DNA of 35,582 nucleotides from Gemmatimonadota bacterium (GTDB lineage Bacteria; Gemmatimonadota; Gemmatimonadetes; Gemmatimonadales; Gemmatimonadaceae). The position numbers and the translations under genes were made by a program. How positions within the stretch are numbered: the stretch's first letter is position 1; each line of letters opens with the position of its first letter. The DNA lies in assembly GCA_026387895.1 (NCBI GenBank), contig JAPLKT010000041.1, positions 1-35,582 of the forward strand, written 5' to 3'. Under the pieces are notes generated by a model. The model was given only the letters and a program-made list of their open reading frames with translations. It had not been told where the DNA came from and did not search any database. This document shows positions 1 to 35,582 of the stretch, in pieces.

Positions 1-20
1 TGCTCATGGAATCGCGATCC

Positions 21-572
21 TCAGATATCGATGGCGCGGCGAAGCATCGACTTCGCCGCCTGGAACACAGTGGCATTCGCCTCATAGATGCGCTTGGCAT
101 CCATCAGGTCGACGATTTCATCGGTCACGCGCACATTCGGATAGCGCACGTAGCCGTCGGGGTTGGCGTCTGGATGGCTCGGGTCGTATACCAGCGGTCC
201 TTCGGTGGCGTCTTCCACGATTCCCGTCACCTTCACGCCGCCGGTCGTGACATCCTGACCGGTGGCATTGGCAAGCGTCGTGTCCGCACTCGCAAGCGCG
301 GCGGCCGCTGCACCGCGACCCTGCGCCAGGGTGGAGGCTTCGTTCGGTCCAGCGTTGGCGACGCCAGTGTCGGCGGCGGAGGTCATCTCCACCATACGAC
401 GGCGATACGGTCCGCCACCTTCGGTCCGCGTGGTCTCGGCGTTGGCAATGTTGGTCGCAATGGTCTCCATGCGGAGACGCTGCGCAAACAGACCAGTCGA
501 GGCGATGCCGAGCGTCCGGAACATCGGGCGCTGCGACGAGCCGTTGGAGTTGGTGTTGATCGGGCCTGGCAT
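21..572 (-). CDS. flgC: Flagellar basal-body rod protein FlgC
   Basis: FlgC forms part of the proximal rod that carries torque through the periplasm. The 183-residue product has the family's N-terminal signature near residues 38-55 (NIANAETTRTEGGGPYRRR, close to the usual NxANxxTxRTxxGGPYRR). Its C-terminus ends with YEANATVFQAAKSMLRRAIDI, the usual rod/hook C-terminal helix. The ATG at 572 has a GGGAG ribosome-binding site about nine bases upstream. A shorter start at MFRTLGIAST (residue 17) would also suit the family. It follows flgB by 3 bases in one sigma54-driven operon. A further ATG on the same strand at 7-5 suggests the next gene (fliE would be expected) begins just outside the window. 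Confidence 0.95.
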   Translation of the reverse strand: MPGPINTNSNGSSQRPMFRTLGIASTGLFAQRLRMETIATNIANAETTRTEGGGPYRRRMVEMTSAADTGVANAGPNEASTLAQGRGAAAAALASADTTLANATGQDVTTGGVKVTGIVEDATEGPLVYDPSHPDANPDGYVRYPNVRVTDEIVDLMDAKRIYEANATVFQAAKSMLRRAIDI

Positions 573-575
573 GGC

Positions 576-827
576 TTACTTCTCCCGCAGGGCGTCGCGC
601 AGCCCAGAGTAGGTCTTTTCTAGCAACTTGGCAGTCGCCTCATAGCGGAGCTGCTCGTCCGCGAGGCCTACCATTTCGGTTTCAAGGTCGATCGGAGCAC
701 CCTGCGACGTCGGCTGTCCCGGAATGGAAAACTGGGCAGTCTGGGACGAGGCCTGCGCAACCCGATCGGCAATCCCGCGCGCGCGCACTGAGCTCGCATC
801 GAGTGCGGACTTCAGTTGATTCGCCAT
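576..827 (-). CDS. flgB: Flagellar basal-body rod protein FlgB, short and divergent
   Basis: FlgB is the proximal-rod protein made with FlgC. I place the start at the ATG at 827, preceded by an AGGA ribosome-binding site. The longer frame from a TTG at 905 would begin inside the sigma54 promoter, so it cannot be translated from that promoter. The 83-residue product aligns at its start (LKSALDASSVRARGIAD) and its end (DLETEMVGLADEQLRYEATAKLL is typical). The NIANxxTPGYK motif that normally follows is replaced by RVAQASSQTAQFS, and the middle of the protein is missing. No frameshift is visible. FlgB is usually about 110-135 residues. Identity rests on the two ends and on the neighbouring flgC. 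Confidence 0.8.
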   Translation of the reverse strand: MANQLKSALDASSVRARGIADRVAQASSQTAQFSIPGQPTSQGAPIDLETEMVGLADEQLRYEATAKLLEKTYSGLRDALREK

Positions 828-887
828 CGAGGTCCTGCCGATAAAGCCCACTGACACGGTTTGCTCCGGAGGGTGATGCCTGCCCTT

Positions 888-905
888 ATGCAACTGTGAT
901 GCCAA
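888..905 (-). promoter_or_regulatory. Sigma54 promoter of flgBC
   Basis: The minus strand reads TTGGCATCACAGTTGCAT. This has the -24 GG and -12 GC elements exactly ten bases apart and matches TGGCA-N6-TTGC. Transcription would start near 878, about 50 bases before the flgB ATG. The gene immediately upstream on the same strand encodes an NtrC-type activator, the protein such promoters require. Confidence 0.85.
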
Positions 906-1010
906 AGCATTTCGTGGGGGTGTTCGGTGTCCGTGGTGAGTTTATATCTCCTTATTTCACAACATGTTATAAGTTTTTATTGGCGCTCGATACATCCCGC
1001 CAAATCACGG

Positions 1011-1020
1011 GTGTATACAC
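1011..1020. promoter_or_regulatory. Palindrome GTGTATACAC, candidate activator site
   Basis: This is a perfect 10-base palindrome about 130 bases upstream of the predicted flgB transcription start, next to an AT-rich stretch (about 940-985). The distance suits an enhancer site for a sigma54 activator. The role is inferred from position alone. Confidence 0.3.
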
Positions 1021-1021
1021 G

Positions 1022-1050
1022 CACGGGGCGGCACATTGTGCCGGCCCGTG
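1022..1050 (-). terminator. Stem-loop after the sigma54 activator gene
   Basis: CACGGGGCGGCAC and GTGCCGGCCCGTG form a 13-base-pair stem with one mismatch around an ATT loop, just downstream of the activator stop codon. There is no T-run on either strand, so it is a weak or factor-assisted terminator, or an mRNA-stabilising hairpin. Confidence 0.45.
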
Positions 1051-1077
1051 GTAACCCAGCTGGACCCGCCCAAACGG

Positions 1078-2511
1078 TCAGTCGTCCTTGCCTGGTGTGT
1101 TCAACTTATTCCGAAGGGTCCGAACGCTGATCCCCAGCAGTTCGGCCGCCTTGGTCCGATTCCCCTCGGCCGCTTCCAGGGCCCGGGCAATCAGCTGTTT
1201 CTCGGCGTCGTCCACATTCAACGACTGCAGGGCAAGCGATACGGGGGACGACGGGTCAAACTGCACCGCAGCCCCGGTGTCGACGACCGGAGGGAGTAGG
1301 GCTGGCCATGACGTTCCAATGGAGGAACTGCTCGCCGGGGTCAGCCCGTATCGGCTGGCGTCGAACGCGTGCGCTTGGACGATTCCCTCGGTGGTGAAAA
1401 TCACCGCCCGCTCCACCGCATGCTGCAACTCGCGGACATTGCCGGCCCAGTCCATCGACTGCAGGAGCTGAATCGCGTCCGGCGCGATCCCGTTAATGTT
1501 CTTCCCGATTTCGCTCGCGGTGCGCACCGCGAATCGCTGCGCAAGAATCGCAATGTCTTCCTTGCGCTCGCGAAGCGGAGGAATCAGAATCGGGATAACG
1601 CCGAGCCGATAGTACAGGTCGCGGCGAAAGGTGCCCGCTGCGACTTCCGAGGCGAGTTCACGGTTGGTGGTCGCAATGATGCGCACATCCACGCGAATCG
1701 GCACTGTTCCGCCGACCCGCTCAAACTCCTGCTCCTGCAGCACGCGCAGCAGTTTCGCCTGCAAGTCCAGGCGCATCTCGCTGACTTCGTCGAGCAGCAG
1801 GGTGCCACGATGGGCGCGCTCGAACGCGCCTTCGACGCGCTTCACGGCCCCCGTAAAGGCGCCCTTCTCATGGCCAAACAGGGCGCTTTCAATCAGCCCC
1901 TCGGGCAACGCCGCGCAGTTCAGTTGGATGAACGGATGGTCACGCCGATTGCTTTGGTCGTGTACGGCGCGCGCGAACAGTTCCTTGCCGGTGCCGCTCT
2001 CGCCCTGCAACAACACGGTGGCTCGCGTCGGGGCGGCCATGGTCACGGTCTGGAGCACGCGCCGAATAGCGGCACTCTCGCCGATAATATGCCGCTCGCT
2101 CCGGAACTCGTTCACCTCACGCTTCAACGCCTCGTTTTCGCGCCGCAGGCGGACGAACTCCAGCGCCTGGTCAACCGCGAACTGCAGCTGCTGCGGACGC
2201 ACCGGCTTGGTGATGTAGTCCACCGCGCCGGCTTTAATGCTCGAGACTGCGTGCTCAATGCTCGCGTAGCCTGTGAGCATAATGAGCGGGACGTCAATGC
2301 CGTCACGCGCCAAGATCCCCAAGAACTCGATACCCGAGATTCCCGGCATCCGATAGTCGGAGATGATGAGGTCGATGTCGCCGTGCGCCAAAATTTGGAG
2401 CGCTTCGCCCACATTCCGGCACCCCCCGGTCTGATGCCCCGCGCGCTGCAGCGTATCTTCGATGATCATGTCGACCGATGGTTCATCGTCGACAAAGAGG
2501 ATCGTGGCCAT
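1078..2511 (-). CDS. NtrC-family sigma54-dependent response regulator (flagellar, FlgR/FleR-like)
   Basis: This 477-residue regulator activates sigma54 RNA polymerase by ATP-driven remodelling. A receiver domain spans about residues 1-120, with the acidic pair D8-D9, phospho-acceptor D52 (ISDYRMPG) and K102 (ITKPV). An AAA+ domain follows, with Walker A GESGTGKE, the sigma54-contacting loop GAFTGA, Walker B GTLLLDEVSE, and an arginine-finger region (FRRDLYYRL). A Fis-type helix-turn-helix lies at the C-terminus (NRTKAAELLGISVRTLRNKL). All key residues are present. It lies directly upstream of flgBC, and three sigma54 promoters lie within 10 kb, so I infer it is the flagellar class-II activator. 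Its cognate kinase is not in the window. The glycosyltransferase gene diverges from it across 99 bases. Confidence 0.92.
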   Translation of the reverse strand: MATILFVDDEPSVDMIIEDTLQRAGHQTGGCRNVGEALQILAHGDIDLIISDYRMPGISGIEFLGILARDGIDVPLIMLTGYASIEHAVSSIKAGAVDYITKPVRPQQLQFAVDQALEFVRLRRENEALKREVNEFRSERHIIGESAAIRRVLQTVTMAAPTRATVLLQGESGTGKELFARAVHDQSNRRDHPFIQLNCAALPEGLIESALFGHEKGAFTGAVKRVEGAFERAHRGTLLLDEVSEMRLDLQAKLLRVLQEQEFERVGGTVPIRVDVRIIATTNRELASEVAAGTFRRDLYYRLGVIPILIPPLRERKEDIAILAQRFAVRTASEIGKNINGIAPDAIQLLQSMDWAGNVRELQHAVERAVIFTTEGIVQAHAFDASRYGLTPASSSSIGTSWPALLPPVVDTGAAVQFDPSSPVSLALQSLNVDDAEKQLIARALEAAEGNRTKAAELLGISVRTLRNKLNTPGKDD

Positions 2512-2531
2512 GCAGTCTGGTTGACGGAAGT

Positions 2532-2548
2532 TTGGCGTGAACCTTGCA
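2532..2548 (+). promoter_or_regulatory. Sigma54 promoter of the glycosyltransferase gene
   Basis: TTGGCGTGAACCTTGCA matches the sigma54 consensus TGGCACG-N4-TTGCW at the -24 GG, the -12 GC, their ten-base spacing and the TTGCA box. The predicted start is near 2560, about 50 bases before the ATG at 2611. It sits in the 99-base region shared with the divergent activator gene. Confidence 0.8.
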
Positions 2549-2610
2549 AGCTAACGGCAGAGAAGCGCAAAATACAGAAGCCTCGTCTCCCGTACTCGTC
2601 TACATCCCGC

Positions 2611-3600
2611 ATGCGACTGCTTGTCCTCAATTGTCACGAAGGCTGGATCCATCAGCTGGACCGACTCAACGAGGAGCTCCACATCGTGGTGGATCTCCCC
2701 GGGCGGCAGGTGTCAGGATGGGATACCCGGATGCGCCCCCTTCCGCGGGACGCACGCACCCTGAAACTCCCCGACGCGCTCGCGGGAGTTGGCGGTCCGT
2801 GGGATTTGGTGATTTGTCACAACATCACCGACCTCCTGGATGCCGCCACGATCGACGCCCCCAAGCTGCTGGTGATCCACGAGACCATTGAAGGACGGAT
2901 CGCGCAGCAAGGGGCGGATATCTCGCCCACGCAGATGCAGGAGCGGCTCCGCCAATACCTGACGCTGCAGGGCGCCGACGTCGTGGCAGTCACCGACCTG
3001 AAAGGGCGATCCTGGGGGGTCCCCGGCACGGCGCTCCGCCACAGCGCGGACGTCAACGACTACTTCCCCCCGACCTACGCGCGTGCCGCCGGCCTGCGGG
3101 TCGCCAACCATATCGTCTCCAAACAGGTCTTCCTCGACTGGGACTTCCACATCCAGAGTTTTCACGGACTCCCGGTCACGCTGGTCGGGCATAATCCCGA
3201 GTTGGGGGTCGAAGCCGCCGAGAACTGGGACGCGCTCAAGCGCCTGTTTGCGGAGCATCGGTTCTATATCCATACAGCAAATCCGTCGTACGAGGACGGA
3301 TTCAACATGTCGACCTGCGAGGCCATGGCCGCGGGGCTTCCCGTAATCACCAACGCGCATCCCGGCACGCCGATTACGGATGGCGTCGACGGATTCGTGG
3401 CCCGCACCCCGGACGAGGCGCGTCGTGCGGCTGAACGCCTCCTCGCCGACGCCGAACTCGCGCGCACCATGGGCGCGGCGGCTCGTGAGACGGCACTGCG
3501 CGAGTTTGCCCCTGACGGGTTCGAGCGGCGTTTCCGTGCGGCGATGGCACGAGCGCAAAAAAAATACCGCCGTCGAGCCCGTAAGGCCGACGGCGGCTGA
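2611..3600 (+). CDS. GT-B (GT4-like) glycosyltransferase, probably flagellum-associated
   Basis: The 329-residue product is a soluble glycosyltransferase, with no signal peptide or membrane segment. The C-terminal donor-binding half carries the GT4-type motif near residues 227-242 (YEDGFNMSTCEAMAAG). This is a D-x7-E version of the usual E-x7-E, followed by GLPVITNAHPGTPITDGVDGFV. The frame is open far upstream, but that part is antisense to the regulator gene. The ATG at 2611 starts the first protein-like sequence (MRLLVLNCHEGW) and lies below the sigma54 promoter; no good ribosome-binding site is seen. The promoter and location suggest it glycosylates flagellin or another flagellar component. 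The substrate is unknown. Its last codons double as the terminator of the convergent flagellar operon. Confidence 0.82.
   Translation: MRLLVLNCHEGWIHQLDRLNEELHIVVDLPGRQVSGWDTRMRPLPRDARTLKLPDALAGVGGPWDLVICHNITDLLDAATIDAPKLLVIHETIEGRIAQQGADISPTQMQERLRQYLTLQGADVVAVTDLKGRSWGVPGTALRHSADVNDYFPPTYARAAGLRVANHIVSKQVFLDWDFHIQSFHGLPVTLVGHNPELGVEAAENWDALKRLFAEHRFYIHTANPSYEDGFNMSTCEAMAAGLPVITNAHPGTPITDGVDGFVARTPDEARRAAERLLADAELARTMGAAARETALREFAPDGFERRFRAAMARAQKKYRRRARKADGG
3557..3596 (-). terminator. Intrinsic terminator of the fliC-fliD-fliS operon, inside the glycosyltransferase gene
   Basis: On the minus strand a perfect 9-base-pair stem (CCGCCGTCG at 3567-3575 with CGACGGCGG at 3588-3596) has an inner GCC/GGC pair. 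It is followed by eight consecutive T residues (A-run at 3557-3564 on the plus strand). It lies just after the last gene of the minus-strand operon and within the final codons of the opposing gene. Confidence 0.88.
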
Positions 3601-3612
3601 GTCACACCTCAG

Positions 3613-3981
3613 CTAGCCAATCCGATCGACCAGAAGGGCGCGCGACGCTGCAGGGCGAGTCGTATAGCCGGAGGTCGCCGACACCCCTTGGCTCAGCTGC
3701 CCGAGCTCACGACGGATGCTCTGCATGCGCTCGGCGATCGTCGTCAACAACGCCGCATGTGATTTGAGCGCGCGGGCGCATGCTTCGTCCACACGCTGCC
3801 GCGCCGAGGTCCCCGCTGGGATCGCCGTCGGCGAAATCGACTCAATGACAAACGCTGCCTGTTCAAGCGACAGCGACAACTGTTCATCGCTTGCTTCGGC
3901 TTCGGCACGCGCACGATCGCAGAGGTCTGCGGCTTCGTGCAGCCGCAGCGCGGCATCTTCGGCGATCACGGCGGGATTCAT
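3613..3981 (-). CDS. Small helical protein after fliS, FliT-like in position
   Basis: This 122-residue protein is predicted to be mostly alpha-helical. It is rich in Ala, Glu and Arg, with no membrane segment or signal peptide. Its start overlaps the fliS stop codon (ATGA), so the two are translationally coupled. The place directly after fliD-fliS is where fliT, the FliD chaperone, is found in many bacteria, and the size and helix content fit. I see no diagnostic FliT residues, so the assignment is by context only. The terminator lies 17 bases downstream. Confidence 0.6.
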   Translation of the reverse strand: MNPAVIAEDAALRLHEAADLCDRARAEAEASDEQLSLSLEQAAFVIESISPTAIPAGTSARQRVDEACARALKSHAALLTTIAERMQSIRRELGQLSQGVSATSGYTTRPAASRALLVDRIG

Positions 3982-4373
3982 GCGACTTCCATCTGTGGCA
4001 CGCGCGCCGCGATCTCGGCAAAGGCATCACGGAGCTCGCGAATTTGGGCGGTGAGCCGCTCCAGCATCCGCACATCCGGGGTCATCCCCATGGTCTGTAG
4101 CTGACCGAGTTGGAAGACGTAGATCGACGAGAGCTGGCGTGCAATGGCGCCACCGCGATTGAAGTCGAGCGACGCCAAGAGCTCGCCGAGAATGTCGCGC
4201 GACTTCTCAAGCGCCGGGAAGAGCACGTCCGAGCGCGAGGCGGCGGCGGCAACCCGCGCTCTGGTCATCGCAGCGATAAGTCCGTCGAACGTGATGATCA
4301 ACAACCGCTCAGGCGCAGCAGAGAGAATCTCCGTCTCACGGTACTTGTTGGTCATCATTCCCGGCTGGCTCAC
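3978..4373 (-). CDS. fliS: Flagellin export chaperone FliS
   Basis: FliS binds the C-terminus of unexported flagellin in the cytoplasm and keeps it from polymerising early. The 131-residue protein has the family pattern near residues 11-30 (YRETEILSAAPERLLIITFDG, like the usual Y-x5-SA-P-x-LI-x-L-YDG), then a four-helix layout ending in LRDAFAEIA. The start is a GTG at 4373 with a GGAG ribosome-binding site seven bases away; this is better than the internal ATGs, which have none. It lies 34 bases after fliD and overlaps the next gene by four bases. Confidence 0.93.
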   Translation of the reverse strand: MSQPGMMTNKYRETEILSAAPERLLIITFDGLIAAMTRARVAAAASRSDVLFPALEKSRDILGELLASLDFNRGGAIARQLSSIYVFQLGQLQTMGMTPDVRMLERLTAQIRELRDAFAEIAARVPQMEVA

Positions 4374-4407
4374 GCGACGTCTCCGTTAGTGTCTCTCACA
4401 GTATCGA

Positions 4408-7134
4408 CTATTTCGACGAACTCTGAAGTGCGTTAATCTGCGATGTCAGCGCGCTGCCCATACTTTGTGCTTTCGACATCGCGGATTCCATCGCGATGAA
4501 CTGTTTCGTGAGGGCAGCCTTGCGCGCGTCGAGTCGCGTTTGGATGTCCGTCATCCGCTTATCGAGTGCGTTCGCCTGCGTATCCGCCGTATCGGCCTGC
4601 GTGGTGGCGCTGCCGGTGCCCGTCGCAGAGATCGAGTCGGCAATCGACGCCAGCTGCCCACCTACGCCCAAGCTCAGCGCGAGTGTCCCCACGCTGCGCG
4701 CGGTGGAGCCCGTGTACTGAATCGTCACGCCCTCACTCGCATCACCTTTGGCGCCCGTGAGGAACTGCCCTCGGCCGACGCCCGCTACACCATTGATCGT
4801 GCCGACGACGTCGGTACCCGCGTAGCTCCCCGCGGCGAGGCCGAGTGCCGCGGTTCCATTGCCGCCCGTCCCAGCGGTGTAGGCGATCGTAAACCCACTC
4901 GACGAGCCAGCGTCGCTTCCGAGAATCCGCAACTGATTGCCGGCCGTGCGCGATGCGGAGAGTCGCATCCGCTGTGCGCCAAACAGCCCATTCAATCGCT
5001 GTACGATCGTGTCGAGTGAGTCGCCGTTGGCCAAGCTAATGGAGCCATTCAAGCCAGTCGCGCTATCCTTGATGGTCATCGTGTCGGCGTCTCCCGACGT
5101 CGCGTACGACGTCAAGACGGCACCCGTGGCATCCGCCGGCGCGGCCACGCGCGAGATATCGATGGCGTAGGGAGCGGCCGGCTGCGTCGCTTTCGCTGTG
5201 GTCCGCGCGCTCACGAACGACACCTCGGAGTCAGACGGCGCTCCGGTCATCGTGAAGAGCCGCTTGATATCGTCAAAATTCGTGGCGAGCTTGGCCTTCA
5301 ATGCAACGGCGTCCAGCGAGAGCGTCCCCTTGGCGTCATGCTGGAGCCCAGCAGTCGCCGCGGAAACAAAACTGCCCGACAATCCGGTGACGTTGCTAAT
5401 GAGACTCGAGGTCAGCGACGAACCCATCGAGCGCAGCGTGCTGTTGTTCGCGAGCGGTCCGCCCGCAGAGCCGTTCGAGTTGATGAACGAGCGCACCGCA
5501 TTGTATGACGTTGCAAAATCCGTCAACGTCTTCGCAATCGCGTCCGGATCGCGCGCGATAGTGACATCGACGGCCGTGCCAGGTTCAGCAGACGTCAGCG
5601 ACAGCGTCACGCCACTGATGGCATCACTGATCGTATTGGATCCCCGCGTGACATACTGCCCGTCGATCATTAACTGCGCGTCGGCGCCCGCCACAAGCTG
5701 CCGGCTACGTCCCGTGCTTCCATAGCTGGCCGAGATGGCGCCAAATGAATCCGTTCCGCCTGAGGCTCGGGTGACAGAAAGCGACATGGCCAGGCGAGAA
5801 TCACCCGACGTTCCATCGGTCAGCCTGAGATGGCCAGCACTGATCGCCGCGTTGGCCGACCGCGTGTTGGCGCCGTATCCGCTGTCCGAGGCATTGATCG
5901 CCGTGAGGAGATCGCCCAGGGTGCTGTTCGCGCCAACGGTAAACGTTTTGTTGACCGTCGAGCCGTCGCCTGAAGTACCACCAATAGAAATCTGGTCTCC
6001 AGTCGCGAGTGCCATCGAGGTCCCATCCCTCGAAAGATCGGACAGGCGCGTGGTGGCATCAGCAGAGGCGCCACTTGTGGCATCAGTAAAAGCAGACGCG
6101 CTCCCCAGTACCTGCGTAATTCCGGCGCGACCGGGCTTCGTAAAGCCAAGTGCTGCCAGTGTTGCGGCGCTGTTGGTGGCGTCAGCGGGATCCCCTTCGA
6201 TTGTCGCTGTCGTTGAGAGTCGATACGCGGTGCTACCGTTCAGCGCCTCAGACTTCACCGAAGCGGAGCCCGCATCGCCAGTCGCCGCGTTGATCTTCTG
6301 CGCGATAGTGGCCAGCGAATCGACCGAAAAATCAACGCGAATGATCTGTCCGTTGACGCGGATGCTCGACGGCCCTGGCAGTGGAATCCCGAGCAAGGTC
6401 GCAATCGCGGCGGTGCTGCTCGAGAGACGGTTGCTCTGGGTCGCGCCCGATGCGGAGCGGTTCGTGACGGTCGAGCCGTCAGTCAGTCCGAGCGCCTGGA
6501 GTGTTCCACTCCCATCGTCGAGGATCTCAACGCCAGACGAGCCCGCGCTCGCGCTTGTGAGCACGAGCCGCGCGCCACCACCCGTTGAGAGCAGCGACGC
6601 TGACACCCCACTCGGCGTGGTCCCCGCGTTCGCCGCGTTAATTTTGTCGCGCAGGTTGGTCAGTGAGTCGCTCGCCGCGACGGTGACTGCCCGCCCGCCA
6701 AGAGACAGCTGGCCGGTGAGCCCAAGCGCCACGGTTGCATCAGCGACCACGTTGCCGCTGACCTTCTCCGCCTTCGCCAGCGACATCACCTCAACGGAAT
6801 ACGACGCGGGAACGGCTCCTGTCGTCGCGGAGACACTCAGAAGTTCGCGCGCCGAGGTGGCACTCTTCGCCGCCTTTGCCTGAAACAAATCAAACGAACT
6901 GGGATTCCGGAGTGCGCTCGCAGCGATCTTGAACTGCCCAACCACGCTCTGGAACTGGTGCCACGCGGTGCTCTGCGCCTGTAACGCGGCTTGGCGTTTT
7001 GCCACCGGCGACAGCGTTCGCGCCGATTCTGCAGCCATGATCTGATCGACCATCGATTGCCACTGCACGCCGCTCGCGAGCCCTTGGACGGAGCCAGCGG
7101 GCGAGGAACTCGAGGAGCTGATGGGAGAGGTCAT
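4408..7134 (-). CDS. fliD: Flagellar filament cap protein FliD (unusually large)
   Basis: FliD forms the cap at the filament tip under which flagellin subunits fold. The N-terminal domain is recognisable at about residues 18-110 (LASGVQWQSMVDQIMAAESARTLSPV). The C-terminal coiled coil (RMTDIQTRLDARKAALTKQFIAMESAMSKAQS) is also typical. The 908-residue length is well above the usual 450-680. The extra sequence is Ser/Thr/Ala/Gly-rich and contains flagellin-hook-like modules of the type seen in the variable D2-D3 region. I chose the ATG at 7134 (MTSPISSS); a GTG at 7161 with a G-rich upstream stretch would add nine residues. It follows fliC by about 95 bases and appears co-transcribed with it. 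Confidence 0.9.
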   Translation of the reverse strand: MTSPISSSSSSPAGSVQGLASGVQWQSMVDQIMAAESARTLSPVAKRQAALQAQSTAWHQFQSVVGQFKIAASALRNPSSFDLFQAKAAKSATSARELLSVSATTGAVPASYSVEVMSLAKAEKVSGNVVADATVALGLTGQLSLGGRAVTVAASDSLTNLRDKINAANAGTTPSGVSASLLSTGGGARLVLTSASAGSSGVEILDDGSGTLQALGLTDGSTVTNRSASGATQSNRLSSSTAAIATLLGIPLPGPSSIRVNGQIIRVDFSVDSLATIAQKINAATGDAGSASVKSEALNGSTAYRLSTTATIEGDPADATNSAATLAALGFTKPGRAGITQVLGSASAFTDATSGASADATTRLSDLSRDGTSMALATGDQISIGGTSGDGSTVNKTFTVGANSTLGDLLTAINASDSGYGANTRSANAAISAGHLRLTDGTSGDSRLAMSLSVTRASGGTDSFGAISASYGSTGRSRQLVAGADAQLMIDGQYVTRGSNTISDAISGVTLSLTSAEPGTAVDVTIARDPDAIAKTLTDFATSYNAVRSFINSNGSAGGPLANNSTLRSMGSSLTSSLISNVTGLSGSFVSAATAGLQHDAKGTLSLDAVALKAKLATNFDDIKRLFTMTGAPSDSEVSFVSARTTAKATQPAAPYAIDISRVAAPADATGAVLTSYATSGDADTMTIKDSATGLNGSISLANGDSLDTIVQRLNGLFGAQRMRLSASRTAGNQLRILGSDAGSSSGFTIAYTAGTGGNGTAALGLAAGSYAGTDVVGTINGVAGVGRGQFLTGAKGDASEGVTIQYTGSTARSVGTLALSLGVGGQLASIADSISATGTGSATTQADTADTQANALDKRMTDIQTRLDARKAALTKQFIAMESAMSKAQSMGSALTSQINALQSSSK

Positions 7135-7162
7135 GTGAGAACCAGCGGATGGTTGGAGCACG

Positions 7163-7199
7163 ACGCCCCCGGAACCATGATCGGTCCCGGGGACGGCGT
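7163..7199 (-). other. Stem-loop between fliC and fliD
   Basis: The arms at 7163-7176 and 7183-7199 pair as ACGCC/GGCGT and CCCCGGAACC/GGTCCCGGGG around the loop ATGATC, with a small bulge. No T-run follows. It may protect the fliC 3' end or partly terminate, so that more flagellin than cap mRNA is made. Confidence 0.5.
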
Positions 7200-7228
7200 G
7201 TGATGTAACTCGTGACTACTGGCCAGAA

Positions 7229-8055
7229 TCAGCCGAGGAGCTTCAGGATTCCCTGGCCGGCCTGGTTGGCCTGGGCGAGGATCGCGGTGCCGGCCTGCGC
7301 GAGGATGTTGCTCTTGGAAAAGTTCACCATCTCATCCGCCATGTCGACGTCGCGGATCGTGCTCTCGGCGGCCGAGTAGTTCTGAACAGTGGTCTTCAGG
7401 TTCGCGACCGCGTTCTCCATGCGGCTCTGGCTGGCGCCGATGTAACCGAGGGAGGCGTTGACGCTTCCGATCGCGCTGTCCAGAGCGGTCAGGGCAGTCT
7501 GCGCGTTGGCAAGCGTGTCCACAGCGGAGCTGCCGATTCCGAGCGTGGTGGTCGACAGGTCCATCTTGGTGCCGTCCACGGCAGTGTATCGTTGCCCGTG
7601 TAGTCGCCCGAGGCGCCGACGAGGAAGGTTGCGGCGTAGGTGCCGTCGAGCAGCGACGTGCCCTGGAACTTGGTGCCGCTGACCGTGCGGTCAATCTCGG
7701 CGGCGAGCTGCGTGAACTCGTCGTTGATGCGACCGCGACCGTTGCTGTCCACCGTGTCCGACGCGGCCTGCGTGGCGAGCTCCTTCATACGCTCCAGCAT
7801 CGACTGCACCGACGAAGCGGCGCCTTCCGCAATGCTGTACACTGAGTTCGCCTGCTCCGCGTTACGCGTCGCCTGGTTGTACGAGCGGATGTCCGAGCGC
7901 AGGACGTTCGCTGTGCCAAGGCCGGCGGCGTCATCAGCCGCGCGGGTGATACGGAAGCCCGAGGACAGCTTCTGGGTGGAGGAGGCAACCGCGTTCTGCG
8001 AGTTGGTGAGGTTGCGGGCTGCCGAGAGGGCACTGACGTTCGTGTTGATGCGCAT
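7229..8055 (-). pseudogene. fliC: Flagellin FliC, interrupted by a one-base frameshift
   Basis: Flagellin is the filament subunit. The N-terminal D0/D1 part (MRINTNVSALSAARNLTNSQ, then LSSGFRITRAADDAAGL) is read from 8055. The C-terminal D1/D0 part (ASQSRMENAV, then ILAQAGTAILAQANQAGQGILKLLG) is read in a different frame and ends at 7229. The frames separate at about 7581-7595, after ASGDYTGNDT. Adding one base there joins the halves into 275 residues, a normal short-flagellin length, and restores AVDGTKMDLSTTTLGIG. As written, the first frame reads on to 7489 with Arg/Pro-rich nonsense. A sequencing or assembly error is as likely as a true mutation. The ribosome-binding site is GGGAG at 8063-8067. 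fliD and fliS follow. Confidence 0.9.
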
Positions 8056-8062
8056 GGTATTG

Positions 8063-8121
8063 CTCCCTAGTGTGCGTTGGAGGGAATCCGTTCCCTCGTG
8101 AGTCGATGCGTAAGTGCATCG
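8063..8121 (-). promoter_or_regulatory. fliC leader with two hairpins and candidate CsrA sites
   Basis: The transcript carries two perfect hairpins. The first is CGATGC/GCATCG (8104-8121, 6-base loop). The second is GAGGGAA/TTCCCTC (8080-8097), whose 4-base loop is CGGA. A GGA displayed in a hairpin loop plus a second GGA inside the Shine-Dalgarno sequence (GGGAG, 8063-8067) is the arrangement of the CsrA sites in the Bacillus subtilis hag leader. fliW, whose product antagonises CsrA, is the next gene upstream. csrA itself is not in the window. Confidence 0.5.
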
Positions 8122-8134
8122 CCTCCACTGACCA

Positions 8135-8161
8135 TTATCGACCAGACCATCTCAGACTTTA
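8135..8161 (-). promoter_or_regulatory. Sigma28 (FliA) promoter P1 of fliC
   Basis: The minus strand reads TAAAGTCT, then 11 bases, then GTCGATAA. This fits the sigma28 consensus TAAAGTTT-N11-GCCGATAA with two mismatches and exact spacing. Transcription would start near 8128, giving a leader of about 72 bases. Confidence 0.88.
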
Positions 8162-8267
8162 GCGTCGCAGCGCAGCGTGTCTGAACTCGCTCGTGAATCA
8201 CCTGCAACAACATTTTCTGCACCGGCGAAAACTGTTTTCTATCGTCACAACAGTTTCACATTCACTC

Positions 8268-8294
8268 TTATCGGCTGCTGTATGAATTTCTGTA
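8268..8294 (-). promoter_or_regulatory. Possible second sigma28 promoter P2 upstream of fliC
   Basis: The minus strand reads TACAGAAA, then 11 bases, then GCCGATAA. The -10 is a perfect sigma28 match; the -35 is weaker (TACAG for TAAAG). It lies 133 bases upstream of P1, between fliW and fliC. The rest of the 8162-8328 gap shows no gene. Confidence 0.5.
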
Positions 8295-8328
8295 ATCGTG
8301 TATCACCGCGGTGTGCGCATCACGGCAC

Positions 8329-8799
8329 TCACGCGATCTTCGTCACAGGAAACGATTCGCGAATGCCCCACGGACCATCACCAAGCACCAGCTGCATGCC
8401 ACGACGACGTCCATGATTTAGAAGCAACGGTCCTTGCAGATTCGCGGTGGCATGCTCGCCGGCGCGGCCAGGCAGCGTGACGATCGCGTAGACCGCGACT
8501 TCATTTGGCTGACCGGCGTCGAGACGACGCACGTCGGAATCACTGAGCTCAACGGAGTATCCCTCAAAGGCGAGGAATGGATCCACGAGCAAGAAGGCGA
8601 GCCCGGAACGATCCACCGACTGCAACCACGCCGTGCCTTGCTTGGCGCCGGTGATAAACACCCAGCGCTGGCACGACGGGAATCCTGGAATGCCCGCGGG
8701 AAAATCCACGAACGCGTCGTCGGCGACCGCGAGTGGGCCGAACAGCTCCGACTGGATCGTCGTCATGCGAGTTGAAGCATCGGACATCGTGTCGTTCAT
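8329..8799 (-). CDS. fliW: Flagellar assembly factor FliW
   Basis: FliW binds flagellin and, when flagellin is used up, binds and inhibits the translational repressor CsrA. The 156-residue protein matches the family throughout: FPAGIPGFPSCQRWVF, the WLQSVDRSGLAFLLVDPF core, the VAVYAIVTLPG strand, and ATANLQGPLLLNHGRRRGMQLVL. Its ATG overlaps the flgL stop codon (ATGA). There is no Shine-Dalgarno sequence, so translation is probably coupled to flgL. A second in-frame ATG lies four codons later. csrA, often adjacent to fliW, is absent here. Confidence 0.93.
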   Translation of the reverse strand: MNDTMSDASTRMTTIQSELFGPLAVADDAFVDFPAGIPGFPSCQRWVFITGAKQGTAWLQSVDRSGLAFLLVDPFLAFEGYSVELSDSDVRRLDAGQPNEVAVYAIVTLPGRAGEHATANLQGPLLLNHGRRRGMQLVLGDGPWGIRESFPVTKIA

Positions 8800-9698
8800 C
8801 GGAGGTAATCGGTGAGTGAGAGGTTGAGAATGCGCGACGTTGCGGCCATCGCAGCCTGATACGCGGTCTGTCGTGATGTGAGCATCGTGATCGCGGCTTC
8901 GATATCCACATCCTGCAGATTCGAGGTCGAGGCTTGGAGTTGCTGGGTGAGCGAGGTCAGGTTCGAGTCGGCGAGCTGCAACTGACTGGCGCGCGCCCCG
9001 ACTTCTCCGAGTTGGCTCTGGACTTTCGCAAACGCGCTGTGGCTGTCGCCAATGAGGGACTGCAGCGTCGTGATATCATTGGTTTGCAACGCCGCGGCCA
9101 TGTCTTGCAAGGTCTTGAGTGGCCCAGCGGTGGAGTTCCCAAAGACGGTGGCGCCATCGTGCGTCGGTGTGAGCTGTTGTCCGCTCCCGATCTGCACCGT
9201 GCGTACACCCGTCGGCTGGCCGGACACCGTAAAGGTTGCCGTCGCGCCGCCAGTATTGATGGCGAAGGGTGCCGTGCTCGACGACGTGCCACCGAACAGG
9301 TAGTCCGCGCCATCCTTCGCGTTTCCGAGATTCACGGCCTGAGCGAGCAACTGGCTCATCTCGGAACCCGCGGCATTGCGTGTGGCGGCGTCCGCCGTGT
9401 CGGTAGCCTGCGCAATCGCGAGTTCACGTGCGCGCGAGAGAATATCACCGAGTTGATTGAGGGCCGATTCTTCAAGCGTCGCGCGTGCCGTCGCCAGATT
9501 AACGTTGCGCTGATACTGCGTTACTGAGCGAAGCTGACTCTGATTCTGCATCACGGCATGGGCAGCGGCCGGATCGACCGACGCCTCGGTGAACCGCTTG
9601 CCGCTCGAAATCTGTTGCTGCGCCGCGTCGACCTGACCGCGGAGCGTGCTCAGATTCAGAACTGCGTTATCGCTGATGCTGAAGTTCGTGACACGCAT
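8796..9698 (-). CDS. flgL: Hook-filament junction protein FlgL
   Basis: FlgL (HAP3) joins the hook to the filament. The 300-residue product has the flagellin-like N-terminal helix (LSTLRGQVDAAQQQISSGKRF) followed by the FlgL-type phrase EASVDPAAAHAVMQNQSQLR. The C-terminal helix (EAAITMLTSRQTAYQAAMAA) also matches. I chose the ATG at 9698 (MRVTNFSIS, as in FlgL); an ATG at 9713 would add five residues. It is first in a two-gene operon with fliW under a sigma54 promoter. flgK, usually just upstream, is not in this window. Confidence 0.93.
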   Translation of the reverse strand: MRVTNFSISDNAVLNLSTLRGQVDAAQQQISSGKRFTEASVDPAAAHAVMQNQSQLRSVTQYQRNVNLATARATLEESALNQLGDILSRARELAIAQATDTADAATRNAAGSEMSQLLAQAVNLGNAKDGADYLFGGTSSSTAPFAINTGGATATFTVSGQPTGVRTVQIGSGQQLTPTHDGATVFGNSTAGPLKTLQDMAAALQTNDITTLQSLIGDSHSAFAKVQSQLGEVGARASQLQLADSNLTSLTQQLQASTSNLQDVDIEAAITMLTSRQTAYQAAMAATSRILNLSLTDYLR

Positions 9699-9757
9699 CG
9701 ATGGACCATCCATGAGCAGGTGTTGGCGGACAAAGCTGCCGCCTCGCGGGCTAATTG

Positions 9758-9774
9758 AGCACGATTCGTGCCAG
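9758..9774 (-). promoter_or_regulatory. Sigma54 promoter of flgL-fliW
   Basis: The minus strand reads CTGGCACGAATCGTGCT. It matches YTGGCACGRN3TTGCW at every fixed position except one (G for T in the first base of the -12 box). The GG-N10-GC spacing is exact. The predicted start is near 9747, about 50 bases before the flgL ATG. Confidence 0.82.
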
Positions 9775-9947
9775 AGCCATCTGAAGCGATAGCCGTCACG
9801 AAACTGGCCGCCTCACCTGCCAGCCCTCTGGCCGAACTGTGTACTCTTTCGATTCCCTCTAGGGTGTCATCCCGAGTGGAGCATGGTTCCGCAGCGCTGC
9901 TTAAATGAATGCGGCGCAAATATTTCGATCTTCCTGCGAGAAATACC

Positions 9948-9975
9948 TAAAGTCTTGTGTGCCACGGGCCGACAT
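9948..9975 (+). promoter_or_regulatory. Sigma28 promoter of the unknown flagellar-linked gene pair
   Basis: TAAAGTCT is followed, after 12 bases, by GCCGACAT. The -35 box is the same octamer as in fliC P1. The -10 has two mismatches and the spacer is one base longer than ideal. The predicted start lies close to an ATG at 9983, so the mRNA may be leaderless. Confidence 0.6.
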
Positions 9976-9997
9976 ATCACTCATGGATTCCTTCACC

Positions 9998-10389
9998 ATG
10001 ACTCTCATTCGAAGCTCGAACCCCGACTTGCGTCCGCATCCGCGGCTCGTCAAGCCGGCGCCAGCCCCATCGGCGTCCGTTCGGGTATCGACCCTCGACG
10101 TTCGCGTCGGGGCCCGTGTGACAGATCATCTGACGGTGAACTATCCGGCACTTCGGGAGGCATTGCGGCAAGAATCGCCGACCAGCGGATCCTCGACGAA
10201 CTCAAGGCCCGCCTCACTAATGGAGAGGCTCCTCTTGAGGCCGTCGAGGCGGTCGCGGCGACCTACACCGCCGCCCCGTCGAAGGCACCTGGACAGGCCT
10301 CCGGACAGGCCTCCGGACAGGCCTCCGGACAGGCTTCAGGCCAGCCCGCGAGCCCGTCCACTGGTCCTCAGCTTCGGCTCACCAAGTGA
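9998..10389 (+). pseudogene. Unknown sigma28-linked protein, frameshifted, with GQAS repeats
   Basis: I do not recognise this protein. Coding-like sequence starts at MTLIRSSNPDLRPHP (ATG 9998, or 9983 with five more residues). It runs in one frame to about 10,170 (YPALREALRQ), then continues in the next frame (RIADQRILDELKARL) to a stop at 10389. One added base in the CAAGAA stretch near 10,170 would give about 130 residues. The result would have a basic, proline-rich head, a helical middle (about residues 45-85), and a tail with four GQAS repeats encoded by a 12-base tandem repeat. A real mutation or a sequencing error are both possible. The promoter and the neighbouring flgM imply a late flagellar role. 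Confidence 0.55.
10291..10338 (+). repeat. 12-base tandem repeat, four units
   Basis: GGACAGGCCTCC is repeated four times (the last copy as GGACAGGCTTCA) and encodes GQAS units. The length is a multiple of three, so copy-number change would keep the frame. Confidence 0.9.
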
Positions 10390-10751
10390 AACTGTATCGC
10401 CGACAGGCTCCGCCGGGCACTCGCTGGGGGGGCCTCGTCCTCCTCGCGACACTGGCGGATGGCCCCATGCCTGGCCCCATGCCTGAGGCGATGGCCGCTG
10501 GCTCAAAGGGGGCTGCACCGACCAACTCCGCACCTGAGCAGCCGAGCTGGTCCGTAGCTGACATGATCGCATTGGCCACCACTCAGGTGGACCGCCAACC
10601 CGCCATGCTGCGGGCGGCGCGCGCACGTGCCTCGAGCATCCGCGATCACGCCGCTGTTTCGCTGACCTCCGGACCCCTGGGTGGTTCAGGTACCCCCACA
10701 TCCGGACATTCTGGCGCGAAAAATGCAGTACCGTTCGAAGTGCGTTACTAG
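10386..10751 (+). CDS. Unknown 121-residue protein coupled to the preceding gene
   Basis: I do not recognise this protein. It starts with a GTG that overlaps the previous stop codon (GTGA), which indicates translational coupling. Residues 12-25 (TRWGGLVLLATLADG) form a short hydrophobic stretch after Arg/Lys, possibly a weak signal or anchor. A GPMPGPMP repeat follows. The middle (about residues 55-90: VADMIALATTQVDRQPAMLR) looks helical, and the tail is Gly/Ser-rich. It sits 113 bases before flgM. A flagellar role is inferred from position only. Confidence 0.6.
   Translation: MKLYRRQAPPGTRWGGLVLLATLADGPMPGPMPEAMAAGSKGAAPTNSAPEQPSWSVADMIALATTQVDRQPAMLRAARARASSIRDHAAVSLTSGPLGGSGTPTSGHSGAKNAVPFEVRY
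10461..10484 (+). repeat. 12-base direct repeat, two units
   Basis: GGCCCCATGCCT occurs twice in a row, encoding the GPMPGPMP segment of the unknown 121-residue protein. Confidence 0.85.
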
Positions 10752-10812
10752 GATCTCGGCCTGACCGTCAGCCTGAGCAGCCGTTGCTGATTAGCCGGTG
10801 CTGAGCAGTCGC

Positions 10813-10839
10813 TAAAGTATTTTCGCTCGCTGTCGATAT
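10813..10839 (+). promoter_or_regulatory. Sigma28 promoter of flgM
   Basis: TAAAGTAT, 11 bases, GTCGATAT: a near-consensus sigma28 promoter with exact spacing. Its start near 10,847 is just before the AGGAGG ribosome-binding site (10849-10854). flgM would thus be made by the sigma factor it inhibits, a negative feedback loop known from enteric bacteria. Confidence 0.85.
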
Positions 10840-10864
10840 TGCTCGTACAGGAGGAAACATCGAA

Positions 10865-11191
10865 ATGAAGATTGGAAACATCGGAACGCCGGCGTCCAAA
10901 CTCGCCACCACCACCGTCAACCGCGACTCGGCCAAGCCGACCGCGTCGTCGGTGTCGTCCCCCGTTACGACCTCGCGTGCTCCAAAGCGCGATGCCGTAA
11001 CGCTTTCGGCCGAAGGGCTCGCCATGTCCAAGAGCGATGGCGCGAACACCGCGAGCGCCGCGAGCGCCGCGAGCGCCGCGAGCGCCGCACGCTTAGCGGA
11101 GATTCGCCAGCGGGTGAACCAAAAGGCATACGACTCGGCCGAAGTGCTGGATTCGGTCGCTCGCGCGATCCTGAAGTCCGGCGACCTGTAG
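10865..11191 (+). CDS. flgM: Anti-sigma28 factor FlgM
   Basis: FlgM holds sigma28 (FliA) inactive until the hook is complete and is then exported. The 108-residue protein has the family layout: MKIGNI start, a disordered linker, the DAVTLSAEG motif at about residues 43-51, and a C-terminal sigma-binding part (LAEIRQRVNQKAYDSAEVLDSVARAIL). The linker contains ASAASAASAASAA, encoded by four copies of a 9-base repeat. The ATG has an excellent AGGAGG site ten bases upstream. A 56-codon ORF and a terminator follow. Confidence 0.9.
   Translation: MKIGNIGTPASKLATTTVNRDSAKPTASSVSSPVTTSRAPKRDAVTLSAEGLAMSKSDGANTASAASAASAASAARLAEIRQRVNQKAYDSAEVLDSVARAILKSGDL
11051..11086 (+). repeat. 9-base tandem repeat inside flgM, four units
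   Basis: GCGAGCGCC is repeated four times without change, encoding the Ala/Ser linker of FlgM. The unit is a multiple of three, so slippage would alter linker length without breaking the gene. Confidence 0.92.
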
Positions 11192-11227
11192 TCGTCGTCC
11201 CATCTCCTCAGCCCCACAGAGATTCCC

Positions 11228-11398
11228 ATGACGCCAGCACGAATCGAAGAGATCCTCTATAACTCCGAAGTCGCGCTGCGCGCCGTGGACCTTGAAGTCT
11301 CGACCCTTCGGGCAATGCCGAACCGAGATGGCGGAGCAGGAAGCACCTCGCTGGCCTGGGGCACGGACGCCTCGACGGGATCGGCAGCCGAGGGCTGA
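11228..11398 (+). CDS. Unknown 56-residue protein downstream of flgM
   Basis: The ORF begins MTPARIEEILYNSEVALRAV and continues DLEVSTLRAMPNRDGGAG, ending just before a strong terminator. The first 30 residues would form an amphipathic helix; the rest is Gly/Ser/Ala-rich. There is a CACAGAGATTCCC stretch but no strong ribosome-binding site. It lies 36 bases after flgM in the same transcript. The position would suit a FlgN-like chaperone, but the protein is too short and shows no family signature. It may simply be a small unknown flagellar protein. Confidence 0.5.
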   Translation: MTPARIEEILYNSEVALRAVDLEVSTLRAMPNRDGGAGSTSLAWGTDASTGSAAEG

Positions 11399-11407
11399 GG
11401 AACCAAA

Positions 11408-11437
11408 GAGCGCCACCCGGATGGGTGGCGCTCCCTT
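11408..11437 (+). terminator. Intrinsic terminator of the flgM operon
   Basis: GAGCGCCACCC (11408-11418) and GGGTGGCGCTC (11423-11433) form a perfect 11-base-pair stem with a GGAT loop, followed by CCTTTT. It separates the flagellar cluster from the translation operon. Confidence 0.92.
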
Positions 11438-11459
11438 TTGATTTATATAGGTAGGCTCA

Positions 11460-11502
11460 AACCGCTGGGTAGACCCCTGAATCCTGGGATCACCCAGCGG
11501 TT
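11460..11502. repeat. 11-base inverted repeat at the fusA-operon promoter
   Basis: AACCGCTGGGT (11460-11470) and ACCCAGCGGTT (11492-11502) are perfect inverted copies 21 bases apart. The right arm overlaps the candidate -35 box. The spacer can also pair internally (CCC with GGG). It could be an operator, or a hairpin backing up the terminator at 11408. Confidence 0.65.
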
Positions 11503-11528
11503 GACTTAAGGGCCGCCCTCGCTATCTT
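11501..11528 (+). promoter_or_regulatory. Candidate housekeeping promoter of the fusA-map operon
   Basis: TTGACT (11501-11506), a 16-base spacer, and TATCTT (11523-11528). Transcription would start near 11,535, leaving a leader of about 485 bases before fusA. It is the best sigma70-type site seen between the flgM terminator and fusA. Confidence 0.55.
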
Positions 11529-11534
11529 CCTAAG

Positions 11535-11628
11535 GCTCTGGCAGAAAGTGTCACACGCTAGAGCAAAACCGGTGAACTGCGTACCGGGACTTATGGGCTC
11601 GCCAACGTGCTGATGTCATCATAGCACG
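11535..11628 (+). ncRNA. Structured leader RNA upstream of fusA, type unknown
   Basis: Right after the predicted start are three possible helices: GCTCT (11535-11539) with AGAGC (11560-11564), CCGGT (11569-11573) with ACCGG (11583-11587), and CGTGCT (11606-11611) with AGCACG (11623-11628). GAGC at 11561-11564 can instead pair with GCTC at 11597-11600, enclosing the second helix. This gives two mutually exclusive folds, as in attenuators and riboswitches. I match it to no known family. The remaining 11629-12020 shows no convincing gene; it contains a 14-base palindrome. Confidence 0.35.
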
Positions 11629-11898
11629 CGCGGGGATTGTGGGATCAGTCTACCGAATGTTTCCGCTCTGTGCGGACACTGAGGTTCCCGAAAAGCAACG
11701 CAGGACAAATTGACGTCGGAATGGATCGCGAGACGGGTGTCTCACGATTGCTGCACAACTTCCGGCGCGCCGAGGGTCCCCGTTCGCGCAGCAGTGGCGA
11801 ATGTACCCGGCGAGAGCGGATGGATACCAATCCTGCCGTCGTAGCGAGTTATTCGTGCTGCGATGTGTCAGGGTGAATGGTCCAGCCGCGTTTTTGCT

Positions 11899-11912
11899 CC
11901 CAGACGTCTGGG
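11899..11912. promoter_or_regulatory. 14-base palindrome in the fusA leader
   Basis: CCCAGACGTCTGGG is a perfect palindrome 108 bases upstream of the fusA ATG. It could be bound by a dimeric regulator. No promoter is obvious next to it. Confidence 0.35.
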
Positions 11913-12020
11913 GTAGGGCACGAAAGCAGTCTCGAAGGTGCAGGAATCGAATACGAGTATCCATAATATCGCGGCGGCACAGTCTGCCTCGAACGACGCA
12001 AATACGGGATTCTGATTACG

Positions 12021-14147
<2,127 letters not shown>

Positions 14148-14225
14148 GCAGGTTTCGGCAGTAGGTAGGAAGTTTCAAGCGCAACACCCGGGTTTCCATC
14201 AACCAACTAGCAGCAGGATTCGACA

Positions 14226-15428
14226 ATGGCCAAGGCAAAGTTCGAGCGCAATAAGCCGCACGTGAACGTCGGTACGATCGGTCACGTGGACCACGGCAAG
14301 ACGACGACCACCGCGGCGCTGACGAAGGTGTCGGCCGACCTCGGCTTCGGCACCAAGTACATCGCATACGATCAGGTCGCGAAGGCGTCTGAGTCGCAGG
14401 GCCGTCGTGACCCCACGAAGATCCTGACGATCGCCACGTCGCACGTTGAGTACGAGACGGCCAACCGTCACTGCGCCCACGTCGACTGCCCAGGCCACGC
14501 GGACTACGTCAAGAACATGATCACGGGTGCTGCGCAGATGGACGGCGCGATCCTCGTGGTGAGCGCGGTCGACGGCCCGATGCCGCAGACCCGTGAGCAC
14601 ATCCTGCTCGCGAAGCAGGTGAACGTGCCGAAGGTCGTCGTGTTCCTGAACAAGTGCGACCTCGTTGAGGACGCCGAGCTTCTGGATCTCGTCGAACTCG
14701 AAGTGCGTGAACTGCTCTCCAAGTACGGCTTCGACGGCGACAACGCCCCGGTCGTGCGTGGCGCGGCGATCCGTGCAATCGAAGGCGAACAGCAGTGGGT
14801 GGACTCGATCAAGGCGCTGTACGACGCTCTTGATACGTACATCCCGGAGCCGATGCGCGAAGTCGACAAGCCGTTCCTGATGCCGGTCGAAGACGTGTTC
14901 TCGATCACCGGTCGTGGCACGGTGGCGACGGGCCGTATCGAGCGTGGCAAGATCAAGGTGGGCGAGGAAATCGCCCTCGTCGGTTTCCACTCGGACAAGA
15001 AGTCCGTGGTGACGGGCGTCGAAATGTTCCGCAAGCTGCTGGATGACGGTCAGGCCGGTGACAACGTCGGTCTTCTGCTCCGCGGCGTGGACAAGAAGGA
15101 CATTGAGCGCGGCATGGTGTTGGCCAAGCCAGGCTCGATCCCCCCGCACACCAAGTGCGAGGCCGAGGTCTACGTGCTCACGAAGGATGAAGGCGGCCGT
15201 CACACGCCGTTCTTCAAGGGATACCGCCCGCAGTTCTATTTCCGTACGACGGACGTAACGGGCTCGATCGAGCTTCCGGCCGGCACGGAGATGGTGATGC
15301 CGGGTGACAACATCCAGATGACCATCGAGTTGATCACGCCGATCGCCATGGAAGAGGCGCTTCGCTTCGCGATTCGCGAGGGCGGCCGCACGGTGGGCGC
15401 TGGCGTCATCACGAAGATCCTCGCGTAA
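14226..15428 (+). CDS. tuf: Elongation factor Tu with an enlarged switch I loop
   Basis: EF-Tu delivers aminoacyl-tRNA to the ribosome. The 400-residue protein has GHVDHGKTT (residues 19-27), DCPGHADYV with the catalytic His, NKCDL, and the three usual domains ending in GAGVITKIL. Switch I is odd. Between YDQ (48-50) and TSHVEYE (71-77) lies [19 protein letters not shown], about five residues longer than in E. coli, and the near-universal RGITI is KILTI. The GTP-binding Thr (T68) is kept. The DNA shows no sign of frameshift. The ATG has an AGCAGGA site, 78 bases after fusA. Confidence 0.97.
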
Positions 15429-15443
15429 GCAGAACTGGACCTA

Positions 15444-15470
15444 CCGGCGCCGTCGCATCGGCGGCGCCGG
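15444..15470 (+). other. Stem-loop between tuf and rpsJ
   Basis: CCGGCGCCG (15444-15452) and CGGCGCCGG (15462-15470) form a perfect 9-base-pair stem. No T-run follows, so it is more likely an mRNA-processing or partial-termination site than a full terminator. Confidence 0.55.
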
Positions 15471-15494
15471 GCGGGTCTCTTCACTGAGAGTAAC

Positions 15495-15803
15495 ATGGCT
15501 GGCAGAATCCGTATCCGTTTGAAGGCGTTCGACCACGCGGTGATCGACCAGGCCGCTGCTGACATTGTGCGCACGGCCGAGAAGACCGGGGCGCAGGTGT
15601 CGGGGCCGATTCCGCTCCCGACGAAGACGCAGCGTTGGACTGTTCTCCGGTCCCCGCACGTCGACAAGAAGTCGCGTGAGCAGTTTGAGTTGAAGACGCA
15701 CAAGCGGGTGATCGATATTCTCGATTCCCGCGCCCAGACGGTGGACGCGCTGACGAAGCTCGATCTGCCAGCCGGTGTGGACGTCGAGATCAAGGTTCAG
15801 TAG
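15495..15803 (+). CDS. rpsJ: Small ribosomal subunit protein uS10
   Basis: S10 is part of the 30S head and also serves in NusB-linked antitermination. The 102-residue product is of normal length, with the family phrases [14 protein letters not shown], the loop [20 protein letters not shown] and [13 protein letters not shown]. It starts the S10 cluster 66 bases after tuf. The ATG follows a GAGAG sequence. Confidence 0.98.
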
Positions 15804-15821
15804 CACTTAGCAGACGTACCG

Positions 15822-15899
15822 CGCGCGAGTGCATCCGGGGATTCTCCCCCGCATCGGTCGCGCGGCACGCCACAGTCCAACGGCAGTCTTCCGGCGTGC
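15822..15899 (+). promoter_or_regulatory. Two tandem stem-loops between rpsJ and rplC
   Basis: CGCGCGA (15822-15828) pairs with TCGCGCG (15858-15864) around an inner GGGG/CCCC stem. GCACGCC (15865-15871) pairs with GGCGTGC (15893-15899). The 128-base gap is the largest inside the ribosomal cluster. It may be a control site for the rplC-onward genes, for instance bound by a ribosomal protein as L4 binds the E. coli S10 leader; that role is inferred. Confidence 0.45.
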
Positions 15900-15931
15900 G
15901 CGCCGGGCCGTGACTACGCCACGAGGAAACA

Positions 15932-16615
15932 ATGATCGGTATTATTGGCAGAAAACTGGGGATGACCCAGATCTTCAATGCGGCGGGGCAGCAGATCCCG
16001 TGCACAGTGGTTGAGGCCGCTCCGAATCCCGTCACGAAGGTCATGACGAAGGATGCGGCGGGCTTCGATTCCATCGAACTCGGCTTTGAGTCGCAGCGCA
16101 CGGCGCGCGATTCCAAGAAGGGCGAGCGTGATCCCAAGGGCAGTCGTGCAGCAGCGGCGGAGATCGGACATGCGGCGAAGGCCGGGTTGTCGGCGGCTCC
16201 GGCGTTTCTCCGCTCGTTCCGTCTCGACGACGCGCCGGGGAAGGATCCGGAAGTGCCGTCGTACAAGGTCGGTGACGTGATCACCGTCGGCGTTTTCGCC
16301 GAAGGGGACACCGTCAAGGTGACCGGCACCTCGAAGGGCCGCGGTTTCCAGGGCGTGGTGAAGCGCTGGAACTTCGCGGGTGGCCCGAACACGCACGGCA
16401 ACACGAAGCACCGTCGTCCTGGCTCGATCGGAGCCGGCACGGACCCGTCGCGCGTCATCAAGGGCAAGAAGATGCCGGGCCATTACGGTGCCGAGCGCGT
16501 CACGCAGACGCACCTTCGCGTAGAGAAGATTGACGCGGAGCGCAACCTGATCTACATCCGCGGTTCTGTCGCCGGCCCGAAGAATGGGATCGTCCTCGTC
16601 CGCAAGCAGGGTTAA
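15932..16615 (+). CDS. rplC: Large ribosomal subunit protein uL3
   Basis: L3 binds near the 3' end of 23S rRNA and starts 50S assembly. The 227-residue product begins IGRKLGMTQIF and has the long central loop motif FAGGPNTHGNTKHRRPGSIGA near residues 149-169, which reaches the peptidyl-transferase centre. It continues KGKKMPGHYG. The ATG has a GAGGAA site. It ends three bases before rplD. Confidence 0.98.
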   Translation: MIGIIGRKLGMTQIFNAAGQQIPCTVVEAAPNPVTKVMTKDAAGFDSIELGFESQRTARDSKKGERDPKGSRAAAAEIGHAAKAGLSAAPAFLRSFRLDDAPGKDPEVPSYKVGDVITVGVFAEGDTVKVTGTSKGRGFQGVVKRWNFAGGPNTHGNTKHRRPGSIGAGTDPSRVIKGKKMPGHYGAERVTQTHLRVEKIDAERNLIYIRGSVAGPKNGIVLVRKQG

Positions 16616-16618
16616 CCG

Positions 16619-17473
16619 ATGGCTGACACGATGAACATTGACGCTGCCGCGTTCACCGCAAAGGGAACGCCGCGCGACCGTATGGCCCTTCCGGGCACGG
16701 TGTTTGATGGCACGGTCAACGTGCCCGTCATGCACCAGGCCGTGAAGGCGTACTTGGCCAATCAGCGCCAGGGCACGCACAGCACGAAGACGCGTGGCGA
16801 AGTGATCGGTGGTAACCAGAAGCCGTGGAAGCAGAAGGGAACCGGTCGTGCCCGCTCGGGCTCGACGCGTTCGCCCGTCTGGGTCGGCGGTGGTACCGTG
16901 TTCGGTCCGCGTCCTCGCAAGTACACCGAGACCGTGCCGCGCCAGGTGCGTGCACTGGCTCGGAAGAGCGCACTCAATGCGCGCGCCAGCGAAGGCGCAC
17001 TGCACGTGATCGATGCGTTCCAGTGGGACGCGCCGAAGACGTCGCAGATGTTGCAGCTGATCGCGCGTCTGGAGCTCACGGGCAAGAAGGTGCTCGTGCT
17101 GACCGATGGCGTGAAGTCGAATGTGTTCCTGTCTGGCCGGAACCTGCAGAACGTGCATGTGCTGCCGTACAGCGACGTGTCGACGTACCACATTTTGTGG
17201 TCGCACACGGTGCTGATCGAGTCGGCTGCTCTGGGAGAGGCGCTCGCGCCGATCGCGGAGAAGGACGTCGCGAAGGTGAAGGTCCGTAAGGCTGTACCGA
17301 AGGCTGAGGCCGCTGCAAAGGCTCCTGCCAAGAAGAAGGCCGCTGCCCCGAAGGCCGAAAAGGCTGAGAAGGCGCCGGCCGCGAAGAAGAAGGCCGCTGC
17401 TCCGAAGGCCGAGAAGGCCGCGGCGCCCAAGAAGACTGCCGCGAAGCCGGCGGCCAAGAAGAAGGGGAAGTAA
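16619..17473 (+). CDS. rplD: Large ribosomal subunit protein uL4 with a long Ala/Lys tail
   Basis: L4 binds 23S rRNA and lines the exit tunnel. Residues about 1-215 are a normal L4: the tunnel loop is [25 protein letters not shown]-type, with [14 protein letters not shown] following. From about residue 220 the protein continues with some 65 residues of Ala, Lys and Pro (blocks such as [20 protein letters not shown]), which the family usually lacks. The tail is likely disordered and RNA-binding, and it is encoded by degenerate internal repeats. No frameshift is needed to explain it. rplW follows after 3 bases. Confidence 0.97.
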
Positions 17474-17476
17474 TCA

Positions 17477-17764
17477 ATGGCAACGCTCCTCCGTACCATC
17501 GTGCGCCCGATCGTCACCGAGAAGAGCTCGGCGGCTTACCAGGATCGTGGCGAGTACACCTTCGAAGTGCATCCGGAAGCGAACAAGCAAGCGATCAAGC
17601 AGGCGATCGAAACGCTGTTCGGTGTCAAGGTGACGGGTGTGTGGACCTCCCAGCAGCGCGGCAAGTTGAAGCGCGTGGGAACCCGCTCCGGCCTACGGCC
17701 GCGCTGGAAGAAGGCCATCGTGACGCTGAAGGCTGGCGACACGATCGAGATCTTTGAGGGCTGA
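17477..17764 (+). CDS. rplW: Large ribosomal subunit protein uL23
   Basis: L23 sits at the tunnel exit and is the docking site for trigger factor and SRP. The 95-residue product has [11 protein letters not shown] at the start, then [19 protein letters not shown] and LFGVKVTGV. Length is normal. It lies between rplD and rplB with 3- and 5-base gaps. Confidence 0.97.
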
Positions 17765-17769
17765 GTCAT

Positions 17770-18600
17770 ATGGGTATCCGCCAGTTCAAGCCGGTCACCA
17801 AGAGCTCGCGCTTTCGCTCGATTTCGGACTTCGACACCATCACGCGTTCTACGCCTGAGAAGTCGTTGGTCGAACCGAAGCCGAAGAGCGGCGGGCGTGA
17901 CAATCACGGCCACATCGCGATGCGCCGCATCGGCGGTGGACACAAGCAGATGTATCGCGTCATCGACTTCAAGCGCAACAAGTTTGGTGTGGTCGGCACG
18001 GTCAAGGAGATCGAGTATGATCCCAACCGTTCGGCTCGCATCGCGCTGATCGAGTACACCGACGGGGAGAAGCGCTACATCATTCACCCGAAGGGACTGA
18101 AGCAGGGCGACACGGTGGTCTCGGGTCCGGGCGCCGATGTGCGCAACGGAAACGCGCTGCCGCTGAAGGAAGTCCCGCTCGGTACCGCGGTGCATTGCGT
18201 GGAGATTACGCCGAAGAAGGGCGCGCAGATGGCGCGTTCGGCCGGTACGAGTGTGCAGGTGGTGGCGAAGGAAGGCGATTACGTGACGTTGCGCATGGCC
18301 TCGACGGAAATGCGTATGGTGCACGGCACCTGCCTAGCCACGATCGGTGAAGTTGGCAACGCGGAGCATGAGCTCAAGTCGGCCGGTAAGGCCGGTGCGA
18401 GCCGTTGGGCTGGCAAGCGCCCGAAGGTCCGTGGCGAAGTCATGAACCCAGTGGATCACCCGCACGGTGGCCGTACACGCGGCGGTCGTAACGTGGTGAG
18501 CCCGTGGGGCAAGAAGGAAGGCGTCAAGACGCGTAATAAGAAGAAGCCGTCGGAGCGCCTGATCGTGCGCGGACGGAAGCGCGGCAAGGCGACTCAGTAA
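17770..18600 (+). CDS. rplB: Large ribosomal subunit protein uL2
   Basis: L2 is needed for subunit joining and peptidyl transfer. The 276-residue product has the usual length, RNA-binding core ([22 protein letters not shown]) and C-terminal signature near residues 219-232 ([15 protein letters not shown]). This includes the conserved His of the peptidyl-transferase region. The tail is basic. Confidence 0.98.
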
Positions 18601-18615
18601 CCGGGATACGATACT

Positions 18616-18942
18616 ATGGCGAGAAGCATTAAGAAGGGCCCATTTGTCCAGGACAGCCTGATGAAGCGCGTCCAGGGCATGAACGCCCGCAGTGAGAAGA
18701 AGGTCATCAAGACCTGGTCGCGCGCCAGCACGGTGCTGCCTGATTTTGTCGGGCACACGTTCGGGGTGCACAACGGCAACAAGTTTATCCCGGTCTACGT
18801 GACGGAGAACATGGTCGGGCATAAGCTCGGCGAGTTCTCTCCGACGCGTCTGTTCCGCGGGCACACGGCAGCGGGAGCAGCGGCGAAGCCGTCCGTTTCC
18901 GCGGCACCGGCGAAGGCGCCGGCCGGCAAGGGAGGCAAGTAA
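18616..18942 (+). CDS. rpsS: Small ribosomal subunit protein uS19 with a C-terminal extension
   Basis: S19 forms a complex with S13 in the 30S head. The first 85 or so residues are typical ([19 protein letters not shown]-like [39 protein letters not shown]). The final 23 residues are an Ala/Pro/Lys tail, bringing it to 108 instead of about 92. rplV begins 3 bases after the stop. Confidence 0.97.
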
Positions 18943-18945
18943 CCC

Positions 18946-19305
18946 ATGACTGGAGCACGCGCGATTCAGCGTACGGCACGTCAGTCACCGTACAAGATGC
19001 GCCTCGTGATTGATCAGGTGCGGGGAATGAACGTCAACGATGCGCTCGCGTTGTTGAAGTTCAGCAAGAAGCACGCGGCGAAGCAGATCGAGAAGGTGCT
19101 GCGGAGCGCGATCGCGAACGCCGAGCAGGCAGCGCGGAACGCGAACACCTCGATCGACGTCGACGCGTTGTACCTGACGCACGCCATCGTGAACGAAGGG
19201 CCGAAGCTCAAGCGCTTCACCCCGGCCGCGATGGGCCGTGCTACTCCGATTCACAAGCGCACGAGCCACATCGACATCATCGTGTCCGAGAAGGAAGGGC
19301 GATAA
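18946..19305 (+). CDS. rplV: Large ribosomal subunit protein uL22
   Basis: L22 lines the exit tunnel beside L4. The 119-residue product has [21 protein letters not shown] at the start and the extended beta-hairpin [25 protein letters not shown] near residues 84-108, whose tip is a macrolide-resistance site. The stop overlaps the rpsC start by one base (TAATG). Confidence 0.97.
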
Positions 19306-19964
19306 TGGGACAGAAGACTAATCCGATCGGCTTTCGCCTCGGCATCTCGAAGACGTGGCGTTCGACGTGGTATGCCAAGAAGGACTTTCCGGCGCTGTTG
19401 CAGGAGGATGAACTCCTCCGCAAGTATCTGAAGGCGCGTCTCTCGGGTGCCGCGATCAGCGACATCACGATTGAGCGGAAGCCCGGCAAGGTGGTGGTGA
19501 CGATTCACACCGGTCGTCCGGGTGTGGTCATCGGGAAGAAGGGTCAGGCGGTGGAGGAGTTGAAGAACGAACTCCAGCAGCTGACCGGGAAGGAAGTTGG
19601 GGTGAATGTTGAGGAGATCAAGCGCCCGGAGATCGAGGCGCAGTTGGTTGCCGACAACATCTCGGCTCAGCTGGCGCAGCGTATTTCGTTCCGTCGCGCG
19701 ATGAAGCGTGCGGTGCAGAGTGCCATGCGTATGGGCGCAGAAGGCATCAAGGTGAAGTGCAGTGGTCGTCTGGGCGGCGCCGAGATTGCGCGCGTCGAGG
19801 GCTACCATGAGGGGCGAGTGCCCCTGCACACGCTGCGTGCGAACATCGACTACGCCACGAGCACGGCGAAGACGACGTTCGGCACGATCGGCGTCAAGAT
19901 TTGGATCTTTAAGGGCGAGATCGTCGAGGACCGTCGTGGCAAGACGTACTCGTCGGACGCGTAA
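19305..19964 (+). CDS. rpsC: Small ribosomal subunit protein uS3
   Basis: S3 lies at the mRNA entry channel and helps unwind mRNA. The 219-residue product begins [17 protein letters not shown] domain follows with the GxxG loop in [18 protein letters not shown], then the C-terminal domain [27 protein letters not shown]-type. An AAGGAAGGG ribosome-binding site lies in the end of rplV. Confidence 0.98.
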
Positions 19965-19979
19965 GGGAGGAGACAAATA

Positions 19980-20402
19980 ATGCTCGCACCGAAGCGCGTG
20001 AAGTTCCGCAAAATGTTTAAGGGGCGTACCAACGGGATCGCGACCCGTGGCGCCGAGGTGTCCTTCGGGCACTTTGGGCTACAGGCGCTGGAGCCTGGTT
20101 GGGTGACGGCCCGTCAGATTGAAGCCGCCCGTGTGGCGCTCACGCGTCATATCAAGCGCGGTGGCAAGGTGTGGATCCGGATTTTCCCGGACAAGCCGAT
20201 CACGAAGAAGCCGGCCGAAACCCGAATGGGGAAGGGCAAGGGCTCGCCAGAGTTGTGGGTGGCGGTGGTGCGGCCTGGTCGTGTGATGTTCGAGATCGAA
20301 GGTGTGGAACGTGAGTTGGCAAAGAAGGCGCTGGGCCTCGCTTCGGCGAAGCTTGGCATCAAGTCGAAGTTCGTGGCCCGCGAGGAGGCGCATACCGAAT
20401 GA
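19980..20402 (+). CDS. rplP: Large ribosomal subunit protein uL16
   Basis: L16 organises the tRNA A-site region of the 50S subunit. The 140-residue product starts [16 protein letters not shown] and contains GYFGLQAL-like [25 protein letters not shown] and [16 protein letters not shown], all typical. A strong GGGAGGAG site precedes it. It overlaps rpmC by four bases (ATGA). Confidence 0.98.
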
Positions 20403-20626
20403 TGAAGGCATCGCAGGTTCGCGAGTTGTCGACTGCAGAGATCGTAACCCGTATCGCGGAACTCGAGCGCGAGCGGTTCAACCTGAAGTTCCGTGGGGCG
20501 ACGCAGACGTTGGAAGATCCGCTTCGCCTGCGGGGGATTCGCCGCGACATCGCGCGGCTCAAGACGGAGCTGCGCGTGCAGCAGGCCGCGCCGGCCGTTG
20601 CGGCGCGCAAGGCGGGAGGTAAGTGA
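20399..20626 (+). CDS. rpmC: Large ribosomal subunit protein uL29
   Basis: L29 is a two-helix protein by the tunnel exit. The 75-residue product has [19 protein letters not shown] and the signature [30 protein letters not shown]. The tail ([16 protein letters not shown]) is slightly long. It starts with two adjacent ATG codons (20399 and 20402). Confidence 0.95.
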
Positions 20627-20628
20627 CC

Positions 20629-20910
20629 ATGGCTGATATGCAGAGTGCCTCGACGACTGCGCGCGGTGCGCGTAAGACGCGGACGGGGCTGGTGGTGAGC
20701 GACAAGATGGCGAAGACGATCGTGGTGCAGATCGAGCGTCGCGTTCCGCATCCCGTGTACGGCAAGATGGTCACCCGGACGAAGCGCTTGAAGGCGCACG
20801 ACGAGGAAAACTCGGCGAAGACGGGCGACACCGTGCGCATCATGGAGACCCGCCCGCTGTCGAAGGACAAGCGGTGGCGCGTGGTCGAGATCGTTGAACG
20901 CGCGCGCTAA
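20629..20910 (+). CDS. rpsQ: Small ribosomal subunit protein uS17
   Basis: S17 is a primary 16S rRNA-binding protein. The 93-residue product has [31 protein letters not shown]-type sequence and [29 protein letters not shown], after an N-terminal extension of about 13 residues. I chose the ATG at 20629, eight bases after the GGGAGGT site. A GTG at 20623 overlapping the rpmC stop is too close to that site. Confidence 0.96.
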
Positions 20911-20922
20911 GGGAGACGACTA

Positions 20923-21291
20923 ATGATTCAGCAGGAGTCGATGGTTAAAGTGGCGGACAACTCAGGGGCGAAGACGGCCCTGGTGATCCGCGTGCTCGGT
21001 GGAACCCGCCGGCGGTATGCCGGGCTTGGGGATATCGTGATCGTTGCGGTGAAGAACGCCCTGCCGAACGGCACGGTGAAGAAGTCCGACGTAGCGCGTG
21101 CCGTGGTGGTGCGCACTGTGAAGGAGACGCGACGGAAGGACGGGAGCTACATTCGCTTCGACGAGAACGCTGTGGTCATTATCAATGACAATGGCGAGCC
21201 GCGTGCGACACGTATCTTTGGTCCGGTGGCCCGTGAACTGCGCGACAAGCGCTACATGAAGATTGTGTCGCTTGCGCCCGAGGTGATCTGA
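20923..21291 (+). CDS. rplN: Large ribosomal subunit protein uL14
   Basis: L14 contacts the 30S subunit in bridge B5/B8 and is the RsfS target. The 122-residue product is of exactly typical length and sequence: [17 protein letters not shown], the signature [26 protein letters not shown], and [16 protein letters not shown] site lies just upstream. Confidence 0.98.
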
Positions 21292-21292
21292 C

Positions 21293-21697
21293 ATGCGTAC
21301 GCACGTTTATAAGAAGACCCTAGGCAAGCGGAACCGTACGCGTCACGCGATCAATGCGGAGCGCGAGGTGATTCACGTGTCGAAGGGGGACACCGTGAAG
21401 GTGGTCCGCGGCGACGATAAGGGGAAGGAAGGGAAGATCATCCGCGTGTACCCGAAGACGGGCCGTGTGCTGATTGAAGGGATCAACATTGTGAAGAAGC
21501 ATCGCAAGGCGCGCACGGCAGAGGAGCAGTCGGGGATTATCGAGATGCCCGCCCCAATGCATGCGTCCAACGTGATGTTGAAGGACCCGAAGTCGGGTGC
21601 ACCCACGCGCGTCCGCGCGCGGATCGACGCCGACGGCACGAAGGAGCGGATCAGCGTGAAGTCTGGTGACGCGTTCCCGCGTCCCACCAAGCGCTAA
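21293..21697 (+). CDS. rplX: Large ribosomal subunit protein uL24, extended
   Basis: L24 starts 50S assembly. The KOW motif near residues 31-50 (KGDTVKVVRGDDKGKEGKII) and VLIEGINIVKKHRK are typical. About 27 residues (MRTHVYKKTLGKRNRTRHAI onward) precede the usual start, giving 134 residues. The first base lies one base after the rplN stop. A start at an internal Met is not available before the KOW motif, so the extension looks real. Confidence 0.96.
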   Translation: MRTHVYKKTLGKRNRTRHAINAEREVIHVSKGDTVKVVRGDDKGKEGKIIRVYPKTGRVLIEGINIVKKHRKARTAEEQSGIIEMPAPMHASNVMLKDPKSGAPTRVRARIDADGTKERISVKSGDAFPRPTKR

Positions 21698-21715
21698 TCC
21701 GAGGACTGATATCTG

Positions 21716-22384
21716 ATGGCGACCAAGGAAAAGGAACAGAAGAAGGGCGGTAGCAAGCGTCAGGCGGCGGCTCCGGCCCCGCGTGAGGCACATGCGGGTG
21801 TGGAATTGCCCGTCCCGGCGCCGCGCCTCCGCAACTATTACGCGAACACGGTTCGTGCGAACCTCTCGAAGCAGTTCGGGCTGTCGAATCCGCATCAGAT
21901 TCCGAATCTCGAGAAGATCGTCTTGAACGTGGGAATGGGCGAAGCGATCAAGCAGCCGAAGGTGCTGGACGCGGTGGTCGATGAGTTGTCGATTATCGCC
22001 GGTCAGCGCCCGACGCGAAAGAAGGCGAAGAAGTCGATCGCCAACTACGGGTTGCGCCAGGGCCAGGAAATCGGCGCGAGCGTGACGCTGCGTGGCAATC
22101 GTATGTGGGAGTTTCTCGACCGGTTTGTGACGACGGCGATTGCCCGCATTCGCGATTTCCGCGGGTTGTCGACGCGCGCGTTTGACGGTCGTGGCAACTA
22201 CAGCCTCGGCGTCAAGGAACAGATGATCTTCCCGGAGATCAACTATGATCAAGTTGAGCAAATCCACGGGATGGACATCACGTTCGTGACCACGACGAAC
22301 AAGGATGACCAGGCCTTCGCGCTGCTGCGCGAACTCGGTATGCCGTTCCGCGGCGACGATAAGCCAATCGTCGTTCATCACTAA
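21716..22384 (+). CDS. rplE: Large ribosomal subunit protein uL5 with an N-terminal extension
   Basis: L5 binds 5S rRNA. From about residue 39 the sequence is typical (LRNYYANTVRANLSKQF, PNLEKIVLNVGMGEA, the P-site tRNA-contacting loop, then FDGRGNYSLGVKEQMIFPEI). The preceding head (MATKEKEQKKGGSKRQAAAP onward) is Lys/Ala/Pro-rich and probably disordered. No internal Met offers a shorter start before the core. Confidence 0.97.
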   Translation: MATKEKEQKKGGSKRQAAAPAPREAHAGVELPVPAPRLRNYYANTVRANLSKQFGLSNPHQIPNLEKIVLNVGMGEAIKQPKVLDAVVDELSIIAGQRPTRKKAKKSIANYGLRQGQEIGASVTLRGNRMWEFLDRFVTTAIARIRDFRGLSTRAFDGRGNYSLGVKEQMIFPEINYDQVEQIHGMDITFVTTTNKDDQAFALLRELGMPFRGDDKPIVVHH

Positions 22385-22395
22385 GGGATCCGACC

Positions 22396-22701
22396 ATGGC
22401 AAAGAAGAGCAGCACGGAGAAGAACGACCGCCGGAAGAAGATGACCGCCCAGTACGCCGTGAAGCGCGCGGCTGCAAAGGCGATCATGCAGAATCCGAAG
22501 TCGACGGACGAGGAGAAGGCGGCAGCGCAGGTGAAGCTGCAGAAGCTGCCGCGCAACTCGGCTCGCGAGCGCATTCGGAACCGGTGCTCGATGACCGGCC
22601 GCGCGCGTGGATACGTCGCGATGTTCGGCTTGTCGCGTATGGCATTCCGGGATATGGCGCTGAACGGCCTGATCCCTGGCGTGCGCAAGGCGAGCTGGTA
22701 A
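22396..22701 (+). CDS. rpsN: Small ribosomal subunit protein uS14, zinc-free long form
   Basis: S14 lies in the 30S head. The 101-residue product lacks the CxxC zinc ribbon of the short form and has the long form's ending (RNRCSMTGRARGYVAMFGLSRMAFRDMAL). A GGGATCC precedes the ATG. An 85-base gap follows, the second largest in the cluster; I see no clear structure in it. Confidence 0.97.
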   Translation: MAKKSSTEKNDRRKKMTAQYAVKRAAAKAIMQNPKSTDEEKAAAQVKLQKLPRNSARERIRNRCSMTGRARGYVAMFGLSRMAFRDMALNGLIPGVRKASW

Positions 22702-22786
22702 CTGTAGGACCGCTAGGACAAACCATTCACTTCCTGCAGGTCTGGTCGGAAACGACTGGAAACCACAGGAGACAAGGACATACATC

Positions 22787-23188
22787 ATGAGCATGACCGA
22801 TCCTGTGGCCGATATGCTCACGCGGATCCGCAACGCTTGCGGGTCGAAGCACCGTCGCGTGGACATCCCGGCCTCGAAGCTGAAGCTGGAGATCGCTCGG
22901 TTGTTGAAGGAGAATCACTTCATCACCGATTATAAGACTGTCGAAACGGAAGAAGGACGTCCGGTGCTGCGCGTGGTGTTGAAGTACGCGCATGGCGGGC
23001 AGTCGGTGATCCGCGAGCTGAAGCGCGTGTCGAGCCCTGGGCTCCGCACGTATGTGGGCGCGACGGAGATTCCGCGTGTGCGCAATGGGCTTGGCGTGGC
23101 GATTGTCAGCACCTCGAAGGGGCTGATGACCGACCGTCAGGCGCGTGCGCAGCGGACCGGTGGTGAGCTTCTTGCCCTCGTCTGGTAA
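22787..23188 (+). CDS. rpsH: Small ribosomal subunit protein uS8
   Basis: S8 binds the central domain of 16S rRNA and in E. coli represses the spc operon. The 133-residue product has TDPVADMLTRIRNA and the C-terminal signature GLGVAIVSTSKGLMTDRQAR with GGELLALVW at the end. A start two codons later (MTDPVAD) is equally possible. Confidence 0.97.
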   Translation: MSMTDPVADMLTRIRNACGSKHRRVDIPASKLKLEIARLLKENHFITDYKTVETEEGRPVLRVVLKYAHGGQSVIRELKRVSSPGLRTYVGATEIPRVRNGLGVAIVSTSKGLMTDRQARAQRTGGELLALVW

Positions 23189-23200
23189 GGAGACTCAGAC

Positions 23201-23740
23201 ATGTCGCGTATCGGAAAGTTGCCAATCGAGATCCCCGCGGGCGTAACCATCACGGTGAAGGGTTCTGCCGTGACGGTGAAGGGTCCCAAGGGTGAGCTCC
23301 ATCGTGTATTGAATTCGCAGATCAGTGTGTCGGTTGAGGGAACGGTGTGCACGGTGACACGTCCGTCGGACGAGCCGGTGCACAAGTCGTTGCACGGACT
23401 GTCGCGCACCCTTGTGGCCAACATGGTTGAGGGTGTGACGAAGGGTTTCGTGAAGCAGCTGGAGATCACAGGCGTTGGCTACAAGGCGGAAGTGAAGCCG
23501 TACGGGCTGCTCATGTCGCTTGGCTACTCGCACACGATTGAAGTGAAGGCCCCGAAGGGGATCTCGCTGACGGCGCCGCAGCCGACGAATGTGTTTGTGT
23601 CGGGCGCGGACAAGGAGATTGTGGGGCAGGTGGCGGCCGAGATCCGGTCGTTGCGCAAGCCGGAGCCGTACAAGGGCAAGGGCGTCAAGTACGCGGGCGA
23701 AGTCATCCGGCGTAAGGCCGGCAAGGCAGGAGGCAAGTAA
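23201..23740 (+). CDS. rplF: Large ribosomal subunit protein uL6
   Basis: L6 lies near the factor-binding site. The 179-residue product has both repeats, [19 protein letters not shown] and the C-terminal signature near residues 154-162 ([10 protein letters not shown]). An AAGGAGA site precedes the ATG. The stop overlaps the rplR start by one base. Confidence 0.98.
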
Positions 23741-24096
23741 TGCCAGGGAAACGAGTACCCAAGGGTCGTGCCAATCTCCGGACGCGTCGTCACATTCGTG
23801 TGCGCGCCAAGGTGAAGGGCACGGAAGAGCGTCCGCGGTTGGTGGTGTTCCGCTCGGACAAGCACATTTACGCCCAGTTGGTGAACGACGTCGTGCAGCG
23901 CACGATCGTGACGGTCACCGATTCGGGACTGACCGGGAAGAAGACCGAGAAGTCGGTCGAAGTCGGGAAGCGCATCGCCGAGAAGGCGAAGGCCGCCGGC
24001 ATCAGCAAGGTCGTGTTCGACCGTGCTGGCTACCAGTATCACGGCCGCGTGAAGGCGGTGGCCGACGGTGCCCGCGAAGGCGGGCTGGAGTTCTAA
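23740..24096 (+). CDS. rplR: Large ribosomal subunit protein uL18
   Basis: L18 carries 5S rRNA into the 50S subunit with L5. The 118-residue product has [41 protein letters not shown] and [20 protein letters not shown], all typical. The Arg/Lys-rich N-terminus is normal. rpsE begins at the next base after the stop. Confidence 0.98.
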
Positions 24097-24909
24097 ATGG
24101 CAGATAACGAAGAGACGACTCCGGCGGCGGCTCCGGCCCCGCGAATGGGTGGCAGCGCGCGCAGCGGTGCGAACCGAAACGGTCCTCCGCGCGGTCGCGG
24201 CGGTCCGGGTGGCCCGGGTGGTGGCGCGGGCGGCGGGCGTGGGCGTGGCGGTCCGGGTGGTGGTGCTGGCGGCGGCGGTGGTGCCGGCCGCGGCGGCCCG
24301 GGCGGTGGCGCTGGCGGTGGACGCGGTGGTGAAGGCGGCCGTGGCCGTGGCGACCGTGGCGGTCCGGGTGGACCGGGCGGACGCGGTGAGGAAGGATCGG
24401 ATCTCGTCGAGAACGTGATTGCGATCAACCGCGTGGCCAAGGTGGTGAAGGGTGGCCGTCGCTTCTCGTTCAACGCGATTGTCGCGGTGGGCGATGGGCA
24501 GGGCAAGGTGGGGATCGCGACGGGTAAGGCGAACGAAGTGTCGGAAGCGGTCCGTAAGGCCGTGGACGCCGCCCGTCGTCACATGGTGTCGATCCCGATG
24601 ACTGGCTCGACCATCCCGCACGAGATTGTTGGATCGCACGGGGCCGGGAAGGTCCTGATGAAGCCGGCCGCTCCTGGCGCCGGTGTGATTGCAGGTGGTG
24701 CGGTGCGCGCCGTCATGGAGTGCGTTGGCATCACGGATATTCTCACGAAGTCGCTGGGTTCCACGAACCCACATAACATGGTGCTTGCCGCGATGCAGGG
24801 TCTTCAGGCCCTGACGACGGTTGAGCAGATCGCGCGTGAGCGCGGCGTCGAGGTTTCGTCACTCGGCTACCGCTCGCGTGCCAAGTCGAAGGAGGCCGCG
24901 CATGCCTAG
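24097..24909 (+). CDS. rpsE: Small ribosomal subunit protein uS5 with an Arg/Gly-rich head
   Basis: S5 is important for decoding accuracy and mRNA helicase activity. The core begins at about residue 103 ([32 protein letters not shown]) and continues normally to [13 protein letters not shown]. Before it lie about 100 residues, of which 26-97 are almost only Gly, Arg, Pro and Ala (GRGG, GGPGG, GGGRG units), resembling eukaryotic RGG boxes. The usual total is about 165-200; here it is 270. No start codon closer to the core has a ribosome-binding site. It overlaps rpmD by eight bases. Confidence 0.96.
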
Positions 24910-25153
24910 GACGTTCGTATGGCACCGTTCGCGAGGTCCTAAGACCACGCCACCCGAGACGTTGACGACGGGTAAGGTGCTCATCAAGCAGGTCAAGAGT
25001 GGCATCGGGCAGACGGCTCGGATGCGCGCAAACCTTGAGGCGCTCGGTCTCAAGCACCATCAGTCTGCAGTCACGCAGCAGGATTCCCCGTCGCTGCGCG
25101 GCATGATCAAGCGGGTGCGTCACCTCGTGACGGTCACCCCTGTTCAGGAGTAA
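24902..25153 (+). CDS. rpmD: Large ribosomal subunit protein uL30, extended
   Basis: L30 is a small 50S protein. The core [26 protein letters not shown] and [18 protein letters not shown] is typical and starts about 24 residues in. The start at 24902 ([20 protein letters not shown]) overlaps the end of rpsE by eight bases. No other in-frame start lies upstream of the core, so an N-terminal extension is inferred (83 residues in place of about 60). Confidence 0.94.
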
Positions 25154-25157
25154 TCCC

Positions 25158-25622
25158 GTGTCGAACGAAAAGATTGGTCTTCATAACCTGGCGCCGGCGC
25201 CGGGCTCGCATCGGAACCGCAAGCGGCTTGGCCGTGGCCCGGGCTCCGGCACGGGTAAGACGTCGGGCAAGGGTCACAAGGGTATCAAGGCGCGCTCGGG
25301 CCACCATGGCCACGGCGGCAACAAGCCGCACTTCGAGGGCGGTCAGATGCCGATGACCCGCCGTATTCCGAAGCGCGGATTCACGAACCCGTTCCGTATC
25401 GAGTCGCAGGTGGTGAGCATCGCCGATCTGGCGTTGCTGACTGCAGGCACCGAGGTGACGCGTGAGTCGCTGGTCGCGGCTGGTCTGATCAAGACCGCGA
25501 AGGGACCGGCGAAGCTCCTGGCCAACGGCGAGATCACCCACGCGGTGACGGTCAAGGGCATCAAAATGAGTGCGCAGGCTCGCGAGAAGATCGTCGCGGC
25601 CGGCGGAACTGTCGAGGAATAA
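25158..25622 (+). CDS. rplO: Large ribosomal subunit protein uL15
   Basis: L15 is a late-assembling 50S protein. The 154-residue product has [40 protein letters not shown] and [17 protein letters not shown], then the C-terminal domain with [20 protein letters not shown]. The start is GTG. secY begins two bases after its stop codon. Confidence 0.98.
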
Positions 25623-25623
25623 C

Positions 25624-26958
25624 ATGGCTCAGGCGAATCCCGCGGCGGCGGTCGCGAACATCTACCGCACGCCGGAGCTCTGGGAAAAGATTGTGTTCAC
25701 CTTCATCTGCCTGGTCGTGTACCGGGTGGGTTCGCACGTCGCCGCTCCTGGCGTCGATGTGCAGGCGATGGTGGATTTCTTCCAGAACCAGTCGAAGGGC
25801 GGGGGCCTCCTCGGCCTCTATGACCTGTTCGTCGGCGGGAACCTCTCGCGCGCCACGGTCTTTGCGCTCGGGATCATGCCGTATATCTCTGCGAGCATTT
25901 TTTCGCAGATTGCTGGTGCGGTGATTCCGCAGGTCGACAAGATGCAGAAGGACGAAGAGGGCAGAAAGCAGATCACGCAGTGGACCCGCTACGGCGCAGT
26001 GGTCTTGGCGATGGTGCAGGCGTGGGGCTTTGCGCTCTTTACGGAGAGCGTGCAGGGTGCAGTGGGGGCGCCGGGCATGGGGTTCAAGCTCCAGATGGCG
26101 TTCATCCTCACGACCGGCGCGATTTTCGTGATGTGGCTGGGTGAGCAGATCACGGAGCGCGGCCTCGGCAACGGCGCCTCGCTGCTGATTTTCTTCTCGA
26201 TTGTTGAGCGTTTCTGGCCGGGCATCATCGATACCTTCAAGTTTGTCAGCACCGGTGCGGTGCCCCTCATCGGGCTCGTGGCACTGGGTGGAGTCATGCT
26301 CGCGGTGGTTGGCGGTGTCGTGGGCATCACACTCGCCGCGCGCCGTATCTCGATCCAGATTCCGCAGCGCACGATGGCTCGTGGCCGTCAGCGCGAAGCA
26401 GCGAAGAACTTTATTCCGCTCCGTATCAACAGTGCGGGCGTGATGCCGATCATCTTTGCGAACTCGCTGATTGTTGTGCCGGGTGCACTGGCGCAGGTCA
26501 GCGGGAACGAGCGGCTCCGTGATTTTGCGGATTACCTCGCGCCGGGCACGTGGCTGTACTTCCTGATCTCGGCCACGCTGATTGTGTTCTTCACGTACTT
26601 CTACACCTCGATCATTTTCAATCCGATCGATCTGGCGGAGAACCTGAAGAAGCAGGGCGGCTTTATCCCGGGCATCAAGCCAGGGAGCAAGACCGCCGAG
26701 TACATCGACCATGTGGTCAGCCGGATCACGTTGCCGGGCGCGATTTTCTTGACGGCCATCGCGCTCATGCCGATCTGGATTGCCGACCTGATCAACGTCC
26801 CGTTCAAGTTCGGTGGTACCTCGCTCCTCATTGTGGTGGGCGTGGCGCTCGACACTATGGCGCAGATGCAGCAGCACTTGCTGCTGCGTAAGTACGACGG
26901 TTTCATGAAGAAGGGCCGCGTGAAGTTCCGCGGTCGCTCAGCCACCGGCGGCTTCTAA
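25624..26958 (+). CDS. secY: Preprotein translocase subunit SecY
   Basis: SecY is the pore of the Sec channel in the inner membrane. The 444-residue protein has ten hydrophobic segments and the family phrases FALGIMPYISASIFSQI, GEQITERGLGNGASLLIF, and PLRINSAGVMPIIFANSL-type sequence, plus the cytoplasmic C5 loop. The ATG at 25624 (MAQANPAAAV) is used. The frame extends to 25570, but that part lies inside rplO. It keeps the standard place after rplO and before adk. Confidence 0.98.
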   Translation: MAQANPAAAVANIYRTPELWEKIVFTFICLVVYRVGSHVAAPGVDVQAMVDFFQNQSKGGGLLGLYDLFVGGNLSRATVFALGIMPYISASIFSQIAGAVIPQVDKMQKDEEGRKQITQWTRYGAVVLAMVQAWGFALFTESVQGAVGAPGMGFKLQMAFILTTGAIFVMWLGEQITERGLGNGASLLIFFSIVERFWPGIIDTFKFVSTGAVPLIGLVALGGVMLAVVGGVVGITLAARRISIQIPQRTMARGRQREAAKNFIPLRINSAGVMPIIFANSLIVVPGALAQVSGNERLRDFADYLAPGTWLYFLISATLIVFFTYFYTSIIFNPIDLAENLKKQGGFIPGIKPGSKTAEYIDHVVSRITLPGAIFLTAIALMPIWIADLINVPFKFGGTSLLIVVGVALDTMAQMQQHLLLRKYDGFMKKGRVKFRGRSATGGF

Positions 26959-26973
26959 AGCAGGAGCGTACTA

Positions 26974-27624
26974 ATGATCGTCGTGCTGCTCGGACCACCG
27001 GGCGCCGGCAAGGGGACGCAGGGAGAGCGGATTGCCGCATCTCTTGGCGTCCCCAAGATCGCTACGGGGGATGTGCTCCGTGCTGCGGTCAAGGCTGGGA
27101 CCCCACTCGGCCTCGAGGCGAAGGGCTTCATGGACAGGGGCGACCTTGTTCCTGATGCCGTGATCCTCGGGATGATGAAGGAGGCGCTGAAGGCGCCGGA
27201 ACAGGCCAAGGGCGTTGTCCTCGACGGAGTCGTGCGCACGGTTCCGCAGGCGGAAGGACTCGCGGCGGTGCTGAGCGAACTCGGTCGCCCGCTCGGAGCC
27301 GTGATGCTGTTCGAGATTGCGGACGATGTGTTGGTGAGCCGACTCAGCGACCGGACGGTCTGTGATTGTTGCCAGACCCCATTCACGGGACGCTCGCCAG
27401 GTGACCTGCACGCTGAGTGCGCGAAGGATCCCAAGGGAACGCTGGTGCGCCGCAAAGACGACGAGCCCGATGCCATCCGCAACCGCCTGCATGTGTACCA
27501 GCGGCAGACGGCGCCGGTGGTCGCGTGGTATCGCGACCATCAGGCGAATGTCGTGGCGATTGACGCCGTGGGATCGCTCGCCGACGTTCAGGCCAGGGCG
27601 CTCGGCGCACTCGGCCGCTCGTGA
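26974..27624 (+). CDS. adk: Adenylate kinase, zinc-type
   Basis: Adk catalyses ATP + AMP = 2 ADP in the cytoplasm. The 216-residue product has the P-loop GPPGAGKGTQ (residues 7-16), the AMP-binding phrase ATGDVLRAAV, and DDEPDAIRNRLHVYQRQTAPV. The LID domain carries CxxC near residue 130 (CDCC) and CAKD about 20 residues later, a C-C-C-D zinc site as in Bacillus. One oddity is that the highly conserved LDGFPRT is LDGVVRT; the Arg is kept. It follows secY by 15 bases and overlaps map by one base. Confidence 0.97.
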   Translation: MIVVLLGPPGAGKGTQGERIAASLGVPKIATGDVLRAAVKAGTPLGLEAKGFMDRGDLVPDAVILGMMKEALKAPEQAKGVVLDGVVRTVPQAEGLAAVLSELGRPLGAVMLFEIADDVLVSRLSDRTVCDCCQTPFTGRSPGDLHAECAKDPKGTLVRRKDDEPDAIRNRLHVYQRQTAPVVAWYRDHQANVVAIDAVGSLADVQARALGALGRS

Positions 27625-28373
27625 TGCTCCAGCTCAAATCTGCGCGCGAAGTTGAAACGATGGCCGTGGGCGGGCGGATTCTCGCCGAAGCTCATCTGGC
27701 CGCTCGGGATGCGGTGGCTGCGGGGAAGTCCACCTGGGAGGTCGACCAAGTGGTCGAGGACTTTATTCGGTCGAAGGGCGCGGTGCCAAGCTTTAAGGGA
27801 CTCTACGGATTTCCGGCCAGCATTTGCGCGTCGGTAAATGAAGAGATTGTGCACGGGATTCCAAACAAGAAGAAGATTCTTCGTGAGGGCGATATCATCT
27901 CGGTGGACATCGGGGTGTTCTTCGGGGGACTGCACACGGATTCGGCGCGGACGTACCCTGTGGGATCGATCGACCCGATCACGCAGCAGCTACTGGACGT
28001 GACCGAGGCATCGCTCGTGGCTGGTATGCAGGCCGCGGTGATTGGGAATCATGTGGGGGACATCGGCCACGCGGTTGAGGCGGTCGTGAAGGCCGGTGGA
28101 TTCACGGTGGTGCGCGATCTCGTGGGGCATGGTGTGGGGCACATGATGCACGAGGAGCCGCAGATCCCGAACCATGGCAAGCCGAAGCGTGGCATGCGCT
28201 TGGTGGCGGGGCTGACGATCGCGATTGAGCCGATGGTCAATATCGGCACCGAGAAGACGCGCACCTTGGCCGACAAGTGGACCGTTGTGACCGCCGACGG
28301 CAAGAACTCGGCGCACTTCGAGCACACCGTGGCGGTGACCGAGGATGGGCCGGTGGTTCTCACCCGGCTGTAG
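27624..28373 (+). CDS. map: Methionine aminopeptidase, type I
   Basis: Map removes the initiator Met from new proteins. All five metal ligands are visible: the two Asp residues in SVDIGVFFGGLHTDSAR, the His in GHGVGHMMHEEP, the Glu in AIEPM, and the Glu in HFEHTVAV. The catalytic His lies in EEIVHGIP. I use the ATG at 27624 (TGATG overlap with adk) over the GTG one codon earlier, giving 249 residues. It ends the operon. The genes that usually follow (infA, rpmJ, rpsM, rpoA) are absent, and the next gene converges after one base. Confidence 0.97.
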   Translation: MLQLKSAREVETMAVGGRILAEAHLAARDAVAAGKSTWEVDQVVEDFIRSKGAVPSFKGLYGFPASICASVNEEIVHGIPNKKKILREGDIISVDIGVFFGGLHTDSARTYPVGSIDPITQQLLDVTEASLVAGMQAAVIGNHVGDIGHAVEAVVKAGGFTVVRDLVGHGVGHMMHEEPQIPNHGKPKRGMRLVAGLTIAIEPMVNIGTEKTRTLADKWTVVTADGKNSAHFEHTVAVTEDGPVVLTRL

Positions 28374-28374
28374 G

Positions 28375-29898
28375 CTACGCGCCGATCGCGGCCTCAACGG
28401 CTGCGGTGGCCTGTTCGGCGAGCGTGTGTGTGTCAGCAACCAGCGTAGCGGCGGCGGCGCTCAGAGGCTGTCCTGCGGCCTTGTCGGCCATGGAAGCCAC
28501 ATTGATGCGCACATTGTACGCCGCGCCTCGGCAGGCGGCTTCGGCGAGCAATGCGGCGACTCCGGCATCGCTGACGGCGTTGCTGTTGCCTTTGTGGGCG
28601 CAGGTGACGGCCAAGGCGGCGACCTGCGCACAGGCGCGGGCCGTCTCGAGCGGGATCTCGGCGGCGGTCATGAGTGCGGCTTGGATGGCCGCCTCGCGCG
28701 CTGTGTTCTGGTCCGCAGTCTCCTTGGGAAGCTTGTAGGCGTTGCTTACAAGGGCGTAGGCGTCCGCGTCCTCCTGTACCAACGAGGAGAGGCGGTTGCC
28801 GAGGGTGACGGCGGTGAGAGCGAGTTCCTTCATCTCGGCGTCGACGGCCGCGTATTTCTTGCGGCCTACCGTGAGCCCCGCAACCATCTGTGCGAGGGCC
28901 GCGGCGAGTTGTCCAGCGAGCGCGCTGACGGAACCACCACCGGGGACAGGGGCGCTACTTGCGACGCTGGCGACGAAGCCGCTAAGCGATTCACCACCGC
29001 CGAGTGCCGCGCGCACTTTGTGCTCGAGGACCATGGCGGTGGAGAAGTTGGGGAGGCGGATGTGGCGGGCGGCGGTTTCGAAGAGGACTTTTTCGGGGAC
29101 GAGGCCGACCAGCTCGCTCCACGTCGGGGTGACACCGCGGGCCTCAGCTTCCATGCGCACCATGTCGTAGGCGCGGTAGAGCGGGGTTTTGTCGGTGTCC
29201 ACGAGATTCATGGAGACTTGGGCCTGGCCGTCGACTTCGAGGCCCAGACCCTTCACGTAGCGGAGTCCGCCGCTCGAGCCGCGAACGGCCTTGGCGACCT
29301 CTTTGGCGACGTTCACATTCTCGGCGCCGCCGAGGTAGACGTTGTAGGCAACGAGGAAGGGGCGGGCGCCGATGACGGTGGCGCCGGCGGTCGGGTGGAT
29401 GGCGTTGGGGCCGAAGTCTGGAACGCGGGCGGGGTTGGTGCCGATTTCGGTGCGTGCCAGCTCAAACTCGCCGCGGCGGATATCAGCCAGGTTCTCGCGA
29501 TCAGGGCGGGCGGCAGCCTTTTCGTAGAGAAAGACGGGGATGCCCAGCTCGGTGCCGACTTTGGCGCCCAGCTCGCGGGCCAGAGCGATGCAGTCGTCCA
29601 TGGTGGCCCCTTCGAGCGGAATGAAGGGGCAGACGTCGGTGGCGCCGATCCGGGGGTGTTCGCCTTGGTGGGTGGTGAGGTCGATGAGGTCGCGGGCTTT
29701 GGCGATGCCATTGAAGGCTGCCTGCACCGCGCCGTTGGCGGGCGCCACGAAGGTGACGACTGTGCGGTTATGGCTGGGATCGCTCGACGTATCGAGGATC
29801 ACCACGCCCTCGACGCTCGCGATGGCGCTCGTGATGGCGGCGATGACCTCGGGGCGACGCCCCTCGGAGAAGTTCGGAACGCATTCGACGAGTTTCAT
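28375..29898 (-). CDS. ftcD: Bifunctional glutamate formimidoyltransferase / formimidoyl-THF cyclodeaminase
   Basis: This enzyme moves the formimidoyl group from formimidoylglutamate to tetrahydrofolate and then releases ammonia to give methenyl-THF, the last step of one histidine-degradation route. Residues 1 to about 300 are the transferase (MKLVECVPNFSEGRR, GEHPRIGATDVCPFIP, GVTPTWSELVGLVPEK). Residues about 310-507 are the cyclodeaminase (APVPGGGSVSALAG, DADAYALVSNAYKLP, KGNSNAVSDAGVAALL). The fused layout is the one known from animals. The frame opens upstream to 30093, but the ATG at 29898 begins the family sequence. It follows suhB by 13 bases. No other hut gene is in the window. Confidence 0.95.
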   Translation of the reverse strand: MKLVECVPNFSEGRRPEVIAAITSAIASVEGVVILDTSSDPSHNRTVVTFVAPANGAVQAAFNGIAKARDLIDLTTHQGEHPRIGATDVCPFIPLEGATMDDCIALARELGAKVGTELGIPVFLYEKAAARPDRENLADIRRGEFELARTEIGTNPARVPDFGPNAIHPTAGATVIGARPFLVAYNVYLGGAENVNVAKEVAKAVRGSSGGLRYVKGLGLEVDGQAQVSMNLVDTDKTPLYRAYDMVRMEAEARGVTPTWSELVGLVPEKVLFETAARHIRLPNFSTAMVLEHKVRAALGGGESLSGFVASVASSAPVPGGGSVSALAGQLAAALAQMVAGLTVGRKKYAAVDAEMKELALTAVTLGNRLSSLVQEDADAYALVSNAYKLPKETADQNTAREAAIQAALMTAAEIPLETARACAQVAALAVTCAHKGNSNAVSDAGVAALLAEAACRGAAYNVRINVASMADKAAGQPLSAAAATLVADTHTLAEQATAAVEAAIGA

Positions 29899-29911
29899 GA
29901 TCGAGGACGGT

Positions 29912-30757
29912 TCAGGCGTGGAGTGTGTTGAGGAGCCAGCGGTGCATGGCGGGATTGCCGGCGACGATGGCGGTATGCGCGACTGCGGCGGGAGCGCCCG
30001 AGAGATCAGTGACGATGCCTCCGGCTTCGCGAACGAGCAAGGTGCCGGCGGCGATATCCCAGGGGGCGAGCATGTTCTCCCAGAAGGCGTCAAAGCGACC
30101 GCAGGCGACGCTCGCGAGGTCGAGGGCCGCGGCGCCTGGGCGTCGGACGCCGGAGACGCCAGCCATCACGCGTGACATTTGTGCCTGGTACGGGGCGATG
30201 TCGTCGGGATTCTTGAATGGGAATCCCGTGCCGATGAGTGAGCGGGTTGGTATGTCGATGGTCGAGACGTGAATCGGCAAGCCGTTCAGTTGGGCGCCGG
30301 CGCCTCGCATGGCCGTGAACTCCTCGTTCGCGGGGACGTTGATGATAACGCCGGCGACGAGGACGCCGTCGTTCAATACGCCCACGGAGACGGCGTATTC
30401 GGGAAACCCGTGGAGGAAATTCGTGGTGCCGTCGAGCGGGTCGGCGACAAAGACAATGCCCGTACTGGTCGACGCGAGGTCGAAGTGCTCAGCGCTTTCT
30501 TCGGCGAGGAGGGAGGCCTGTGGCAGCTGGGCGGCGATGGCGGCGCGGATGGCGGCTTCGGCGGCGAGGTCCACTTCGCTGACGAAGTCGGTGGCGCTCT
30601 TCTCCTGCCAGATGATCGACCCGCGGCGGGGCGCGGCGTCGCGGATAGTGGCCGCGGCCTCGCGCGCCGCGGCGCGCGCGACGGTTAGCAGCATCGAATC
30701 CAGCGCCGGCGGCTCCTGATCGGTCAGGTCCGGCGTTCCGGTAGATTGATTGGTCAT
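29912..30757 (-). CDS. suhB: Inositol-monophosphatase family protein (SuhB-like)
   Basis: This is a Mg-dependent phosphatase of the inositol-1-phosphate/SuhB group. The metal-site motifs are all present in order: DFVSEVD (residues 57-63), AEESAEH, DPLDGTTNFLHGFPEYAVS (about 106-124) and the C-terminal WDIAAGTLLVREAGG. Length is 281, with about 20 extra residues before the usual start; a start at MLLTVARAAA (residue 22) is possible. The substrate may be inositol phosphate, NADP or another sugar phosphate. In E. coli SuhB also takes part in rRNA antitermination. It leads an operon with ftcD and diverges from trpS over 23 bases. Confidence 0.92.
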   Translation of the reverse strand: MTNQSTGTPDLTDQEPPALDSMLLTVARAAAREAAATIRDAAPRRGSIIWQEKSATDFVSEVDLAAEAAIRAAIAAQLPQASLLAEESAEHFDLASTSTGIVFVADPLDGTTNFLHGFPEYAVSVGVLNDGVLVAGVIINVPANEEFTAMRGAGAQLNGLPIHVSTIDIPTRSLIGTGFPFKNPDDIAPYQAQMSRVMAGVSGVRRPGAAALDLASVACGRFDAFWENMLAPWDIAAGTLLVREAGGIVTDLSGAPAAVAHTAIVAGNPAMHRWLLNTLHA

Positions 30758-30774
30758 GGTCGCACCCGTAACTT
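30746..30774 (+). promoter_or_regulatory. Candidate promoter of trpS, possibly leaderless
   Basis: TTGATT (30746-30751), a 17-base spacer and TAACTT (30769-30774, fitting TANNNT) lie upstream of the trpS ATG at 30781. Transcription would begin at or next to the ATG. No ribosome-binding site is present, which fits a leaderless mRNA. The -35 lies inside the suhB coding start. Confidence 0.35.
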
Positions 30775-30780
30775 CAGTGT

Positions 30781-31770
30781 ATGACGCGCATCTTTAGCGG
30801 GATCCAACCGTCGGGCGAACTGCATATCGGAAATTACCTCGGCGCCGTCAAGAATTGGGTGGCGCTGCAGGATGAGGCCGAGGCGTTCTTCTGTGTCGTA
30901 AACTACCACGCCATCACCGTTGCGTACGCGCCGGATGAGCTACGGCGCCGGACGTATGAGATGTCGGTGGGGCTCTTGGCGGCGGGGATTGATCCTGCCA
31001 AGTGCTCGCTGTTCGTGCAGTCACAGGTGCCCGAGCATGCGGAGCTCGCGTGGATTTTCAATACGGTGACGCCGCTCGGCGAGCTCGAGCGGCAGACACA
31101 GTTCAAGGAAAAGTCGGCGCGGCAAGAGCAGATTATGGCCGGGCTGTTGAACTATCCCGTGCTCCAGGCGGCGGACATTCTGCTGTACCGTGCGGACACC
31201 GTGCCGGTCGGCGAGGACCAGATTCAGCATCTGGAGCTGTCGCGGGTGATCGCGCGCAACTGGAATGCGCGGTTCTCTCCCGATGCGCCGTACTTTCCGG
31301 AGCCGAAGCCGCGTCTGACGCCAACGCGTCGGATTGTTGGGCTCGACGGGCAGGCAAAGATGTCGAAGTCGATGGGGAACACCATTGGACTGCTGGAGGA
31401 GCCGGCGGCGATATGGGACAAGTTGCGTCCCGCGGTGACCGACCCAGCTCGCCAGCGCAAGACCGACGCGGGAAATCCAGAGCAGTGCGCAACGATCTTC
31501 CAACTGCACAAGGCGTTTTCGCCAGAGGCGACGGTCGCCGAGGTGGAGGCGAACTGTCGTGGTGCGCAGTGGGGATGCATTGACTGCAAGAAGGTGTTGC
31601 ACGCGAACATGGTGGCGGAGTTGACGCCGATTCGTGAGCGTGCGGCGGTGCTGATGGCGTCGCCGGCGCTCGTGGCTGAAGCGCTCGACCATGGAGCGGC
31701 TAAGGCGCGCGCTGTGGCACAGGAGACGATTGCGGAGACGAAGGAAAAGATGGGATTGCCGCTCGCGTGA
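30781..31770 (+). CDS. trpS: Tryptophan--tRNA ligase
   Basis: TrpS charges tRNA-Trp. The 329-residue class Ic enzyme has the HIGH motif as PSGELHIGNYLGA (residues 10-22), the dimer and Trp-pocket region YPVLQAADILLY and VGEDQIQHLEL, and KMSKS near residue 196 (AKMSKSMGNTI). Cys-containing CIDCKK is seen near residue 265. Length is typical. It diverges from suhB. Confidence 0.97.
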   Translation: MTRIFSGIQPSGELHIGNYLGAVKNWVALQDEAEAFFCVVNYHAITVAYAPDELRRRTYEMSVGLLAAGIDPAKCSLFVQSQVPEHAELAWIFNTVTPLGELERQTQFKEKSARQEQIMAGLLNYPVLQAADILLYRADTVPVGEDQIQHLELSRVIARNWNARFSPDAPYFPEPKPRLTPTRRIVGLDGQAKMSKSMGNTIGLLEEPAAIWDKLRPAVTDPARQRKTDAGNPEQCATIFQLHKAFSPEATVAEVEANCRGAQWGCIDCKKVLHANMVAELTPIRERAAVLMASPALVAEALDHGAAKARAVAQETIAETKEKMGLPLA

Positions 31771-31815
31771 ATATCTGCAGCGACGGCGAAATCTCGAATG
31801 TGGACTTCGACTAAC

Positions 31816-32850
31816 ATGACGTCACGACGGGTGGTCGTGGATCTTCGATCGCGCACGCAGGCGTTCCGGATGCCGGACGCGGTAGCGGCGAAGCTCGTGG
31901 CCGCAACGCCTGCGGGATGGCACACGCATGTGGTTGAGGCGGACACGGATTCGTTCGGTGACGGGGCGCAGTCGCCCAGTGAGGAGTCGCTGCGTGAGAT
32001 CGCGGACGCGGAGGTCTACCTCGGCTTTGGTATGCCCAAGTCGCTGTTTGTGGCGGCGAAGCAGATTCGGTGGGTGCACACCGGGACCGCGGGCGTTGCG
32101 TCGCTGCTCTTTCCGGAGCTTGTGGCCAGCGATGTGATTTTGACGAACTCGTTGATCTATGGGCCGACGATCGCCGAGCATGTGTTAGCTGGGGTGCTGC
32201 AGCTGTTGCGCGGGCTGGATGTTGCGGGGGCGTTGCAGCGTCGCGGGGTGTGGGATGCGGCGCCATTTGCGACCGACGAGACGATGTTGCGCGAGTTGTG
32301 TGAGTGTCGCGTGCTGGTGGTGGGGGCGGGCGGGATTGGCGCGGAGGTCGCGTCGCGATTTGCCGCGCTTGGTGCGACGGTGGTGGGATCGCGGAGGCGG
32401 TTGGGTGCAGGTGCGCCGACCGGATTCTCGCGGCTCTTTCCGCTCTCGGAAATCGACGCCGAACTTCCGCATGCCGATATTGTGGTTTTGGCGGCGCCGT
32501 TGACGCCGGAGACGCGTCAGGTGCTGACGGCGGCGCGGTTGGCGCTGTTGCCGCGCGGGGCGATCGTGTGCAATGTGTCGCGCGGGGCGCTGGTGGAGGA
32601 GCCGGCGCTGATTGAGGCGTTGCGGTCGGGGCATTTGCGCGGCGCGGTGCTCGATGTGTTTGCGCAGGAGCCGCTCGAGCGCGAAAGCCCACTCTGGGCG
32701 CTTCCGCAGGTCGTGATCACGCCGCACATTTCCGGGGTGAGCACGCGGAAGTTTTGGGATCGCCTGAGCGTTCTCTTTCTCGAGAACTGGGCGGGGTATC
32801 GCGAAGGACGGCCGATGCGCAACGTCGTGGATCGCGCCACAGGGTATTGA
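31816..32850 (+). CDS. D-isomer-specific 2-hydroxyacid dehydrogenase
   Basis: This NAD(P)-dependent enzyme reduces a 2-oxo acid to its D-hydroxy acid. The product of about 344 residues has the dinucleotide motif GAGGIGAEVASRF (centre of the protein) and the substrate-pocket phrase SLIYGPTIAEHVLAG. The catalytic set is Arg in NVSRGALVEEPAL, Glu in AQEPLERESPLW and His in ITPHISG. The start is the ATG at 31816 (MTSRRVVVDLR) or one at 31798; neither has a strong ribosome-binding site. The substrate cannot be told. Its neighbour is a pyruvate-type aldolase, so pyruvate, glyoxylate or a related 2-oxo acid is plausible. Confidence 0.88.
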   Translation: MTSRRVVVDLRSRTQAFRMPDAVAAKLVAATPAGWHTHVVEADTDSFGDGAQSPSEESLREIADAEVYLGFGMPKSLFVAAKQIRWVHTGTAGVASLLFPELVASDVILTNSLIYGPTIAEHVLAGVLQLLRGLDVAGALQRRGVWDAAPFATDETMLRELCECRVLVVGAGGIGAEVASRFAALGATVVGSRRRLGAGAPTGFSRLFPLSEIDAELPHADIVVLAAPLTPETRQVLTAARLALLPRGAIVCNVSRGALVEEPALIEALRSGHLRGAVLDVFAQEPLERESPLWALPQVVITPHISGVSTRKFWDRLSVLFLENWAGYREGRPMRNVVDRATGY

Positions 32851-32874
32851 TCTTCTCCTCACACGGATGACGTC

Positions 32875-33777
32875 ATGACTGTGAAGCTTGCGGGAATCTT
32901 TGCGCCGATGATCACGAACTTCCATCGGGGAAGCGAGGATCTCGATCTGGAGTCATTCGGACGGAACGCGGCAGCACACGGCGCCGCTGGCGTGGGCGGG
33001 CTCGTGATTTGCGGGTCTACAGGTGAGGCGGCGCTGCTCTCGGAGTACGAGCGCGTGGCGGTGCTTGAGCAGGCGCGCAAGTCGGCGAAGGTCGGGAGCA
33101 CGATTCTCATGGGTTGCGGTGGCGAGTCCACCCGTCAGACCATTCAGCGCGCGAAAGACGCGAAGACCGCCGGGGCCGATGCCGCGCTCGTGGTTGCGCC
33201 GCATTACTTCTCCAACGCGATGCACGACGCCGCGTTGCGGACGCACTACACGCGCGTGGCCGATGCGAGTCCGTTGCCGGTGGTGCTCTACAACATCCCG
33301 AAGTACATGCACTTCAAGCTTTCGCCCGCGCTCGTGGCTGAGTTGTCGCAGCACGAGAATATCATTGGGATCAAGGACAGCTCCGGCGATTTGGAGTTGC
33401 TTGGAGGTTACCTGGCGGCGCGCGGCCCGCAGTTCACCGTCCTGACCGGGAATGGCGGGCAGATTGTGCCGGCCATGAAGGGCGGGGCTGGGGGCGGGAT
33501 TGTGGCGGTATCGATCTTTGGTGGCGGGCTGGCGGTGGCCATCCACGACGCCGTTGTGCGCGGCGACGAGGCGGCAGCGACCGAGCTCCAGGAGCGTATG
33601 AAGCCCATGGCGGTGGCGATTGTGGGGGAACTGGGGGTGGCTGGGGTGAAGGCCGCGGCGGAGCTTGTGGGGCTCGCTGGCGGGGTCGTTCGGGGCCCCC
33701 TGACGGACTTGGATGCTGCGGGGCGCGCTCGGGTGCGGGAGCTGCTGGTAGCCGGCGGGATTCCAGTAGCCGCTTAG
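32875..33777 (+). CDS. DHDPS-superfamily aldolase, 4-hydroxy-2-oxoglutarate aldolase-like
   Basis: This is a TIM-barrel Schiff-base lyase of the DapA/NAL/HOGA superfamily, 300 residues long. The Schiff-base Lys is in GIKDSSGD (about residue 163), the Tyr in LYNIPKY, and the carboxylate-binding loop is CGSTGEAAL. The DapA Arg (R138 in E. coli, in PSRTG) is replaced: the sequence reads YNIPKYMHF. It is therefore unlikely to be true dihydrodipicolinate synthase. The stretch SQHENIIGIKDSSGD resembles hydroxyoxoglutarate aldolase. It follows the dehydrogenase by 24 bases and ends before a terminator. Confidence 0.85.
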   Translation: MTVKLAGIFAPMITNFHRGSEDLDLESFGRNAAAHGAAGVGGLVICGSTGEAALLSEYERVAVLEQARKSAKVGSTILMGCGGESTRQTIQRAKDAKTAGADAALVVAPHYFSNAMHDAALRTHYTRVADASPLPVVLYNIPKYMHFKLSPALVAELSQHENIIGIKDSSGDLELLGGYLAARGPQFTVLTGNGGQIVPAMKGGAGGGIVAVSIFGGGLAVAIHDAVVRGDEAAATELQERMKPMAVAIVGELGVAGVKAAAELVGLAGGVVRGPLTDLDAAGRARVRELLVAGGIPVAA

Positions 33778-33790
33778 GTCAGATTCCGGC

Positions 33791-33817
33791 GGCGCCCGAT
33801 TTGGGCGTCGCCGCCCG
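33791..33817 (+). other. Stem-loop after the aldolase gene
   Basis: GGCGGCG and CGCCGCC pair around a CCCGATTTGGG core, with a small bulge, just downstream of the stop codon. No T-run follows. It is probably the first part of a two-hairpin termination region. Confidence 0.45.
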
Positions 33818-33855
33818 CGTTGTTGCGTTCAGTCACGCAGAGCCTAGATTTCGTC

Positions 33856-33888
33856 AACGCCCCAAGGCATCCGCCGGGGCGTTTTTTG
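33856..33888 (+). terminator. Intrinsic terminator between the aldolase gene and purA
   Basis: AACGCCCC (33856-33863) pairs with GGGGCGTT (33876-33883), and TTTTTT lies at 33882-33887. This is a classic terminator 40 bases before purA. It would end the trpS-aldolase transcripts. purA then needs its own start, or the hairpin is an attenuator. A weak site TTGCGT-N16-TAGATT (33823-33850) lies just before it. Confidence 0.88.
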
Positions 33889-33927
33889 TTGCCCGAGAAT
33901 TGGGCCTCCACACGGATCGTCGCCCCC

Positions 33928-35223
33928 ATGTTCGATACCAATATTCGCACGCTCGTTGTCGTTGGCGCCCAGTGGGGTGATGAAGGCAAAGGGAAGTTGG
34001 TGGACGTCTTAGCCGAGCGCGCTGACTGGGTGGTGCGCTATCAGGGCGGGGCGAACGCTGGGCACACCGTGCACATCGGCGATCGCTCGACGGTGCTGCA
34101 CCAGATTCCGAGTGGGATTCTGCATCCCGGTGTGCGGTGTGCCATCGGCAACGGCGTGGTGCTTGATCCAGAGACGATGTTCGTGGAAGTCGACGAGCTC
34201 GTGCGCGACGGCGTGGACGTCGAGGGGCGCTTGTATCTGAGCGACCGCGCGCACTTAGTGATGCCGTACCACAAGCTGGTGGACAAGGAGAGCGCGGCGA
34301 GCAAGGCGATCGGGACGACGGGGCGTGGTATTGGCCCGGCGTATGAGGATAAGGTCGCGCGTCGCGGAATCCGCGTGCTCGACCTGCGCCATCCGGAGCG
34401 CTTGCGCGCGCTCGTCCAGAAGGGGACGGCGCACGCGAATCAACTCCTCGCCGGATTTGGCAGCACCAAGCGCGCCGATGCGGAGTTCACGCTCACGGAG
34501 CTCGCGAAGTTGGCGCCGCGGCTGTTGGCAATCGCCGAGGATGTGGGGCTAACGGTGCACCGCGCGCAGAAGAGTGGGGCCGCGGTGTTGCTTGAGGGCG
34601 CGCAGGGATCGTTGCTCGACGTGGATCACGGCACCTATCCGTTTGTGACGTCGAGCAGCACGACTGCTGGCGGCGCGAGCATTGGTGTGGGCATTGGGCC
34701 GCGCTCGATTGACGCCGCACTGGGCGTGGTAAAAGCGTACACGACGCGCGTGGGGTCTGGTCCGCTGCCAACCGAGTACGACGACGTCATGGGGGAGCGC
34801 ATGCGGACGCTCGGCAACGAGTTCGGCGCGACCACCGGTCGTCCGCGCCGTTGCGGCTGGTTCGACGCGGTGGTTGTGCGCTACGCGGTGCGCGTGAACG
34901 GACTGACGTCGCTGGCCGTGACGAAGCTCGACGTACTCGACACGATTGAGAAAATTGGACTCTGCACCGGGTATGAGATCGGTGGTGAGTTTGTGGAAGA
35001 GTTCCCTGGGGATATCGCGGATTTGGAAGGCGTGATTCCGCGGTACGAGTGGTTTGATGGCTGGATGTGCTCGACGGCGGGCGCGCGGCAGCTGTCGGAT
35101 CTGCCGGCGGCGGCACGGGCGTATCTCGACCGGATCGAGGCGTTGGTGGAGTGCCCGATCAAGTATGTGTCGGTGGGGACGCGTCGCGATCAGATTCTCG
35201 AGACGGGGATTGTGGGCGGATGA
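33928..35223 (+). CDS. purA: Adenylosuccinate synthetase
   Basis: PurA joins IMP and aspartate with GTP to form adenylosuccinate, the first committed step to AMP. The 431-residue protein has VGAQWGDEGKGKLVD (residues 13-27), YQGGANAGHTV with the catalytic His, GTTGRGIGPAYEDKVARRGIR-type sequence, LEGAQGSLLDVDHGTYPFVTSS, and TKLDVLD. The ATG at 33928 starts the family sequence; the frame extends upstream through the terminator. The stop overlaps the next start (ATGA). Confidence 0.97.
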   Translation: MFDTNIRTLVVVGAQWGDEGKGKLVDVLAERADWVVRYQGGANAGHTVHIGDRSTVLHQIPSGILHPGVRCAIGNGVVLDPETMFVEVDELVRDGVDVEGRLYLSDRAHLVMPYHKLVDKESAASKAIGTTGRGIGPAYEDKVARRGIRVLDLRHPERLRALVQKGTAHANQLLAGFGSTKRADAEFTLTELAKLAPRLLAIAEDVGLTVHRAQKSGAAVLLEGAQGSLLDVDHGTYPFVTSSSTTAGGASIGVGIGPRSIDAALGVVKAYTTRVGSGPLPTEYDDVMGERMRTLGNEFGATTGRPRRCGWFDAVVVRYAVRVNGLTSLAVTKLDVLDTIEKIGLCTGYEIGGEFVEEFPGDIADLEGVIPRYEWFDGWMCSTAGARQLSDLPAAARAYLDRIEALVECPIKYVSVGTRRDQILETGIVGG

Positions 35224-35582
35224 GCGCAGCGGCCGCAGCGGCCGACGTGCTGCCGGTCGTCATCATCGGCGGCGGGCCCTGTGGGCTCGCCGCCGCTGTG
35301 TCTCTGCAGCATACGGGGATCCCCGCGGTCGTGATTGAGGCGGGATGCGTGGTCAACTCGATTGCGAGCTATCCGACGTACATCAGCTTTTTCTCCACTG
35401 CTGAAAAACTGTCGATTGGGATGCCCTTTGTGGTGTCCACCGAGAAGCCGACGCGCCGTGACGCGATGGCGTACTATCGTGCGGTCGTTCAGCATTTTGC
35501 GCTTGATGTGCGGCAGTATGAGCCGGTGACGCGTATCGAACCCGCGGGCGACCATTTTGTCGTGCACAGTGTGCCGCGCGGA
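35220..35582 (+). CDS. ypdA: YpdA-family bacillithiol disulfide reductase, cut at the window end
   Basis: YpdA (Bdr) is an FAD/NADPH enzyme that reduces oxidised bacillithiol. The 121 codons seen give an FAD-binding fold with VVIIGGGPCGLAAAVSL near residues 12-28. The Cys in GGGPCG is the family's redox-active residue. The family pattern continues: VIEAGCVVNSIASYPT, ISFFSTAEKLSIG, PFVVSTEKPTRRDAMAYYR. The ATG overlaps the purA stop by four bases, so the two are coupled. Thioredoxin reductase is the closest alternative, but the FFSTAEKL and KPTR motifs favour YpdA. Confidence 0.85.
   Translation, partial: MSAAAAAADVLPVVIIGGGPCGLAAAVSLQHTGIPAVVIEAGCVVNSIASYPTYISFFSTAEKLSIGMPFVVSTEKPTRRDAMAYYRAVVQHFALDVRQYEPVTRIEPAGDHFVVHSVPRG

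Follow-up and report, generated by a model that had tools for sequence, protein, structure and literature searches.

What the short reading frames around the anti-sigma28 gene flgM of a Gemmatimonadaceae genome encode is the question raised by this locus: an undescribed late-flagellar system, as a sequence-only reading had suggested, or a familiar operon in disguise. The window, i.e., the whole 35,582-nucleotide stretch of DNA that was analysed, comes from a draft genome of 2.85 Mb in 154 contigs that is 96% complete (G000, contig C70). It was compared foremost with a sister genome, the uncultured Gemmatimonadetes bacterium isolate Kiruna2_bin-2303 (G015, listed as 100% complete; locus L001, the same as L031, on CAIRYG010000011.1), to which it is 89–93% identical in the regions compared. 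The draft state of the genomes limits all claims of absence made below; G015 is nearly complete.

The promoter, the two unnamed upstream ORFs with their GTGA overlap, the 56-codon ORF and the strong terminator all lie where that reading had placed them, and the sequence confirms the order promoter, ORF1, ORF2, flgM, ORF4 and terminator. The features are as follows.

8329–8799, minus strand: fliW, a neighbour in the divergent unit (PF02623, 1.4e-32)
8796–9713, minus strand: flgL, the divergent neighbour (TIGR02550, 3.4e-58), arranged likewise in relatives of the genus
9948–9974, plus strand: sigma28-like promoter of ORF1, TAAAG-N-GCCGA
9983–10389, plus strand: ORF1, broken, with the frame of 9983 holding the N-terminal part and another frame the C-terminal core
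10386–10751, plus strand: ORF2, 121 residues, with a GTG start that overlaps the ORF1 stop (GTGA, 10386–10389)
10813–10838, plus strand: second sigma28-like promoter, directly 5' of flgM, TAAAGTATTTTCGCTCGCTGTCGATA
10865–11191, plus strand: flgM (anti-sigma28), recognised via its orthologues
11228–11398, plus strand: ORF4, 56 residues, a stand-alone CheZ N-terminal helix, with neither cheY nor the CheZ core present
11408–11433, plus strand: intrinsic terminator hairpin (-25.5 kcal/mol, z -6.2)

Synteny among the relatives gives the order flgL(-) / ORF1-ORF2-flgM-cheY-cheZ(+), which is the ancestral one. The group in the window is this known operon in altered form, a flgM-cheY-cheZ set with cheZ cut to its N-terminal helix. 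To call it an undescribed system was an overstatement: in other genera a single ORF2-related protein occupies the place upstream of flgM, and the genes around it are those of the usual flgM-cheY-cheZ set.

flgM and its sigma28-like promoters

Searched alone, the FlgM of the window has no match in Pfam or NCBIfam, and the Pfam FlgM model finds nothing in the genome; the Pfam models for FlgM and CheZ are too insensitive for this phylum. Its orthologues match PF04316 in seven of eight cases (best 1.1e-7), and their profile matches the FlgM structures 9wsf (2.6e-4) and 1rp3 (2.6e-3) in the PDB, so the earlier assignment is right and the gene at 10865–11191 is, by homology, flgM. It shares with the family the DxVxxS motif, the C-terminal RxRxxxxAYDSxxVxDxVA helices and a sigma28-like promoter, and differs from it in falling below Pfam detection by itself and in carrying a 36-bp in-frame repeat insertion. 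The in-frame AlaSerAla repeat units at 11048–11083 are missing from the sister.

A scan with the pattern T[AC]AAG-N(13-16)-G[CT]CGA locates two sites within the flgM gene group (9948 and 10813) and one before fliC (8161–8136, minus strand), where chance would give 0.25–0.5 matches per whole relative locus and 1.35 per whole window. Both sites of the group recur in the loci L031–L035. The element before ORF1 is kept at the same place in all six ORF1-bearing genomes of the genus (the window and L031–L035), in agreement with the proposal that the first gene has its own promoter, and a site before flgM is present in most other genera as well, in most relatives at the same position. These elements at conserved positions point to membership of the group in the sigma28 regulon. 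As flgM has a sigma28-like promoter of its own, the four genes need not share one transcript from the ORF1 promoter; judging from the elements, sigma28 would transcribe ORF1-ORF2 and flgM separately. The fliC site resembles that of ORF1, which makes the suggested co-regulation with fliC plausible, whereas the accompanying idea of new filament or export genes fails for the 56-residue ORF (see below). At the other end of the group, the terminator has no substitution relative to the sister in 42 aligned bases.

The first start codon of ORF1, ATG at 9983 (the alternative is 9998), lies 7 nucleotides from the -10 element. The N-terminal SF..L.R pattern conserved in the ORF1 family favours this start, from which a leaderless mRNA would be expected.

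The proteins upstream of flgM

In the window, ORF1 is frameshifted by a 37-bp deletion at 10181/10182 that cuts the conserved core near its C-terminus (F...L...L.....R....E..HL..V..VA..Y; family alignment A5). The deletion is missing from the sister, where ORF1 is intact and has 122 residues, and the 130-residue protein read from the window thus does not exist in this assembly. Likewise, fliC (ORFs 7489–8055 and 7229–7579, minus strand) is split at 7579, where it lacks 1 bp that the sister has; decay, phase change and assembly error are the alternatives. There is about an even chance that both frameshifts are errors of the draft assembly and that the genome otherwise resembles its sister: the assembly is in 154 pieces, in fliC the difference is one C next to a second C, and the sister is intact. 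Against this, the ORF1 change amounts to 37 bp, and the flanking conserved coding regions compared with the sister hold no other frameshift, the 5-kb region, with fliD in it, being otherwise free of them. With both ORF1 and fliC frameshifted, the whole locus could be decaying. In the tail of ORF1, at about 10290–10345, there are also in-frame GlyGlnAlaSer repeat units that are missing from the sister.

Six genomes of the genus carry the ORF1-ORF2 pair, as do three other genera (g13, g25 and g33), and wherever the locus was read the pair adjoins flgM; its conservation there thus spans four genera of the family. The conservation beside flgM on which the sequence-only reading had staked these frames is thus found: in the relatives the pair lies between divergent flgL and flgM, with the stop codon of ORF1 and the start codon of ORF2 adjacent or coupled. 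Relative to the sister, ORF2 has many indels, which are in frame as a set and all lie outside an identical core, and its dN/dS is 0.088. The core helices span approximately residues 57–93 (family alignment A1), where AlphaFold2 places helices at 57–70 and 72–93 with pLDDT of about 75–81; the two single-sequence models made for these proteins have pLDDT of 60 and 40, too poor for fold searches.

Both proteins are as unfamiliar as had been supposed, with only chance-level matches in Pfam, NCBIfam and the PDB and, for ORF2, no convincing family among the PHROGs. A single-sequence search with ORF2 matched the sister genome alone, so that synteny and profiles were needed to find its relatives. A literature search returned no description of ORF1 or ORF2 beside flgM in Gemmatimonas. 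Their conservation and the conserved sigma28-like promoter support the view that ORF1 and ORF2 are real, undescribed proteins kept beside flgM; with them, the late flagellar repertoire of Gemmatimonadaceae gains two uncharacterised protein families. In genus g13 (L109, L111 and L114), an ORF of about 60 residues upstream of ORF1 (MNIQALLG...DVVELSVEGK...) resembles the N-terminal half of FlgM and lacks the C-terminal helices.

In other genera of the family, the gene directly 5' of flgM encodes a protein that has, like ORF2, the core F..LL.DAL.EL and the C-terminal end LD[VI][RT]. A profile of seven such proteins (G025, G032, G033, G035, G038, G040 and G047) matches the ORF2 profile with an HHalign probability of 73% (E 3.2e-5), compared with at most 2.3% for ORF1, FlgN, FliT, FlgM and CheZ. 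The best E value among 100 column shuffles run against ORF2 as a control was 0.44; column shuffling destroys helical periodicity, and the evidence for homology is accordingly moderate rather than strong. On these profiles, ORF2 is probably the version found here of a protein that neighbours flgM across the family; elsewhere it is encoded by a single gene, in many cases extended by a further helical part at the N-terminus, and in the window it belongs to a coupled pair. In two loci (L016 1001–1342 and L020 1044–1385, oriented coordinates; G031 and G058), the flgM-upstream gene resembles a second, diverged FliS.

Among the known proteins closest in character are the export chaperones FliT and FlgN (PF05400 and PF05130), which are small helical proteins, as ORF1 and ORF2 are predicted to be, and which likewise adjoin late flagellar genes and have similar C-terminal tails. 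True membership of ORF1 and ORF2 in the FliT/FlgN family, diverged beyond profile recognition, as distinct from a similar way of working, is nevertheless doubtful. The slot is shared with FliT/FlgN-like genes of other genera, one of which reaches PF05130 at E 0.071, both proteins are predicted to be helical, and LDxR-type tails are held in common. The direct comparisons, however, are negative: with FlgN and FliT profiles drawn from the same set of genomes, the HHalign probability is at most 0.9%, and no significant similarity appears to PF05130, PF05400 or the local FlgN and FliT. In addition, the genome encodes a canonical FlgN on another contig (G000:C113), on account of which we rejected ORF1 or ORF2 as the missing FlgN, and a FliT-like gene at 3613–3981 of the window (sub-threshold PF05400). 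Apart from the question of family, ORF1 and ORF2 are probably late flagellar, chaperone-like helical proteins.

A stand-alone CheZ N-terminal helix

Nearly all relatives have, after flgM, cheY and then a gene for a protein of about 230 residues, of which the full-length CheZ in L032 scores 34.4 bits against the Pfam CheZ cut-off of 30.7. A profile of the N-termini of 18 of these proteins, with the window and sister left out, picks ORF4 out of 1648 ORFs at E 3.5e-7; the unrelated ORF that comes next has E 1.9. The 56-residue ORF, previously taken for a new filament or export gene, is by profile and by its position after flgM the N-terminal helix of CheZ (PF04344), and we rejected it as a new gene. 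In an alignment of full-length CheZ (A3), the window genome and the sister match model positions 1–30 only. Unlike CheZ, ORF4 ends before the four-helix core with its catalytic QFQDxTxQ motif and also lacks the C-terminal CheY-binding helix. An A3 search returned no CheZ core elsewhere in the window genome or the sister; the same search returned complete or core CheZ in the controls G006, G173 and G029. The converse arrangement, CheZ copies without the N-terminal helix, is seen at G006:C22:297791-298327 and G029:C6:81610-82173, and G006 has a full-length CheZ as well.

Relative to the sister, ORF4 has five synonymous substitutions and one nonsynonymous (dN/dS 0.07), and under neutrality five or more synonymous changes out of six would have a probability of 0.007–0.013, depending on transition bias. 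Substitutions are also less frequent in ORF4 than in the downstream non-coding DNA (3.5% versus 11%; Fisher P 0.0024). The pattern favours a translated, constrained peptide, on the small numbers of six substitutions and two genomes. ORF4 might instead be a functionless remnant of cheZ that decays after a recent deletion and has been kept by chance, in keeping with the loss of cheY and the CheZ core, with the 1-bp fliC frameshift and 37-bp ORF1 deletion in the same genome, and with the restriction of this form to two genomes. We regard this as unlikely, given the concentration of changes at synonymous sites (P about 0.01), their scarcity relative to flanking DNA (P 0.0024) and the frame, stop codon and terminator that are intact in both genomes. 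Moreover, stand-alone CheZ N-helices also lie 3' of flgM in G029, G154 and G155, whether or not cheY intervenes. G029 has a separate gene for the CheZ core at another place, while in G154 and G155 no CheZ core was found, no cheY separates flgM from the helix, and CheW-domain proteins are present. Our literature search returned no description of stand-alone CheZ N-helices.

What such a helix might do is suggested by the CheZ of Azorhizobium, in which the N-terminal helical region of residues 1–70 suffices for polar localisation, whereas residues 1–50 do not, and localisation is independent of CheA and of the flagellar motor proteins tested (PMC7750401). The function of the corresponding E. coli helix is described there as unknown. 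We tentatively propose that the CheZ N-terminal helix could be a flagellar module in its own right whose job does not involve CheY, either polar or flagellar docking or a link to the flgM/sigma28 checkpoint. Loss or relocation of the phosphatase would then have left it as a separate gene more than once, namely in the non-chemotactic lineage of the window genome and its sister, in the split CheZ of G029 and in the short protein of G154 and G155. As the 1–50 fragment failed to localise and 1–70 was needed, a 30-residue helix may be too short for docking of the Azorhizobium kind.

Flagellar genes in a lineage without chemotaxis

The loss of the phosphatase does not stand by itself. The flgM locus has lost cheY in both the window genome and its sister, and neither G000 nor G015 encodes a detectable CheW-domain protein (CheA/CheW), of which each of 12 other flagellate relatives has 3–7. 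Six relatives have the CheY-binding motif, LSQxxIDxLL or a near variant of it, at the N-terminus of FliM, which is degenerate in G035; in G000 and G015 (L139 2792–3808 and L141) the LSQxxID motif is replaced by a low-complexity Ala/Ser/Pro stretch, which agrees independently with the losses of chemotaxis genes. The flagellar contig of G000 retains FliM, FliN, FlhA, FlgK and a FliA-like sigma factor and, as judged by eye, MotA/MotB-like ORFs and other basal-body and hook genes. By gene content, then, this lineage has lost chemotaxis and kept its flagellar genes. Directly after the FliA-like sigma gene (L139 12137–12517) there is a 126-residue ORF that matches no Pfam family.

Taken together, the observations are rather well explained if this is the late, sigma28-class flgM group of the Gemmatimonadaceae, carried by a lineage that has lost chemotaxis, a reading that we hold with fair though limited confidence. 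In this explanation, sigma28 would switch on ORF1-ORF2 and flgM late in flagellar assembly. ORF2, perhaps with ORF1, would act as a chaperone or adaptor for late substrates, being of the small helical working type of FliT and FlgN, and would occupy the slot that one ORF2-related protein fills in other genera. The CheZ helix may be a docking element that has outlived its phosphatase, kept because of a job that does not need CheY; by analogy with Azorhizobium, this would most likely be docking or localisation at the flagellated pole. Counting against the explanation, the functions of ORF1, ORF2 and the helix are all inferred, and the step from Azorhizobium to the window lineage is an extrapolation.

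That ORF1 and ORF2 form a new late-flagellar system, for filament, export or checkpoint, acting directly on FlgM or FliA is improbable: the position beside flgM and the sigma28-like promoter are conserved, neither protein has a known family, and the ORF1 core, among the families first tried, best resembles the C-terminal helices of FlgM, but gene position alone does not demonstrate interaction, ORF1 is broken in the window, and in most other genera the ORF2-like gene stands alone, with no recognised ORF1. The resemblance to FlgM is negligible (probability 1.2%, E 0.046), and ORF1 was rejected as a FlgM paralogue.

With this gene group, the CheZ N-terminal helix is naturally separated from its phosphatase, with no cheY at the locus, no CheW-domain proteins detected, the FliM docking peptide gone and flagellar genes kept. 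Since the carriers have flagellar genes and lack chemotaxis, the separation offers a clean test of the role of the helix. It also documents a loss of chemotaxis with the flagellar genes kept, in a genus where flagellin is found in seven of 18 genomes and is undetectable in the other 11, and the window lineage may thus be an intermediate of stepwise loss. We note that many of the flagellin-less genomes of this genus (G001, G002, G005, G007 and G010–G014) encode CheW-domain proteins, which suggests a non-flagellar chemosensory system.
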